Source: Blastochloris tepida (GTDB lineage: Bacteria > Pseudomonadota > Alphaproteobacteria > Rhizobiales > Xanthobacteraceae). Taken from it: DNA of 64,000 nt. Numbering within the stretch: the stretch's first letter is position 1; each line of letters opens with the position of its first letter. The stretch spans positions 2,778,001 through 2,842,000 of the forward strand of contig NZ_AP018907.1 of the NCBI RefSeq assembly GCF_003966715.1, given 5' to 3'. Shown piece after piece: positions 1 through 64,000 of the stretch. The position numbers and the translations under genes are program-made. Under the pieces are notes generated by a model that was not told where the DNA came from, ran no database searches, and was given only the letters and a program-made list of their open reading frames with translations.

Positions 1-688
1 TGCCTGAATAGCCGACGACGAACCTGTCTCCCAATTGCCACTCCTGGCGAAGCGAATTGTCGGCATGATCGATGGGCTCGATCGCCGCATCGTCGCACCA
101 ATTGGCAATCACCTGGATCGTCTCCGGCGCAACGCTGAGCGAGCGCAATCGCGCCGCCATCCGCTCGCCGATCGCGACATTGGCGGTCGCGGCGCGCAGC
201 GACCACGTTCTCAGCGCACGCAGCGGCGCTCCACGCCAGCCGGCGAAGGTCTTGAGGCCAAGCTCTGCCGCAACCTCCGGATAGAGATCCTGCAGCCAAT
301 TGAGGAGGCGCGCGCCCTTGGCCTTCGCCACCATTGCCGCGACGATCGAGATCAGCGGCGGATCGGTCTTGGCAACCACAATATCGCCGCGCCGGACCTC
401 ATGCGCCAACACAGCAAACGCCGCGATATAGAACGACAAATAATCGACGGCACGACCAACGAGCCCACTTCGGCCGAAGCCGGTGGTCGCCACCCGGCGG
501 ATGCGAACACCGTTGATCGTCTCGCAAGCCGGCAGCACATCCGCCGGATCGTCGTAGCGCAGCCGACTCGTCACGATCACCACGTCGCGCCCGTCCCGCG
601 CCAAGCCGAAGGCGAGGTCAGAGACGATCTGGCTCGTGGCGGAGTGGTCCGGATGGAAGAACCGGTTGATGAAGATCAGCCGGGTCAT
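1..688 (-). CDS. GT4 family glycosyltransferase, WbuB-like, partial (3' end outside window)
   Basis: Reading the minus strand from ATG at 688 gives an uninterrupted frame to the window edge (229 codons). It begins MTRLIFINRFFHPDHSATSQ, the typical N-terminus of WbuB-like family 4 glycosyltransferases, which transfer a sugar from a nucleotide donor to a lipid-linked glycan on the cytoplasmic face of the inner membrane. The visible part covers the N-terminal Rossmann domain (LLNWLQDLYPEVAAELG at mid-length) and the beginning of the C-terminal domain (FVVGYSG). The catalytic E-x7-E segment is beyond the edge. It is the last visible gene of the leftward polysaccharide locus, 146 bp after the SGNH hydrolase. 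The first 59 bp are repeated at 1881-1939 in front of that hydrolase. Confidence 0.85.
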   Translation of the reverse strand, partial: MTRLIFINRFFHPDHSATSQIVSDLAFGLARDGRDVVIVTSRLRYDDPADVLPACETINGVRIRRVATTGFGRSGLVGRAVDYLSFYIAAFAVLAHEVRRGDIVVAKTDPPLISIVAAMVAKAKGARLLNWLQDLYPEVAAELGLKTFAGWRGAPLRALRTWSLRAATANVAIGERMAARLRSLSVAPETIQVIANWCDDAAIEPIDHADNSLRQEWQLGDRFVVGYSG

Positions 689-690
689 TC
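632..690 (-). repeat. 59-bp direct repeat, copy 1 (5' end of GT4 gene)
   Basis: Positions 632-690 and 1881-1939 agree at 57 of 59 bases. In both copies the repeat covers the start codon and the first 17 or so codons of a GT4 gene. Copy 1 is part of the intact frame. Copy 2 belongs to the short remnant at 1803-1937. Confidence 0.9.
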
Positions 691-834
691 TGGTAGATCC
701 ATGGCGGAACGCATCATCATTTGCGCCCGGCTTGTCCTTCTGAGCGAAAATACTTCAACACTCTCGCAACGCTACGTGCTTATCACGCCATATAAATGGA
801 TATTCCGTCTTTTACATATAGATATGCTTTGGCA

Positions 835-1806
835 TCAGCGTACATGCCCTGAACTCCTACAGACATCCACCGAAGCGTCCCCTCCAAACGTCTTGAGCAG
901 GCATTCAAAAATGGTGGCGTATGCAGCTTGGCCTGCTGCATTGGGATGGATGTCGTCGCGATACAATTCAGTCTTCCAACCGGCCACGGTTTCGACGTCA
1001 AACATAGGAACACCTGTCGACTTCACAATCGATGTCAATCGCGCTCTCTGCTCGATCTCGCTCTCCTCAGCAGCGCCTGCAGTTTCAGTTCGGGTCGGAT
1101 GCAACACGAGGACGACGTTACGGACATTCTTCTGCGCTGCCGCAATCAAATCCCGAAGCGCCGCCTCCCCCTTTTGCCTGCGCTCGTCCGGGGAATAGGT
1201 GACCGACGGAGGGGATGGCTCAGATCTCAAATAAGGACCGAGCGCCGGGATGTGCCTGGGCAAATACCTCGTGATGAGTTCCGACAACGCCGACATCGGA
1301 GATTCTTCAGGAAAATCGTCGCCATAATGCACGCGAAACTCGGGCAGATCCTCCAGGTCGTGCGTACTGACGACGATGAGGGCAGCGTCGGCGTCGAACC
1401 ATCCATGTCTCGTGACATAGGCGAGCAGATTTGCAGGCCCCCAAGAACCTGCTGAAATGTTGCCAACCCAGGCGTTTGCACCGATTTTTCTTGCCAATAC
1501 TTCTGAAGAAATATCCTTTTGATCGGTCAGAGCGCCACCATTGACCACGCTGTCACCGAGCACCAAGACGCGGAAATCGTCCCCATTTTTCGCGGGTGGG
1601 ACTTCAGAAGCTCGCATCGATTTTGAGTTGTAGGAAACAATATTTCCGAAACGTTCGTAGGTTCGCCCGGGTCTGAAGATGTATTCGAGTTCGGCGTCGA
1701 TCACGGTCAGTGGTGGATCGCCTAGACCAAGACCGAATCGAGCAAACGCTTCGGCACCGACGACAGCAATCGCGATGAGTAATGCTATCGTTATAATCCG
1801 CCTCAT
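835..1806 (-). CDS. SGNH/GDSL-family hydrolase, membrane-anchored or exported
   Basis: The 323-residue protein opens with a hydrophobic segment (residues 3-21), so it is probably anchored or exported to the periplasm. The SGNH block I serine is in VLVLGDSVVNGG near residue 83, and the C-terminal catalytic Asp/His pair is in RDDIHPNAAG near residue 285. Members of this superfamily in polysaccharide loci usually act as O-acetyl esterases or acyltransferases on the glycan; the exact substrate cannot be read here. Its ATG overlaps the stop of the upstream glycosyltransferase remnant by ATGA (1803-1806), so it was probably translationally coupled to a complete gene before that gene was lost. Confidence 0.75.
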   Translation of the reverse strand: MRRIITIALLIAIAVVGAEAFARFGLGLGDPPLTVIDAELEYIFRPGRTYERFGNIVSYNSKSMRASEVPPAKNGDDFRVLVLGDSVVNGGALTDQKDISSEVLARKIGANAWVGNISAGSWGPANLLAYVTRHGWFDADAALIVVSTHDLEDLPEFRVHYGDDFPEESPMSALSELITRYLPRHIPALGPYLRSEPSPPSVTYSPDERRQKGEAALRDLIAAAQKNVRNVVLVLHPTRTETAGAAEESEIEQRARLTSIVKSTGVPMFDVETVAGWKTELYRDDIHPNAAGQAAYATIFECLLKTFGGDASVDVCRSSGHVR

Positions 1807-1937
1807 GGCGCGTTCCTTAAGCTCATCCGAATCTTACCCCCCCCTTGCCAATAATAACGGCGAACGGTGGCGGCGAACCGGCTCGTGGCGGAGTGGTCCG
1901 GATGAAAGAACCGGTTGATGAAGATCAGCCGGGGCAT
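1803..1937 (-). pseudogene. Remnant of a GT4 glycosyltransferase (44 codons)
   Basis: From ATG at 1937 the frame reads MPRLIFINRFFHPDHSATS, nearly identical to the start of the GT4 gene at 1-688, then diverges into unrelated residues and stops at 1803, overlapping the SGNH gene start by ATGA. A glycosyltransferase is normally about 400 residues, so this is a relic. A run of eight C residues on the plus strand (1837-1844) lies within it. The likeliest origin is deletion or recombination between two related glycosyltransferase genes that left only the 5' end. It could still act as a short leader peptide that couples translation of the hydrolase. Confidence 0.65.
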
Positions 1938-1992
1938 TCCGGCCCGCCTCGTCGTGATCTGTCTGACAATTTGCCGAGGAGTGAGTTGACTC

Positions 1993-2310
1993 TCACATGG
2001 TCGGGCGGCGCGCCACGGCGACCATCGACTTGGCAAGCCAGCGCACCCGGCCCACGAACCGGAACCGGACGTCGCGAAAGCCCGCTTCTTCCAGCAGAGT
2101 CGTCAACGTCCGGACTGACCAGAACTTGATGTGCCCGCCGTCCCACAGCACCGTGAAATGATTGTCCATCTTTCCCGTGACGGCCATGGCGACGTTCTTC
2201 AGATAGCCGTGATAGGGAGTCGAGACGATACAGTGGCCGCCCGGACGAACCAGATCGAACATGCGCCGCGCATAGAGTCGCGGGTCGATCAGATGTTCGA
2301 CCACTTCAAG
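1993..2310 (-). pseudogene. Class I SAM methyltransferase, C-terminal half (split by IS1634-family element)
   Basis: This frame encodes EVVEHLIDPRLYARRMFDLV, then RPGGHCIVSTPYHGY and a C-terminal LLEEAGF segment, ending in RRPTM and a stop at 1993. These are the post-motif-I parts of UbiG-like methyltransferases: the acidic motif before the EVVEHL helix, and the RPGG turn. The N-terminal half lies at 4258-4563 beyond an inserted transposon. Removing the element and one copy of the 5-bp duplication restores the continuous reading DAVVSLEVVEHL. The function was presumably methylation of a sugar or of the glycan end in the polysaccharide pathway; it is broken here. Confidence 0.85.
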
Positions 2311-4252
2311 CCCCACTTCAACAGCGGAATTTCGTAAGCTACTGGCCTGACGTAATTTTTGGCGAAATTCGAGGCGGCGTGGCACTACGCCTCGGGCGGC
2401 CGCGGCGTTTCAGGGCCGGTTTCGGCGCCGGCTCGGGGTCCGGCGGTTTAGCCTGTCGCGCCCGGGGCGGCAGCGCGATGCGGACACGCCGGAAGAGATC
2501 GCTCACCGCCGGTGTCGCGTCGGTGCGCACCAGCCAATCGACCTCGCGGTGACGGAGCCGGACCTGTTGGAGCCGGTCGAGTTCGCGCAGCAGCGCCGCC
2601 CATTCCAAAACCCCGTCGTTGTAGAGTTCGTCGAGTTCCGCGCGCATCAACAGCGCCAGGAACGAGCAGAACACGTGGCCCCGGATTGCCGCGTCGGAGG
2701 AATGGAAGATCGGCCGGGTGCGCATCACCGCCTTGGCGCGCAGGAACTGTTCCTCGACCTGGAGCAGATCACGATAGCGCAGCACCGCCTGCAGCGGGGT
2801 GATCCTGGCGTTGGTGCGCAGCACGAAGATGCCGTCGAAGCGAGCCTCCTCGGCGAGCTTGCCGGGGTCGATCTCGAAGGCCGGCTGACCTTCGGCCTTT
2901 TTCGATTTGCGCAGGAAGCGCCGGTACGCCGAGTTGCCGATCAGCGTCTTGTCGCCCTTCTTCAGCTGCGCTTCGAGCCCGGCCACGATCGCTTGGCGAT
3001 CGGCACGGTCCTTCTCGGCCTCCGCCTCGTTGCGGCATACGATGTACCGAATGCCGGCAACGGTGACCTCCTTGACGAACAACTGGGTCTCGCCGCGCTG
3101 GCGTTCGATCAGCAGCGGCACGAAGGGGCGCTCGTCGGCCAGCACCACCGTCTTCACGACGGTGTCGGTGCGCTCGCGGGCGCCGAGGATGTATTCGAGC
3201 TTGCGCTCCTCGAGCCCGGCGATGGTCGAAGCCGAGATCATGCCACGGTCGGCGACCACGCACACCCGGCCAATGCGGAAGCGGCCGCGCAGCCGGTCCA
3301 CCACCGGCAGCAGCGTCGTGACGTCGGCGGTGTTGCCCGGCCACATCTCCGTACAGATTGGCCAGCCGGCACCATCGACCACCAGGGCCAGGATCATCTG
3401 GTTGAGGTCGGGCCGGTAATCCTTCGAATAGCCGCGCTCGCCGAGCGTCTCGCCGCCCTCGCCGTAGAACGACAGGCTGGTGGTGTCCATGAACACCACC
3501 GACAGGTCGGAGAACAGGTCACGGCGGCGCGCGAACAGCCGTTCCTCGATCTCATCCTTGACACACCTCGGCGCGAGCTCGCCCTCAGCAGCCTTCGCGA
3601 CCTCCTCGCCGAGCCAGGCCATCGCCCGGTAGAAGTGATGGAGGTCGAGCCCGTCGGTGCCGGGGATGTCGTAGTCGGCCATCCAGGATGCGCAATCGCG
3701 GTCGGAGCCGGACACGAACAGCCGGTGCAGGGTAGCGGCGAACACCGCGCGCTCGACCGCGAACTCGAAGGCCCGCTCCTTCAGGAGATCCTCAAGGACG
3801 GCGTCGATGCCGAGGCGCTGCCAGACCCGCCCGAACACCAATGGGCCGCCGATGCGTTTGGCGCCGGCCGAGAGCTGGCCCTCAGTGTCCTCGTCGAGCG
3901 CTCGCAGCAGCAGGACTTGGTCGGTGAACTTCGCCCCCGACGCCAGGAGCGAGGCCAGGGCACCGGAGGTGGCGAGGTCGTCGACGCGGCCGAGGGTGGC
4001 GATGACGGACTGGCGGACGGCGCCGTCGACGCGCTTGCTCTCAACGATCTGGACGTAGGCGCGTCCGCCGGAGCCTTTGAGACGGAAGAACATGGCGGCC
4101 TCCGAGGCTGACACTACGGGATCAGACTCGGAGCCATCAATCAAGCTATTTCTAGCGTTCGGCGTGGCACTACGTTTTGCGAAATCGCCGACTCCGCCCC
4201 AGCAAAATCAACGGCTTATGACGAAATCGGCCGTTTCACTGTTCAACTCGGG
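2311..4252 (-). mobile_element. IS1634-family insertion sequence, 1942 bp, with 5-bp target duplication
   Basis: The ends are imperfect inverted repeats: CCCCACTTCAACAGCGGAA at 2311-2329 against CCCGAGTTGAACAGTGAAA read inwards from 4252. The element is flanked on both sides by TCAAG (2306-2310 and 4253-4257), the target-site duplication. It carries one transposase gene and is inserted in a methyltransferase gene of the polysaccharide locus. The intact transposase, recognisable ends and exact duplication suggest a fairly recent insertion. Confidence 0.9.
2339..4093 (-). CDS. IS1634-family transposase (DDE)
   Basis: 584 residues from the ATG at 4093, preceded by GGAGG; the frame is open further upstream only from a TTG at 4144. 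It begins MFFRLKGSGGRAYVQIVES, a typical N-terminus of the IS1634 (IS4 superfamily) transposases. The likely catalytic triad is the D of VFMDTTSLSFYGE, the D of VVADRGMIS and the E of LLQVEEQFLRAK. The C-terminus is basic and proline-rich. The enzyme cuts and joins the ends of its own element. The frame shows no interruption, so the element may be active. Confidence 0.92.
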   Translation of the reverse strand: MFFRLKGSGGRAYVQIVESKRVDGAVRQSVIATLGRVDDLATSGALASLLASGAKFTDQVLLLRALDEDTEGQLSAGAKRIGGPLVFGRVWQRLGIDAVLEDLLKERAFEFAVERAVFAATLHRLFVSGSDRDCASWMADYDIPGTDGLDLHHFYRAMAWLGEEVAKAAEGELAPRCVKDEIEERLFARRRDLFSDLSVVFMDTTSLSFYGEGGETLGERGYSKDYRPDLNQMILALVVDGAGWPICTEMWPGNTADVTTLLPVVDRLRGRFRIGRVCVVADRGMISASTIAGLEERKLEYILGARERTDTVVKTVVLADERPFVPLLIERQRGETQLFVKEVTVAGIRYIVCRNEAEAEKDRADRQAIVAGLEAQLKKGDKTLIGNSAYRRFLRKSKKAEGQPAFEIDPGKLAEEARFDGIFVLRTNARITPLQAVLRYRDLLQVEEQFLRAKAVMRTRPIFHSSDAAIRGHVFCSFLALLMRAELDELYNDGVLEWAALLRELDRLQQVRLRHREVDWLVRTDATPAVSDLFRRVRIALPPRARQAKPPDPEPAPKPALKRRGRPRRSATPPRISPKITSGQ

Positions 4253-4257
4253 TCAAG

Positions 4258-4563
4258 GCTGACAACGGCATCGAACTGTCCGTATTTCCCGGCCAAATCA
4301 TCATAGACCGACGCGCGTTCAAGCCGAAGGTGTGGGAACGCCGCGTTCGCCTCGGCAATCCCCGATTCCGACAGATCGATGCCGGCAACGTCAAAATTCT
4401 TCGACAGGTGGTTTGCGACGCTGCCATTCCCGCACCCCAGATCGAAGATTCGAGAGGGCTTGATCTCTCCGAGCACCTGATCGAGGCACGGGACAAGAAT
4501 ATCGTGCGCTGCCGTGTGTGCTGCGGATTTGTAGGCATACTCAGGCGCGTTGTGCACAATCAT
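4258..4563 (-). pseudogene. Class I SAM methyltransferase, N-terminal half (split by IS1634-family element)
   Basis: From ATG at 4563 the frame reads MIVHNAPEYAYKSAAHTAAH and contains SAM-binding motif I (RIFDLGCGNGSVANHL) and motif II (VAGIDLSESG). It then runs into the transposon after VVSL. Other possible starts are ATGs at 4590 and 4623, which would overlap the upstream GT2 gene further; even from 4563 the overlap with that gene is 23 bp. With the half at 1993-2310 it would make a protein of roughly 205-210 residues, a usual length for this family. The split separates motif I from the acidic and post motifs, so neither half should be active. Confidence 0.85.
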
Positions 4564-5491
4564 CGAATTGCTCACACTTGATCGCTGCATCTGCCGGCCG
4601 CGGATCCAGGCCGGTACAGGCACGTATCGCGTCCGCTAGCGGCACACCGTTCCGCGCGGCAAATGTCTCGATCTCGATAATCTTCGCATCGACAAGGGTT
4701 CGGTACCAAAACCCTTGCAGGACATGGAAGTACCAACCCTCACGCCCATCGAGAAAGCCCAGGCGGAAGACATAGCGATAGAAAAAATAGAGAAGTGCAC
4801 GCGCGCCGCCTCCAAGCTTCAGATAGAGGTTGTTCTTAAGCGCACGTTTGAGCACCACCTGATCAAGTCCGCTCGACCGCGACACCGACTGGATGGCGAA
4901 CACACCGTGCCTGTGCGCCAGGATGTCGATGGCTTCGCGGGCAGCGTACCAATTGTGCTTCTCCGTCCACCACCCCAGCGAATTCAGGTTGATGTCATCG
5001 ATCCTCAACGGGGACTTCGCAACACGGCCCTCGACGATGACGTGTTCGTCCATCCATCGCTGTTCGCAGATGCCCCGCCCTTCGCGCCAGATGCGGAGCT
5101 GCCAGATCGGATCCATGCCGCCCCATCTCATCGGGCGGTTCATAAAGTGCAGCCTGCGTCGAACCAGCAGGCCATCGACATCGTCCGGCATTCGAGCGAG
5201 AGCCGCGCGGACCGCATCCGGCGCATCCAGCAGCACTTCGTCGGCATCGATCCGCAACAGCCACCCGCCGCGGCCCCGCAAGGATGCAATCGCGAAATTG
5301 AGCTGCGTCGCGTGGTTGACGAAGGGATTCACCAGAACCGTTGCGCCGAACCGCCCGGCGATCTCGACCGTGCGGTCCGATGATCCCGAATCGACCACGA
5401 GAATGGAATCGCACGCGGCAGCGATGCTTCGCAGGCAGCGCTCGAGGTGCTTCTCCTCGTTGAGCGTCAGGACGATTGCGTGGAGGCTCAC
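4541..5491 (-). CDS. Glycosyltransferase family 2
   Basis: 316 residues. The N-terminus MSLHAIVLTLNEEKHLERCL and the following ILVVDSGSSDRTVEIA are typical of the GT-A fold of family 2. The DxD nucleotide/metal motif is DAD in LLRIDADEVLLDAP near residue 82. The C-terminal part has hydrophobic stretches (LLYFFYRYVFRLGFL) like those in WaaE/KdtX-type enzymes. It probably adds one sugar to the lipid-linked repeat unit at the inner membrane. Its ATG overlaps the stop of the acetyltransferase gene by 4 bp (5488-5491), and its 3' end overlaps the disrupted methyltransferase, so the three genes were co-transcribed. Confidence 0.88.
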   Translation of the reverse strand: MSLHAIVLTLNEEKHLERCLRSIAAACDSILVVDSGSSDRTVEIAGRFGATVLVNPFVNHATQLNFAIASLRGRGGWLLRIDADEVLLDAPDAVRAALARMPDDVDGLLVRRRLHFMNRPMRWGGMDPIWQLRIWREGRGICEQRWMDEHVIVEGRVAKSPLRIDDINLNSLGWWTEKHNWYAAREAIDILAHRHGVFAIQSVSRSSGLDQVVLKRALKNNLYLKLGGGARALLYFFYRYVFRLGFLDGREGWYFHVLQGFWYRTLVDAKIIEIETFAARNGVPLADAIRACTGLDPRPADAAIKCEQFDDCAQRA

Positions 5492-6141
5492 GGTACGTCC
5501 CGTGTCCGGATGCCTATTTGCCTGGCCGGATTGCCGACGACCACCGCGGCAGGCGCGACGTCGCGCGTAACGACGGCGCGAGAGCCGACCACGGCGAAAC
5601 CCGAGACAGTCACCCCCGGACCGACGAATGCTTCCGCCGCGATCCAGGCGTGCGCCCCGATCGTGATCGGGCCCACGACGAGCGGAAAGGCGGGGTCGCG
5701 GATGTCATGGGTCGCCGCGCAGAGATAGGCACGCTGGCTGACGATGCTGCCATCGCCAAGCGTGATCGGGGCGGCACTATAGCAGTCGACGCCGGCAGCC
5801 AGACAACTGCCCTCGCCCATCGTCAAATTCCATGGCGCCCAGATGCGGGCGGACGGATAGGGATGGGCCGCCTTCCCGATCCGCGCGCCGAACATCCGCA
5901 ACAGAAAACGCCGCCAGCCATGGAGCGGCACCGGCGACCACCGGTAGAGCGTGGATTCGACAATGGTCCACGCCAAGCGCCGGAGCTTGTCGCCCACGCT
6001 TGGCGACGGCACGGTCCTCAGGCGGCTGCGAGCGTTCTGCCGCCCGTCCGTGGCAGGCGGGGCGGGCGCAGCCGGCTCAAGCGTCGCCCGCTCAGCCGCG
6101 TCTGTCACTGACAATTGCTCCATGTCGGGCTTCGCAAACAT
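5488..6141 (-). CDS. Hexapeptide-repeat acetyltransferase, WcaF-like
   Basis: 217 residues. After about 50 residues of Ala/Pro-rich leader the protein matches the WcaF/colanic-acid acetyltransferase type: LLRMFGARIGKAAHPYPSAR, then left-handed beta-helix hexapeptides (ITLGDGSIVSQRAYLC, ITIGAHAWIAAEAFVGPGVT) and the closing ARDVAPAAVVVGNPAR-like segment. The likely catalytic His is in CAATHDIRDP. It would transfer acetyl from acetyl-CoA to a sugar of the repeat unit. The start is uncertain: ATG at 6141 or 6123. It is followed with a 4-bp overlap by the GT2 gene. Confidence 0.82.
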   Translation of the reverse strand: MFAKPDMEQLSVTDAAERATLEPAAPAPPATDGRQNARSRLRTVPSPSVGDKLRRLAWTIVESTLYRWSPVPLHGWRRFLLRMFGARIGKAAHPYPSARIWAPWNLTMGEGSCLAAGVDCYSAAPITLGDGSIVSQRAYLCAATHDIRDPAFPLVVGPITIGAHAWIAAEAFVGPGVTVSGFAVVGSRAVVTRDVAPAAVVVGNPARQIGIRTRDVP

Positions 6142-6160
6142 CCGGTCACCGTGCCCATTT

Positions 6161-6205
6161 GTGCCGCGCCCATGTGTGCCGCGCCTGAGTGTGCCGCGCC
6201 TGGGC
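6161..6205. repeat. 15-bp tandem repeat, three units
   Basis: Three adjacent 15-bp units, GTGCCGCGCCCATGT, GTGCCGCGCCTGAGT and GTGCCGCGCCTGGGC, preceded by a decayed partial unit (GTGCCCATTT). They lie in the 114-bp gap between two glycan genes. The same 15-bp periodicity appears elsewhere in the window. Confidence 0.85.
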
Positions 6206-6255
6206 GCAGCGCGATGCCGGACAACATCCCGCAGGCGACGTCACGTGCATCCCGA

Positions 6256-7443
6256 TCAGGCGGTCGCGACGCAGGCGGGCATATTGGTGCCGCGAACCAG
6301 CCAGCCATAGACGGCGAGCAGATCGTCGGCCACGCGGTCCCAGGTGAAACGCGTCTCCACCAGCTCCCGGCCGCGGCTGCCGACGATTGCGAGATCGGTG
6401 GGCGATCCGAGATGGGTCGCCAGCACCTCGGCGATGTCGTCGGGATCGGTGGTGATTTCGACGGCGGCCCCGGCGGCAAACCCTTCGGGCAGGTTGCACG
6501 CCGCGGTCATGAACACCGGCAGCCAATTGGCCCACGCTTCGAGCACCGCCATCGGCAGTCCTTCGGAATAGGAGGCCAGGATGAAGGCTTGGGCGTGCGC
6601 CAGCATCGCCGCCTTTTCATCACCGAACAACGGGCCGGGAAACAGGACATCGTCGGCGAGGCCGAGATCGGCGGCCAGGGCCGTGAGGCCTGACGCGTGT
6701 CCGCCATCATCCCAGCCGGCCAGCACGAGCCGCCAGCGTGCCGCGGTCGCAGGTGCGCGATGCTTCAGCCGCGCCCAGGCAAGCAGCGTCTCGCGCAGGC
6801 CCTTCTTGGGGTGGAGGCGGCCCAGAAACAGCATCACGGCCCGGTCGTCGTCGCCGAGCACCGCGGGGCGCGGCCAGGATGCATCCGGCGGCGGAAGGTC
6901 CACGCCGTTGGGGATCAGTGCGACCGGATTGGACAGCCCGAGCGCGCGGATCGACGCGGCTTCCGATGCCGTCAAGGCGTGGAGGCACGCGGCGCCCTCA
7001 AGATTGCGCCGCTCATAGAACGCCAGCGCCAGCTTCTTTTTCCAGGCGGAATTGCGAAGCGCCCAGGGATCGAGCATGCCGCGCGGTGTGATCATTACCG
7101 GCCGCGATGTACGCCGGCGCCAGCGGGACACCGAGGTCGACCACAGCATCCACAATCCTTGCTGATGCACGATGTCGAAGTCACGCCGCAGAAGGTCGTC
7201 GGACAGTTCGGGACAATATCCAAATACAGCCGGTCCAACTGTCTTCGAAACGCACGTTTGGACCGCACCCCACGCGCTGAGATCCGGCTCGGTATACTGG
7301 TCACGCACGCCGAACGCAGCGACCTCTACGCCCCGTTGCTGCAGGGCACGCGCGGATGCCCGCACCGAATGGAACAATCCGCCGGCATTGCGCGACAATG
7401 ACCCGGTCACCAGGGCGACAGAGCCGTCGAAATCCGTCGTCAC
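6256..7443 (-). CDS. GT4 family glycosyltransferase
   Basis: 395 residues with the two-domain GT-B layout. The N-terminal domain has SLSRNAGGLFHSVRASARAL, and the linker carries the LIPNGVDLP motif. The C-terminal nucleotide-sugar domain begins VMLFLGRLHPKKGL and contains the E-x7-E motif in ASYSEGLPMAVLEAWA near residue 317. It transfers an activated sugar to the growing glycan at the cytoplasmic membrane. Its ATG overlaps the stop of the Wzy-like gene by ATGA (7440-7443), indicating translational coupling. The 114 bp after its stop contain the 15-bp tandem repeat. Confidence 0.9.
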   Translation of the reverse strand: MTTDFDGSVALVTGSLSRNAGGLFHSVRASARALQQRGVEVAAFGVRDQYTEPDLSAWGAVQTCVSKTVGPAVFGYCPELSDDLLRRDFDIVHQQGLWMLWSTSVSRWRRRTSRPVMITPRGMLDPWALRNSAWKKKLALAFYERRNLEGAACLHALTASEAASIRALGLSNPVALIPNGVDLPPPDASWPRPAVLGDDDRAVMLFLGRLHPKKGLRETLLAWARLKHRAPATAARWRLVLAGWDDGGHASGLTALAADLGLADDVLFPGPLFGDEKAAMLAHAQAFILASYSEGLPMAVLEAWANWLPVFMTAACNLPEGFAAGAAVEITTDPDDIAEVLATHLGSPTDLAIVGSRGRELVETRFTWDRVADDLLAVYGWLVRGTNMPACVATA

Positions 7444-8771
7444 GCCACGCCCTTGAGTTCCCGCCGGGAGAGCGGTCTTGCCGATCGGCGGATGCTGTTC
7501 ATCTCAGTCGCCAATCTAAATACGCCCCATAAAACAGAAATGATAAATATATTTTTAACAAACCAATAGTATCCGAAGTGCGTCAACGAATGAATTGACA
7601 TGCCCAAGGTCGCCGCATAAGCGGCGTAATACTTTATGTTACCACTTCGCGCAAATTTCCAAAATTTTCCCATAAAATAAGCCTGAATCCAGAACGCTGC
7701 GCCGCCTAAATACCACCAATCACGGTACGGATGCGTAAACCCGGTGGTCGTTGAGCCAATCTGCTTCTCGTATCCCGCGTACGCAAGAGAGATCTCCTCG
7801 AGATCTGCGCCGACCTTCATGTTGCTTTTGACGTCAAAACCCACGATTTGACCTGGTATATAGTTTCTCAGAATTGAATTAAAAAATTCTCCGCCAAGCG
7901 TGAACGACCCCGCCTCAGCAATGACGTCCATGAATACAACGGCATTGCGGGTCTCCGATATACTCCGGCTCTTCTCAAAACCATCCGCGACACTGAGCCA
8001 ATCGATGTCCATGATCTCCTGGAGCGTGGGAATTCTCGTTTCCAGCTTCCCGCTCGCATTGAGCGCGTAGCCGCCACCGAGAGCCCGCAGATGCCCCACG
8101 CCGTTGATAAAAAAGAACCCTAGACAGGCTGCCACGACTAAACCCCTCCGGGAAATCGTCCATCCCCGAACGAAATACAACGCGATAAGGCAGCCGAAGA
8201 CGAGTTGGAAAGTGCTTGCCCGGCGAAAATAAATCAGTACCTCCGGAGCGTATATCATGAGATTTATAGCGAAAATAGCGACAGTTGCGATTGTCGCCCG
8301 CCTCAATACCATAGCAAGAGAAAGCACTAAGGATATCGAACCGACAGAAGAGAAGAACGCCATGATAGTTATTGGCCCAGTCCACACGCGACCCACTCGG
8401 ACCTCATCGGGCTGCGACCCAATCAGTATATGCAACACGGCCGCAAACAGGGTCAGGACCAGGGTCGGCCAGACCAACCCGGCAACCGGCACCTCGAGTA
8501 GCTGCACCCGTTTCGGCGCGCCAATAATGCCCTTGCGCCACCCGAGCCATATGGCGCCAAGACACAGCAGCGACATCGCCAAGACGCGCGCTAAGCCCCA
8601 TTCCGGCAACGTACTATCGTCGAGCAGAGCCGCGGCCTGCGGCAGGAACCAGACGACATACATGGCGGCCGACAGGAACGGGACTTCCATATATCCTTCC
8701 CGCCGCTGAAGACCGTCTGCCAGCATGACACCAGCCAGCAGACAGTTGGCCCAGAATAGAACCTCGGTCAT
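7440..8771 (-). CDS. Multi-pass membrane protein, probable Wzy-like polysaccharide polymerase
   Basis: 443 residues with about ten hydrophobic segments and a longer soluble loop near residues 230-310 (SGKLETRIPTLQEIMDIDWL), the arrangement of O-antigen/EPS polymerases that join repeat units on the periplasmic side. Sequence conservation in this family is low, so the call rests on topology and on position between glycosyltransferases and downstream of a Wzx flippase. The gene is less GC-rich than its neighbours, common for polymerase genes exchanged between strains. Both ends use 4-bp ATGA overlaps with adjacent genes. An alternative is another integral membrane transferase. Confidence 0.7.
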   Translation of the reverse strand: MTEVLFWANCLLAGVMLADGLQRREGYMEVPFLSAAMYVVWFLPQAAALLDDSTLPEWGLARVLAMSLLCLGAIWLGWRKGIIGAPKRVQLLEVPVAGLVWPTLVLTLFAAVLHILIGSQPDEVRVGRVWTGPITIMAFFSSVGSISLVLSLAMVLRRATIATVAIFAINLMIYAPEVLIYFRRASTFQLVFGCLIALYFVRGWTISRRGLVVAACLGFFFINGVGHLRALGGGYALNASGKLETRIPTLQEIMDIDWLSVADGFEKSRSISETRNAVVFMDVIAEAGSFTLGGEFFNSILRNYIPGQIVGFDVKSNMKVGADLEEISLAYAGYEKQIGSTTTGFTHPYRDWWYLGGAAFWIQAYFMGKFWKFARSGNIKYYAAYAATLGMSIHSLTHFGYYWFVKNIFIISVLWGVFRLATEMNSIRRSARPLSRRELKGVA

Positions 8772-10021
8772 GCGGCCGCCCCCTGAAGCGCCAGATCGGC
8801 GAGCACCGCGTGGAGCCGGCTGCCGATCTTGTCCAACGTGTGCTCACTAGCGCGCTGGAGCGCGGCCCCCGACATACGCGCCCGCATCGCGCGATCGGCG
8901 GCAATCGCGGCGATCGCCTCGGCCAGCGCGACGCCATCGCGCTCCGGCACGATCAGGCCATCCTCGCCATCGACGACCGGCGATCCGGCGGATCGCGTGA
9001 CGACGCACGGGATGCCGTGCGCAAGGGCTTCGAGCGTCACACTGGCCATGCCCTCGGCAAGTGAGGGCAGGCAGAACACATCCGCCGTGCGGAACTCCTC
9101 GGCCATTCGGTCCGGACCGAGGTGGCCGAGAAATGTCAGGTCGGCGCATTCGGGCCGCGCCCGCACACGGTCCGAGGCGAGCCCAGCCACCCGGATTTCG
9201 TAGGCCGGATCAAGCGTCCCGAGGATGCGTGCCGCCTCCGCAAGATAGGGCAGGCCCTTGCCGATCCACGCGCGCCCCGCGAACAGGATGCGCTTTGGCA
9301 CCGGGAGCCCGACCTGAATCGATGCCGCGCCGAGTCCATAGGGGACCCGCGCGACCTTGCCCGGATCGAAGCCACGGAACGCGGCGAGGCCATCGACGAC
9401 GGTCGCCGATGGACAGAGGAGCAGGTCGGAGATTTCCATGACCGCTTCGATATGGGCGCGAAAGACCTTCGCGGAGCGCCGTAGATCGATTTCCGGCTCC
9501 CAATCCGGCCAGCGCGCCCGCTCTTCGATCATGATCTCATGAAATAGAGGTGTTCCCACAATGTCGGTGGCGATCTTCGCCCCTTGCCCCTTCGCCCATC
9601 GCAAAAACCCGATGCCGCCATTGCCGCTGGTGTTGAGGACGACATTGGCGCCCGCCAGACCGTGCCGACGCGCCTCCAGGCCGAGCAGCCAGTCCTCGAC
9701 GCGAAATCTCCTCTCGGTTTCGACGCCGAGTGCGCGAAGGGCAGAGCCGGCGGCCTCGGGAAGAACGGTGGTGCGCACCTTTTCCGGCGGTATGCCCCGA
9801 ACCGTACGCCGCGCGCGCGGACCAGGATGCCTTTCCAGGATGCGACCGATCAGTCCACCCGGAACACGCCCCTCCGGCCAAGCGGCACTCGTCTGCAGGG
9901 CCGCCAGAGCTCCGCGCTGCTCAAGCATGCGAGCGAGCTCGTAGGCGCGGCGCGCGCCCATCTGGACGACCAGGACGCGAAGGGCTGCGGCTTCAGTCGC
10001 AGGGTTCACGCGCATGTTCAT
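8768..10021 (-). CDS. GT4 family glycosyltransferase
   Basis: 417 residues from the ATG at 10021, which overlaps the wzx stop by ATGA. The reading frame stays open upstream to 10183, but that would overlap wzx by 166 bp. The N-terminus MNMRVNPATEAAALRVLVVQ leads into a GT-B fold. The C-terminal domain starts RILFAGRAWIGKGLPYLAEA and holds the E-x7-E motif in PSLAEGMASVTLEALAHG. It adds one sugar of the repeat unit. The 3' end overlaps the polymerase gene by 4 bp. Confidence 0.88.
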   Translation of the reverse strand: MNMRVNPATEAAALRVLVVQMGARRAYELARMLEQRGALAALQTSAAWPEGRVPGGLIGRILERHPGPRARRTVRGIPPEKVRTTVLPEAAGSALRALGVETERRFRVEDWLLGLEARRHGLAGANVVLNTSGNGGIGFLRWAKGQGAKIATDIVGTPLFHEIMIEERARWPDWEPEIDLRRSAKVFRAHIEAVMEISDLLLCPSATVVDGLAAFRGFDPGKVARVPYGLGAASIQVGLPVPKRILFAGRAWIGKGLPYLAEAARILGTLDPAYEIRVAGLASDRVRARPECADLTFLGHLGPDRMAEEFRTADVFCLPSLAEGMASVTLEALAHGIPCVVTRSAGSPVVDGEDGLIVPERDGVALAEAIAAIAADRAMRARMSGAALQRASEHTLDKIGSRLHAVLADLALQGAAA

Positions 10022-11304
10022 TTGACAATCGTCCGCATCAACGTCGTAAGTTCCCGCGCCGTCGTCCATGTCGGGATGGCCCACGCCGACACACGCACGT
10101 TCGGGTGATGCCGGGCATATGCGACCGCCTGATAGAGGGTGGCCGCCAGGTTCGCGGCGGCGACGCCCCAGACCACCGGCCATTCCAGCCCCAACGCGAC
10201 GGCAATGCCGAATGCCACCAGGAACCCAACGAGAAAGACGAACTGGCCGATCAGCGGACGGCGCCCATCGCCCTCAGCCTTGAATGCCTCGGTCAAGGCG
10301 GCGCGGACCGGCATCAAGGCGAGCGCTATGGTGAGAAACGCTGCGAGCGGACCGGCGCCCGCAAACGCGCTGCCGAACAGGAACGGCACCACGATCGGTG
10401 CCGCCACCGCGGTCGCCGCCGCCCCTGCCAGCGAGGCCGCCCAGGTCAGCCGGAACAGCCGCAAGGCCGCCGCCTGCCGGCGGATGGGGTCGGCCTGCTG
10501 GACCAGCGCCGGCAGCGCGATCATCTGGATCGCCACCCCGAGAAAGCCCTGGATCGGACCGGCAAGGCTCAGGGCGACGGTGTAGAGCCCGATCCGTTCG
10601 GGCGCCTCGGTCTGGATGATGATCAGCTTATCGATCTGCCCCGCCAGAATGCCGACGACGAAGACGCCATGAAAGCTGAGCGCGGTGCCAACCAGATTCT
10701 CGCCAATGGCGGGGGCTTTCCCGAACACCGTCCAGGCGCGCGTCACCCACATTCTCACCGCCAGCGCCAGGACAAGACTTGCGACATGCGCGGCGACGAA
10801 GCCCCTGATACCCCCGTCGAGCGCATATCCAATCGGAATGAATGCAAGAAAACCGAGCGGGACAAGAAGGCGAAGACCGCTCAATGTCGCGAACCGACGC
10901 TCGTCACGAAGCTGGCCCTGGGCGACAGAGGCCATACATAATTCGCACGCCTGAACCAGCCAGAACAGCAGGGTCGCGGCGACGATGAACCCGCCATGCT
11001 CCGCCGTGGCGAAATAGATGACCGCACCGCCGACCGGCAGACCGATCGTCAGGGTGGTCAGGATGACGACATAGGCCCGCGAGATCAGGGCCTGCCGATC
11101 GCCGGTCGTCGCCAACCTCACGACCAGCGCATCGCCTAGCGACAAGGTCAGAATGCTGGCGAGAAACGGCCCCCAGAACACGATGATGCTGAGGTTTCCC
11201 CTGTCGGCCGGGCCGAGTATTCGCGCCGCCAGGACCCCCGTTGCCAAGCCGATGATCAGCCCGAGAAGCGACGACGCAAAACTGATCGTGAAGAACTTGG
11301 CCAA
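10018..11304 (-). CDS. Wzx-type oligosaccharide flippase (MOP superfamily)
   Basis: 428 residues with about twelve predicted membrane helices, starting MAKFFTISFASSLLGLIIGL and the family-typical GVLAARILGPADRGNLSII. Wzx proteins move undecaprenyl-diphosphate-linked repeat units across the inner membrane for polymerisation by Wzy. It sits directly before a glycosyltransferase and the Wzy-like gene, as usual for Wzx/Wzy-dependent pathways. Its start lies next to an AT-rich 99-bp gap (11305-11403), which may hold an internal promoter for the downstream half of the locus. Confidence 0.88.
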   Translation of the reverse strand: MAKFFTISFASSLLGLIIGLATGVLAARILGPADRGNLSIIVFWGPFLASILTLSLGDALVVRLATTGDRQALISRAYVVILTTLTIGLPVGGAVIYFATAEHGGFIVAATLLFWLVQACELCMASVAQGQLRDERRFATLSGLRLLVPLGFLAFIPIGYALDGGIRGFVAAHVASLVLALAVRMWVTRAWTVFGKAPAIGENLVGTALSFHGVFVVGILAGQIDKLIIIQTEAPERIGLYTVALSLAGPIQGFLGVAIQMIALPALVQQADPIRRQAAALRLFRLTWAASLAGAAATAVAAPIVVPFLFGSAFAGAGPLAAFLTIALALMPVRAALTEAFKAEGDGRRPLIGQFVFLVGFLVAFGIAVALGLEWPVVWGVAAANLAATLYQAVAYARHHPNVRVSAWAIPTWTTARELTTLMRTIVK

Positions 11305-11403
11305 CGAAATGACGGCGCCCCAAGCTTGAAAATTCCGTCTGATTTAATCGAATACGGTTCTGTATATTTTATCGAAAATATTTTTATAGCGCCAGACAAT
11401 AAG

Positions 11404-12285
11404 CTAAATGCTCGGCCAGCCCGGATTTAGGCGATAGTAGGTCTTCACGATTGCCTGGGAAAATTCGTTGTCAGACAAGTACTCCCATCCTGACCCTGGA
11501 GAATGCGTAATCTCGCCTATCAGAATTCTTCCTGAGGCCAAATGATAGAGGTCGATTCGGACCAGATCGAACGGTTCTGACAGTCGCTTCGCGATATCAA
11601 GCATTTCCGAAAGCTTCTCGGGACGGGCTGCACCCTTGCCGGGCCTGACGCTGAGCGTGCTGTTCAAGGGAGTCCAATCGGGAAGAAACAGATTGCGTCG
11701 GTGGCCGGTGTGTCGATTGTGGTCGACCTGGACGAATTGCGGTTCACCCCGAATACAAAAAAACTTGTAGTCTGGCGGACTCTCGCCGCGCTCCCCGAAG
11801 AAACCTTCCACAAGAATCGCGCGAGGACCGAGGCCGTACCACCACTCGCCGGCGCTATGACCGTGACCACGATCGAACCAGCGCACGGCCCCCCTCTTCA
11901 CCTCCTCCAAGCGTTTCGGTGACGGTTCCTCCTGAAGGAAAGCGTTCATGGCTGAGCCATGCGCCGCTTTCAAAACACAAGGTGCCGTCCAGCGGAATTC
12001 GGCAAGCTCAGCAGGAGACCGAAGCACCTCGATCAAGTCGGGCAGATGTTGCGAAAGCCCACGCTCACTCACCCAATCGCGCATCAGCAGCTTGGAGCCT
12101 GTGACCACCAATAGATCCCCGAGGGAGGAGCCGCGCTTGATGTTGAGCTTGCGCCACGCATGTAAATCATTGAGGTTACGCGGCCTGAAAATATTAGGAA
12201 TTTTGCCCGTGGCACGCAAATGCAGCAACGGCACGCGGATATGCGAAGGCAGCGTGTCGAACAACTGATGCGCCAAACTATTCAT
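11404..12285 (-). CDS. TupA-like ATP-grasp protein
   Basis: 293 residues. The segments VLKAAHGS, ILVEGFFGERGESPPDYKFF, VDHNRHTGHRRNLFLPDW and LVRIDLY match the TupA-like ATP-grasp group often found in polysaccharide loci. ATP-grasp enzymes form amide or similar bonds through an acyl-phosphate. In this family the proposed role is attaching an amino acid or carboxylate to an acidic glycan, but the substrate has rarely been shown. No signal peptide or membrane segment is seen. It lies 13 bp after the methyltransferase gene and is very likely co-transcribed with it. Confidence 0.78.
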   Translation of the reverse strand: MNSLAHQLFDTLPSHIRVPLLHLRATGKIPNIFRPRNLNDLHAWRKLNIKRGSSLGDLLVVTGSKLLMRDWVSERGLSQHLPDLIEVLRSPAELAEFRWTAPCVLKAAHGSAMNAFLQEEPSPKRLEEVKRGAVRWFDRGHGHSAGEWWYGLGPRAILVEGFFGERGESPPDYKFFCIRGEPQFVQVDHNRHTGHRRNLFLPDWTPLNSTLSVRPGKGAARPEKLSEMLDIAKRLSEPFDLVRIDLYHLASGRILIGEITHSPGSGWEYLSDNEFSQAIVKTYYRLNPGWPSI

Positions 12286-12298
12286 CGCCGAATTTCCT

Positions 12299-13075
12299 TT
12301 ATGACGCGGACGTACAATCTTGCTCCGCCACCCCCTCGCCCGGCTTCATGATGAAGAAATTCGTCGCTGTCGCCAGCGCGCCGGGGAGCAACCGGTGGAG
12401 GATCATGAAGCTGCGATAAAGGAACGCATTGCCGAAATAGTACGACGGTTCGGCGCTGTCGTTGAAATGAAACACCGTGCAGCCGGGAAACAGGTTCCGG
12501 ATCTGGCCAATGCTGTTCATACGGTAGACCGTGGGGAACACGTCCAGCGCCTTGCGGTCGGGCTGCACCGATCGCAGCGCGCCCGCGTGATGCCGGTTCG
12601 GCACGAGGCTGCTGACCATGCGCACGTAGCCGAACCGGTTCGGCGTCCTGGCGCACACATACCCGCCCGGCCGCAGAATTCGGATGAGCTCACCAGCGAC
12701 GAACGGCGCATCCTCGATATGTTCGAAGGTCATGTCGGAGACGATGACGTCGAAACTCCCGTCGTCGAACGGCAGCCTCTCACCGGGCTTGATCACCACT
12801 TGGCGGTCCGAGGCGGGGTGTGTCGTGACGATTTCGTCCACGTCGCAGGCTGTGACCTGCGCGCCGCCCACTCGCAGGTCGCGCAGGTGCCGCCGATAGA
12901 CGGAGCGGTCATCGACCAATGCGGCGCCGCGCCCCGCGCCGAAGTCGAGAACCTGCCGTGCCCCGGTCTTCAACAGAATGGCGTGGACAAACCCATAAAA
13001 CTTCACGGTTCCGTCCAGCGCCGTGAAGCCATCGACGCCCTTCTCGCTGTGAATGCGGTGCGTGAAGTCCGTCAT
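12299..13075 (-). CDS. Class I SAM-dependent methyltransferase
   Basis: 258 residues from ATG at 13075, which has GAGGA nine bases upstream; the longer open frame to 13363 is rejected as a low-complexity extension. Motif I is VLDFGAGRGAAL, the acidic motif is VTACDVDE, then FDVIVSDMTFEHIED and RILRPGGYVCARTPNR, the usual order for type 11/25 methyltransferases. It probably methylates a sugar or modifies the glycan end. It is the second gene of the leftward locus and is followed after 13 bp by the ATP-grasp gene. Confidence 0.82.
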   Translation of the reverse strand: MTDFTHRIHSEKGVDGFTALDGTVKFYGFVHAILLKTGARQVLDFGAGRGAALVDDRSVYRRHLRDLRVGGAQVTACDVDEIVTTHPASDRQVVIKPGERLPFDDGSFDVIVSDMTFEHIEDAPFVAGELIRILRPGGYVCARTPNRFGYVRMVSSLVPNRHHAGALRSVQPDRKALDVFPTVYRMNSIGQIRNLFPGCTVFHFNDSAEPSYYFGNAFLYRSFMILHRLLPGALATATNFFIMKPGEGVAEQDCTSAS

Positions 13076-13413
13076 CAAAAATTCCTCATCGGTCCGATCC
13101 GCCCTGCCGGCCGGTCCCGCGAACGTCGCGTGATCTCTGATCCACGATCTTCCCGCATCGGCGCTTGAGCCTGCGCCCCACGCTACCGCACTTCGGGTGA
13201 AGCGCTTCGGCTTCAGCCGTTGAGGTGCCGGGCGGCGCGCGAGGCGGGGCCGTGGCGGGCTGCGGCCGGCGGACCGGCAGCAGCGTCTGGTGAGGCCAAA
13301 GTCTCGGCCCGGGACGGATGAAAGCTGCCGGCGAACGCGCCGCCGCCTCTGCCTTTCATCCACGCGAAATCAGTTGCCTCCCGCCATGGCGTCGCCCGGC
13401 ATCGCGGTGCGCA
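13076..13413. other. 338-bp intergenic gap, no gene seen
   Basis: GC-rich stretch between the phosphotransferase stop and the methyltransferase start. Frames open through it carry no recognisable domain. No strong hairpin with a T-tract is visible. It may hold a promoter or leader for the downstream polysaccharide genes, but no motif could be assigned. Confidence 0.5.
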
Positions 13414-14895
13414 TCACGCCCGCACCTCCTTGAGCTCGCGCCACGCCTGGGCGATGGCGTCCTCGGCGACACGCTCGCCGAACAGCACCATCGGGATGGT
13501 TCCCAGCAGGATGCGGAGATCGAGGGCGAGCGAGGCGTTCCGGACGTACCAGACGTCCAGCGCCGCCTTGTCCTCGGCGGAAATGATGCGGCCGCCTTTG
13601 ATCTGCGCCCAACCAGTGAGGCCGGGCCGCACCAGCAGCCGCGCAGAATGACCGGCCGGCTGGTCGACCGGCAACAGCGGCCGCGGCCCGACGAACGACA
13701 TGTGGCCGAGCAGGATGCTGAACAGTTGCGGCAGCTCATCGAGCCGGGTCCGCCGCAGCAGATGGCCGAGGGCCGATACCCGCTCGGCATCCGACCGGCG
13801 CCGGCCGCTGGCGTCGTGCGCCGCGCCCATGGTGCGGAACTTGTAGACGCGGAACGGGCGGCCGCGACGCCCCGGCCGCTGCTGCCAGAACAGGACGGGC
13901 GAGCCCACGTCCGCGGCGACGGCGAGCGCCACGACCGCCATCACCGGCGCCAGGACAAGCAACAGTATCGACGACGCGGCGATATCGATGAGGCGCTTGA
14001 CGGCCCAGTAGCGTGACCGCGGGAAGGGCCACACGCTGGCACTGAGGCGCGCGTGCGGAGCCAGCGAGGCGGTCGGTGCCAGCGGTGCGGCGGCCGGCTG
14101 CGACGGCGCAGCGGCCTGTTCATCGCCAGCCTGGACATCGAGGCCCATCTTCTGGTCGAGGAATTCGAGCGCGATGTCGGAGCCGGCCTCAAGCGCCAGC
14201 AGCGCGTGCTGCGCCGCCTTCGACATCTCCTTGAACGGCAGGGCGACGACGACGCGGTCGACGAACACGCCGTGGACCTCCAGCGTGCGGATGACCTCCG
14301 ACACCTGCTCGGCCGTGCCGAGCACCGGGTGGGTGATCAGCACCCGCCCGACATCGCCGTGCGGATCGAGCACGCCGGCGACGTGAATGCGGTCCGGCGC
14401 GAAATCGGCGACGCAGTGCAGATAGAGCTCAGCCAGCCGCGTCAGGCCGACCACCAGCACGGTCTCCGACTGATCGTGCAGCGCCACCGCGCGCACGCGG
14501 GCCATCCGGCGCTGGCGGGCGTGCCACGTGCGCACGGCAATCCGCGCGCCGATGAGAACCACCATGATCAGCAGCGCCTGGATGATCGGTAGCGCGCGCG
14601 GCGTACCGTCGAGCCGGGTCATGACGAAGGTGAAGGCGACCGCGCCGACCACCATGGCGCCGGTGGCGGCCACGATGTCGATGTAGTTGCGCATCGAGCT
14701 GTATTTCCACACCGCCCGCGTCACCCCGAACAGCGGAAGCGCGATGAGGGCGACGCCGAGCGTCGCCAGGAGGTAGGGCAGCACGGCCTCGAAGCGATCC
14801 TCCGAGAACTCCAGGTTGTCTCGCAGCAGAATCGCAAATACAGTCGCCGCCACGATCAGCAACAGATCGATGGCCAGAATGTATGCCGATCGCAT
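13414..14895 (-). CDS. Undecaprenyl-phosphate sugar phosphotransferase (polyprenyl glycosylphosphotransferase)
   Basis: 493 residues from ATG at 14895, which has a G-rich Shine-Dalgarno-like stretch; a start at 15003 would add 36 residues, but there the AAGGGG directly abuts the ATG. Four N-terminal helices (AYILAIDLLLIVAATVFAIL onward) precede a CoA-binding-like domain (ETVLVVGLTRLAELYL). The C-terminal catalytic domain is typical of WcaJ/PglC: KRLIDIAASSILLLVLAP, FRVYKFRTM, LLRRTRLDELPQLFSILLG and MSFVGPRPLLPVD. It starts repeat-unit synthesis by transferring a sugar-1-phosphate to undecaprenyl phosphate at the inner membrane. It heads the leftward operon. Confidence 0.9.
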   Translation of the reverse strand: MRSAYILAIDLLLIVAATVFAILLRDNLEFSEDRFEAVLPYLLATLGVALIALPLFGVTRAVWKYSSMRNYIDIVAATGAMVVGAVAFTFVMTRLDGTPRALPIIQALLIMVVLIGARIAVRTWHARQRRMARVRAVALHDQSETVLVVGLTRLAELYLHCVADFAPDRIHVAGVLDPHGDVGRVLITHPVLGTAEQVSEVIRTLEVHGVFVDRVVVALPFKEMSKAAQHALLALEAGSDIALEFLDQKMGLDVQAGDEQAAAPSQPAAAPLAPTASLAPHARLSASVWPFPRSRYWAVKRLIDIAASSILLLVLAPVMAVVALAVAADVGSPVLFWQQRPGRRGRPFRVYKFRTMGAAHDASGRRRSDAERVSALGHLLRRTRLDELPQLFSILLGHMSFVGPRPLLPVDQPAGHSARLLVRPGLTGWAQIKGGRIISAEDKAALDVWYVRNASLALDLRILLGTIPMVLFGERVAEDAIAQAWRELKEVRA

Positions 14896-15461
14896 CGAAT
14901 GCCCCCGTCCCCATGGCGCCCGAGGCCGCAACTCGCTCAGGTAGCGTTTGCCGGCTGACACAACCAAAAATCCGCAATCGCTGCAACATAAAATTTGTTT
15001 CATCCCCTTTTTGGTGCATTTCCGCCGCCGGCAACAACCTTCGGAGGCAACCGGGAACCGCCACCTTCCGACCCGTTCGGGCTTGCCTTGGGGCGCCGGC
15101 AGCCGAATCAGGCGGCGACGGCGCCACCGTCCGGCCGGCAGGCGCGGTTTCTCCGGCGGGCAGATTGGCCGAAACTGCGGACGTGACTCCGCCTCTCCGC
15201 ACGCTTAAATTGCGGCCGCCATTCGCCCGCCGGCGGTGCGGCGGGGGCGCACGACCGGCAGGCGTGACGCCTGGCCGTCGTGGCGGTTGGTCGTCGTAAC
15301 GGTTGGCAATCCTGACGCACGGCAGCCGTGTTGGAGGCGATGACGCTGACGGAAATGGCGCAGGCGATGACGCCGGAGACGACGGCGCCGGAGGCGTCCA
15401 CGCCGAAGGCAATGACGTTGAAGGCGACGACCTTGAAATCAAGGATGAGGACGAACGCGCG
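14896..15461. promoter_or_regulatory. Divergent intergenic region between EPS operon and antiterminator gene
   Basis: About 566 bp separate the chosen starts of the phosphotransferase (leftward) and the NusG-like gene (rightward), so both promoters are expected here. The part at 14985-15010 is locally AT-rich (AAAATTTGTTTCATCCCC). No operator or sigma-factor motif can be named with confidence. Longer starts (15003 on the left, a TTG at 15303 on the right) would shorten the region. Confidence 0.4.
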
Positions 15462-16055
15462 ATGGAAGCTTTAGAACGAAGCGACTGCGCAACCACGGCG
15501 GCCCCCGGCTTCGCAGCCGGCACTCTGACCGGGCCGGCGGCCGACAATGTGCCGTTGGGCGCGCGCTGGTATGTCGGCCACACGCTGCCGCGGAAGGAGG
15601 TGCTGGCGCGCACCAATCTGCAGCAGCAGGGATTTGCCGCCTATCTGCCGCGGATCCTGACCACAAGGCGCCACGCCCGGCGCTTCGAGGTGGTCAAGAC
15701 GGCGCTGTTTCCGCGCTACATCTTCATCCGGCTCGATCTGACGCGCGACCGCTGGCGGTCGGTGAACGGCACGATCGGCATTTCGCACATCGTGTCGTCG
15801 GGCGACCTGCCCTGCCCGGTTCCGGCCGGCATCGTCGAGGAGCTGAGCCGCCTGACCGGCGACGACGACGTCGTCCATTTCGAGCCGGAGCTGGCGCCGG
15901 GCGATCGGGTGCGGCTGACCGGCGGCCCATTCACCGGCGGGCTCGGCGTGCTGGAGCAGCTCGACGCCAGGGGGCGGGTGGAGATCCTGCTCGAGCTGCT
16001 CAACGGCACCGTCCGTCTCAAGGTGGCGCGCGAGCTGATCGAGCCCGTTCGCTGA
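15462..16055 (+). CDS. NusG/RfaH-like transcription antiterminator
   Basis: 197 residues from ATG at 15462, with GAGG eleven bases upstream. An open extension to a TTG at 15303 would add 53 very acidic, Gly/Asp-rich residues. The NGN domain is recognisable from ARWYVGHTLPRKEVLARTNL, FAAYLPRIL and FPRYIFIRLD. A C-terminal KOW motif follows (LAPGDRVRLTGGPFTGGLGV). Specialised NusG paralogues of the RfaH/LoaP/UpxY type bind elongating RNA polymerase and let it read long surface-polysaccharide operons. Its place at the head of a ~15-kb glycan locus fits that role, although it is transcribed away from it and would act in trans. Confidence 0.82.
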   Translation: MEALERSDCATTAAPGFAAGTLTGPAADNVPLGARWYVGHTLPRKEVLARTNLQQQGFAAYLPRILTTRRHARRFEVVKTALFPRYIFIRLDLTRDRWRSVNGTIGISHIVSSGDLPCPVPAGIVEELSRLTGDDDVVHFEPELAPGDRVRLTGGPFTGGLGVLEQLDARGRVEILLELLNGTVRLKVARELIEPVR

Positions 16056-16176
16056 CACCCTGAGTGCTGCGGCCCCCTTTTGCCGCGCGGTCCGAGCCGG
16101 TACCCTGGCGCGGCGCGGCCGGCCGGTTCGCGCCTGCGCCGGCCGGCGCGGATGACGCTGACGCAAGGGGACAGCC

Positions 16177-17268
16177 GTGCAGGACACGAGGGCGGATCAG
16201 GCGCACGGCACCCGGCTGGTCATCGAGCGGGCGATCATCCTGGCGCTGCTGGGCGGGCTGCTCGCCGGCGTGGCGCTGATCCTGCGCCCGTTCATCACCG
16301 CCATCCTGTTCGGCGGCACGCTGGCGATCGCCGCGTGGCCGCTGCGCGCCTTTATGGTTCGCCACGGCGTCCGGCCGGGCCTCGCCGCCTCGCTGCTGCT
16401 GGGGGTGGCGCTGGTGGTGATCGTGGTGCCGATCGTCGTGCTCGTTCCGAGCCTGTCGCAGCAGGTCGCCACCGCCACCGGCTTCGTGCACGATTTCACC
16501 GCCAATCCGCCGCCGGCACCGGCGTTCCTCGCCCGCATTCCGCTCGTTGGATCCGACCTCGAATCGGCCTGGACGCGCATCATCGATGGCCAGGGCGATT
16601 TCCGCACCCTCGTCGCGCCCTACGCCGAAACACTGCGCGGCTTCATGCTGGATGCCGCCAAGGCGCTGGCCGACAGCGTGCTGCAGCTCGTGCTGTCCTT
16701 GATCGTCGCCACCATGTTCTGGGCAAGCGGCGACACGATCGGCGCGGCGATGCGCGACATTCTCGACCGGCTCGGTGGCGAGGCGGCGACGCGGTCGCTG
16801 GAGGTGGCGGTGGGCGCGGTGGCCGGCGTCGCCTATGGCGTGGTCGGCACCGCGGTGGTGCAGAGCGTGGTGATGGCGGTGGGTCTGGCGATTGCCGGCG
16901 TGCCGGGCGTGGCGCTCTTGAGCTTCCTCACGCTGCTGTTCGCCATCAGCCAGATCGGCGCCGTGCTGATGGTCTTCGTGTGGGGCGGCGCGGCGTGGTG
17001 GCTGTTCGAGGGCGGCGCCACCGGCTGGGCCGTGTTCATGGTGGTGTGGGGCCTGTTCGTCGGCACGGTGGACAATTTCGTGCGGCCCTGGCTGATCAGC
17101 TTCGGCGTCAAGATGCCGTTGGCGCTGGTCATTCTCGGCGTGTTCGGCGGCTTCGTCTCGTTCGGCTTTCTGGGGCTGTTCATCGGCCCGAGCCTGCTCG
17201 CCGTGCTGTTCACGCTGCTCGACCAGTGGCGCCGCCACGGCGACGACCGGGTGCCGGCCGCGCCCTGA
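16177..17268 (+). CDS. AI-2E family transporter (PerM/YdiK-like membrane protein)
   Basis: 363 residues from GTG at 16177, preceded by AGGGG. The hydrophobic pattern is that of the AI-2E exporter family: two or three N-terminal helices (AIILALLGGLLAGVALILRP), a central amphipathic part, and a C-terminal block with GVPGVALLSFLTLLFAISQIG, VDNFVRPWLISFG and LGVFGGFVSFGFLGLFIGP. Members are inner-membrane exporters; one is linked to autoinducer-2, most have no known substrate. Convergent with fabI. No partner gene shows what it exports here. Confidence 0.85.
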   Translation: MQDTRADQAHGTRLVIERAIILALLGGLLAGVALILRPFITAILFGGTLAIAAWPLRAFMVRHGVRPGLAASLLLGVALVVIVVPIVVLVPSLSQQVATATGFVHDFTANPPPAPAFLARIPLVGSDLESAWTRIIDGQGDFRTLVAPYAETLRGFMLDAAKALADSVLQLVLSLIVATMFWASGDTIGAAMRDILDRLGGEAATRSLEVAVGAVAGVAYGVVGTAVVQSVVMAVGLAIAGVPGVALLSFLTLLFAISQIGAVLMVFVWGGAAWWLFEGGATGWAVFMVVWGLFVGTVDNFVRPWLISFGVKMPLALVILGVFGGFVSFGFLGLFIGPSLLAVLFTLLDQWRRHGDDRVPAAP

Positions 17269-17325
17269 ACCGCACGACATCCGCCGGGTGAAAACGCATC
17301 CCAAGCTCGCTCAACGTCACCCCTC

Positions 17326-17448
17326 ATACGGTTTCCGGTTGATCCCTTCGGGATACCGGAAACGGTCTCACCGAAAACTCCTTGAGTTGGAATGGATTTT
17401 TCTGCGATCGGAATACGGCTCGAAGGCTTGATCAGCCGGAAACCGTAT
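17326..17448. repeat. 123-bp repeat with 13-bp terminal inverted repeats, copy A
   Basis: Begins ATACGGTTTCCGG and ends CCGGAAACCGTAT, with an internal GGTTGATCCCTTCGGGAT hairpin. It matches 18334-18457 along its length in the same orientation, so the two copies flank fabI. A 43-bp short relative is at 55558-55600. It looks like a non-coding miniature inverted-repeat element. Confidence 0.8.
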
Positions 17449-17475
17449 CACCCGCCTCGCGATCTGATGATCGTC

Positions 17476-17498
17476 CCCTCTCCCACAAGGGGAGAGGG
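17476..17498. terminator. 9-bp perfect hairpin between convergent genes
   Basis: CCCTCTCCC, loop ACAAG, GGGAGAGGG. It lies between the convergent AI-2E-family gene and fabI, so it could end transcription from either side. No T-tract follows, so it may equally be one of the CCCCTCCC-type dispersed repeats of this genome. Confidence 0.35.
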
Positions 17499-17533
17499 AA
17501 GAAGAAAGGCGAGCCGACCGACCGCAAACCGCA

Positions 17534-18316
17534 TCAATCGATGATGTGGTAGCCGCCATCGACATAGAGCGTCTCGCCGGTGATCAGGCGGGCGGCATCG
17601 TGGGCCAGGAACGCCGTGGCGAGGCCGACATCGTCGATTGTGACGAGCTGGCGGGCCGGCGCCTTGGTGCGGGCCTTCTCCAGGAGTTCGTCGAACTCGG
17701 GAATGCCGGAGGCGGCGCGGGTGGCAAGGGGGCCCGGCGAGATGGCATGCACGCGGATGCCGCCGGGGCCGAGCTCGGCGGCGAGGTAGCGCACCGCCGC
17801 CTCCAGCGCCGCCTTGGCCACGCCCATGATGTTGTAGTGCTCCACCACCATCTGGCTGCCGTAATAGGTCATGGTGAACAGCGCGCCGCCATGGGTCATC
17901 AACGGCTCGGCGAGGTGCGCCATGCGGATGAACGACCAGCACGAAATGTCCATGGTGGTGAGGAAGCCGTCGCGGCCGACATCGATCACCCGGCCGCCCA
18001 GCGCCTCCTTCGGCGAAAACGCGATCGAGTGCACCACGAAATCGAGCCGGCCCCAGGTCTTGGCGATCGTCTCGAACACCGCCTCCATCTCGCCCGGCTT
18101 GGCGACATCGAGCGGCATGAAGATCGGCGCCTCGACCTCGCGCGCCAGCGGCTCGACATGGGGCTTGGCCTTGTCGTTGAGATAGGTGACGGCGATCTCG
18201 GCGCCGAGCGCGCGGAACGCCTTGGCGCAGCCCCAGGCGATCGACTGGTCGTTGGCGATGCCGACGATCAGGCCGCGGCGGCCCTCATGGATGCGGACCT
18301 TGTAGGCGGGGATCAT
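17534..18316 (-). CDS. fabI: Enoyl-[acyl-carrier-protein] reductase (NADH)
   Basis: 260 residues, the normal FabI length. The cofactor site GLIVGIANDQSIAWG is near the N-terminus. The catalytic residues are in the family-typical Y-x6-K motif YNIMGVAK (Tyr161, Lys168), with Tyr151 as the second conserved tyrosine. ISPGPLATRAASGI follows. The enzyme reduces trans-2-enoyl-ACP in the last step of each fatty-acid elongation cycle and is the target of triclosan-type inhibitors. The gene lies downstream of ackA and pta on the same strand but is separated from ackA by copy B of a 124-bp repeat. It may be a second FabI of the genome, given this setting. Confidence 0.92.
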   Translation of the reverse strand: MIPAYKVRIHEGRRGLIVGIANDQSIAWGCAKAFRALGAEIAVTYLNDKAKPHVEPLAREVEAPIFMPLDVAKPGEMEAVFETIAKTWGRLDFVVHSIAFSPKEALGGRVIDVGRDGFLTTMDISCWSFIRMAHLAEPLMTHGGALFTMTYYGSQMVVEHYNIMGVAKAALEAAVRYLAAELGPGGIRVHAISPGPLATRAASGIPEFDELLEKARTKAPARQLVTIDDVGLATAFLAHDAARLITGETLYVDGGYHIID

Positions 18317-18333
18317 GGCTGGTCCTTCTCACA

Positions 18334-18457
18334 TATGGTTTCCGGTTGATCCCTTCGGGATCCCGGAAACGGTCTCGCCGAGAAATCCTTGAACCGATGG
18401 GGATTTTTCGGCGACCGGAATACGGCTCGAAGGCTTGATCGGCCAAGAAGCCGTGTC
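18334..18457. repeat. 124-bp repeat with terminal inverted repeats, copy B
   Basis: Homologous and colinear with 17326-17448, starting ATATGGTTTCCGG. It fills the gap between the ackA stop and the fabI start, so any fabI promoter must lie in or beside it. Its end touches the ackA stop codon. Confidence 0.8.
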
Positions 18458-19658
18458 ACGCGTTCTTTTTCGCCGTCACCACGGCGAGCGTGTGGCGGGC
18501 GATCATCGATTCCTCGTCGGTCGGAACGACCAGCACGGGGATGCGGCTGTCGGGCGCCGAGATGCGCAGGTTGCGCCGCGCATTGGCGGTCGGATCGAGC
18601 TTGATCCCAAGCCAAGCGAGCCGTTCGGCGACGCGGGCGCGGATCGAGGCCGAGTTCTCGCCGATGCCGGCGGTAAACACGAAGGCATCGAGCCCGCCGA
18701 GTGCTGCCGCCAGCATGCCGGTGGAGAGCGCGACCCGGTAGACGAAATAGTCGACGGCGAAGGCCGCGCGCGGATCGTCGCTGGCCTCAAGCTCGCGCAT
18801 GTCGTTGCTGATGCCGGACAGGCCCTTGAGGCCGCAGTCGTGATAGAGGAAGCGCTCGATGGCCGCGGCATCCCAGCCCTTACCGGACATCAGGTGCAAG
18901 ATCACGCCGGGGTCGATCTGCCCCGGCCTTGTGCCCATCGGCAGGCCGTCGAGGCCGGTGAAGCTCATCGTGCTGTCGATGCTGCGTCCATTCTCAAGCG
19001 CGCACATCGAGGCGCCGCTGCCGAGATGGGCGACGATCACCTTGCCGCGGGCAATGTCGGGCGCCACCTCCGGCAGGCGGGTGGCGATGTACTCATAAGA
19101 GAGGCCGTGGAAGCCGTAGCGGCGCACGCCTTCCTCATAGAGCGCCAGCGGAATGGCGAAGTGGTCGGCCAGCGGACCGTGGCCGCGATGGAAGGCGGTG
19201 TCGAAGCAGGCAACCTGGGGCAGATCGGGCCGGCGCGCCGCCAGCACGCGGATCGGCGCCAGATTGTGCGGCTGGTGCAGCGGCGCCAGCGGAATGCAGC
19301 GCTCCAGCGCCGCCAGCACCTCGGGCGTCACCAGCCGCGGCTGATCGCCGGCCGGGCCGCCATGCACGACGCGGTGGCCGACCGCGAACAGATCGACGTG
19401 CTGCTGCGTGCTGCGCAGCCAGTCGGCGGCGAAAGTCATGGCCGTTGCCATATCCGGCATCTCGTCGGTCGAGAAGGTCCGGTCGGTCGCCACCGAGCCA
19501 TCCCAATTGACGGCGCGCAGCCGCGGGCGCGAGCCGACGCCATCCACCTGCCCCTTGAGCTGGCGCTTGAGGCCCGTCGCGCCTTGCTGCGGATGGACTT
19601 CGAACACTTGGAACTTGAGGCTGGAGGAGCCGGAATTGATGACGAGGACGGTTTCCAT
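18456..19658 (-). CDS. ackA: Acetate kinase
   Basis: 400 residues from ATG at 19658; the open frame continues upstream through pta in another frame and is not used. The N-terminus [20 protein letters not shown] is the phosphate-binding signature of acetokinases. [19 protein letters not shown] and [19 protein letters not shown] follow, the last with the adenosine-side residues. AckA interconverts acetyl phosphate plus ADP and acetate plus ATP. It lies 5 bp after pta, forming the usual Pta-AckA overflow and acetate-assimilation pair in the cytoplasm. Confidence 0.93.
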
Positions 19659-19663
19659 CTGGT

Positions 19664-20671
19664 CTATCCGGGCGCCACGGTGAGGGTATGCCGGCGCGCA
19701 TGGGCATAGAGCACGGCGACGGCGCAGGAGGCCATGCGCGTGCGCACCGAATCGGCGCGCGAGGTGAGGATGATCGGCACGCGCGCACCCAGCACGATGC
19801 CGGCGGCATCGGCGCGGGCGAGGAAGGTGAGGTTCTTGGCCAGCATGTTGCCGGCTTCGAGATTGGGCACCACCAGGATCTGGGCGCGCCCAGCCACCTC
19901 GGAGCGGATGCCCTTGATCTTCGCCGCCTCGGGGTCGATGGCATTGTCGAAGGCGAGCGGCCCGTCGAGAATGCCGCCGGTGATCTGGCCGCGCTCGGCC
20001 ATCTTGCACAGCGCCGCGGATTCGATGGTCGAGGGGATCTTGGTGGTCACCGTCTCGACCGCCGACAACAGCGCCACGCGCGGCGTGCCAAGCCCGATCT
20101 GAGTGTAGAGGTCGATGACGTTCTGGACGATGTCGCGCTTGGCATCGAGATCGGGCTCGATGTTGATCGCCGCGTCGGTGATGAACAGCGTCTCGGGATA
20201 GGTCGGCACGTCCATGATGAAGACGTGGCTGATCCGCCGCTCGGTGCGCAGGCCGGTGGCGGTGGCGGCGACGGCGCGCATCAGCTCGTCGGTATGAAGG
20301 CTGCCCTTCATCAAGAGCTCGCCCCGCCCCTCGCGGATCAGCTCGACCGCCTTCTGCGCGGCGGCCTCGCTGTGGGGGGTGTCGACCAGTTCGAAAGCAC
20401 TGACATTGAGCCCGTGCGCCTTGGCCACCGCGGCGATCTTCGCCTTCGGCCCGACCAGGATCGGCACGATGATGCCGGCCTCGGCCGCCTCGACCGCGCC
20501 GCGCAGCGAGGTCTCGTCGCAAGGGTGGGCGACCACGGTATTGATCGGCTGCTGTTCCCTGGCGAGCGCGATCAGCCGCTCATACTTGGCGTGGCGCGGA
20601 TGCACCACGGGCGCAGCCTCGGCTTCCGCCTCCGGCGCGTCGTTTGCGATCGAGACGTCGGACACGGTCAT
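19664..20671 (-). CDS. pta: Phosphate acetyltransferase (PTA/PTB domain only)
   Basis: 335 residues. [63 protein letters not shown] and [19 protein letters not shown] are diagnostic of the PTA/PTB domain. It interconverts acetyl-CoA plus phosphate and acetyl phosphate plus CoA. Related alphaproteobacterial proteins in this neighbourhood often carry an extra N-terminal MaoC-like hydratase domain. Here only about 25 residues of Ala/Glu-rich leader precede the PTA domain, so that part is absent. Co-transcribed with ackA (5-bp gap). Confidence 0.88.
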
Positions 20672-20746
20672 GGACCTCGCCTCCCTGTTATGCCGGCGGT
20701 CCGGGATAATGACGCGCCGGACCGCCGCGTCTTGGCCGGCGGCCGC

Positions 20747-23251
20747 TCAGACGCTTCGAAGGAACGGCTTGCCGCCTCCCGACGTCACCTCCTTCAGCGC
20801 CGGCCCGCCTTCGAAGATGCGGGCGATACGCTGCAGCCGCTCCTTCGACTCGCCGTCGATGTCGCCCGCCGCCGCCAGGACCTCGCGGATGAGCGCCATC
20901 GCCTTGGCGCGCGCTGCGGCATCCTGCGGCAGCATCTCCGGCAGCGCCGCGATGGCACCGTCGGGATCGATCAGCAGCAGGAAGAACTGCTCGCGCACCA
21001 GCGCTTTGAAGTCCTGCAGCGAGATCGGCGGCATGTCGCCCTGGCTGCGCCGGATGCGGCGCACCATCTCGAAGCCGCGCTCATCCACCGACGCCCGCGG
21101 CATGCCGATATAGACCAGCGCGCGCACCACCGCCTCGCGCAGACCGCCTTCGGCGATGCGCGATTTCAGCTCGGCGATCCGCCGCTCCACCAGCTCGCGG
21201 TACAGCGCGCTCTTGCCGGCCTTGCGCAGCGGGCGTTCGGACGACGGATCGATGCCGACCATCGCCTGCACGGCCGGCGAGCCGTAGATCGCCTTGAACA
21301 GCGCCTCGCTGAAGCTGTCGCGGGCGTCGCGCCAGGCATTGAGCCCGGCGATGATCTGGCGCGACATGGTCTCCTGCAGCGTGAGGAACGGATTGTCCTT
21401 GCCGGCCTCGACCCGGTTTTCGCGCACCAGACCGGCCGCCGGCGCCAGCATCGCCGCCAGCGGATTGGCGTCGGACAGCGCCTCGTACTGGACCCGCAGC
21501 GGGTGCAGGCGGTGCATCAGGTCGGCCGCCTGCTCGTTCACCGCGGCACGCACGAAGGGCTGGGCGAAGGTCTTGTAGAGCGCCAGATTGATCTCCGACA
21601 CCCGCGCCGCCGCGGCGAAGCTGCGGTCGTCGGCGACGTCATTGCCGCCCAGCGCGCGGATGTCGTCGAGGGTGCGCGCCTCGCAGCGCATGATCCAGTC
21701 GCCGTGCGCCAGATCCGGGTTCGCGGTGTCGGCGGACTTCGACTCGAACACGGCTTCATAAAGACCGGGCGGCAGCACGTCGATGAGGTCGATGTTGCTG
21801 GCGAACTCGCCATGCTCCTTGCGGGCGACGCCGCCGGACACGAAAATGCCGAGGTGGCCGACCTTCTCGTGCACCGAATAGACAATCGTCTGGCCGTAGG
21901 AGCGGATCTCGTCGACATCGTCATAGAGGTCGAGGATCCAGCCCAACGCCTGCTGCGGCGGGGTGATGTTGTCGCCCTTCGAGCAGAACACGATGATCGG
22001 CGAGCGGATGTTGCGCAGGTCGATCGCCGTGCCGTTCGACGACTTGACCTCGCCGGCGGCGAGCTTGTTGCCGACGAACAGCTCATCGACGATGAACTGC
22101 ATCTCCTCGGCATTGAGATTGACGTGGCCGCCCCACCAGCGCTCGAAGCCGAGATAGTGCGGCGCCTCGGTGTCGATCTTGGCGAACAGATTGTACGGCT
22201 TGGTCCACAGCGTGTTGGCGGGGTTGAGGTTCTCGAAGTTCTGCACCAGCCAGGCGCCGTCGAACCGCCCGTGGCCGAGATCGCCGGTCAAGGCCGTGAG
22301 CCAGCTTCCGCCGAGCAGGCCGCCGGAATAGCGCATCGGGTTGAGGCCGCTCTGGCCGGTCCAGTAGGACAGCGGCGAGCCGGCGACGATGATCGGGCCG
22401 AACAGGTCCGGCGCCACCGCGGCCAGCATCATCACCGCCCAGCCGGCTTGGCAGTTGCCGACGACGCACGGCCTGCCGTCGACGCCGGGGTGCCGCTCGA
22501 TCACCGTCTTGAGAAAGACCGCCTCGGCGCGAGCGATGTCCTCGATGGTCTGGCCCGGCATCGGGTCGGGCAGGAAGCCGACGAAATAACAAGGATGGCC
22601 GGCGCGCAGCGCCACGCCGATCTCGCTGTCGGCCTTGAAACCGCCGATACCCGGCCCGTGGCCGGCGCGCGGATCGAAGACCACGAACGGCCGAAGCGTG
22701 GGATCGATCGTCACGCCTTCGGGCGGGATGATGCGCGCCAGCCCGTAATTGACCGGCCGCTCCAGCGTGCGCCCATCGACGACCAGCTCGGCCTCATAGT
22801 CGAGCACGTGGGGCGCGGCCATCGCCATGTGCTCGCGGTAGCCATTGCCGCGCTGGCGCATGACGTCCCAGAACAGCACCGTGCGCTGGGACAGGTCGAC
22901 CATGTATTCGAACGCGGCGGCCATGGGATTGAGCGCCACCGCCATCGGATCGTGCACGAGCGCGTAGCGGCTTCCGCCCGGGCTGGGAGCGGTCTCGGAG
23001 GGTGCTGTGTCGGAGCGTTCGGCCGGGCTGCCCGCCGCCGATCTGACGAGGGCCGCCCCCTGGCCCGAAACCCGGTCTGAACTTTGGGCCGGAGCGCTGG
23101 GCGCGCGCGCGGCGACGGCGCGGCCGGGTTCGGCCGGTTCAGGCGCGGCGGGTTTTGACGCGGCGGGTTTTGACGGGGTGGAGTTGGCAGAACCGGACTT
23201 GCGGTCCGCGGGCCTGCTGCGCTCGGGGGATTTGGGTCGATTGGCCGACAT
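20747..23251 (-). CDS. DUF3141 protein, PHA-synthase-like alpha/beta hydrolase
   Basis: 834 residues from ATG at 23251 with GGGAG nine bases upstream; a TTG at 23278 is possible but weaker. The first ~90 residues are low-complexity Ala/Pro/Ser. The core has the alpha/beta-hydrolase nucleophile elbow in VVGNCQAGWAVMMLAAV, with Cys in the nucleophile position as in poly(3-hydroxyalkanoate) synthases (lipase-box-like GNCQAG). The sequence HEKVGHLGIFVSGG supplies a candidate catalytic His. Proteins of this family are found next to ack-pta-fabI genes in many Rhizobiales and have no proven substrate. It is the upstream member of the block. A 15-bp unit is exactly duplicated in its 5' part (23143-23172). 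Confidence 0.8.
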   Translation of the reverse strand: MSANRPKSPERSRPADRKSGSANSTPSKPAASKPAAPEPAEPGRAVAARAPSAPAQSSDRVSGQGAALVRSAAGSPAERSDTAPSETAPSPGGSRYALVHDPMAVALNPMAAAFEYMVDLSQRTVLFWDVMRQRGNGYREHMAMAAPHVLDYEAELVVDGRTLERPVNYGLARIIPPEGVTIDPTLRPFVVFDPRAGHGPGIGGFKADSEIGVALRAGHPCYFVGFLPDPMPGQTIEDIARAEAVFLKTVIERHPGVDGRPCVVGNCQAGWAVMMLAAVAPDLFGPIIVAGSPLSYWTGQSGLNPMRYSGGLLGGSWLTALTGDLGHGRFDGAWLVQNFENLNPANTLWTKPYNLFAKIDTEAPHYLGFERWWGGHVNLNAEEMQFIVDELFVGNKLAAGEVKSSNGTAIDLRNIRSPIIVFCSKGDNITPPQQALGWILDLYDDVDEIRSYGQTIVYSVHEKVGHLGIFVSGGVARKEHGEFASNIDLIDVLPPGLYEAVFESKSADTANPDLAHGDWIMRCEARTLDDIRALGGNDVADDRSFAAAARVSEINLALYKTFAQPFVRAAVNEQAADLMHRLHPLRVQYEALSDANPLAAMLAPAAGLVRENRVEAGKDNPFLTLQETMSRQIIAGLNAWRDARDSFSEALFKAIYGSPAVQAMVGIDPSSERPLRKAGKSALYRELVERRIAELKSRIAEGGLREAVVRALVYIGMPRASVDERGFEMVRRIRRSQGDMPPISLQDFKALVREQFFLLLIDPDGAIAALPEMLPQDAAARAKAMALIREVLAAAGDIDGESKERLQRIARIFEGGPALKEVTSGGGKPFLRSV
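23143..23172. repeat. 15-bp tandem repeat, two exact units, inside DUF3141 gene
   Basis: GCGGCGGGTTTTGAC occurs twice in succession. In the coding strand it encodes a repeated SKPAA segment of the low-complexity N-terminus. Confidence 0.85.
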
Positions 23252-23681
23252 GCGCTTGCGCTCCCGTTGGAGGTTCAAGCCAGCGTGCTGTGCTCGCTCT
23301 TCGATCGATGACGCAACACCGAATGACGCAACAATCAGTGACGCAACAATCAGCGAGGCAACGCGATACGAAACTCGTTCATGCGGGGCCCGACGATACG
23401 GGTCTCAGAGATACGGGTCCCAGAGAGGCGAGACACGATGATGTCCGCCGCACCGGCATGAGGCCCTGCAACGGCAAAGCCCGCTGCGGCGCGGCGTCTC
23501 TTGTGTTGCCGCGCGATGCCTGCGTCACGCTCCCCTGCCGAACCGTTCGAGCCGCCAGGGTTTCCGCGCCGTACGCCCGCGGCCGTACGCCCACGATTGC
23601 AGACGCTGCCCGTGACAGGCGTTTGACGAACCGGGGTGCTGCACGCTGGGGGTCTGGAGCACGCCGGCCGGCCGCCGCCTC
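23252..23681. repeat. 430-bp intergenic gap with two 15-bp-period tandem repeats
   Basis: Between the DUF3141 start and the upstream small gene. A 15-bp period runs over about four units at 23307-23366 (core TGACGCAACAATC), and two units of GATACGGGTCTCAGA / GATACGGGTCCCAGA lie at 23395-23424. No convincing coding frame or terminator was seen. The promoter of the DUF3141-pta-ackA block should lie here. Confidence 0.6.
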
Positions 23682-24167
23682 TCACCCCCAGCGCAGCGTC
23701 ATTCCGATATCGCCCGGCACCCCGCCGGGAAACTCGACGACCTCCACCTTCAGATGATAGCCGCGCGGCCGCAGGAACTTCTCCCAGAACTCGTAGAGCT
23801 CCTTGGGCAGGCCGGTGAGCGTGGTCTCCCACCCCGGCTCCTGATTGTTGATGGCGCGGCCGCGGTCGGTGCACAGCTCATTGGGAAAGCGAAAGACCTG
23901 GGTTTCCGTCAGGCCGTTGGCCACCGCGCGATTGATGATCGCGGCGGCGCGCTTGAGGCGCTCCTCGTCGTCGATGCCGGAGGGCCGCTGGAAGCGTTCG
24001 AGCAGCGCGTGCTTCTCGGCCTCTTCATGCTCGCGGGCGCGCACGGCCTGCATCGCCCGGTCGGCCTCGACCTGGGCGATCACCTTCCGGCAGTCTGCGG
24101 CGTTGGGCAGGAGATCGTCGACTTTGGCAACCACGGCAATTTCCCCTGGCGCTGCTGATTTCAGCAT
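23682..24167 (-). CDS. Conserved-looking hypothetical protein, 161 aa
   Basis: Not recognised. The frame runs from ATG at 24167 (a TTG at 24176 is the longer alternative) to 23682. The protein is charged and mainly soluble: an acidic/helical part rich in Glu, Arg and Ala (residues 20-65, VEADRAMQAVRAREHEEAEK), then a C-terminal part with aromatic residues (LPKELYEFWEKFLRPRGYHL) and a final VEFPGGVPGDIGMTLRWG. No signal peptide or membrane segment. Real coding is supported by codon pattern and natural amino-acid composition. It stands alone between the DUF3141 block and the divergent RND operon. Confidence 0.65.
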   Translation of the reverse strand: MLKSAAPGEIAVVAKVDDLLPNAADCRKVIAQVEADRAMQAVRAREHEEAEKHALLERFQRPSGIDDEERLKRAAAIINRAVANGLTETQVFRFPNELCTDRGRAINNQEPGWETTLTGLPKELYEFWEKFLRPRGYHLKVEVVEFPGGVPGDIGMTLRWG

Positions 24168-24369
24168 TTCAGACAACGCGAATTATGCTACCAAAACACG
24201 CGCCGTTTCAAGCGGTGCATCACCGCGTCATTTGCCTATGCTCATCAAGCAATTATACTTTTTCGCAAATGACGGCGGCGCGGCCGAGGTCTGGAACATT
24301 TCCAGTATTCGCAATGGCGGATCGATGCCGGCCCATCAGCGTCACAAGGCCCAGGACGGAGACTGACGT

Positions 24370-25506
24370 ATGCGGAGACTCTGCATCACCCTCTTGATGT
24401 GTGCCCTGGCCATGCCGGCGCCGGTCCAGGCCAAGGATCAGGGGAAAGGTCAAGCCCAGGCTCAGGCCCAGACCGCCACCGAGGTGCCGGTGGGCGTGGT
24501 CAGGGCCGAGCTGAAGCCGGTCGCCCAGCAGGCGGGCTTCGTCGGCCGCATCGAGGCGACCGACCGGGTCGATGTCAGGGCGCGCGTCAAGGGCTTCCTG
24601 GAGGAGGTGCGCTTCAAGGAAGGCGACTTCATCAAGACGGGCGACCCGCTCTATACGATCGAGAAGGGGCAGTTCCAGGCCGCGGTCGAGCAGGCGCAGG
24701 GCGCGCTGGAGCGGGCCAAGGCGGCACTGACGCTGGCCGGTCTGCAGCGGGCGCGCGCCGAGGACCTCTACGCCAAGAAGGTCGGCACCGAGGTGGCGCG
24801 CGACCAGACGGTTGCGGAAGAGGAATCGGCCAAGGGTGCCGTGCTGTCGGCCCAGGCCGACCTCGCCAATGCCAACATCAATCTCGGCTACACCGACATC
24901 ACCTCGCCGATCACCGGCAAGATCGGGCGCACCATCATCACCAAGGGCAACGTGGTCGGCCCGGACAGCGGCGTGCTCACCACCATCGTCAGCCAGGATC
25001 CGATGTACATCACCTTCCCGGTGAGCCAGCGCGACTTCCTGCGCGCCGCCGAGCGCGGCGGCAAGCCCGACCTCCAGGGCATCAAGGTGCTCATCCGCTT
25101 CGCCGACGGCAAGCTCTACGATCAGGTCGGCCAGATCAACTTCGTCAATGTCACGGTGGACCGCACCACCGACACCGTGCTGCTCCGCGCCTCCATCCCC
25201 AACCCGCGCGGCGCGCTGATCGACGGCCAGTTCGTCCAGGTCGAGCTTCAGGCCGCCAAGCCCGAGGAGCAGGTGGTGGTGCCGCAGGCGGCGCTGATCG
25301 CCGACCAGCAGGGCCTCTATGTGTTCATCGTCCAGGACGGCAAAGCCGAGGTGCGCCGCATCAAGGCCGGCAGCGAGGTCGGCAGCGACGTCGTGATCTC
25401 CGAGGGGCTGAAGCCCGGCGAGCTGGTCGTCGTCCAGGGGCTGCAGGGCCTCAGGCCCGGCGCCCCTGTGCGCGCCACCCCGGTGCAGCCGGTCGGTCGG
25501 AGCTGA
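24370..25506 (+). CDS. RND efflux periplasmic adaptor subunit (MexA/AcrA type)
   Basis: 378 residues with an N-terminal signal peptide (RRLCITLLMCALAMPAPVQA). Then come the barrel-sandwich half-motifs (GFVGRIEATDRVDVRARVKG, FKEGDFIKTGDPLYTIEKGQ), a helical hairpin (residues 100-165, QAAVEQAQGALERAKAALTL), the second lipoyl half (YTDITSPITGKIGRT) and a beta-barrel/membrane-proximal domain. A Cys at residue 5 or 11 does not form a clear lipobox. The protein bridges the inner-membrane pump and an outer-membrane channel. It is 3 bp upstream of the pump gene. No outer-membrane factor or local regulator is present, so both must be supplied from elsewhere. Confidence 0.93.
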   Translation: MRRLCITLLMCALAMPAPVQAKDQGKGQAQAQAQTATEVPVGVVRAELKPVAQQAGFVGRIEATDRVDVRARVKGFLEEVRFKEGDFIKTGDPLYTIEKGQFQAAVEQAQGALERAKAALTLAGLQRARAEDLYAKKVGTEVARDQTVAEEESAKGAVLSAQADLANANINLGYTDITSPITGKIGRTIITKGNVVGPDSGVLTTIVSQDPMYITFPVSQRDFLRAAERGGKPDLQGIKVLIRFADGKLYDQVGQINFVNVTVDRTTDTVLLRASIPNPRGALIDGQFVQVELQAAKPEEQVVVPQAALIADQQGLYVFIVQDGKAEVRRIKAGSEVGSDVVISEGLKPGELVVVQGLQGLRPGAPVRATPVQPVGRS

Positions 25507-25509
25507 CCG

Positions 25510-28500
25510 ATGCTCTCCGCGATCTTCGTCGACCGGCCGCGCTTCGCCATCGTCATCGCCATCGTCACCACCATTGCGGGCCTGCTGTCGCTCGCCGCGA
25601 TCCCGTTCGCGCAGTATCCCGACATCGTCCCGCCGCAGGTCTCGGTCACCACCAGCTATCCCGGCGCGTCGGGCGCCGTGGTCGAGGCCACCGTCGCCCA
25701 GCCGATCGAGGCGCAGGTGATCGGCGTCGACAAGATGATCTACATGAAGAGCGTCAGCGGCGACGACGGCAGCTACACGCTGCTGGTGTCGTTCGAGCTC
25801 GGCACCGATCCCGACATCAATGCGGTGAACGTCAACAACCGCGTGCAGGTGGCGCTGTCCAAGCTGCCGCAGGACGTCCAGCGCCAGGGCGTCACCGTCA
25901 AGAAGAAGTCCTCGGCGCTGCTCGGCGTGGTGGCGGTGTCCTCGCCCAAGCAGACCTTCGACCCGCTGTTCATCTCCAACTACGTCACCATCAACATTCT
26001 CGACCAGATCAAGGCGACGCCGGGCGTCGGCGACGCGAACCTGTGGGGCCCGCAGGACTATGCCATGCGCGCCTGGGTGCAGACCGACCGGCTCACCGGG
26101 CTCAATCTCACCACCGGCGATGTCATCGAGGCCATCAAGTCGCAGAACGTGCAGGCCGCGGTCGGCCGCATCGGCGCGCGCCCGATCTCCAACGATCAGC
26201 AGCTCCAGCTCAACATCCAGAGCAAGGGGCGGCTGAGTTCGGTCGAGGAGTTCGAGAACATCGTGATCCGCACCAACTCCGACGGGTCGGTGCTGCGATT
26301 GCGCGACATCGCCCGGGTCGAGCTCGGTGCCGCCAATCTCGACCGCGACACCAGCCTGAACGGCGCGCCGGCCGCGGCGATCGCCATCTACCAGACGCCG
26401 GGCGCCAATGCGCTCTCCACCCTCGCCGCGGTGCGCGACCTGCTCGGCGATCTCGAGAAGCGCTTCCCCGAAGATCTGACCTGGAAGATCACCTACGATC
26501 CCACCACCTTCGTCAAGGCCACCATCCACGAGGTGCAGAAGACCCTGGTCGAGGCGTTCGTGCTGGTGGTGCTGGTGGTGTTCCTGTTCCTGGGCAGCCT
26601 GCGCGCCACGCTGATCCCCACCATCGCCGTGCCGGTGAGCCTGATCGGCGCCTTCATCGTGCTCAACGCCATCGGCTATTCGGCGAACTCGGTGTCGCTC
26701 TTGGCCGTCGTGCTGGCGATCGGCATCGTGGTCGACGACGCCATCGTGGTGGTGGAGAATGTCGAGCGGGTGATGGAGGAGCATCCCGACCTCACGCCAG
26801 CCGAGGCCACCAAGCAGGCGATGCGCGAGATCACCGCGCCGATCGTCGCCATCACGCTGGTGCTGCTGTCGGTGTTCGTGCCGGTCGCCTTCATTCCCGG
26901 CATTTCAGGCGAGCTGTTCCGCCAGTTCGCGGTCACCGTGGCGGTGGCGATGTTCCTGTCGGCGATCAACGCGCTGACGCTCTCCCCCGCACTGTGCGCC
27001 ATGCTGCTGCGCCGCCATCACGGGCCGCGGCGCGGGCCGATCGGCTGGGTGATGCGGGGGATAGACCGCGTGCGCGACGCCTACGGCACGGCCGCGGCAC
27101 GCCTCGTGCGCATCTCGATCATCGGCATCGTCGCGGTGGCGGCGGCGGGGATCGGCACGGTCGGCCTGTCCAAGCTCACCCCCACCGGCTTCCTGCCGGA
27201 GGACGACCAGGGCGCCTTCTTCGTGGTGGTGCAGATGCCGGGCGGCGCCTCGGTGTCGCGCACCTCCGAGGTGGTACGTCAGGCCGAGGCCATGCTGCGC
27301 GAGGAGCATGCGGTCTCCGACTTCACCTCCGTGGTCGGCCTCAACTTCATCGACAACTATTCGCAGTCGAACGCCGCCTTCATCGTGGTGACGCTGAAAC
27401 CGTTCGACGACCGCGAGGGCGAGGGGCAGAGCGCGGGCGCCGTCATGGGGCGGCTCGCCACGAAGTTCCGCCAGATCCAGGGCGGCAATGTGGTGCCGCT
27501 GGCGCCGCCGCCGATCATCGGCCTGGGCACCGGCGGCGGCTTCGCCTATGTGCTGGAGGATCTGCAGGCCGGCGATCCCAAGGTGCTGGCGCAGGTGCTG
27601 CGCGGCCTCCTGATCGCCGCCAACCAGGACCCCAATCTGTCGCGGGTGTTCTCCACCTTCTCGGCCACCAACCCGTCGATCTATCTCGATATCGACCGCG
27701 ACAAGGTGCAGGTGCTGGGGGTGCAGCTCTCCGACGTGTTCCAGGCGTTGCAGACCACGCTCGGCGGCTACTATGTCAACGACATGAACCTGTTCGGCCG
27801 CACGTGGCAGGTGCAGGTGCAGGGCGAGGCGAGCGACCGCGTCAGGATCGACGACATCTTCCGCATCAATATCCGCAACAACGAAGGCAAGATGATCCCG
27901 ATGCGCAGCCTCGCCGAGGTGCGGCTGATCGTCGGGCCGCCGTCGCTGATCCGCTACAACAACCGGCGCGCCGTCACCGTGCAGGGCGGGCCGGCGCCGG
28001 GCGTCTCCTCCGGGCAGGCGCTCGCCGCCATGGAGCAGGTGGCGGCCAAAACGCTGCCCGCCGGCTTCGCCGGCGAGTGGACCGACACCGCCTTCCAGGA
28101 GAAGCGGGCCGAGGGCAAGACCGGCATCATCCTCGGCTTCGCCGTGCTGTTCGCCTTCCTGTTCCTGGTGGCGCTCTACGAAAGCTGGACCATCCCGGTG
28201 CCGGTGCTGCTGTCGGTGGCGGTCGGTATCTTCGGCTCGTTCCTGGCCATCGTGGCGGGCGGGCTAACGCTCGACCTCTATGGCCAGATCGGCATGGTGG
28301 TGCTGATCGGCCTTGCCGCCAAGAACGGCATCCTGATCGTCGAGTTCGCCAAGGAGCAGCGCGAACGCGGCCTGCCGCTGCTGCACGCCGCCACCGAAGG
28401 CGCCCGCCTGCGGTTCCGCCCGGTGATGATGACGTCCTTCGCCTTCATCCTCGGGCTCTATCCGCTGGTGGTGGCCTCCGGCGCCTCGGAGCTGGCGCGC

Positions 28501-28713
28501 CGCCACGTCGGCACACCGGTGTTCGGCGGCATGATCCTGGCGTCGTTCGTCGGCATCTTCGTCATCCCGCCGCTCTATGTGTTCTTCCAGGCGATCCGCG
28601 AGAAGCTGCGCCCAGGCGCGCGGCCGAAGGTGGAGATCCCGGCGCCCGGCACGGCGAAGCCCGAGGCCGAGCCGGCCCCGGCTGCACCGGCACCGACCGG
28701 CCCGGCGGATTGA
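25510..28713 (+). CDS. RND multidrug efflux permease (AcrB/MexB type, HAE1)
   Basis: 1067 residues, the usual HAE1 length. It starts [20 protein letters not shown] and has twelve helices with two large periplasmic loops. The proton-relay aspartates are in [20 protein letters not shown], and the matching lysine is in [20 protein letters not shown]. Other family signatures are [20 protein letters not shown] and [20 protein letters not shown]. It exports hydrophobic or amphiphilic compounds using the proton gradient. The C-terminal 30 residues are Pro/Ala-rich. It forms a two-gene operon with the adaptor. Confidence 0.95.
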
Positions 28714-28734
28714 GGATGGTGACGTCGTACTGAG

Positions 28735-28967
28735 AACGATCCCGGCTCGGCGCTGCGCGCCGTCCGGGATGATGCGGCGGAGGGACGCGCGCAGGCAAAG
28801 GCTGTCGTCCCGGCCAAGCGGCAAAGCCGCGCGAGCCGGGACCGTCAGGCTACACACTCGTCGTCCCGGGCAAGCAGCCTTGGCTGCGCGACCCGGGACC
28901 GTCAGCAGGATGAGGAGCTTGTTCTGAAGACGATCCCGGCTCGGCGCTGCGCGCCGTCCGGGATGAC
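28735..28967. repeat. Cluster of four palindromic intergenic repeats
   Basis: Four hairpin-forming copies of the GATCCCGG...CCGGGATGAC type, at about 28735-28773, 28804-28844, 28861-28902 and 28928-28967. The first and fourth share GATCCCGGCTCGGCGCTGCG. They fill the gap between the convergent RND pump and flgL genes. They may stop transcription or simply be dispersed REP-like repeats; the same family is the IS110 target at 54.27 kb. Confidence 0.85.
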
Positions 28968-29018
28968 GTGCGGTGGGCGGGGAGACGCGCCCAAACCGGA
29001 AAGACGCGCGAGGCGCGC

Positions 29019-29936
29019 TCAGCGCAGGAAGTCGACCAGCCGCAGGCTCTGGATCTTCGAGATCGCCGAATAGGAGGCCTGGAGCTGAGCCTCGTAGGTC
29101 GACAGGCTGGCCGCCACCGCCGCGATGTCTACCTCGCCCAGCGTGCTGGCCATCGCGGCGGCATTGTCGACGAAATCGAGCTGGTTCTGCTCGGCGCGCT
29201 CCAGGGCGCGCGCATCGAGCGACAGCATGGTCTGCACCGCCGTCATCGAATCGAGCGCATCCAGCACCAGCGAGGATGCCTCGGTCAGCGCCGCGGTATC
29301 GAGCGGCGACACCGACATGTTGGAGACCAGATTGAACACCCGCAGCGTCTTCTCGAACGCCGGATCGGCCGCGGTGACGCCGTATTCGATGACATCGTCA
29401 TTGGACACCCGCACCGAGGTGATGGCGTCGTCGCCGACATAATAGGACGTGTCTGCCGTGGTCGGCGCGGTCGACTGCGCCGCCAGCGCCGCCAGCTCGA
29501 CCGGCTTGGTGTCGACACGGCTGCCCGCAAACAGATAACGCCCCTCGAACTGGGTGTTCATCAGCGAGGCGGCTTCCTCCATCAGCTCGGCCGCGACGGC
29601 ATTGATCGCCTGCCCGCCGGTCGCGTCGAGCGTACCGGTGGCCTGCGAGATCTTGGCGCGCAGCTCGGTGAGCACGTCGACGATCGACCCGCAGGCGTCG
29701 TACATCACCTCGACGCGGTCGCCGCTGAGCGAGGCCGCCTTGGCGAACGCCTCGGCGCGGGCCTTCGACACCTCGACATTGACCAGCCGGCCGGCCGACG
29801 AGCCCAGTCCGCCATAGTCGGTCGAGATCTTGCCGGTGGCCTGCTGAATCAGCAGCTCGTTCATGCGCGCCTGCGTGCCCAGGGTGGTCGCCAGCATTCG
29901 GGCGGAGGCGCTGAAGGTGGCAACACGCATCGACAT
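29019..29936 (-). CDS. flgL: Flagellar hook-filament junction protein FlgL (HAP3)
   Basis: 305 residues, flagellin-like in both ends: N-terminus MSMRVATFSASARMLATTLG with LLIQQATGKISTDYGGLGSS, C-terminal coiled region ending LQASYSAISKIQSLRLVDFL. The variable middle is short, as in HAP3 proteins. FlgL links the hook-associated FlgK ring to the filament outside the cell and is exported by the flagellar type III apparatus. GAGGAGG eight bases before the ATG is a strong ribosome site. It is the last gene of the flagellar run, 232 bp after flgK, with a repeat in between. Confidence 0.88.
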   Translation of the reverse strand: MSMRVATFSASARMLATTLGTQARMNELLIQQATGKISTDYGGLGSSAGRLVNVEVSKARAEAFAKAASLSGDRVEVMYDACGSIVDVLTELRAKISQATGTLDATGGQAINAVAAELMEEAASLMNTQFEGRYLFAGSRVDTKPVELAALAAQSTAPTTADTSYYVGDDAITSVRVSNDDVIEYGVTAADPAFEKTLRVFNLVSNMSVSPLDTAALTEASSLVLDALDSMTAVQTMLSLDARALERAEQNQLDFVDNAAAMASTLGEVDIAAVAASLSTYEAQLQASYSAISKIQSLRLVDFLR

Positions 29937-29950
29937 GGGGCGTCCTCCTC

Positions 29951-30020
29951 AGAGCATGTTCCGCAAGGGTGGAAACCGGCCCTGCGAACGAAAAAGCGAC
30001 AACTCGGAAACTCAGAGCAT
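29951..30020. repeat. Dispersed repeat related to 46639-46734
   Basis: Contains AGAGCATGTTCCGCAAGGGT and TGCGAACGAAAAAGCGACAA, ending in AGAGCAT, so the ends are direct GAGCAT repeats. A related copy is at 46639-46734. It lies in the flgK-flgL gap. Confidence 0.65.
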
Positions 30021-30168
30021 CCGCCGGTTCAACCGGATCGGCGGACGCCCTCGTGGATGAAATCCGACGCTCGGCACCCACGCGTCGGAAAATTATCACC
30101 CACAAAATCAATAGTTTGCGGGCCGACTTGTCCTGAGATTTGCGGATGCAGATGTCAGGGTCGGACCA

Positions 30169-31917
30169 CTAGGCCGTGCGCGCCGCCTGCAGCAGCGCAT
30201 CGAACATGTCGTTCAGCGCGGCGATGATCTGCGTCGCGACGCTGTAGAGGTCTTCGAGTTCGCTCAGGCGCGCCGTCTCCTCGTCGATATTGACGCCGGC
30301 CTGCGAGGCGAGCGAGTCGGCGAGGGTGGTCTGTGCGGCTTCCGACGTCTTGTGGGCGGTCTCCGCGCTCTGCGAGATGGCCGCGACATCCGAGATGATG
30401 TCGGCCGCGTAGCTCGCGAACGACGTCGAGGAGTTGCCCAGCCGGCCCGCCGCCGAGAAGGCATGCGTGCCGTTGAGCGTGTCGTAGAGCTTGCTGGCAA
30501 TGGTGGAATCGCCAACGGTCACCACTTGGCTGCCGGCAGTCAGCGTCGCCGCCGACGAGAGCCGCGAGCTCGACAGCAGGCCTGGCGTCGCCAGAAGATC
30601 GGCGCGCACATTGATGTCGGTGGCGCTGGTTCCGGTGAGCAGGTCGTTGAGCCCGAAATAGCTCGACATCCCCTCCCCGTCCGCTCCCACGCTGCTGCTC
30701 ATCTCGTTGATGGCGATGCCGGTGCCGCTGGCATCCGCACTCACCACGAGGTGGCCCGAGGCGTCGAAATAGGCCGACACGCCGGCGAGACCATCGATGG
30801 CGGAAGCCAGATCGCCGACCGTCGCATAGGTGCTCAGATCGAGGTCGGCATAGGAAGCCAGCGTGCCATCGTCATTGACCACGGCGATGCGCACCGTGCC
30901 GGTCGCCGACAGCGCATCGGCCGGATCCACCACCGCCGAGCCGGTGAGCGTGGCCGCCGGCGGCAGAGACGTGCCCTGATTGTACACGGCATTGATGGCG
31001 TCGATGAATTCGCCGGCGAATTCGTCGAGCTCGTCCTGCACCGCCGGAAGAAGATTGTCGCGCAGATCGATCAGCGCGCCGATCTCGCCGCTGGTGATCG
31101 ACGAGGTGATGTTCTTGCCGTCGACGGTGATGGCGTTGAACACCGTCGACGAGGTGACGGCGCCGACCGACTCGTAGGCGAGCGTGTGGGCGGAGCTGTC
31201 GACCAGCGGGCTGCCCGACGCCGAATAGACGTACATCACCCCCGCCGAATTGGTGAAGTAGGTGACGTTCATCTTGTCGGCGACGGTCTGCAGCGCGGTG
31301 TTGCGCCGGTCCTCCAGGTCCGCCGTGGAGTCGCCGCGCGCCTGAGCGGCGACGATCTGCTTGTTGAGCGACGAGATGTCCTCAAGCGCGGCATTGACAT
31401 CGGAGATGACGGCCTCGATCGAGCCGTCGGCCTCCGCCCGCAGATCCTGGACGCTGCGCGAGGTCTCGCGCAACTGGATGGCCACCGCCTCGAACTGGTC
31501 GATCACCGCCGCCTGCAGACTCTCGCCTTCCGGGGTGGCCGCCAGGGTGGTGAGCGCCGTCCCCAGCGATGCCAGCGTGTTGCCGAGCGACGTGCCGGTG
31601 TCGGTGTCGTCGCCGCCGAAGGTCTGTCCGAACAGGCTCTGCAGGCGATCGGTGTAGCTCGCCTTGGTCTCGGCGGCGCCGAGCACCGAGATCGACTCGA
31701 CCAGCGCCTTCACCAGATACTTGTCGACCTTGCTGGTGACGCCGGTGATCATCGTGCCGGCGCCGACGCCGGCGGTCGAGGTCGCCACCTGGGTCGCGGT
31801 CTTGCGGGTGTAGCCCTCGACGTCCGCATTGGCGATGTTCGAGGAGGTCAGCGAGACCTGGACCGAGGTTGCCATCAGCGAGCTGGTGGCAATGTTGCGG
31901 ATCGCCGAGAAGGACAT
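30169..31917 (-). CDS. flgK: Flagellar hook-associated protein FlgK (HAP1)
   Basis: 582 residues. The N-terminus has the axial-protein signature SLMATSVQVSLTSSNIANADVEGYTRKT. The D0/D1 coiled regions continue to about residue 200, a variable Ser/Thr/Ala-rich domain follows, and the C-terminus ends LSELEDLYSVATQIIAALND MFDALLQ, the usual return of the D0 helix. FlgK caps the hook and joins it to FlgL. Directly follows the FlgN-like gene (15-bp gap), which fits, because FlgN is the export chaperone of FlgK and FlgL. Confidence 0.92.
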   Translation of the reverse strand: MSFSAIRNIATSSLMATSVQVSLTSSNIANADVEGYTRKTATQVATSTAGVGAGTMITGVTSKVDKYLVKALVESISVLGAAETKASYTDRLQSLFGQTFGGDDTDTGTSLGNTLASLGTALTTLAATPEGESLQAAVIDQFEAVAIQLRETSRSVQDLRAEADGSIEAVISDVNAALEDISSLNKQIVAAQARGDSTADLEDRRNTALQTVADKMNVTYFTNSAGVMYVYSASGSPLVDSSAHTLAYESVGAVTSSTVFNAITVDGKNITSSITSGEIGALIDLRDNLLPAVQDELDEFAGEFIDAINAVYNQGTSLPPAATLTGSAVVDPADALSATGTVRIAVVNDDGTLASYADLDLSTYATVGDLASAIDGLAGVSAYFDASGHLVVSADASGTGIAINEMSSSVGADGEGMSSYFGLNDLLTGTSATDINVRADLLATPGLLSSSRLSSAATLTAGSQVVTVGDSTIASKLYDTLNGTHAFSAAGRLGNSSTSFASYAADIISDVAAISQSAETAHKTSEAAQTTLADSLASQAGVNIDEETARLSELEDLYSVATQIIAALNDMFDALLQAARTA

Positions 31918-31932
31918 TGCGGGGGCTCCGGA

Positions 31933-32433
31933 TCAGACGTTCAGCGGCGCGCGCAGCGACGGTGCCGCAGTGGGCGCGATGCGCACCTGGCCCTTGGCGT
32001 CATAGGGCGCGCTCTGCGTCATGTCCTCGCGGATCGCCCGCATCACCGCATCGAGGCGGCGGTGGCTGGCATCGAGCGCCGCCTGCAGCCGCTCGACATT
32101 CTCGCCGACCGCGGCGTTGAGCACGCGCGAGCGGTCGACCATCGCCTCGCGCAGCCGCTCGTCGGCCGCGGCAAGATCGATGCGGCGCGCGCGCACCGCG
32201 GCGACCCATTGCTCGAACGCGCCGCCAAGCTCGCTCTTGCGCGCGGTGGAGCCGATCAGCGAAGCCGGAAAGCCGCGGCCGAGGATCCTGTTCTCCTCGT
32301 CGAGCACCTCGACCAGCCGGTCGATCAGTTCGATCGCCTCGGCGACCGTGGCGTCGATGTCGGCCGCATCGGTGTTGGCGGCACCCGTGTTTGACACTTG
32401 GCTGCCGGAGATCCGGGGCGTGTTGTCCATCAT
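31933..32433 (-). CDS. FlgN-like flagellar chaperone (inferred)
   Basis: 166 residues, almost entirely helical, soluble and without Cys. A segment IELIDRLVEVLDEENRILGR early in the protein resembles the start of FlgN-type export chaperones, which bind the C-termini of FlgK and FlgL and deliver them to the export gate. A second helical stretch follows (AADERLREAMVDRSRVLNAA). Sequence identity in this family is low, so the call depends on the pattern, the size and the position 15 bp before flgK. The start MMDNTPRISG gives a disordered N-terminus of about 25 residues. Confidence 0.6.
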   Translation of the reverse strand: MMDNTPRISGSQVSNTGAANTDAADIDATVAEAIELIDRLVEVLDEENRILGRGFPASLIGSTARKSELGGAFEQWVAAVRARRIDLAAADERLREAMVDRSRVLNAAVGENVERLQAALDASHRRLDAVMRAIREDMTQSAPYDAKGQVRIAPTAAPSLRAPLNV

Positions 32434-32452
32434 GGCACTCTCGCGGGTTGGG

Positions 32453-32746
32453 TCAGGTCCGCTTGCGGTTGGTGTTCAGGGTCTGGGCGATGTGGCCATA
32501 GGCGGCAACGGCGGCCTTCTGGCGCACGGCGGCGTCCAGTTGCGCCCGGATCGCCTCGCACTCCTCGCCCATGGCGCGGTAGACGTCCGCCAGCTCCGCC
32601 CCCAGCGACGCCACGAGCTCGGCGCGGTAGGGCATGCCGGTGGACGACGCCGCGCCGATCCGCTGCGCCTCGGCGATCAGCCGCTTTGCTTGGCGCAGCA
32701 GGGGCTCGTCGTCAGGCGGCGCGCTGGTTCGGCATCGCGGCAGCAT
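32453..32746 (-). CDS. Small helical protein in flagellar cluster, unknown function
   Basis: 97 residues, not recognised. The start codon is 5 bp from the flgE stop, with GAGGTG overlapping that stop as ribosome site, so translation is coupled. The sequence is helical and charged: EPLLRQAKRLIAEAQRIGA, then LGAELADVYRAMGEECEAIR and QLDAAVRQKAAVAAYGHIAQ. No signal peptide or membrane span. It sits where many flagellar operons carry small chaperones or assembly helpers (FlgN, FliT, rod-cap-associated proteins), so a role in hook or filament assembly is the inference. Confidence 0.6.
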   Translation of the reverse strand: MLPRCRTSAPPDDEPLLRQAKRLIAEAQRIGAASSTGMPYRAELVASLGAELADVYRAMGEECEAIRAQLDAAVRQKAAVAAYGHIAQTLNTNRKRT

Positions 32747-32750
32747 CGGA

Positions 32751-34004
32751 TCACCTCATCGCCGAAATCAGCGTGTCGTACATGGTGCTGACGGTGCTGA
32801 TCACCTGCGCGGAGGCGGAATAGGCCTGCTGCGCCGAGATCATCACGCTGAACTCCTCCGACGTATCGGTCTTCGAGGCTTCGAGTGTCGAGCCATAGAC
32901 CGTGCCGGCGCCGCCGCTGCCCGAAAGCTGCATGGTCGCCGAGCCGGACGAGCCGCTCTCGCGATAAAGACCGCCGCTTTCCGCCTGCAGGCCGTTGGCG
33001 TTGGTGAAGGTGGCCACCGCGATCTGATAGATCGCGCGCACCGCGCCATTGCTGTAGGAGGCGTAGACGACGCCGTCCTCGATCGAGATGCCGCTCAGAG
33101 AGCCGTAGGACAGGCCGTCCTTCTCGATGGTGCCGAGATCGACCTTGATGGTGCCGTCCACCGACTGTTGGGTGAGACCGCTGAAGCTGCCGGGATCGCC
33201 GAGATCCAGGCTGATCGCGCTGTTGGCGGCGCCTGTGGTCCAGCCGGTGATGGAGAGCGTGGTCGGCGCGGCCGAGGCGATCGAGCCGTCGCTGTTGAAG
33301 GTGATGGCGATCGGCGTTGCCATCGAGGTGCCGACCACCGTGGTGCCGTCCGACGACAGCACCGGGTCGGAGAAGGTCGCCTCCCAGGTGCCGATGCCGG
33401 TCTTCTCCCAGGTGATGGAGACCAGCGCCGAGGTGCCGAGCGAGTCGTAGATCTCCAGCGTGGTCTCGAACGTGTCACCCACCGCCGCATTTGCCGGCAG
33501 GTTGGCGCTCATCGACACCGCGGTAGTGGGCGCGGCGCAACTGGTGATGACGTTGGTGTCGATGCTCTCGAGATTGCCGGCGGTGGGCGCGCCGATCACG
33601 TTGCCGTCGGCATCGGTGCGCCAGCCCATCAGAAAATAGCCGTTATTGACGAGGTAGCCGTTGTTGTCCTTCGAGAACTCGCCGTTGCGGGTGTAGAGCT
33701 TCTCGTTCGAGCCCGCCGATCCGGTGACCGTGAGGAAGCCGTTGCCCTCGATCGCGAGGTCCGTGGTGCTGCTGGTGCGGGTGAGCTGGCCCTGGGCGCT
33801 GATGTTGGAGCGCGTGTTGGTGAGCACACCGCCGGACGAATAGGACGAGGACGAGGCGCCGGTGACCAGGCTCTCGAAGCTGGCGACGGTGGTCTTGTAG
33901 CCGTAGGTGCTGGAATTGGCGAGGTTGTCCGAAACGGTGGCGATCGCCGTGCTCTGGGCCTTGAGCGCGGAGACCGACGAATTGAGGGCGCCGGAGAGAC
34001 TCAT
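32751..34004 (-). CDS. flgE: Flagellar hook protein FlgE
   Basis: 417 residues from ATG at 34004 with GAGGAG nine bases upstream. A longer frame to 34061 overlaps flgD and is rejected. The N-terminus MSLSGALNSSVSALKAQSTA with ATVSDNLANSSTYGYKTT is the axial rod/hook motif. DLAIEGNGFLTVTGSAGSNE follows, the FlgE/F/G D1 signature, and the C-terminus ends VMISAQQAYSASAQVISTVS. FlgE builds the universal joint outside the outer membrane. Located 13 bp after flgD, which encodes its scaffold. Confidence 0.93.
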   Translation of the reverse strand: MSLSGALNSSVSALKAQSTAIATVSDNLANSSTYGYKTTVASFESLVTGASSSSYSSGGVLTNTRSNISAQGQLTRTSSTTDLAIEGNGFLTVTGSAGSNEKLYTRNGEFSKDNNGYLVNNGYFLMGWRTDADGNVIGAPTAGNLESIDTNVITSCAAPTTAVSMSANLPANAAVGDTFETTLEIYDSLGTSALVSITWEKTGIGTWEATFSDPVLSSDGTTVVGTSMATPIAITFNSDGSIASAAPTTLSITGWTTGAANSAISLDLGDPGSFSGLTQQSVDGTIKVDLGTIEKDGLSYGSLSGISIEDGVVYASYSNGAVRAIYQIAVATFTNANGLQAESGGLYRESGSSGSATMQLSGSGGAGTVYGSTLEASKTDTSEEFSVMISAQQAYSASAQVISTVSTMYDTLISAMR

Positions 34005-34017
34005 GGAACACTGCTCC

Positions 34018-34677
34018 TCAGGACTTGATGGCGATGATGTTCGCGAAGGCGACCTCGGCATCGCCGATCTGCAGCATCACCGTGCCGCTTGAGCTGTCGA
34101 CGCCGGTGACGGTGCCGATGACGCTGGTGGTGGCGTCGATCGAATTGCCGGCGGCGTCGGTGGCGGTGATGGAGATGGTGTAGGCGCCATCCGGCGCCGT
34201 GGTGCCGGACGAGGTCTTGCCGTTCCAGACGAAGCTGTGCTCGCCCGCCGCGGTCTCGCCGGTGGTGGTGTAGACGGTCTTGCCGCTCTCGTCGGTGATC
34301 TTGATGGCGACCTTGGAGGCATCCGAGCCCAGCGTGTAGTTCCAGGTCGCCTCGCCGCCGGTCAGCGCGTTGGTCTTGCCGAGCGCCTCGACGGTGTGGC
34401 CGACATAGCCCACCGCATTGGCCGCCAAGAGGCTCGCCAAGGCGGTCGTCACATTGCCAAGCTGCTCATTGATCTGCGTCTGCTCGCCCAGGCTCGCATA
34501 GGACACGAGCTGATTCATGTATTCCTGGGGATCGGTCGGACTCAGCGGGTTCTGGTTCTGCAGCTGCACGCACATCAGCGTGAGGAAGTCCGACATGTCC
34601 AGATCGGTCGAGCTGGAGCTGGCGCTCGCGCTCGACGTATAGGCTGACGACGATGAAATCGAAGAAACGGATGTCAT
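34018..34677 (-). CDS. flgD: Flagellar hook scaffolding protein FlgD
   Basis: 219 residues. After a Ser-rich leader the conserved FlgD core reads DMSDFLTLMCVQLQNQNPLS PTDPQEYMNQLVSYASLGEQ. The C-terminal Tudor/Fn3-like part contains VAIKITDESGKTVYTTTGE and the family motif HSFVWNGKTSSG. FlgD is the temporary cap under which FlgE polymerises. The coding run of the flagellar locus is broken just upstream by the IS481-family element. Confidence 0.92.
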   Translation of the reverse strand: MTSVSSISSSSAYTSSASASSSSTDLDMSDFLTLMCVQLQNQNPLSPTDPQEYMNQLVSYASLGEQTQINEQLGNVTTALASLLAANAVGYVGHTVEALGKTNALTGGEATWNYTLGSDASKVAIKITDESGKTVYTTTGETAAGEHSFVWNGKTSSGTTAPDGAYTISITATDAAGNSIDATTSVIGTVTGVDSSSGTVMLQIGDAEVAFANIIAIKS

Positions 34678-35062
34678 GACGAATCTCGATCAATGCCCCG
34701 CTGCCCGGCGCGGGCGGGCGGGATCGCTCTCGGCTTCTGCACGAATGGGACGATCTGGAGATTTAACGATGCTGCCCGAAATTCCGGGCGCACTTTCCGC
34801 ACGGTTGGCGCATGCGATCCGCCGGCGGACATGACATATGTGCGCCCCTGCTCTGGTGGGGCGCGCAGGTATCGCTCCCCCCTCCCCCCGCGAGCGGTGA
34901 GAAGGAGTCGGGGGTGGGGGGACGCTGGTACGGCCGCATCACCTCGCCGGCAGCAGGCGGCGCATGCGCGCTGGGACGGCGGAACAGCGAAAGATTCGCC
35001 GATGATTAGGGTGTTGAAGGTGTGCCGCCGGCGATGACCGCACGGTTTTTTGGCGACATCGA
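34678..35062. other. Intergenic region upstream of flgD with G/C-rich inverted repeat
   Basis: About 385 bp without a convincing gene. It includes an inverted CTCCCCCCTCCCC ... GGGGGTGGGGGG block at 34867-34913, one of several such repeats in the window (also near 36401-36470 and 46408-46535). The flgD promoter must lie here or be supplied from fliS across the inserted element. Confidence 0.55.
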
Positions 35063-36398
35063 AGGTACGGACCGGGTAGAGTCCTGACAGTTCAGACCGG
35101 GCAGATGGTCGACAGGTCACGTTGCATTGGAGGGAGGACCTTCGATGCCATTTTTGGAGACCTGTCGGATGGAGCAGCGGATCCGGATGCTGTCGGACGA
35201 CGACACAGGGGCGTGGAGCGTTTCGGAGCTCTGCCGGCGCTACGAGGTGAGCCGGGATACGTTCTACGCGTGGCGTGCGCGGCGGGCGAGCGGGGCTGCG
35301 GACTGGTTCGTGGAGCGGTCGCACGCGCCGCTGCGGTGTCCGCACCGCACCCCGGCGGCGCTGGCGGCGGTGATCGTGCGGCTTCGGCGGCGGTTTCCGT
35401 ATTTCGGGCCGCGCAAGCTTCTGGCCCGGTTGCAGCGGGACGTTCCCGAGGTGACGTGGCCGGCGGCCTCGACGATCGGCGACATCGTGAAGGCGGCCGG
35501 GCTGGTCGCGCCGGTGAAGCGGCGGCGGCGTCCGATCGACCAGGCTCGCTCGTTCGTCGCGGCGGTGGCGCCGAACGACGAGTGGAGTGCGGACTTCAAG
35601 GGCTGGTTCCGCACGCGGGACGGGCGCCGGATCGATCCTTTGACGCTGACCGACGGGGTCACGCGGTTCCTGATCGAGGTGCGGGTGGCGCCGCCGACCA
35701 CGGCGGGGGTTCGGCCGGTGTTCGCGCAGGCGTTCCGCGAGCACGGCCTGCCGAAGGCGATCCGCTGCGACAACGGGCCGCCGTTCGGCTCGACCGGTGC
35801 GGGCGGACTGACGCGGCTGTCGGTGTGGTGGCTCAAGCTCGGCATCGAGCCGCATTTCATTCGGCCGGCTTCGCCGCAGGAGAACGGCCGGCACGAGCGC
35901 ATGCACCGGACGCTGAAGGAGCAGACGACGGATCCCGCGGCGGAGACGGCGGCCGAGCAGCAGGCGCGCTTCGATGCGTTCCGCCGGCACTACAACGAGG
36001 AGCGGCCGCACGAGGCGCTGGCGCAGCATCCCCCGGCCGATCTCTACGTCGCATCCCCGCGGGCGATGCCGGAGACCGTCGAGGACCCCTGGTACGACGC
36101 CGATCATCAGGTGCGCCGGGTGCGGCCGGCCGGCGACATCAAATGGAAGGGCGAGCACGTCTTCATCGGCGAAGCCTTCGCGGGCGAGCTGCTCGGCCTC
36201 GAGGAGCTCGAGACGGGCGACCATGTAGTGCGCTTCTGCGCGCACGACATCGGCCTGATCGATCGCCGCGGTTTGTTCCGCCGCTTCGCTCCGCCCCGTC
36301 CGGGGCTCCGCGAACCGGCGGAACAAACCGCAAACCCCAACCCAGACCTGTCGACCATCCTCCCGGTCCAAACTGTCGACCATCTTCCCGGTTGAACA
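35063..36398 (+). mobile_element. IS481-family insertion sequence, about 1.34 kb
   Basis: One transposase gene with repeated ends. At the right end the inward reading is TGTTCAACCGGGAAGATGGT, followed by a second ACCGGGAGGATGGTCGACAG. At the left end, TTCAGACCGGGCAGATGGTC is preceded by a degenerate copy (GGACCGGGTAGAGTCCTGAC). Each end thus carries two tandem transposase-site-like repeats of about 26 bp. The right boundary at 36398 is clear; the left is approximate. No target duplication was found. It separates fliS from flgD. Confidence 0.75.
35145..36395 (+). CDS. IS481-family transposase
   Basis: 416 residues from ATG at 35145, which has AGGGAGG nine bases upstream. An N-terminal helix-turn-helix (TGAWSVSELCRRYEVSRDTF) precedes the rve-type DDE core: Asp in NDEWSADFKGWFRT, Asp in AIRCDNGPPFG and Glu in ASPQENGRHERMHRTLKEQT, spaced as in retroviral-like integrases. 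The last residues (PNPDLSTILPVQTVDHLPG) are encoded by the terminal repeats, a normal feature of this family. The frame is intact, so the element may be mobile. Confidence 0.9.
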   Translation: MPFLETCRMEQRIRMLSDDDTGAWSVSELCRRYEVSRDTFYAWRARRASGAADWFVERSHAPLRCPHRTPAALAAVIVRLRRRFPYFGPRKLLARLQRDVPEVTWPAASTIGDIVKAAGLVAPVKRRRRPIDQARSFVAAVAPNDEWSADFKGWFRTRDGRRIDPLTLTDGVTRFLIEVRVAPPTTAGVRPVFAQAFREHGLPKAIRCDNGPPFGSTGAGGLTRLSVWWLKLGIEPHFIRPASPQENGRHERMHRTLKEQTTDPAAETAAEQQARFDAFRRHYNEERPHEALAQHPPADLYVASPRAMPETVEDPWYDADHQVRRVRPAGDIKWKGEHVFIGEAFAGELLGLEELETGDHVVRFCAHDIGLIDRRGLFRRFAPPRPGLREPAEQTANPNPDLSTILPVQTVDHLPG

Positions 36399-36400
36399 GA

Positions 36401-36470
36401 ACGCCCCCCACCCCTGACCCCTCCCCACCATTCGCTTCGCTCATGGGGGGAGGGGAAGGCGGGGTGCCTT
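36401..36470. repeat. G/C-rich inverted repeat
   Basis: CGCCCCCCACCCCTGACCCC is mirrored by ATGGGGGGAGGGGAAGGCGG around a short central part containing ATTCGCTTCGCTCAT. It is related to blocks at 34867-34913 and 46408-46535. It lies just outside the IS481 right end, before the fliS stop. Confidence 0.65.
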
Positions 36471-36519
36471 CCCGGTCATGGGGCGCAAGAGCGGTCGGGC
36501 TGATCAGCCCGCCTTCGGA

Positions 36520-36984
36520 TCACGCCGCCGTCGAGGTCGGCGTGCCGGTGATGTCGCTGGCGTTGGGGCGGGCGGCGAGCGGCGGAATCTTCGCGATCTG
36601 CGCCCAGGCGTCGCGTAGTTCGGCCAGACCCTCGGCCAGCTTCTGGTAGCGGCGGACGGCGTCGGGCTTACCCATGGCCAGCAGCATGGCCATGATGTTG
36701 GCGTGGTAGGTCTTCTGCAGACGCTCGGCCATCGCGCCGCCCTTGGCGACGTCGATATGATGGGCGAGGCCGCGCAGGATCTGCGTCGAATGCGAGGTGA
36801 GATTGAACGCCTCGTCGAAGCGCTTGGCTTCGGTTGCGGCAATGGTGCGCTTGAGATTGAGCAGCACGCGGTCGAGCGCCATGACGATGGCGGTGGTCGG
36901 CGCCACGGTGACGGTGGCGCTGCGATAGGCCGCGGACGCTGCGCCGGCCGACGAAGCCGGCTGTTGCGTCTTGGCGTCAATCAT
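36520..36984 (-). CDS. fliS: Flagellar export chaperone FliS
   Basis: 154 residues from ATG at 36984, which overlaps the fliD stop by 8 bp; an ATG at 36999 is possible. AAYRSATVTVAPTTAIVMAL DRVLLNLKRT corresponds to the FliS N-terminal helices, followed by FDEAFNLTSHSTQILRGLAH, the conserved hydrophobic helix core. FliS binds the flagellin C-terminus and prevents premature polymerisation before export. The order flagellin-fliD-fliS on one strand supports the identity. Confidence 0.85.
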   Translation of the reverse strand: MIDAKTQQPASSAGAASAAYRSATVTVAPTTAIVMALDRVLLNLKRTIAATEAKRFDEAFNLTSHSTQILRGLAHHIDVAKGGAMAERLQKTYHANIMAMLLAMGKPDAVRRYQKLAEGLAELRDAWAQIAKIPPLAARPNASDITGTPTSTAA

Positions 36985-38653
36985 TGCTGTTTGCAGCATC
37001 AAGCATTGCCTTGAGATAAGCGAGGGTCGACTCGGCCTTGGCCATTTCGGCCTGGTATCTCGCATAACGGGCGGTCAGGCGATCGCGCAGGGCGTCGGCC
37101 CGGTCCTCGATGTCCGAGACATCCGATTCATAGTCGCTAATCTTTTCATTCAGGTTATCGATCACCGTCTGGATCGAGCCCGTCGAGGAATTGGCTGCGC
37201 CATTCGCCGCATTGTAGAGGCGGTCGGCAAGACCATAGCTCAACGTCACGTTGATCGACTCGGACGCATCGCCGATGAAGACGAAGGTGAAGCCTTCATA
37301 GGCTGTGCCCTTGGCGCCGATGATGCGGGTGCCGCTGACCGTGAACAGCGAGCTGTCGCCGCCGACCGAGGCCGAGGTGATGGCGCCCGAGCCGTCCACC
37401 TCGACATCGAGCGTGAAGGACGTCGGCGCCATGGTGCCACGGCGAAGCACCGTGAACTCGTCCGATGACGCCTGGAAGCTGAAGTTCAGCAGCGCCTTCA
37501 CCTTGTCCAACTGCGACAGGAGGGAATCCTCCAGCGTGGAGTCATCGAGGACGAGGTGGTTCGTGGCATCGAAGCTGAGGCCGAGCAGCGCCATCGACTC
37601 CTCGTCGATCACGGTATTGAGCGCGGTCATCACGTCGGAATTGACCGAGCGCAGCGTGCCGTCGGCGAACAGCACGGCGCTGTCGGCAGCGGTGCCGGCT
37701 GCGCTCGTCGCCTGCTGGGTGATGACGAAATCGCGATAGGCGTTGTAGGTGTCGACCACGCTCTGGATGGAATCGGCCACCGAGCTGAGATTGGCGCTGA
37801 CCTCCACCGTCACCGAGGTGTCCGTCGGGGTGGTGGCATAGAGATAGAACGTCACGCCTTCGAGCGCGTCGCTGATCTCGTTCGAATCGCGGGTGATCTG
37901 CACGCCGTCGACGGTGAGGATGGCGTCCTTGGCCTCTTGCAGCACATTGGCGAAGGTACCGGTGCCGCTGGTGACGCCGAGGCCGTTCAGCACATCGTCG
38001 CCGGACACGGCGGTCGCCGTGATGTCCTTGCCGGTGTCGGTCGCGGTCAGCACCAGCTTGTAGTCTGTGTCGGAGACCTTCAGCACCGCGGCCTTGACGC
38101 CGCTCTGGCTGGAGACGGTGTTGATGGCCGAGGCGATCTCGGTCAGGCTCATCGTGTCCGTCACGGTGACGTTCACCGCGGTGCCGCCATCGACGCCGAG
38201 GCTGAAAACGCCATTGTAGCCGAGATCGTCGGTCTTGCTGGTCTGGGCGTTGCTCGCCACCTTGTGGGCGGTGGCCAGCTGCGTGACCTTGATATCGTAG
38301 GTGCCGAGCTCGGTGCCGTCATTGACGGCGACACCCAGCACGTTGCTGGCGGTATAGGTGCCGTTGGTCGACAGATAGGCCGTGCGGCTGTTGAACACGT
38401 CCTTGGACTGATCCGAATAGCCGGATGGCGCGCTGAGACTGTAGGCCGCGGACGCCATGCTGGAGAGCAGCGACTGCAGCTCCTGATAGGCGGAGACCTT
38501 GGTCTCGGCCTTGGTGATCCTGGTCTCGATACTGTCGGCGATCGACAGCTTGGCCGCGACGACCTCCTCGATCAGCGCGCTCCAATCCGAGTTCAGGGCC
38601 GAGCTGGTGAAGCTCGTCGAGGTCGAGGAACCGGTGCTCGAGACGCTGGCCAT
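36977..38653 (-). CDS. fliD: Flagellar filament cap protein FliD (HAP2)
   Basis: 558 residues. The N-terminal HAP2 region has SALNSDWSALIEEVVAAKLS and the coiled RITKAETKVSAYQELQSLLS. The middle contains FliD_N/FliD_C-type segments (YDIKVTQLATAHKVASNAQT, VTFYLYATTPTDTSVTVEVS). The C-terminal coiled coil ends RYARYQAEMAKAESTLAYLK. FliD forms the cap under which flagellin subunits fold. Two-base-step coupling to fliS (8-bp overlap). No Cys residues, as usual for axial proteins. Confidence 0.92.
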   Translation of the reverse strand: MASVSSTGSSTSTSFTSSALNSDWSALIEEVVAAKLSIADSIETRITKAETKVSAYQELQSLLSSMASAAYSLSAPSGYSDQSKDVFNSRTAYLSTNGTYTASNVLGVAVNDGTELGTYDIKVTQLATAHKVASNAQTSKTDDLGYNGVFSLGVDGGTAVNVTVTDTMSLTEIASAINTVSSQSGVKAAVLKVSDTDYKLVLTATDTGKDITATAVSGDDVLNGLGVTSGTGTFANVLQEAKDAILTVDGVQITRDSNEISDALEGVTFYLYATTPTDTSVTVEVSANLSSVADSIQSVVDTYNAYRDFVITQQATSAAGTAADSAVLFADGTLRSVNSDVMTALNTVIDEESMALLGLSFDATNHLVLDDSTLEDSLLSQLDKVKALLNFSFQASSDEFTVLRRGTMAPTSFTLDVEVDGSGAITSASVGGDSSLFTVSGTRIIGAKGTAYEGFTFVFIGDASESINVTLSYGLADRLYNAANGAANSSTGSIQTVIDNLNEKISDYESDVSDIEDRADALRDRLTARYARYQAEMAKAESTLAYLKAMLDAANSND

Positions 38654-38715
38654 GGCGGGTCATCCATTTTGGAGAAACGGCGGCGGGCCGGGCCCGCCGC
38701 CGTCCGTGAGCGCGA

Positions 38716-39555
38716 TCAGCCGAGCAGCTTCAGCAGCGCCTGCGGCATGGAGTTGGCCGAGGCCGCAGCGGCGACGGCCGCCTGCACCTTCACCTCGGAC
38801 GAGGACAGCTTGGCCTGCTCGGCCGCGATGTCGACGTCCTCGATCGCCGAATTGGCGGCGCTGAGGTTTTCCACCGAGGTGGCGATGGTCGCGGCGCGGA
38901 ACTCGAAGCGCGACTGCGCGGCGCCGATGTTGGCGCGGGCGGTCGACACCGTGTCGAGAGCCGTATCGAGAGCGGTCACGGCGGCCAGCGCGCCGGCCTG
39001 GGTGTCAACCGCGAGGGCGGCGATGCCGAGCGTGGCGGACGACAGGTCGGCGGTGGTCTCGAGCGACAGCGAGATCAAGTCAGTCGCGTCGGAGCCGACC
39101 AGGACGTTGCCGAACGTGCCGGTGCCGTCGAGCAGGCTCTGGCCGTTGTAGCGGGTGCTGCTCGCGATCGCGTTGATTTCGTTGTCGAGTTCCTGGAATT
39201 CCGCGTCGATGTAGGCACGCATCGTGTCGGCACCGCCGGTCGCCGTCACCGTCGCCGACGCCGACTGCGAGGCCAGCGCCTTCATGCGCATCAGAATGTC
39301 GGACACGTTGGCAGCGCCGCCGTCGGCGGTCTGCAGCATCGCGATGGCGTGCGAGGCGTTGGTGGCCGCCTGCTCGAGCGCCACGACGTCCGACGAGATG
39401 CGGGTCGAGATGGCGAGGCCGGCGGCGTCGTCCGACGCCTTGTTGATGCGCGAACCGGACGCGATCTTGGACAGCGAGCTCGACTGATCGGCCGAGTTGA
39501 CGTTCAGATAGCGGACGGCCGAGTTGGCGGCGGTGTTGGTCGAAATAACGGGCAT
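38716..39555 (-). CDS. fliC: Flagellin
   Basis: 279 residues from ATG at 39555 with AAAGG upstream. The N-terminus PVISTNTAANSAVRYLNVNS, then LSKIASGSRINKASDDAAGL AISTR, is the conserved D0/D1 flagellin region. The C-terminus (ARANIGAAQSRFEFRAATI ATSVENL... AAAASANSMPQALLKLLG) completes it. The exposed central domain is very short, so the filament is of the small alphaproteobacterial type. Polymerises outside the cell to form the filament; chaperoned by FliS. Lies 148 bp after an ECF sigma gene, with its own promoter likely in that gap. Confidence 0.94.
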   Translation of the reverse strand: MPVISTNTAANSAVRYLNVNSADQSSSLSKIASGSRINKASDDAAGLAISTRISSDVVALEQAATNASHAIAMLQTADGGAANVSDILMRMKALASQSASATVTATGGADTMRAYIDAEFQELDNEINAIASSTRYNGQSLLDGTGTFGNVLVGSDATDLISLSLETTADLSSATLGIAALAVDTQAGALAAVTALDTALDTVSTARANIGAAQSRFEFRAATIATSVENLSAANSAIEDVDIAAEQAKLSSSEVKVQAAVAAAASANSMPQALLKLLG

Positions 39556-39703
39556 TGGTGTCAACCTTTCTGTTGAACGAAGCCTCCGGCATTCTGCCGG
39601 CGGCGGTGACGCGATCGGGTCTGTGTTCCGGTGGCGTCTACAGGTTCAACGAAGGCCTGCCCCCCAAACTGGCGGACCAGTCCGCGGCCATGCTGGCGCA
39701 TGG

Positions 39704-40372
39704 TTAGTCCGCGGTTAACGACTGGCGGATCGAGCGCTCCTGGCTGCGCAACAGCTTGCGAAGCTGCTGGCGGCCGCGCTTGAGCAGCGACTCCACCGCC
39801 GACACCGTGGTCTGCATCACCTCGGCAATCTCGGCGTTGGACAGGTTCTCGTGGTAGGAGAGGATGAGCACCACCCGCTGGTGGTCGGGCAGCTGGCCCA
39901 TGGCGCCTTCGAGCGCATTCACCACCTCGGTGCGATGAAGCTGGGTCTCGGCGCCCGGCGCGCCGTCCGGCACCTCGGGCGCGGTCTCCAGATCCTGGCT
40001 GCGCGGCTGGCGGCGCAGGTCGATGCAGCGGTTGGTCACCACCCGGTAGAGCCAGGTCGAGAACTTGGCCCGGCCGCCCTCCCAGCGGCCGCGATGGGTC
40101 CACACCTTCAGCAGCACATCCTGCACCACGTCCTCGGCGTCGGCCGGATTGTCGAGGATCCGCAGCGCCAGCGCGTAGGCGCGGTCGAGGTGGCGGCGCA
40201 CCAGCAGCGCGAACGCCGTCTCGTCACTCTCGCCGATGCGCTGCAGCAGCTCGTCGTCGCTGGCCGCGGCCGAAATCGCCGAACTGGCAGCACGCCGCGC
40301 CGCGCCGGGGGCCTCCGGCTGGAGCGTTGCAGCGCCCGCGACCGGCGCCGTCAAGACCGATGCGTTTGCCAT
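39704..40372 (-). CDS. ECF-type RNA polymerase sigma factor
   Basis: 222 residues from ATG at 40372, with GGAGGG six bases upstream; a longer frame to 40504 is not needed. After about 35 disordered residues, region 2 reads DETAFALLVRRHLDRAYALA and DNPADAEDVVQDVLLKVWTH, with KFSTWLYRVVTNRCIDLRR. Region 4 reads LPDHQRVVLILSYHENLSNA EIAEVMQTTVSAVESLLKRG. It directs RNA polymerase to a small regulon. No anti-sigma gene lies next to it. It sits immediately upstream of flagellin on the same strand, so a link with flagellar gene control is possible. Confidence 0.88.
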   Translation of the reverse strand: MANASVLTAPVAGAATLQPEAPGAARRAASSAISAAASDDELLQRIGESDETAFALLVRRHLDRAYALALRILDNPADAEDVVQDVLLKVWTHRGRWEGGRAKFSTWLYRVVTNRCIDLRRQPRSQDLETAPEVPDGAPGAETQLHRTEVVNALEGAMGQLPDHQRVVLILSYHENLSNAEIAEVMQTTVSAVESLLKRGRQQLRKLLRSQERSIRQSLTAD

Positions 40373-41143
40373 CTCGAACCCTCCACGCCGCCGCTGCCGC
40401 GTCCATCCAACGAACAATATTTGGACTATCCTCAAGGTAAATTCAAGCGTATAGACGCGCGGACTCGAAAATTTATTGGCTTGCTCTAGGTATTTTATTC
40501 CCATCTGCTGTAGGCATTTTTTGCCTACTTACATATTTGAAGTAATTGAAAACGAATTGACTGCAATTCAGACGACAGTCGCAACCGCTGCGCACCGCCG
40601 CTGGCCGATGATGCCGTCCGCCCCGGAACCGATCCCGCCGGACGTCCGACGCCGGCCATCCAACCCCGGCCATGCCGGCGTTTCGGCCGTCGGACCGGAC
40701 TCTCCGGCGGATCGGCCGGACATGGCTTCTCCGCCATACATCCCCGCCGTTCTGTGGCCCCTGGGGCGGCCGCGCGCCGCGCGGCGGTATCGCGATAGCC
40801 GGCAACAACTCGCGCCGGTACTGCCGGCGCTCGGTTCAATCGAGAGTTTCCGGCGTGCCGCAAAGTCGGGCCCGGGGGCCAATACCTGACGACGACTTCG
40901 CCGGAACTTGGCGACCATGCGGGCACCTCCCGGCGGAAACACCCTGCCGCCACAATCCCGGCGGCATAATGCACGTTTTGATTGTCTTTTTCGCCTTTTG
41001 TGGCGCATTTCCGCACAAGCTGCCGCAAAACATTCACAATGTATTAACCATAATATTTCGAATTTTATTGTTTTCGTTAAGCAGTTATTGACCATATTTG
41101 CGACGCAAGCCTTAATCGAACGCGAAAAGCGGCGGGGGCTACC
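40373..41143. other. 771-bp intergenic region, partly AT-rich
   Basis: Divergent gap between the sigma-factor gene and the gene at 41144. A 7-bp hairpin GTAGGCA / TGCCTAC around a T-loop lies at 40510-40528. The stretch 41025-41110 is strikingly AT-rich (ACAATGTATTAACCATAATA) compared with the rest and is a likely promoter zone for the rightward gene. No convincing coding frame was found. Confidence 0.5.
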
Positions 41144-42331
41144 TTGGCAAAGCACGAGACATCGTCAGCACACGCGGTCGCACAGGCCGGTCTTGCAACG
41201 GCCGGTGTTGCAGCAGTCGGTCTTGCATCAGTCGGCCTCGCAGCGGCCGTGCACGCTTCGAACGGGTCTGCCGGCGGGCACCCTCCGGGGCACGGGGCGG
41301 GTGGCCATGGTGGGAGCGGGATTGGCGTGGGCGGCCACGGCGCCAACGCTCATTCCGGCGGCCACATGCCGTCCGGGCATGGCGCCGGCCGGGGACCGGC
41401 ACGCGCGCCGGCCGGCGGCCTGCCGGGCGCCGGGGCCGCGCGCCGCCCGGGCGAGCTGGAGACCACCCGCCCCCACCTGAAGGCGCCCGGCAAGGGCGGC
41501 GCCAAGCGCGAGCATCCGCACCAGCGGCCGGCGCCCGAAAAGATCCTCCAGGCGTTCAACACCTGGTCGTTCAAGCGCGAGCAGCCGGACAACAAGCAGG
41601 CCATCCTGAACGTGATTGGCGATCTCGTGCATCACGATCAGCCGATCCAGTTCCTGATGTACTGGGGCAAGGGCCCGCGCCATTCACTGGCGAAACCGGA
41701 CACCGCCTGCCTCGATCACCTGAAGGACCTCACGCGGCGCGTCGACGAGGTCTACCGGCATGGCGCGACCTTCCGGCTGATCTTCACCGACACGCATGCC
41801 GAGTTGAACGGCCACGGCCGGGACGTCTGCGAGCGCTATTTCCAGGCGGTGGCGGCGGCGGCGGCGGCGCGCGGCTTCGACGCCTGCCGGCTGAGCCATC
41901 TGATGGCGGCGGTCGGCATGGTCGAGTGCGACGGCGACATCGACGAGGCGGTGCCCGAGGACACACTGGAGAAGCTGCGCGTATGCGCCGAGAAATGGTA
42001 CCGCGGCGAAGGCGGCGCCACCGATGGCGCCGAGAAATACTACCGCATGAACATGCGCGAGAAGCGGGTGGTCGAGCTCGCCTTCCCGCGCGCCATCTTC
42101 ACCACCTTCAATGGCAGCCAGTTCCGCAGCCTGTTTCCGGACCGGCTGCCGGTGTTCTACATGTATTCGCTGCGGCGCGGCGTCAGCATCAAGCCGTGGT
42201 TCATCCCGGAGGCGGCGGACGGCACCGATCCGCACCATGCCGACGCGCATCACGCCGACGCATCCCACCCCCAAGCGGGCTCGACCGATGCGCCTTGGGC
42301 CGATGCGCCGCCGGCCGGCCCGGCAGCCTGA
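41144..42331 (+). CDS. Uncharacterised His/Gly-rich protein; possible distant PvcA/Dit1-type isonitrile synthase
   Basis: 395 residues from TTG at 41144 (GGCGGGGG upstream); the start is uncertain because the first ~130 residues are low complexity. They hold a 5-residue repeat (GLATAGVAAVGLASVGLAA) and a Gly/His tract (GAGGHGGSGIGVGGHGANAH). The folded part begins near EKILQAFNTWSFKREQ. The stretch QPIQFLMYWGKGPRHSLAKP, DTACLDHLKDLTRRVDEVYR and GATFRLIFTDTHAELNG has the spacing of PvcA/Dit1 enzymes (PIxF, KxP, PD, EVYxxGA, D), which make an isonitrile from an amino acid and ribulose-5-phosphate; this resemblance is weak and unproven. The tail is again His-rich (DPHHADAHHADASHP). An EamA transporter gene follows after 14 bp. 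Confidence 0.55.
   Translation: MAKHETSSAHAVAQAGLATAGVAAVGLASVGLAAAVHASNGSAGGHPPGHGAGGHGGSGIGVGGHGANAHSGGHMPSGHGAGRGPARAPAGGLPGAGAARRPGELETTRPHLKAPGKGGAKREHPHQRPAPEKILQAFNTWSFKREQPDNKQAILNVIGDLVHHDQPIQFLMYWGKGPRHSLAKPDTACLDHLKDLTRRVDEVYRHGATFRLIFTDTHAELNGHGRDVCERYFQAVAAAAAARGFDACRLSHLMAAVGMVECDGDIDEAVPEDTLEKLRVCAEKWYRGEGGATDGAEKYYRMNMREKRVVELAFPRAIFTTFNGSQFRSLFPDRLPVFYMYSLRRGVSIKPWFIPEAADGTDPHHADAHHADASHPQAGSTDAPWADAPPAGPAA
41189..41248 (+). repeat. 15-bp tandem repeat, four units, in coding sequence
   Basis: GGTCTTGCAACGGCC, GGTGTTGCAGCAGTC, GGTCTTGCATCAGTC and GGCCTCGCAGCGGCC follow each other directly and encode a five-residue repeat (GLATA, GVAAV, GLASV, GLAAA). Two further 15-bp pairs lie in the 3' end of the same gene at 42233-42262 and 42284-42313. 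Confidence 0.9.
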
Positions 42332-42345
42332 CCCGCGGCCCGGCG

Positions 42346-43440
42346 ATGACCGACACCGTCCTGCCGCACGCGCGCCCCGCGCCCTCGCCCCCACACTGGA
42401 CGGCCATGGCCCCGCGGGAGCGGAGCGTCCCGGAATATGCCGAGCGCCGCATCGCCGCCGCGCCGGCCATTGCTCCGGCCGGGCCGCGGACCCCGCGCCC
42501 CGCGGCCGCGCCGCGGCAAATGCCGGCGAGCGCGCCAGCCAAGACAGCGAACGCGCCGGCCAAGACGGTGCGCGTCGACAATGTGCCGCGCGGCATCCTC
42601 TACATGATCGCGGCGACGATGTTCTTCGCGGTGTCGCACGCCATCAGCAAATGGCTGGTGGCAACCTATCCGGTCGGCGAGGTGATGTTCTTCCGCTCGC
42701 TGTCGTCGCTTCTCGTCACCGCGGCGCTGGTCCTGCCCTTCACCGGGCTCGCGGTGTTCGATACGCCGCGGCCGGGCGCGCACTTGGCGCGCGGCTTCTC
42801 CCAGGCCTGCTCGCAGACCTTCGCGGTCATCGCCTTCAGCATGATGCCGCTGGCCGGGGCCATCGCCATCAATTTCTCGGCGCCGCTGTGGGCGGCGCTC
42901 CTGTCGGTGTTCTGGCTGAAGGAGCGGGCCGGGCCGGCGCGCTGGGCGGCGCTGCTGACCGGTTTCAGCGGCGTGGTCATCGTCGCCAATCCCGGCGCCG
43001 ATGCGCTGCAGATCGGCGCGCTGTTCGCGCTGGCCAATGCGGTGATGTACGGCAGCGTCACAGTGGCGGTGCGCGGCATGTCGGCCACCGAGTCCGCCAA
43101 CACGCTGATGATGTGGCAGCTGATGACGGTGGCGGCCTTCCACGCCGCGCTGCTGCCGTTCGGGCTGGTCACGCCGACACCGCAGGATGCGCTGCTGCTG
43201 TTCCTCACCGGCGCGGCCAATTCGGGGGCGCAATACACCTGGACCAAGGCGCTGTCGCTGGCGCCGACCGCCGCCGTCTCGCCCTTCTACTACCTGCTGC
43301 TGGTGTGGGCGATGGGCGTCGGCTTCCTGGTGTGGGGCGACGTGCCGACGCCTGGCCTCATCGCCGGCTCGGCGGTGGTGGTGGGCTCGGGCCTGTTCCT
43401 GCTGTGGCACGAGACGCGGCGGCACAAGGAAAAGAAATAG
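42346..43440 (+). CDS. EamA/DMT-superfamily transporter
   Basis: 364 residues from ATG at 42346, of which the first ~75 are Pro/Ala-rich (with a repeated SAPAKTANAPAKT) and the rest has ten hydrophobic helices in two five-helix EamA repeats: GILYMIAATMFFAVSHAISK first, QIGALFALANAVMYGSVTVA second. DMT transporters move metabolites such as amino acids or nucleotide-sugar-like compounds; RhaT- and S-adenosylmethionine-type members are similar. It lies 14 bp after the His-rich gene and ends 10 bp from the convergent creatininase gene, so it likely forms an operon with the former and may export its product. Confidence 0.85.
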   Translation: MTDTVLPHARPAPSPPHWTAMAPRERSVPEYAERRIAAAPAIAPAGPRTPRPAAAPRQMPASAPAKTANAPAKTVRVDNVPRGILYMIAATMFFAVSHAISKWLVATYPVGEVMFFRSLSSLLVTAALVLPFTGLAVFDTPRPGAHLARGFSQACSQTFAVIAFSMMPLAGAIAINFSAPLWAALLSVFWLKERAGPARWAALLTGFSGVVIVANPGADALQIGALFALANAVMYGSVTVAVRGMSATESANTLMMWQLMTVAAFHAALLPFGLVTPTPQDALLLFLTGAANSGAQYTWTKALSLAPTAAVSPFYYLLLVWAMGVGFLVWGDVPTPGLIAGSAVVVGSGLFLLWHETRRHKEKK

Positions 43441-43450
43441 CGGTTGGGGG

Positions 43451-44281
43451 TCAGCCGGCCCCCTCCCCGCCGCCGAGCGGCCCCGCCGCCAGCGCCGTCA
43501 TGTCGAAGGCCTCGACGTCGCGCAACAGCGCGATGAAGGCGCGCGCGCCGTGATCCGCCGCGGCGCGGCCCTTCTCCGCCGTCGCGGCGGCGGCGTTGCC
43601 GACCACGCCCGCGGCATTGAGATCCTGCGCCATCCAGCCGAAGCCGACCGGGCTCGTCGCCCGCAGCCGGGCGAAGCGCGTCTCCATGTCCTCGGCGTGC
43701 GAGGCGAACTCCCGCGCCAGCTCCATGCGCACCAGATCGGGCCGGAACGCCAGCATCAGCGAGGTCTCGATCTCGCCGCCATGGATGCCGAAGCGCACCT
43801 CGTGCGCGCCGAACAGCCCCTCGGGATAGCCGAGCTTGTGCCAGGAGCAGGTGACGGCGAGCATACCGTGCCGTGCCCGCAGGTCGCGTGCCAGCAGGTC
43901 GGCGGCGGCGACATTGCCGCCATGGCTGGTGACGATGACGAGCTTGCGCAGGCCGGCGCGGTGAAGTGCCGCGCCGATGGCCTGCCAGCCGGCCAGCGCG
44001 GTGGCCGGCGCCAGACTCAGCGTGCCGGGAAAGGCGAGATGCTCGGGCGAGATGCCGATCGCCTGCACCGGCAGCAGCACCGCCGGCAGGTCGTCCGGCG
44101 AGAGCTCGGCCACCCGCGCCAGATAGCCCTCGGCGATGGCGGCGTCGGTGCCGAGCGGCAGATGCGGCCCGTGCTGCTCGACCGCGGCCAGCGGCAGCAC
44201 GGCAATCCAGCGCGCGGTCTCGCCGGCCGCGATCTCGGGCCACGTCAGGTCCGTCCACCACCGCCGGGGCGGCATCGGCAT
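43451..44281 (-). CDS. Creatininase-family amidohydrolase
   Basis: 276 residues with the metal-site signatures of the creatininase fold: VEQHGPHLPLGTD (Glu35, His37, Asp46), IVTSHGGNVAAADLL and FGIHGGEIETSLML. Family members include creatinine amidohydrolase, formamide hydrolases of riboflavin and F420-like pathways and the mycofactocin protein MftE; the substrate here is not determined. Convergent with the EamA gene (10-bp gap) and divergent from the marR gene, 171 bp away, so MarR may control it. Confidence 0.85.
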   Translation of the reverse strand: MPMPPRRWWTDLTWPEIAAGETARWIAVLPLAAVEQHGPHLPLGTDAAIAEGYLARVAELSPDDLPAVLLPVQAIGISPEHLAFPGTLSLAPATALAGWQAIGAALHRAGLRKLVIVTSHGGNVAAADLLARDLRARHGMLAVTCSWHKLGYPEGLFGAHEVRFGIHGGEIETSLMLAFRPDLVRMELAREFASHAEDMETRFARLRATSPVGFGWMAQDLNAAGVVGNAAAATAEKGRAAADHGARAFIALLRDVEAFDMTALAAGPLGGGEGAG

Positions 44282-44452
44282 GCTCCGACTCCTTTTTGCG
44301 CGCGCATTTTCTTCGCCGACATACAGATTTCACGAAGTCGCGGAAACTATCCGGTTGGCAGACTGCGTCGAATGGCTGCAAGAATTGACTGCAAGATGGC
44401 TGTGAGTTGACCGTGCCGGCGATGCCGGCAAGGATTTGGCGGGAGCTGGGCG

Positions 44453-44992
44453 ATGAAGGACGGCAGCGCCAAGGACGTCTACACCAAGACAGTCGGCTAC
44501 CGGCTCAATCACACGGCCCGGCTGCAGCGGGCGCGCGCCGCCCGCCTGTTGGCCGGCCTCGGCCTGTTTCCCGGCCAGGAGACGGTGCTGAAGCTCCTGG
44601 CCGAGGGCGACGGCCGCACCATGGGCGATCTTGCCGGCGCGCTGCGGGTGCGCCCGCCCACCGCCTCCAAGACCATCGCCCGCCTCGCCGTGCAGGGGCT
44701 GGTCGAGCGCCGGGCCTCGAACGGCGACGGCCGGCTGGTGCGCGTCCACCTGACCGAGGCGGGACGCGCGCGCGCCGACGCCATCGACGGCATCTGGCAT
44801 GCGCTTGAGCAGGAAATGGTCGAGGGGCTGGACGGCAAGGACCGGAAGCGGCTGCGCAAGCTGCTGCGCCGGATCGAGAAGAACCTCGCCGCCCGGCTCG
44901 GCACCGAATCGCACGAGCACGAGGACGACGCCGAGGACGCCGACGACGAGCCGGTGCCCCCGACGATCAAGCCGGTCGCGGTATCAGATTAG
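44453..44992 (+). CDS. MarR-family transcriptional regulator
   Basis: 179 residues. The winged helix-turn-helix is clear: MGDLAGALRVRPPTASKTIA RLAVQGLVERRASNGDGRLV with the basic wing, then VHLTEAGRARADAIDGIWHA. It has an unusual acidic C-terminal tail (HEHEDDAEDADDEPVPPT). MarR proteins are dimeric repressors released by small ligands and usually act on adjacent divergent genes, here the creatininase gene. Its last 9 bp overlap the convergent chrA gene. Confidence 0.88.
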   Translation: MKDGSAKDVYTKTVGYRLNHTARLQRARAARLLAGLGLFPGQETVLKLLAEGDGRTMGDLAGALRVRPPTASKTIARLAVQGLVERRASNGDGRLVRVHLTEAGRARADAIDGIWHALEQEMVEGLDGKDRKRLRKLLRRIEKNLAARLGTESHEHEDDAEDADDEPVPPTIKPVAVSD

Positions 44993-46285
44993 GCTGGCAA
45001 GCACGCCGAGCCCGGCCATGATCGCCACGGTGGCGACCAGACCGCGTCGCGCCACGAACACCAGCGCCATGGCGATGGCGGCGAGCACGGCCGCCCGCAC
45101 GTCGAAGCTCGCCGGGTCCGGCACCAGCAGCCGGACCGGACCAAGCCGGACGGTCTCGACGGCCGCGAACAGCGCGTGCAGCGCGAACCACGCCGCGAGG
45201 TGCGCCATCACCCCCACCACCGCCGCGGTGATGCCCTGGAGCGCCGCCGCCAGCCGGCGGTTGGCCTGCAGCGTCTCCAGCCATGGCGCACCGGCGAAGA
45301 TCCACAGGAAGGACGGCGCGAACGTCACCCAGGTGGTGACGGCGGCGCCGAGCAGGCCGGCGGCGAGCGGCGCGAACGGCTCGGGCGCCCGGTAGGCGCC
45401 GAGGAAGCCCGCGAACTGCGTCACCAGGATCAGCGGCCCCGGCGTGGTCTCGGCAAGGCCGAGCCCGGTCAGCATGTCGGCAGGGCTCGCCCAGCCGCGC
45501 CCGACCGCCTGCTCGGCGAGATAGGCGAGAATGGCGTAGGCGCCGCCGAACGTCACAACCGCCAGCTTGGCGAAGAACGCCCCGATCTCGAACAGCACGT
45601 GGCCGGGGCCGAGCGTCGCGGCGATCAGGCCGAGCGGCGCAAGCCACAGCAGCGCGGCGATGGCGGCAGGCCACAGGCCCGCAGCCGCGGGCCGCGCCGC
45701 GGCCGGCGGCGCCTCGGCCGCGGCGGCGAACAGCAGGGCGCCGGCCAGTGCCGCGCCGGCCACCACCAACGGAAACGGCAGCGCGAACAGCCCCACCGCC
45801 AGCAGCGCGGCCACGGCCACCGCCTGCGCCTGACGCTGCTTCAGCACGCGGCGCGAGATGCGGATCAGCGCCTCCAGCACGATCGCCAGCACCGCCGCCT
45901 TGATGCCGAAGAACAGCCCGCCGATCAGCGGCGAGGTGGCGAACAGCACATAGGCGACGCTCAGCGCCAGCATCACCAGCGCGCCCGGCAGCACGAACAG
46001 TCCGCCGGCAATGACGCCGCCGCGCCAGCCCTTGAGCCGCCAGCCGATATAGGTGGCGAGTTGCTGCGCCTCGGGACCGGGCAGAAGCATGCAGAAGTTC
46101 AGCGCCCGCAGGAATTGTCCCTCGTCGAGCCAGCCCCGGTCCTCGACCGCCAGCCGGTGCATCAGCGCGATCTGCGCCGCCGGCCCGCCGAACGACAGGA
46201 TGCCGACGGCGAGGAAGGCGCGGGTCAGGCCGGCGAGGGTCGGAGCAAGGGTTGTCGGAGCAAGTGTCGGGGGCGTTTCGGTCAT
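44984..46285 (-). CDS. chrA: Chromate transporter (ChrA, CHR family, two-domain)
   Basis: 433 residues from ATG at 46285. Two homologous halves are visible: the first with AFLAVGILSFGGPAAQIALM and LNFCMLLPGPEAQQLATYIG, the second with FFAKLAVVTFGGAYAILAYL and GLAETTPGPLILVTQFAGFL. These FGG and PGP motifs are diagnostic for ChrA, an inner-membrane chromate efflux protein that may also take up sulfate-like anions. The N-terminal TLAPTTLAPTLAG results from a 15-bp tandem duplication (46239-46268). The 3' end overlaps marR by 9 bp on the opposite strand. Confidence 0.92.
   Translation of the reverse strand: MTETPPTLAPTTLAPTLAGLTRAFLAVGILSFGGPAAQIALMHRLAVEDRGWLDEGQFLRALNFCMLLPGPEAQQLATYIGWRLKGWRGGVIAGGLFVLPGALVMLALSVAYVLFATSPLIGGLFFGIKAAVLAIVLEALIRISRRVLKQRQAQAVAVAALLAVGLFALPFPLVVAGAALAGALLFAAAAEAPPAAARPAAAGLWPAAIAALLWLAPLGLIAATLGPGHVLFEIGAFFAKLAVVTFGGAYAILAYLAEQAVGRGWASPADMLTGLGLAETTPGPLILVTQFAGFLGAYRAPEPFAPLAAGLLGAAVTTWVTFAPSFLWIFAGAPWLETLQANRRLAAALQGITAAVVGVMAHLAAWFALHALFAAVETVRLGPVRLLVPDPASFDVRAAVLAAIAMALVFVARRGLVATVAIMAGLGVLASLI
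46239..46268. repeat. 15-bp tandem repeat, two units, inside chrA 5' end
   Basis: GTCGGAGCAAGGGTT followed by GTCGGAGCAAGTGTC. It encodes the repeated TLAPT of the ChrA N-terminus. Confidence 0.85.
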
Positions 46286-46732
46286 GCCGCATCCTGCCGG
46301 ACGCGGATGGCGTTGTCGCGTCGGTCGCGCGACGTGACGCGGAAGTTGCCGCCGACCCTGGCGTGGGAAACGGAATATGGCGGCCGGACGTTCGACCCGT
46401 CCCCGCGAAGCCCCCCACCCCCGACCCCTCCCCACCGCTCGCAAAGCTCGCGGGGGGAGGGGAGAAGAGGCGCCCCTTTTCTCCCCTCCCCCCATGAACG
46501 CAGTGAATGGTGGGGAGGGGTCGGGGGTGGGGGAGCGCGGAACGCCCCGGCGCCCGTCGTCTGCATCCCGCCTCGCCGTGTGTCTCGACGTATGCCTCGC
46601 CACGTTTCCGGCCAGCCGCTTCAGCGCCTCCGGCCTCCAGAGCATTTTCCGCAAAAGTGCGCACCGGTCGTGGGCACCAGCCTTGCGAACGAGAATGCGA
46701 TAACTCAAAAAGTTGGAGCGCCGGAAACCGTA
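46286..46732. repeat. 447-bp intergenic gap filled with dispersed repeats
   Basis: Contains two adjoining C/G-rich inverted repeats at 46408-46535 (CCCCACCCCCGACCCCTCCC mirrored by GGGGAGGGGTCGGGGGTGGG) and a dispersed element at 46639-46734 that starts AGAGCATTTTCCGCAAAAGT and ends GCCGGAAACCGTATTATCCG, linking it to the ATACGGTTTCCGG family. It lies upstream of chrA and downstream of the GGDEF-EAL gene. No coding frame was accepted. Confidence 0.7.
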
Positions 46733-49435
46733 TTATCCGCCCGCCGCCTTCGACAGGCCCCATTTCTCGATGATGCCGGCGATCTCGTCGGCCGGCACGG
46801 CGCCGGAGAACAGGAAGCCCTGCGCCTCGTCGCAGCCCAGCGCCGCCAGGAACTCGCACTGATAGTCGGACTCGACGCCCTCGGCGGTGGTGGTCATGCC
46901 GAGCGCGCGGGCGATCGACACCACCGCCTGCACGATGACCACGCGGTCGGTGCCGTGCACCAGATCGGCGACGAAGGAGCGGTCGATCTTCACCTTGTCG
47001 AAGGGGAAGGTGCGCAGATAGCTCAGGGACGAATAGCCGGTCCCGAAATCGTCCATGGCGATGCGCACGCCGAGCGCCTTCAGCCGGCGCAGGGTGGCGA
47101 TGGTGTTCTCATTGTCCTCGAGCACGATCTGCTCGGTGATTTCGAGCTCCAGGCGGTGCGGCGCCAGCCCGGTTGCGGCCAGCAGGTGCTCGATCCGCTC
47201 GCCGAGATCGGGGGCGAGCAGCTGCACCGGCGACAGGTTGACGGCGATCTTGAGCTCGCCGGGCCAGCGGGCGGCCTCGCGGCAGGCGGCGTCGAGCGCC
47301 CATTCGCCGATCGGCATGATCAGTCCGGTGTCCTCGGCGACCGGGATGAACAGGCCCGGCGGGATGAGGCCCTTGACCGGGTGGCGCCAGCGGGCCAGCG
47401 CCTCGAAGCCGGCCACGCAATCGTCCTGCAGATCGATGATCGGCTGGTAGTGCAGCTCCAGCTCGCCGCGCTCGATGGCGGTGCGCAGATCGGTCTCGAT
47501 CTCGCGCCGGTCGTTGAGCTCGGTGCTCATGGCGTGGCTGTAGAAGCGGAAGGTGCCGCGGCTGTCGGCCTTCACCGCATAGAGCGCGAGATCGGCGGCC
47601 ACCAGCAGATCGTCGACATTGCGCCCGTCGCCGGGGCCCATGGCGATGCCGATGCTGGCGCCGGTGCGCACCTTGTAGCCGTCGATGTCGAAGGGCGGGC
47701 CGATGCAGTCGAGCAGGCGCTGCGCCATATCGCCGACCTCGGCGCGCGAACCGGCCGCGGGCACCAGGATCGAGAACTCGTCGCCGCCGAGCCGCGCCAG
47801 CAGCACGCCGGGCTCGACCACCTGCTTCAGCCGGCCGCCGACCTCCTGCAGCAGCAGATCGCCGATGCGGTGGCCGAGCGTGTCGTTGATCACCTTGAAG
47901 CGGTCGAGATCGAGGAACATCACGGCGAAGCCCGGCGCCTCGGGATCGTCGCGCAGCGTGGCGTAGGCGCTGCAGATCTCCTCCAGCCGGGCGCGGAAGA
48001 CGCGGCGGTTGGGCAGGTTGGTCAGCGGGTCTTCCGAGGCGAGGCGGGCGACGTGGGTTTCCGCCTCGCGCCGCTTGGTGATGTCGGTGAAGGTCTGCAC
48101 GAGGCCGCCATCCGGCAGCGGCGCGCTGCGGATCTCGATGACCGTGCCGTTGGCCATCCGCCGCTCGGAGATCGCGCAATGGGGCGACGCCCAAGGCTGG
48201 CCGCCCTCGCCTGCCTCCAGGCCGCCATGCGCGGCCGCCGGATGCAGGGCGCTGTTGCGGGCCTGATAGGCCATCAGCTCGTCGAAGCGCGGCGGCGTCT
48301 TGATGAACTGCGGCGGCAGATCGAGCAGCTCGCCGCACTTGGCGTTGATGATCGGGATCTCGAGATCCTTGGTGATCAGCATGATGCCCTGGCTCATGTT
48401 CTCCAGGGTCAGATGCAGCTGCTCGGCCTTCTGGCGGGCCTTGGCCTCGGCCTGCAGGATGTTCCGCACGGCGATGAGGATCAGCACCGTCAGCACGAGG
48501 CCGACAATGGCGTTCAGCCGCAGATTGGCGGCCGAGCCGGCATAGACGGCGCGCAGATCGGTGCTGACGCTCATCCACAGCGGCTGGCCGCGGACGTGGC
48601 GGAAGGTGACGAGGCGCCGGTTGCCGGAGGCGGAATCGGTCTCCTCGAAGGTGACCATCCCGGCGCTGCGGGCGAGAGACACGAACCGGGTGCCGTTCAG
48701 ATCCTCGCCGAGCGCGAACCCGTCGGCGCTGCCGCCGGAGGAGCGCACGATGCCGTCATTGCCCACCAGCGCGATCGACACCGACGAGCCGAAATCGATC
48801 TTGTTGTAGAAATTGGTCAGATGCTCCGGCTTCAGCGAGGCCACGACCACGCCGCCGAGCGAGCCGTCGCTGTTGAGAAAGCGCCGCGTGACTTGGACCG
48901 ACCACTGCCGGCTGACGCGGCCGACGACCGGCTTGCTGATGAACAGCCGGTCCTCGGGACTGTTGAGGTGGACGCGGTAATGCTCGCGGTCGCTGAGATC
49001 GAGCGGCGGCGCGGGCTGCGGTCCGGCATTGGAGGCGCGCATGATGCCGTTGGCATCGATGATCGCAACCTGAACGATGATCTCGCTCAGTACGTCGGTG
49101 GTGCTGACGATGGTGTGGAAATCGGTGGTGTCCTTGCGGGTCTCGATGGTGCGGCGGAGGTAAAGGAGCGCCTTGTCGATCTCGCCGATCGAGCGCAGCA
49201 CGTTCTCCTCGAACACCATCGAGAAGTTTTCGTTGGTGCGGACGGCCTCGCGCAGATCGCTGCGCAGGTCGTCGGAATATTTCAGGAAGATGCCGGCCCA
49301 CAGCATGACGATGAGCGCCAGGCCGAAGACGGCCGAACTGCGCCAGTTGGCCAGTCGTTTGGCTACAAGCCGCGGCAGATGTTTGAGGCGCCGTCTCATC
49401 AGCGAATGCCGTGTCATGCTCCCGTGCAGCGGCAT
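46733..49435 (-). CDS. Membrane sensor GGDEF-EAL protein (c-di-GMP turnover)
   Basis: 900 residues. An N-terminal helix (AVFGLALIVMLWAGIFLKYS) and a second near residue 310 (AIVGLVLTVLILIAVRNIL) bracket a periplasmic dCache-like sensor. A PAS-like part follows (QGIMLITKDLEIPIINAKCG). The diguanylate-cyclase domain has an intact RLGGDEFSIL site with the RxGGDEF order, and the phosphodiesterase domain has AGFEALARW, NLSPVQL, LEITEQ and AMDDFGTGYSSLSYL, so both catalytic signatures are complete. It makes or degrades cyclic di-GMP in response to an external signal and may tune motility against exopolysaccharide output, both encoded in this window. The start could also be one of several ATGs within 12 codons. 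Confidence 0.93.
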   Translation of the reverse strand: MPLHGSMTRHSLMRRRLKHLPRLVAKRLANWRSSAVFGLALIVMLWAGIFLKYSDDLRSDLREAVRTNENFSMVFEENVLRSIGEIDKALLYLRRTIETRKDTTDFHTIVSTTDVLSEIIVQVAIIDANGIMRASNAGPQPAPPLDLSDREHYRVHLNSPEDRLFISKPVVGRVSRQWSVQVTRRFLNSDGSLGGVVVASLKPEHLTNFYNKIDFGSSVSIALVGNDGIVRSSGGSADGFALGEDLNGTRFVSLARSAGMVTFEETDSASGNRRLVTFRHVRGQPLWMSVSTDLRAVYAGSAANLRLNAIVGLVLTVLILIAVRNILQAEAKARQKAEQLHLTLENMSQGIMLITKDLEIPIINAKCGELLDLPPQFIKTPPRFDELMAYQARNSALHPAAAHGGLEAGEGGQPWASPHCAISERRMANGTVIEIRSAPLPDGGLVQTFTDITKRREAETHVARLASEDPLTNLPNRRVFRARLEEICSAYATLRDDPEAPGFAVMFLDLDRFKVINDTLGHRIGDLLLQEVGGRLKQVVEPGVLLARLGGDEFSILVPAAGSRAEVGDMAQRLLDCIGPPFDIDGYKVRTGASIGIAMGPGDGRNVDDLLVAADLALYAVKADSRGTFRFYSHAMSTELNDRREIETDLRTAIERGELELHYQPIIDLQDDCVAGFEALARWRHPVKGLIPPGLFIPVAEDTGLIMPIGEWALDAACREAARWPGELKIAVNLSPVQLLAPDLGERIEHLLAATGLAPHRLELEITEQIVLEDNENTIATLRRLKALGVRIAMDDFGTGYSSLSYLRTFPFDKVKIDRSFVADLVHGTDRVVIVQAVVSIARALGMTTTAEGVESDYQCEFLAALGCDEAQGFLFSGAVPADEIAGIIEKWGLSKAAGG

Positions 49436-51181
<1,746 letters not shown>

Positions 51182-51281
51182 CAGGCCGGCGGCGCGGGCT
51201 TGACCGCAGCCGCCGAATGGCGAAAGTCCAACCCTGCCGCGCATTCATCCACCCAGCGGCGCCGTTTTCAGGAGGCTTCCC

Positions 51282-51770
51282 ATGCTGCGTCGTCTCACCC
51301 CTGCCGCCGTGGCGGGCGCGGTTCTCGCTCTGTCCCAGCTTGCCGCGCCGTCGGCCGCGCTCGCCCAGTCGCGGGCCGAGGTCGGCGTGCTCGAATGCGT
51401 CTCCACCGGCGCGACCGGCTTCATCGTCGGCTCGATTCGCGACGTCACCTGCACCTTCCGGCCGAACCCGAGGGTCAAGGCGCAGCCCGAGAAGTATGTC
51501 GGCACCATCCGCCGGTTCGGGCTCGACCTGGGCGTCACCGAGCGGACGGTGATGGTGTGGAGCGTGTTCGCGCCCACCGTCAATATCGGCCGCGGCGACC
51601 TCGTGGGCGACTATGCCGGCGTCTCCGGTCAGGCGACGGTCGGCGCCGGCGTCGGCGCCAATGTGCTGCTCGGCGGCTCCAACAAGACGATCTCGCTGCA
51701 GCCGCTCAGCGTCGAGGGCTCGCTCGGCCTCAACATCGCGCTCGGCGTCGCCGACCTCGAGCTGCGTTGA
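51282..51770 (+). CDS. DUF992 family exported protein
   Basis: 162 residues with a signal peptide (MLRRLTPAAVAGAVLALSQL, cleaved near ALAQS). The mature part matches DUF992: VGVLECVSTGATGFIVGSIR, DVTCTFRP, YVGTIRRFGLDLGVTERTVM VWSVFAP and Gly-rich C-terminal GAGVGANVLLGGSNKTISLQ PLSVEGSLGLNIALGVADLEL. The family is largely confined to Alphaproteobacteria, is periplasmic or outer-membrane-associated and has no known function. Two Cys residues may form a disulfide. A factor-independent terminator follows. Confidence 0.88.
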   Translation: MLRRLTPAAVAGAVLALSQLAAPSAALAQSRAEVGVLECVSTGATGFIVGSIRDVTCTFRPNPRVKAQPEKYVGTIRRFGLDLGVTERTVMVWSVFAPTVNIGRGDLVGDYAGVSGQATVGAGVGANVLLGGSNKTISLQPLSVEGSLGLNIALGVADLELR

Positions 51771-51811
51771 CCGGCCCGGCGCCAGTCTTCCGCAAGACGC
51801 CACGATTCGAG

Positions 51812-51842
51812 GAACCCGCCGCAAGGCGGGTTCTTTGCTTTC
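51812..51842 (+). terminator. Rho-independent terminator after DUF992 gene
   Basis: GAACCCGCC, loop GCAA, GGCGGGTTC, then TTTGCTTT. The stem is a 9-bp perfect hairpin, 41 bp after the DUF992 stop. Confidence 0.85.
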
Positions 51843-52043
51843 GGCACGGAGCCGACTCCGGTCCCCTTCGACCTCCGGCATGGCCGGTTCTGGTGCGCGA
51901 CTAAGTGTTTGCCCGCCGCCACGGTGCGGAGAGGTCCGCTTGCACCGGCCGCGACAGCCTGAAACGATAGCACCCCCCGACGCAGTTTTAGGCGCCTAGC
52001 CCGCCGCTTCATCGGTTCCTGGCGGGCAGCGGAGGTGGTTCAC

Positions 52044-54101
52044 ATGTCGAACAATGGCAACAACGGAACGAAGAGCCCCAGATGCATTGCAGTGGTGGGG
52101 CCGTTCCAGAGCGGCAAGACGACGCTGCTCGAAGCGATCCTGGCCCGAACCGGCGCCATCCAGCGCCAGGGCTCGGTCGACACCGGCTCAACCGTCGGTG
52201 ACGGCTCCAAGGAATCCCGCCTCCACAAGATGAGCGTGGAGGTCAGCGTCGCCTCCACCGCCTTCCTGAACGAGAGCTACACCTTCATCGACTGTCCCGG
52301 GTCGGTGGAGTTCCTGCACGACATGCGCGCCGCCCTGCCGGCGGTCGATGCGGCGATCGTGGTGTGCGAGGCCGACGAGCGCAAGCTGCCGCAACTCTCC
52401 ATGGTGCTGCGCGAGATCGAGGAACTCGGCGTGCCGCACATGCTGTTCCTCAACAAGATCGACAAGGCGGACAAGCGCGTCCAGGAGACGCTCGCGGTGC
52501 TGCAGCCGGCGAGCCGCCTGCCGCTGCTGCTGCGCCAGATCCCGATCTGGCGGGACGGCATCGTCGTCGGCTATGTCGACCTCGCGCTGGAGCGGGCGTT
52601 CGTCTATCGCGAGCATTCGGCCTCGCAGGTGGTGCCGCTCGAAGGCGACGACCTGATGCGCGAGAAGGAAGCGCGCTTCCAGATGCTGGAGACGCTGGCC
52701 GACCACGACGACGCGCTGATGGAGCAGTTGCTCGAGGAGATCGAGCCGCCGCGCGACCGCGTGTTCGACGACCTCGCCAAGGAGCTGCGCGAGGGACAGG
52801 TGACGCCGGTGCTGCTGGGCTCGGCCCTGCACGGCAACGGCATCCAGCGCCTGCTGAAGGCGCTGCGCCACGAGGTCTGCGGCCTCGACGACACGCTGAA
52901 GCGGCTCGGCGCCCCCGCCAATGGCAGCGACGCGGTCGGCTATGTGCAGAAGACGCTGCACACCAGCCATGGCGGCAAGATGTCGATCGTGCGCGTGCTC
53001 AGCGGCCAGGTCGCCGACGGCACCATGCTGATGGGCGCCAAGGGCGAGGCCGCCCGCGTCTCCGGCGTGTTCAAGCTGCACGGCCAGCATATCGAGAAGC
53101 GCGGGCCGGCCACCGCCGGCGAGACCGTGGCGCTCGGCAAGCTCGACCCGGTGGTGACCGGCGACACAATCACCTCGGGCAAGGCGCCGCTGGCGCCGCT
53201 GGTCGAGATCGCGCCGGTGCCGCCGGTGCTGGCCATCGCCATCGCCGCGCGCGACCGCAAGGACGACGTCAAGCTCGGTCAGGCGTTGCACAAGCTGCTG
53301 GAGGAGGATCCTTCGCTGGTGCTGGTGCACAATGCCGAGCAAAGCGAGATCGTGCTGCACGGCCAGGGCGAGATGCAGCTGCGCGTCGCCATCGAGCGGC
53401 TGCAGGACCGCTTCCAGATCCAGATTGCGACCCATCCGCCGCGGGTCGGCTATCGCGAGACCATCCGCAAGGGCGTGGTGCAGCGCGGCCGCCACAAGAA
53501 GCAGTCGGGCGGCCACGGCCAGTTCGGCGACTGCGTGCTCGACATCCAGCCGCTGCCGCGCTCCTCGGGCTTCCAGTTCGCCGAGAAGATCACCGGCGGC
53601 GTGGTGCCGCGCCAGTACATCCCCTCGATCGAGGAGGGCGTGAAGGACGGCCTTAAGGAAGGCCCGCTCGGCTTCCCGGTGGTCGACGTGTCGGTGACGC
53701 TGATCGACGGCTCCTACCACACCGTCGATTCGTCCGACATGGCGTTCCGCACCGCCGGCCGCATCGGCATCCATGAGGCGCTGCCCAACTGCCAGCCGGT
53801 GCTGCTGGAGCCGATCCACCACGTCGACGTGTTCTGCCCCAGCGACGCCACCGCCAAGGTCAACGCCATCCTGTCCGGACGGCGCGGCCAGATCCTCGGC
53901 TTCGAGGCGCGCGACGGCTGGCCGGGCTGGGACGTGGTGCGGGCCGAAATGCCGGAAGCCGAGATCGGCGACCTGATCGTCGAGCTGCGCTCGGCCACCG
54001 CCGGTGTCGGCACCTTCATCACCCGCTTCGACCATATGGCCGAGCTGGTGGGCCGCGCCGCCGATCAGGTGATCGCGGCGAAGAAGGCCGCCGCAGCGTG
54101 A
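52044..54101 (+). CDS. Elongation factor G-like translational GTPase (paralogue)
   Basis: 685 residues from ATG at 52044 with GGAGG eight bases upstream. The GTPase domain has P-loop GPFQSGKTT (residues 19-27), G3 FIDCPG and G4 FLNKIDKAD. Domains II-V follow; domain IV is represented by SGGHGQFGDCVLDIQP and GGVVPRQYIPSIEEGVKDGL, and the C-terminus by GQILGFEARDGWPG. Canonical EF-G has AHIDAGKTT and a RGITI switch I; here those become PFQSGKTT and an ESRLHKMSVEVSVAS segment without RGIT. It belongs to the divergent EF-G paralogues that occur beside the normal fusA in many bacteria, of unclear role. No ribosomal genes accompany it. Confidence 0.85.
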   Translation: MSNNGNNGTKSPRCIAVVGPFQSGKTTLLEAILARTGAIQRQGSVDTGSTVGDGSKESRLHKMSVEVSVASTAFLNESYTFIDCPGSVEFLHDMRAALPAVDAAIVVCEADERKLPQLSMVLREIEELGVPHMLFLNKIDKADKRVQETLAVLQPASRLPLLLRQIPIWRDGIVVGYVDLALERAFVYREHSASQVVPLEGDDLMREKEARFQMLETLADHDDALMEQLLEEIEPPRDRVFDDLAKELREGQVTPVLLGSALHGNGIQRLLKALRHEVCGLDDTLKRLGAPANGSDAVGYVQKTLHTSHGGKMSIVRVLSGQVADGTMLMGAKGEAARVSGVFKLHGQHIEKRGPATAGETVALGKLDPVVTGDTITSGKAPLAPLVEIAPVPPVLAIAIAARDRKDDVKLGQALHKLLEEDPSLVLVHNAEQSEIVLHGQGEMQLRVAIERLQDRFQIQIATHPPRVGYRETIRKGVVQRGRHKKQSGGHGQFGDCVLDIQPLPRSSGFQFAEKITGGVVPRQYIPSIEEGVKDGLKEGPLGFPVVDVSVTLIDGSYHTVDSSDMAFRTAGRIGIHEALPNCQPVLLEPIHHVDVFCPSDATAKVNAILSGRRGQILGFEARDGWPGWDVVRAEMPEAEIGDLIVELRSATAGVGTFITRFDHMAELVGRAADQVIAAKKAAAA

Positions 54102-54196
54102 GACCGTAAGGGCGATGGGCGGCCGTCGTCGCGGCCGTCCGTCTCTCGGCGTTCCTGACGACCGGCAACAAGAGCCGGAAGCGTCTTTTTGGGCCT

Positions 54197-54240
54197 CGTC
54201 GTCCCGGACGAGGCGATAGCCGAGACCCGGGAGCGTCATC
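54197..54240. repeat. Palindromic intergenic repeat
   Basis: CTCGTCGTCCCGGACGAGGC ... GAGACCCGGGAGCGTC, a member of the GTCGTCCCGG family. It lies about 20 bp before the half-repeat split by the IS110 element. Confidence 0.7.
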
Positions 54241-54275
54241 CGGAAAAGCCCCGTCCTGAAAGCGATCCCGGGTTG

Positions 54276-54452
54276 GAACGGCGAACTGTGCTTTGATGGG
54301 TGCACCGGCTCGGGGTGGCCACCCCGAGCCGGTGCGGGCGGCACGCCGTATCCCGGGTGAGCCTTCGAGGCCGTCGCGAGCAGAAGCGGCCGTCCGTCCC
54401 AAGCCAACCCGAACAGTTGCACGGGGCTTTTGACCCCGCTTCCAAGCCTGGG
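54276..54452 (+). ncRNA. Candidate bridge RNA of the IS110 element
   Basis: The 177-nt left end before the transposase start. It begins with a 34-bp perfect palindrome (54302-54335). A first loop holds ATCCCGGGT (54350-54358), identical to the left half of the target, and CGCGAGCA (54375-54382), the reverse complement of the right half TGCTCGCG. A second loop holds ACAGTTG (54413-54419), identical to the right end of the element, and TTCCAA (54440-54445), the reverse complement of TTGGAA at its left end; a GGGG/CCCC hairpin lies between them. This order (left target, right target, left donor, right donor guide) is that known for IS621 bridge RNA. Transcription and boundaries are inferred. Confidence 0.7.
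54302..54335. repeat. 34-bp perfect palindrome
   Basis: Two 17-bp arms without a spacer, GCACCGGCTCGGGGTGG and CCACCCCGAGCCGGTGC. It lies in the left end of the IS110 element and would form the 5' stem-loop of the candidate bridge RNA. Confidence 0.95.
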
Positions 54453-55421
54453 ATGCTTGCCATGCTGCCACACCCGACGCCGTTTGCCACCCACCTTGTG
54501 GGCATCGATGTCTCCAAGGACTGGCTCGACATCGCCTTCGACGACACCAAGGTCGAGCGCGTCGATAACACCCCCGCGGCTCTCCAGCGCTTGGCCAGGC
54601 GCCTGGTGAAGGCCGGGCTCACCACCGCCGGCCTGGAGCCGACCGGCGGCTATGAACGCCTGGCGGTCGCGGTGCTGCGCGAGGCCGGCCTCACCGTGCT
54701 GCAGGTCGACAGCTGGCGCTGCCGCCAGTTCGCCAAGGCCTGCGGCCAGCGCGCCAAGAGCGATCCGCTCGACGCCCGCATCATCCGCGCCTTCATGCTG
54801 CATCACCCCTGCCGGCCGTTCCCGGAGCCCTCGCAAGCGCAGAGCGACCTGACCGCCTGGGTGCGCGAAATCACCCGCGCCGAGGCCGACATCCGCCGCC
54901 TCGAGAACCGCAAGGCCCACCCCACCCTGGCGGCCATCACCGCCCGGCTCGATGCCGAAATCGCCGCCCTGCGCGAGACCGTCGCCGCGGCCGAACAGGC
55001 CATCGAGGCGTTGATCGCCGCCGATCCGGCGATGGACGCCAAGGCCAAGATCATCACCTCGGTGCCGGGGATCGCCAACAAGACGGCCCGCGTCCTGCTC
55101 GCAGAAGCTCCCGAACTCGGCCAGTTCAGCCCCCGCCAAGCCGGTGCCATCGGCGGCTGCGCACCCTATCGCAACGACAGCGGCAAAGCGCGGCGGCCGG
55201 CCCATATCGAGGCCGGACGCCGCGCGCTCAAGCGCGCCTGCTATCTCGCCGCCTTCGCCGCCATCCACTGGAACCCGTGGGCCAAACAGCTCTACGCCGA
55301 CCTCAAAGCCCGCGGAAAACCCGCCAAGGTCGCCCTCATCGCCATCGCCCGAAAGCTCCTGACCATCCTCAACGCCATGATTCGAGACAACAAACCCTGG
55401 CGAGACCCCAAAACCGCATGA
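54453..55421 (+). CDS. IS110-family transposase (DEDD recombinase)
   Basis: 322 residues from ATG at 54453 (ATG at 54462 is possible). The N-terminal RuvC-like DEDD domain shows THLVGIDVSKDWLDIAFDD, TTAGLEPTGGYERLAVAVL and FAKACGQRAKSDPLDARIIR with three of the four acidic residues. A coiled middle follows, then the Transposase_20 domain IITSVPGIANKTARVLLAEA, GAIGGCAPYRNDSGKARRPA HIEAGRRALKRACYLAAFAA with the conserved Ser/Gly-rich site. These enzymes recombine through a circular intermediate guided by the element's RNA. The frame is intact, and the stop is 6 bp from the element's right end. Confidence 0.93.
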   Translation: MLAMLPHPTPFATHLVGIDVSKDWLDIAFDDTKVERVDNTPAALQRLARRLVKAGLTTAGLEPTGGYERLAVAVLREAGLTVLQVDSWRCRQFAKACGQRAKSDPLDARIIRAFMLHHPCRPFPEPSQAQSDLTAWVREITRAEADIRRLENRKAHPTLAAITARLDAEIAALRETVAAAEQAIEALIAADPAMDAKAKIITSVPGIANKTARVLLAEAPELGQFSPRQAGAIGGCAPYRNDSGKARRPAHIEAGRRALKRACYLAAFAAIHWNPWAKQLYADLKARGKPAKVALIAIARKLLTILNAMIRDNKPWRDPKTA

Positions 55422-55423
55422 CA

Positions 55424-55456
55424 GTTGCTCGCGCGGCTGACGCCGCTTGCCCGGGA
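55424..55456. repeat. Right half of the palindromic repeat split by the IS110 element
   Basis: GTTGCTCGCGCGGCTGACGC followed by CGCTTGCCCGGGATGAC. The left half is GCGATCCCGGGTTG ending at 54275. Together they form the hairpin GATCCCGGG ... CCCGGGATGAC. Confidence 0.85.
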
Positions 55457-55486
55457 TGACAGAGGATGTACGGAAACCACGCCGGT

Positions 55487-55530
55487 CGTCCCCGGCGAGC
55501 GCGGCTTGGCCGCGCGAGGGAAGGGGACCC
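55487..55530. repeat. Degenerate palindromic repeat
   Basis: GGTCGTCCCCGGCGAGCGCG ... GCGCGAGGGAAGGGGACCC, another member of the same family, 31 bp after the split copy. Confidence 0.5.
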
Positions 55531-55557
55531 ACGGGACGCGGCGCCGCATTCGCCTTC

Positions 55558-55600
55558 ATACGGTTTCCGGTATTCCGAAGAGATCAACCGGAAACCGTAT
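55558..55600. repeat. 43-bp short form of the ATACGGTTTCCGG repeat
   Basis: ATACGGTTTCCGG ... CCGGAAACCGTAT with 13-bp perfect ends. Its reverse complement matches the first ~40 bp of the repeats at 17326 and 18334. It lies in the 366 bp between the IS110 element and msrP. Confidence 0.8.
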
Positions 55601-55793
55601 CGCCCACCCGCCATCCATTTCGGCGGAAACGGTTATGGGTTCCCTTCCCGACCGCCTGACGGCGGTCGCCGGGAACGACCGGCGGCATCGCCGATGTTCA
55701 CTCACCGCCGTACTTCTCCATCGCCCATTCGTGACTTGCCTCGGCCGGCATTTCGGGCGGAATGGAGCGGTCCTCTTCCCCCCGGGAGGCACC

Positions 55794-56801
55794 ATGGCGA
55801 ATTCCATCGGCCGGCCGGCGATCCACCGCAGGCGCGGTTGGGCGTTGCCCGACAGCGCGGCGGCGCCCGAACACGTCTATCTCAACCGACGCGCCATCCT
55901 GGCCGGGCTTTCCGGCGCGGCGATCGCCACGCCGGCGGCGGCCGACTGGCTCGACGTGTTCCGCAGCGAGCCGCCACCCCCGCACGCCGCCGACCCCACC
56001 GCCGATCTCTACCCGGTGGCGCGCAACCCCGCCTACACGCTCGACCGGCCGCTGACGCCCGAGCCGCTGGTGGTCGGCAACGTCAATTACTACGAGTTCT
56101 CCTCCGACAAGCCGACGGCCTCGCGCCTCGCTCAGCGCCTCGACATCCGGCCGTGGACGGTGACGATCGACGGACTGGTCGAGGCCGAGACGACCGTCGA
56201 CATCGACACGCTGATCCGCCGCTTCGCGCTGGAGGAGCGCACCTATCGCCACCGCTGCGTCGAGGCGTGGTGGATCGCCGTGCCGTGGACCGGCTTTCCG
56301 ATGGCCAAGCTGATCGCGTTCGCCAAGCCGCTGTCGTCGGCGCGCTATGTGCGCTTCGAGACCTTCGGCAATTCGCCGGTGGCGCCGGGCCATCGCCAGA
56401 GCTGGTATCCGTGGCCCTATACCGACGCCTTCACCATCGAGGAGTGCGTGAACGAACTGGCGCTGATCGGCACCGGCGCCTATGGCAAACCGCTCGACCG
56501 CGCCAATGGCGCACCCTTGCGGGCGATCCTGCCGTGGAAGTACGGCTTCAAGCAGGCCAAGGGCATCGTGCGCGTGACCTTCCTCGATAAGCGGCCCAAG
56601 GGCTTCTGGGAGACGGTGCAGGGGTTCGAATACGGTTTCTGGGCCAATGTGAACCCGGACGTCCCGCACCCGCGCTGGAGCCAGGCGACCGAGCGCGACC
56701 TCGCCACCGGCGAGCGGCGGCCGACGCAGATCTTCAACGGCTATGGCGAATTCGTCGCCCACCTCTATGAGGGCAAGGCGGGCGAGCGGCTGTTCATGTA
56801 G
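55794..56801 (+). CDS. msrP: Protein-methionine-sulfoxide reductase catalytic subunit MsrP
   Basis: 335 residues from ATG at 55794 with GGGAGG upstream. A twin-arginine-like signal NRRAILAGLSGAAIATPAAA (residues 31-50) would send the folded molybdoenzyme to the periplasm. The sulfite-oxidase-like fold carries the molybdenum-ligand Cys155 in YRHRCVEAWWIAVPWTGFPM. Family motifs NYYEFSSDKPTASRLAQRL and WYPWPYTDAFTIEECVNELA are present. MsrP repairs oxidised methionine in periplasmic proteins using electrons from the haem membrane protein MsrQ. No msrQ gene follows; the downstream gene is on the other strand. Confidence 0.93.
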   Translation: MANSIGRPAIHRRRGWALPDSAAAPEHVYLNRRAILAGLSGAAIATPAAADWLDVFRSEPPPPHAADPTADLYPVARNPAYTLDRPLTPEPLVVGNVNYYEFSSDKPTASRLAQRLDIRPWTVTIDGLVEAETTVDIDTLIRRFALEERTYRHRCVEAWWIAVPWTGFPMAKLIAFAKPLSSARYVRFETFGNSPVAPGHRQSWYPWPYTDAFTIEECVNELALIGTGAYGKPLDRANGAPLRAILPWKYGFKQAKGIVRVTFLDKRPKGFWETVQGFEYGFWANVNPDVPHPRWSQATERDLATGERRPTQIFNGYGEFVAHLYEGKAGERLFM

Positions 56802-56813
56802 GACCGCGCCTTC

Positions 56814-56986
56814 GTCATCCCGGGCAGGCAGCGAAGCTGCGCGAGCAACCCGGGATCGTCATCAGAAAAGGCGAAAACTCCCCGCACGGTCCCGGGTCTC
56901 GCTGACGCTCGCCCGGGACGACGCGAGATGGCAAACGGTCCCGGCTCGGCGCCGGATGCTGCGCATCCCGCGCCGTCCGGGACGAC
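56814..56986. repeat. Three palindromic intergenic repeats, including an empty IS110 target site
   Basis: At 56814-56861, GTCATCCCGGGCAGGCAGCG ... GCGAGCAACCCGGGATCGTC; at 56885-56924, ACGGTCCCGGGTCTCGCTGA ... GCCCGGGACGACG; at 56936-56986, ACGGTCCCGGCTCGGCGCCG ... CCGTCCGGGACGACAG. The first, read on the minus strand, contains ATCCCGGGTTGCTCGC, the full target of the IS110 element, uninterrupted. The cluster fills the gap between convergent msrP and the LysR gene. Confidence 0.85.
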
Positions 56987-57001
56987 AGCCGCCCCGCGCG
57001 C

Positions 57002-57889
57002 TCAGAAACTCCAGCGGCTGGCCTTGGAGACCAGGAAGTCGCGGAACGCTTGCACGCGGGCCACCGACTTCAGCTCCTGCGGATAGACGAAATAGGCCTC
57101 AAGCCCCGGCGAATTGTCGGGGAAGAGCTGCACCAGCCCCGAGCCGTCCTCGACCATGTAGTCGGGCAGCATGCCGATGCCGAGCCCGCGCTCGACCGCC
57201 TGCTTGAGCGCCAGGATGTTGTTGACCCGGATCCAGGAGCGCCGCGGCTCGCGGCCCTCGCGCCCGGCGATCTCCAGCCAGTTGGTGTTCTGCAGATAGC
57301 TCGGGATCGACCCGCCGAACGAGATCAGCCGGTGGCGCTCGAGGTCGTCATAGGTGCGCGGCTGGCCGTGATGCTTCAGATAGTCGGCGCTGGCATAGGC
57401 GTGGAAATGCACGGTGAACAGCTTGCGCTGCACCAGATCGGCCTGCACCGGCTGGCGCATGCGCAGCGCCACGTCGGCCTCGCGCATGGCGAGGTCGAGT
57501 TCCTCGTCGGTCAGGATCAGGGTCAGGCGGATGTCGGGGAACTTCTCGGCGAACTCGCCGAGCCGCGGCGTCAGCCAATGGGTGCCGAGCCCGACGGTGG
57601 TGGTGACCTTGAGCTCGCCATTGGGGCGGTCGCGGCTGTCGGTCAGCTCGCTGCGCGCCGCCTCCAGCTTGACGAACACGTCGTGGGCGGTGCGGTAGAG
57701 CAGTTCGCCCTGCTCGGTGAGGATCAGGCCGCGGGCGTGGCGGTGGAACAGCGGAACGTGCAGTTCCTGCTCCAGCGCCGACACCTGCCGGCTGACCGCC
57801 GACTGCGACAGGCCGAGCGCCTCGCCGGCATGGGTGAACGATCCGGCCTCGGCGGCCGCGTGAAAGATTTTCAGCTTGTCCCAGTCCAT
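57002..57889 (-). CDS. LysR-family transcriptional regulator
   Basis: 295 residues from ATG at 57889 (MDWDKLKIFHAAAEAGSFTH); an ATG at 57943 would add 18 residues and is less typical. The helix-turn-helix is GEALGLSQSAVSRQVSALEQ ELHVPLFHR. The effector-binding domain follows (GELKVTTTVGLGTHWLTPRL, LVSFGG-like LISFGGSIPS). It is downstream of trxB on the same strand (190-bp gap), an arrangement seen in other Rhizobiales; whether it controls trxB is unknown. Confidence 0.9.
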   Translation of the reverse strand: MDWDKLKIFHAAAEAGSFTHAGEALGLSQSAVSRQVSALEQELHVPLFHRHARGLILTEQGELLYRTAHDVFVKLEAARSELTDSRDRPNGELKVTTTVGLGTHWLTPRLGEFAEKFPDIRLTLILTDEELDLAMREADVALRMRQPVQADLVQRKLFTVHFHAYASADYLKHHGQPRTYDDLERHRLISFGGSIPSYLQNTNWLEIAGREGREPRRSWIRVNNILALKQAVERGLGIGMLPDYMVEDGSGLVQLFPDNSPGLEAYFVYPQELKSVARVQAFRDFLVSKASRWSF

Positions 57890-58079
57890 TGTCGCGGCCT
57901 CAGCCCGCGCAGCGACCATTTTCCGCAGATCCTGCTGCGGCATGCCGTGCCTGCCAGAATGATGGCACAGCTTTGCATAAACTGCACAACAGCAAAAGTG
58001 GGATGCAAAAATGTGTCTTGACCGATCGCCTTCCGTGATGACCGGCCTGTGAAACGATGTCGCAGCTCGTCCGCTGGAT

Positions 58080-59042
58080 TTACTCCGCCGCCGCCGAGGC
58101 CGGCGCGGCTTCGGCCGCCAGGAAGCGCTCGGCCTCCAGCGCCGCCATGCAGCCCATGCCCGCCGCCGTCACCGCCTGACGGTAGACGTCGTCGGCGACA
58201 TCGCCGGCCGCGAACACGCCGGGCACGCTGGTGGCGGTGGAATAGGGCGCGACCCACAGATAGCCGTTGGGCTTCATCTTCAGCTGGCCCTCGAACAGCG
58301 CGGTGGCCGGGGCGTGGCCGATGGCCACGAACAGCCCGTCGACGGCGCGCTCGCTGACCTCGCCGGTCAGCACGTTCTTCAGCCGCACGGCGGTCACCCT
58401 GGACGGCGACGCCTCACCCAGGATGTCCTCGACCGCGTGGTTCCACACCACCTCGACCTTGGGATTGGCGAACAGCCGCTCCTGCAGGATCTTCTCGGCG
58501 CGGAAAGCGTCGCGGCGGTGCACCACCGTCACCTTGGCGGCGAAATGGGTGAGGAACAGCGCCTCCTCCACCGCCGAATTGCCGCCGCCGACCACCATCA
58601 CGTTCCTGCCGCGGAAGAAGAAGCCGTCGCAGGTGGCGCAGGCCGACACGCCGAAGCCGCGGAAGGCGGTCTCCGACGGCAGGCCCAGCCACTTGGCCTG
58701 GGCGCCAGTGGCGATGATCAGCGATTCGGCGAGCCACACCTCGCCCGACTCGCACACCAGCCGAAACGGCCGGGCCGAGAGGTCCACGCTCTCAACCAGA
58801 TCGGTGACGATGCGGGTGCCGACGCGCTCGGCCTGCAGCCGCATCTGCTCCATCAGCTCCGGGCCCTGAATCGGCTCGGCGAAGCCCGGATAGTTCTCGA
58901 CCTCGGTTGTCACCGTGAGCTGGCCGCCGGGCTGCAGGCCCTGGATCAGCACCGGCTGCAGCAGCGCGCGCGCCGCATAGATGGCGGCGGTGTAGCCGGC
59001 CGGGCCGGAACCGATGATGACGAGCTTGGCGTGGGTGGTCAT
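58080..59042 (-). CDS. trxB: Thioredoxin-disulfide reductase
   Basis: 320 residues. FAD site VIIGSGPAGYTAAIYAARA, redox-active CATC (Cys135, Cys138) in GVSACATCDGFFFRGRNVMV, NADPH site VVGGGNSAVEEALFLTHF and C-terminal FAD contact GVFAAGDVADDVYRQAVTAA GMGCMAALEAERFL. The flavoenzyme reduces thioredoxin with NADPH in the cytoplasm. The start codon overlaps the stop of the ELM1-like gene by ATGA, so the two are translationally coupled. Ends with a short Ala-rich tail. Confidence 0.95.
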   Translation of the reverse strand: MTTHAKLVIIGSGPAGYTAAIYAARALLQPVLIQGLQPGGQLTVTTEVENYPGFAEPIQGPELMEQMRLQAERVGTRIVTDLVESVDLSARPFRLVCESGEVWLAESLIIATGAQAKWLGLPSETAFRGFGVSACATCDGFFFRGRNVMVVGGGNSAVEEALFLTHFAAKVTVVHRRDAFRAEKILQERLFANPKVEVVWNHAVEDILGEASPSRVTAVRLKNVLTGEVSERAVDGLFVAIGHAPATALFEGQLKMKPNGYLWVAPYSTATSVPGVFAAGDVADDVYRQAVTAAGMGCMAALEAERFLAAEAAPASAAAE

Positions 59043-60148
59043 CCGGCGCTCCTCGGGGGTTCGGGGTCGGGGGCAGGATCGCGAACGGTCTCGGCCGCCG
59101 TCTCAGGCTCCGGCGCCGGCTCCGATTCGGGCACCGGCTCCGGCTCGGGTTCCGGCTGGGGCGGCGGGGCCAGAGCGGCGCAGTGCGCCTCAAAGCGCCG
59201 GGCGATCTCGGCGGCGATCTCCGGCGTCGCGTCCAGGGGTTGGTAGGGGGTGCCGTCGAGCATGCCGGCGAACGGCTTCAGCGCGCCGTGGCGGGCGAGA
59301 CCGTCGAGGAAGCGGCGGATCTTGCGGCTGCCGCCGGTCGGCGTGAACACGAAGATCGGCGCGCCGGTGGCCGCCGCCTCGCTGATCATGTTGACCGAAT
59401 CGGCGGTGGCGACCACCGCGTCGGCCGCCGCCAGGAAGGCGAGGTAGGGATTGTCGCCCTGCCCATCATAGAGCAGGTGCGGGAACGGCGCGAGCTGGGC
59501 GCGGACGATTGCCGTAACGGCCGGCGGTGTGCGGCGCGAGGTCGTCACCATCAGCGAGGCGCCGCTGCGGGCGAGCCGGCCGAGGTCGCCGCCGAGCCGG
59601 GCCGAATCGGCGTCGCTATAGCGGTAATCCTTGCTCGGGCCGCCGATCAGCACCGCCACCCTTGGTCCCGGCAAGGCTGCGATCTCCGGGCGCAGGGCGG
59701 CGCGCTCGGCCGCCAGCGCCGCCGCCGAGACCCGGTGCGGCGAGGTGAGCGTGACCATGACGTTCTTGCCGCGCAGCCGGTCGTGCGCCGGCACCCACAG
59801 GAAGTCGGCGGCGCGGCGGCCGCGGCGCGGATCCTTCAGGATCACCGTGAAGGTGCGGCCGCCCGACGCCTGCTTGACCGCCTGGACATAGGGGGCGGCG
59901 CGGCGGCCCGAGGCGATGACGAGATCGGGAAAGGGCGGGGCGATCGGGCTTCCCGCCCGGTCGGGCCGGTCGGCCGGCGGCACCGGGGCGAAGGGGCCGA
60001 GCCACACCCAGGGCGCGCGCGGCCGAACCCGGCGAATCTGCGGCTCGACGTCCAGGGCCGCGGCCACCCCCAGGCACTGCACCTCGTCGCCGGCCTTGCC
60101 GTCGGTGAGGATCCAGACCGTGGTGTCGCGAGGGATGCCGGGCGCCAT
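59039..60148 (-). CDS. ELM1/DUF1022 family protein
   Basis: 369 residues from ATG at 60148. VWILTDGKAGDEVQCLGVAA, then FPDLVIASGRRAAPYVQAVK, LPGPRVAVLIGGPSKDYRYS, TSRRTPPAVTAIVRAQLA and ADSVNMISEAAATGAPIFVF are characteristic of the mitochondrial-fission ELM1-like family, a GT-B-like fold of unknown bacterial function common in Alphaproteobacteria. The last ~45 residues are a Pro/Glu repeat (PQPEPEPEPVPESEPAPEPE), probably disordered. Overlaps trxB by ATGA. Confidence 0.85.
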   Translation of the reverse strand: MAPGIPRDTTVWILTDGKAGDEVQCLGVAAALDVEPQIRRVRPRAPWVWLGPFAPVPPADRPDRAGSPIAPPFPDLVIASGRRAAPYVQAVKQASGGRTFTVILKDPRRGRRAADFLWVPAHDRLRGKNVMVTLTSPHRVSAAALAAERAALRPEIAALPGPRVAVLIGGPSKDYRYSDADSARLGGDLGRLARSGASLMVTTSRRTPPAVTAIVRAQLAPFPHLLYDGQGDNPYLAFLAAADAVVATADSVNMISEAAATGAPIFVFTPTGGSRKIRRFLDGLARHGALKPFAGMLDGTPYQPLDATPEIAAEIARRFEAHCAALAPPPQPEPEPEPVPESEPAPEPETAAETVRDPAPDPEPPRSAG

Positions 60149-60407
60149 ATGCCGGCCTTGCCGGATCGCGCGCGCCCGCGCAAGGGGAAACCGCTCCGGA
60201 GGAGCGGTTCGGCGGGGGACAACCGGGCATCGGCCCGCGCGGATCTTGCCCGCAGGTGGAGCGCCACGCAATTTTGTTTCGCGCGGCGTCCGGCTCTGCT
60301 AGAAGCGGAACCATCGGTGTGCGCGCTCCGCGCCGCCCGCCGGGATGGGGCGCTATGGCCCCTGCCCCGATGGTCTTCCCCCGAAGCATTCGACTTGCGA
60401 GGTTGCC

Positions 60408-60890
60408 GTGCCGATCCGTCTCGACGCCATCGACCGCAGGATCCTGGCCGAGCTGCAGGCGGACGGCCGGATGACCAATGTCGAGCTGGCGCGCCGGGTC
60501 GGCATCTCGGCGCCGCCCTGCCTGCGGCGGGTGCGGGCGCTGGAGGAGGCGGGCTTCATCCGCGGCTACCGCGCGCTGCTCGACGAGAAGCTGCTCGACT
60601 TCGAGGTGGTGTGCTTCGCCATGGTGCATCTGGCAAGCCAGGCCGACGCCGACCTCAAGGCGTTCGAGGCGTTCGTGCGCAGCGCGCCTTTGGTGCGTGA
60701 ATGCTGGATGCTGTCGGGCGAGATCGACTTCGTGCTGAAGTGTGTGGCGCCGGACCTCGCCACCTTCCAGGCGTTCGTCGCGGAACTGACGGCGGCGCCG
60801 GCGGTGAAGAACGTCAAGACCTCGCTGACGCTGCGCTGCTCCAAGGACGCGGCGCTGGTGCCGCTGGAGCTGCCGCCGGCCGAGGAGTGA
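60408..60890 (+). CDS. Lrp/AsnC-family transcriptional regulator
   Basis: 160 residues from GTG at 60408 with GCGAGG upstream. An ATG at 60345 would add 21 unconserved residues. The N-terminal helix-turn-helix is LDAIDRRILAELQADGRMTN VELARRVGISAPPCLRRVRA LEEAGFIRGYRALLDEKLL. The C-terminal RAM domain (VRECWMLSGEIDFVLKCVAP) binds small molecules, usually amino acids, and drives oligomerisation. Its target is not visible: the ELM1-like gene is divergent, 259 bp away, and is the nearest candidate. Confidence 0.92.
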   Translation: MPIRLDAIDRRILAELQADGRMTNVELARRVGISAPPCLRRVRALEEAGFIRGYRALLDEKLLDFEVVCFAMVHLASQADADLKAFEAFVRSAPLVRECWMLSGEIDFVLKCVAPDLATFQAFVAELTAAPAVKNVKTSLTLRCSKDAALVPLELPPAEE

Positions 60891-60949
60891 GCGCGTCTTC
60901 CGCCGTTCTGGGATCGCTGTCCGGACGATGCCCCCTTTTGCGGAAAACG

Positions 60950-60985
60950 GTCCCGGGCCTTCGGCCCTTGCCCGAGAGGACAGGG
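60950..60985. repeat. Palindromic intergenic repeat
   Basis: ACGGTCCCGGGCCTTCGGCC ... CTTGCCCGAGAGGACAG, a degenerate member of the GTCCCGGG family, between the convergent Lrp and GtrA genes. Confidence 0.6.
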
Positions 60986-61002
60986 CTCCCCCTCCCCCAA
61001 CG

Positions 61003-61392
61003 TCAGGCTGCGTCGCGGAAGGTCCAGAAGCGGTTGCCTAGGAAGGTCCACACCAGCACGATGCCGGTGGTGATGACCTGTGCCACGAGCCAGTGCAGCC
61101 CGGCGCGGGTGGTCAGCACCTCCATCAGCAGGCCGGTGAGCACGAAGGCCACCCCCGCCACCACCGCGAAGCGCGGCACGGCGGCGGCATGGCTGCGCGC
61201 GCTGTCGAAGGTGAAGCGCCGGTTGAGCACGTAGGACACCACGCCGCCGACCGTGAAGCCAATGAGCGCGGCGAGGCTCGCCCGCAGGCTGGCCGCCTCC
61301 ACCAGCAGGGCCAGCACGGCATAGTGGGCGGCGGTGGCGACGGCGCCGACCCCAGCGAAGGCGGCGAACTGGCGGGCGAGGCGCTTGAGCAT
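61003..61392 (-). CDS. GtrA-family membrane protein
   Basis: 129 residues from ATG at 61392, with four hydrophobic segments: AAFAGVGAVATAAHYAVLAL, LAALIGFTVGGVVSYVLNRR, FAVVAGVAFVLTGLLMEVLT and VAQVITTGIVLVWTFLGNRF. FTFDSARS and NRFWTF are family motifs (a repeated NR-F-W/T-F). GtrA proteins are thought to translocate lipid-linked sugars across the inner membrane in cell-envelope modification. No glycosyltransferase partner lies beside it here. Divergent from carB. Confidence 0.88.
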   Translation of the reverse strand: MLKRLARQFAAFAGVGAVATAAHYAVLALLVEAASLRASLAALIGFTVGGVVSYVLNRRFTFDSARSHAAAVPRFAVVAGVAFVLTGLLMEVLTTRAGLHWLVAQVITTGIVLVWTFLGNRFWTFRDAA

Positions 61393-61449
61393 GGGGCCGG
61401 CATAGCCGGTGGGCAGCGCGCTGTCGACGGCAGCGGCCGGCTTCCCTCC

Positions 61450-61487
61450 CCGGCAATTCTCCTCTAAAGGAGAGGCAGGGTTGCCGG
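61450..61487. repeat. Inverted repeat in the GtrA-carB gap
   Basis: Outer arms CCGGCAA (61450-61456) and TTGCCGG (61481-61487), inner arms TCTCCT and AGGAGA around CTAA. It is in the 177-bp divergent region, about 80 bp upstream of the carB start. It could be an operator, an attenuator-like hairpin or a dispersed repeat. Confidence 0.5.
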
Positions 61488-61569
61488 CCTTTCGGCAATA
61501 GATCGCCCACCGGTGAGGGCGCGCCATGGGGCGCTGCCCTTTTTTCGTGTGCGCCAACAGCACTCTGCC

Positions 61570-64000
<2,431 letters not shown>

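Follow-up and report, generated by a model that had tools for sequence, protein, structure and literature searches.

The window analysed here, a 64,000-nucleotide stretch of the Blastochloris tepida genome, contains an IS110-group insertion sequence, a real element of an already known kind (Table 1). The element very probably excises as a circle and is inserted under the guidance of a bridge RNA, as IS621 is; the element itself, its copies and its ends are observed directly, and we infer the circle, transcription and catalysis. The 22 copies found, with their slightly differing targets, a polymorphic guide base and unequal cores, amount to a natural mutagenesis record of the guide and core positions that matter and of the way mismatched cores resolve. 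Bridge RNAs are under development as genome-editing tools, and the value of this element is that of a clean natural data set, not of a new mechanism.

Table 1. Features of the element, its predicted bridge RNA and the surrounding repeats (positions in the window)
Feature	Position	Strand	Basis or detail
Left target, positions 1-7, ATCCCGG (host REP)	54265..54271	+	[A/G]TCCCGG in 22/22 copies
Target core, positions 8-9, GT, host-derived	54272..54273	+	Copy comparison
IS110-group element without core dinucleotides	54274..55427	+	1154 bp; ends identical in the 22 copies found
Right donor TGGAA, the element's left end	54274..54278	+	Sequence match
Left non-coding end, encoding the predicted bridge RNA	54274..54452	+	179 nt
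Candidate -10 box TTTGAT of a promoter formed only at the circle junction	54292..54297	+	Weak
Perfect 34-nt palindrome, predicted 5' stem-loop of the RNA	54302..54335	+	Fold
Predicted target-binding loop	54336..54395	+	Outer stem GGGCGGC(A)CGC/GCGGCCGTCC; inner hairpin GCCT-TCG-AGGC; 14 x 14 internal loop
Predicted left target guide ATCCCGG with core guide GT (ATCCCGGGT)	54350..54358	+	A at base 54350 in 18 of 22 copies, G in the other 4
Predicted right target guide CGCG	54375..54378	+	Sequence match
Putative target-loop core guide AG, pairing with donor core CT	54379..54380	+	Model from excerpts of PMC11208158
Putative target-loop handshake guide CA	54381..54382	+	Complementary to donor positions 6-7 (TG, 55426-55427)
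Predicted donor-binding loop	54407..54452	+	Inner stem CGGGG/CCCCG well supported; outer stem weak
Predicted left donor guide ACAGTTG, then CA at the core positions	54413..54419	+	Sequence match
Predicted right donor guide TTCCA	54440..54444	+	Sequence match
Putative donor-loop core guide AG	54445..54446	+	Sequence match
Putative donor-loop handshake guide CC	54447..54448	+	Complementary to target positions 6-7 (GG, 54270-54271)
Recombinase gene, 322 aa, DEDD_Tnp_IS110 and Transposase_20	54453..55421	+	Pfam
Left donor ACAGTTG, the element's right end	55421..55427	+	Overlaps the gene's last base
Probable donor-borne core CT	55428..55429	+	22/22 copies
Right target CGCG and rest of REP, to CCCGGGAT	55430..55456	+	Sequence
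Unoccupied REP ATCCCGGGT-TGCT-CGCGCAGC, candidate excision scar	56817..56855	-	TGCT absent in both sister genomes (G001, G002)

The element and its copies

The recombinase carries both Pfam domains of the family above their cut-offs, PF01548 (DEDD RuvC-like) and PF02371 (catalytic serine). Its significant matches among solved structures are the recombinases of ISCro4 and IS621, of which ISCro4 is the best (9t56, E 2e-27), a comparison made by recombinase sequence, and in the alignment as we read it D19, E62, D104, D107 and S243 fall opposite the D, E, D, D and S of IS621. Members of the IS110 group hold their RNA in a long left end and have a short right end, and the reverse holds for the IS1111 group. 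The non-coding left end of this element measures 179 nt (54274-54452, and not the 177 nt of the original prediction) and its right end extends 6 nt beyond the stop codon. Its guides match its own target and donor, the left guides in sense and the right guides in antisense orientation, and the second core base is T at the left and the right ends of all 22 copies. The IS1111 group, with RNA in a long right end and long subterminal inverted repeats, was rejected because the right end here is short. A 6-bp inverted match, ACAGTT/AACTGT, was spotted by eye at the element's ends.

Excision as a circle would bring a candidate -35 box, TTGCTT, to 17 nt from the -10 box listed in Table 1. The boxes have 3/6 and 4/6 matches and another pairing of boxes reached an equal total score; the junction promoter was set aside as too weak.

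The genome to which the window belongs (G000; 3.95 Mb, one contig) holds at least 22 near-full-length copies, a lower bound in that 40 of 419 first-look candidates were scored. The copies are 1154 bp long in 21 cases and 1153 bp in one (L021, which is frameshifted), and the recombinase gene is intact in 21 of the 22. Every copy found sits inside a REP-like palindrome, whose halves flank it, which bears out the earlier proposals that the target is a palindromic repeat and that the genomic copies share it. For two copies at about 2.377 and 2.383 Mb (L003, L006), the left and right flanks lie at separate places in the sister genome G002, which suggests that copies or repeats have rearranged with one another in one of the two genomes. 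A search of the genome contigs for related loci returned only two distant relatives (L061, L062), which were not used thereafter.

Guides and fold of the predicted RNA

The four segments on which the original prediction was built stand where it placed them (ATCCCGGGT at 54350-54358, CGCGAGCA at 54375-54382, ACAGTTG at 54413-54419 and TTCCAA at 54440-54445), the flank and end sequences with which it compared them are present as it described, and its order and location of left and right target guides and left and right donor guides are correct. It had judged chance unlikely to produce four ordered matches. When 54274-54452 was shuffled 20,000 times with its dinucleotides preserved, 9 of the shuffles contained ATCCCGGGT, 108 CGCGAGCA, 57 ACAGTTGC and 235 TTCCAAG, the last two strings being one base longer than those first proposed; all four in order occurred in none (0/20,000).

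The division of these segments has to be revised. In IS621, according to excerpts of PMC11208158, top-strand exchange brings in the donor core, with which the right target guide then pairs, and another two bases pair with donor positions 6-7; the donor loop pairs likewise with target positions 6-7. The eight-base right target guide CGCGAGCA was located properly and divided wrongly: it would comprise the guide CGCG, the core guide AG and the handshake CA. Both two-base handshake guides had been overlooked. In the corrected register the predicted RNA reads like an IS621 bridge RNA, including both handshake guides, which strengthens the case for a bridge RNA. The fit at the cores is incomplete: of the left donor guide's core bases CA, the C matches the donor core CT and the A mismatches, and the AG of the target loop mismatches the first base of the GT core.

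The wider family was compared in a table of eight elements, with guides placed by hand and with G110 and G035 left aside, their junctions being undefined. The fit of guides to their cognate targets was equalled by 2 of 40,320 permutations. At handshake position 7 the donor loop fits the target in 8/8 elements and the target loop fits the donor in 7/8; since G7 is present in target and donor alike, this position carries no information, and position 6 is the one that discriminates. Both handshake positions fit in 2/8 elements for each loop, and the target-loop handshake of the G001 element fits at neither. The same-order IS110 relatives (L114 and L143; loci in G001, G046, G077 and G101) lie in CCCCTCACCC-like or CTCCCC-like repeats, and their guides fit.

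The original prediction had also proposed folding the left end and asking whether the four segments fall in two internal loops. Unconstrained minimum-energy folds of the left end lacked the two-loop form and buried the guides in stems, an outcome that the original prediction had named as refuting; plain minimum-energy folding was dropped as a test, since the guides, rich in GC, pair among themselves. When the guides are kept single-stranded, the fold consists of the 34-nt palindrome hairpin, a target loop whose 14 x 14 internal loop holds both target guides, and a donor loop. Shuffled non-guide letters folded as well in 23/1000 cases for the target loop and 38/1000 for the donor loop, so that energy alone is modest evidence.

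Comparison between elements adds to this. The RNA alignment comprised the window's element and nine relatives, G110 and G035 among them; G113, G125, G128 and the second element of G138 were kept out as having left ends too different-looking, and L061 and L062 are likewise absent. An unguided consensus fold of the ten elements recovered the outer and inner stems of the target loop and the inner stem of the donor loop; a small pairing that it proposed across the target loop was dropped from the pair set. In the 19 pairs kept, 87.6% of cells are paired against 77.4% in shuffled data, and 11 of the pairs show two-sided changes, a number reached in 0/500 shuffles (mean 5.4). As a control, sliding the partner strand cut pairing to 29.7-48.5%. 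The outer donor-loop stem is unsupported by pair counts on the ten elements, and Rfam gave no family above its gathering score, with sub-threshold matches only. The stems predicted from the ten elements support most of the two-loop form obtained with unpaired guides. The earlier assignment to the IS110 group, with a two-loop bridge RNA encoded in the left end, is supported by the protein domains together with the constrained fold, the consensus fold and the pair counts.

Target, core and choice of site

Most copies have a left junction in which [A/G]TCCCGGGT is followed by the element's TGGAAC; deviant junctions read GGGTCT (L010, L015, L017, L020), GGCT (L013) and GGTT (L002) before TGGAAC. 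The left cores of the 22 copies are GT in 16, CT in five and TT in one, and the right junction is ACAGTTG followed by CT in 22/22; six right ends fetched from G002 all read ACAGTTGCT. Among empty repeats the readings are ATCCCGGGTCTCGC, ATCCCGGCTCGGCGC and GGGTCGC. Read from these sequences, the target is ATCCCGG[GT]CGCG, or ATCCCGGGT[CT]CGC in a register shifted by 2 nt, in which guide bases 54352-54358 (CCCGGGT) would pair with positions 1-7 and GA would lie opposite the core. The shifted junction GGGTCT is found in four copies here and in 2/7 left junctions of G002.

From a chosen list of 21 copy-locus pairs, the sister-genome alignment spans the junction for 14 copies. The empty G002 counterparts of L003 (right flank; GGGTCGCGCAGC), L012 (GGGTCGTCGC) and L009 (GGGTCGCG, with a changed loop) read GG[GT]C and lack the CT that follows ACAGTTG when the site is occupied. 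Counterparts of L010 and L017 read GGGTCTCGC (GGGT[CT]CGC) with a single CT, and the occupied sites have a CT on each side. That of L018 fits the target model except for one missing G. The other 8/14 have a different repeat at the junction and are uninformative on the target model; they include the counterpart of the window's own copy, ATCCCGG[CT]CGCG, in which the core is CT and not GT. The CT at 55428-55429 is most likely a donor-borne core. In the simplest model the donor junction is ACAGTTG[CT]TGGAA and the target consists of a left target, a core NT and a right target, with the left end of an inserted copy keeping the target core and the right end the donor core.

By analogy with IS621, the excised circle would carry the donor-borne CT at its junction and is predicted to read ACAGTTGCTTGGAA. 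The left-end RNA would pair both with the target in the REP, through ATCCCGG, the core and CGCG, and with the donor, the junction of right and left ends. Immediately 3' of the core the top strands would be cleaved and then exchanged, with help from the handshakes CA (with donor TG) and CC (with target GG); such an exchange would leave the target core, mostly GT, at the left junction and CT at the right.

One guide base varies naturally. At target position 1, the 18 copies with an A guide base all have A (18/18), and the four with a G guide base have G, G, A and A; within the genome this association of guide with target, a direct observation, has p = 0.026, with L005 and L008 possibly not independent, their left flanks being near-identical. 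Unoccupied CG[A/G]TCCCGGGTC sites number 16 with A (20 in all, from which four left flanks of copies were subtracted) and 59 with G, from which the 16 GGGT-type A-guide copies (16 A, 0 G) differ with p = 2e-9. When only GGGTCGC sites are taken, their empty A and G forms counted by eye, the empty sites comprise 2 A and 37 G and the occupied ones, under the target model, 10 A and 2 G (p = 3e-7). Under that model 10/12 A-type repeats of this class hold a copy against 2/39 of the G type, which suggests that the best-matching sites are near exhaustion.

The sister genome G002 provides a comparison. All seven of its left junctions lie at G-sites and none at an A-site, and the sole copy there with sequence reaching the guide, a truncated one, carries G. 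Against a wide background (108 A, 97 G) this has p = 0.006 and against a narrow one (23 A, 66 G, the GGGTCGC sites counted by eye) p = 0.19; taken by itself, G002 falls short of proving that G is preferred, since significance is reached only against the wide background. Under the A preference of the window's genome, seven G-sites out of seven would have a probability of about 1e-11 in a simple model, and G002 is without that strong preference. The natural variation among copies fits a guide that chooses the site. A confounder remains: within a repeat pair, A-sites and G-sites are mostly found in opposite members. In G002, the place that corresponds to the window locus contains a 97-bp left-end fragment on the minus strand (L063:1840-2140; C66:129402-129498), which carries a G guide and the junction GGTCCCGGGTCT.

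Alternative readings and known systems

The original prediction took the target to be ATCCCGGGTTGCTCGCG, with a core of TT or TTG and an element of 1152 bp between repeated TTG, and it implies a circle reading ACAGTTGGAA. The 18 copies that have GGGT at the left are consistent with such a target at both junctions, and one empty repeat in the window, at 56817-56855, reads exactly so. That repeat, however, is the only empty REP in the genome to match it, against dozens reading GGGTC, and neither sister genome has the TGCT at the corresponding place. The right half that it assigned to the host, TGCTCGCG, begins with the element's own right end (TG, 55426-55427), continues with the likely donor core (CT, 55428-55429), and this CT is missing at the right junction from empty sites in the sister genome; the left junctions ATCCCGGGTCT and ATCCCGGCT, each before TGGAAC, would also go unexplained. 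We regard this version, and the circle that goes with it, as very improbable. The GGGTCT junctions might instead be later CT duplications or recombinants between copies, and not a shifted register. Rearrangement between copies is evident elsewhere, in the separated flanks of L003 and L006, and L020 has an extra CT on both sides; yet these junctions occur at four distinct sites in the window's genome and at two of seven in G002, the empty counterparts of L010 and L017 are the exact shifted target, and the guide can pair with positions 1-7 in that register. Duplication or recombination is accordingly an unlikely source of the four junctions.

A more general objection is that the recombinase protein itself reads the site, as a palindrome or cruciform, and that relics or coincidence account for the guide matches. 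REP palindromes are structured targets, the association of insertion sequences with REPs was described before RNA guidance was known (excerpts of PMC1525189), and the A/G preference could reflect some other difference between the two REP orientations. Against a site read by protein stand the four ordered guide matches, the RNA structure conserved in relatives, and the preference for A-sites with an A guide that disappears in G002 with a G guide; we find it barely credible. Guidance by the RNA, with a target core kept on the left and a donor core on the right, is the reading retained.

The empty REP at 56817-56855 resembles a scar left when a former copy was excised or deleted; its extra TGCT is identical to donor positions 6-9. 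The same TGCT would result if a copy had been deleted between its two GTTG repeats, or from a joining that keeps both 4-nt ends of staggered cuts, with the top strand cut after position 9 and the bottom strand, as we place it from the numbering in excerpts of PMC11208158, probably between positions 5 and 6. TGCT may also be a chance insertion, and a single site cannot tell these routes apart. A second candidate scar, TCCCGGGTCTTGCTC at G001:C1:1537952-1537966, was rejected: its counterparts are equally long, and the difference lies in substitutions in the window's genome.

A split-core recombinase could tie these observations together. The left target guide would read the target's GT and the right one the incoming donor's CT; the end cores of the 22 copies would record the surviving strand, target on the left and donor on the right; one guide would serve two registers 2 nt apart; and in the scar GGGT-TGCT, positions 6-9 of the target and of the donor would both survive, as the 4-nt segments predicted by the staggered top and bottom cuts in IS621 structures. 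This joint reading seems to us possible, and a little short of probable.

Much of the framework has been published: excerpts of PMC11208160, PMC11208158, PMC11187229 and PMC1525189 describe bridge RNAs and their handshake guides, the targeting of REPs by IS621 and cases of guides redirected in nature. Searches of the open-licence literature brought up no earlier account of the element, a split core or a scar of this type. The element resembles IS621 of E. coli, as presented in excerpts of PMC11208160 and PMC11208158, in its recombinase family, the RNA in its left end, the order of its guides, the succession of 5' stem-loop, target loop and donor loop, the REP target, the handshake guides and the T at position 9. 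Unlike IS621 in those accounts, it has a palindromic 34-nt 5' hairpin, a different target, a target core that is mostly GT beside a donor core CT, and target guides that differ in their core (GT versus AG). CT is highly conserved in target and donor of IS621 and its relatives, and GT, AT and TT were tolerated in tests, according to the same excerpts.

A change of guide accompanies a change of target also in the pairs ISEc21/ISMch6 and ISEc11/ISXne4 (excerpts of PMC11187229). Those are different insertion sequences with transposases about 72% identical, whereas here one guide base varies among copies about 99% identical and in a sister species. The IS110-family elements ISPa11, ISPpu9, ISPpu10 and ISRm19 lie in REP sequences in all copies listed in excerpts of PMC1525189, a study that predates RNA guidance. 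Of these, ISPa11 carries its RNA downstream of the gene (excerpts of PMC11187229), unlike the element described here, whose predicted RNA lies in the left end.
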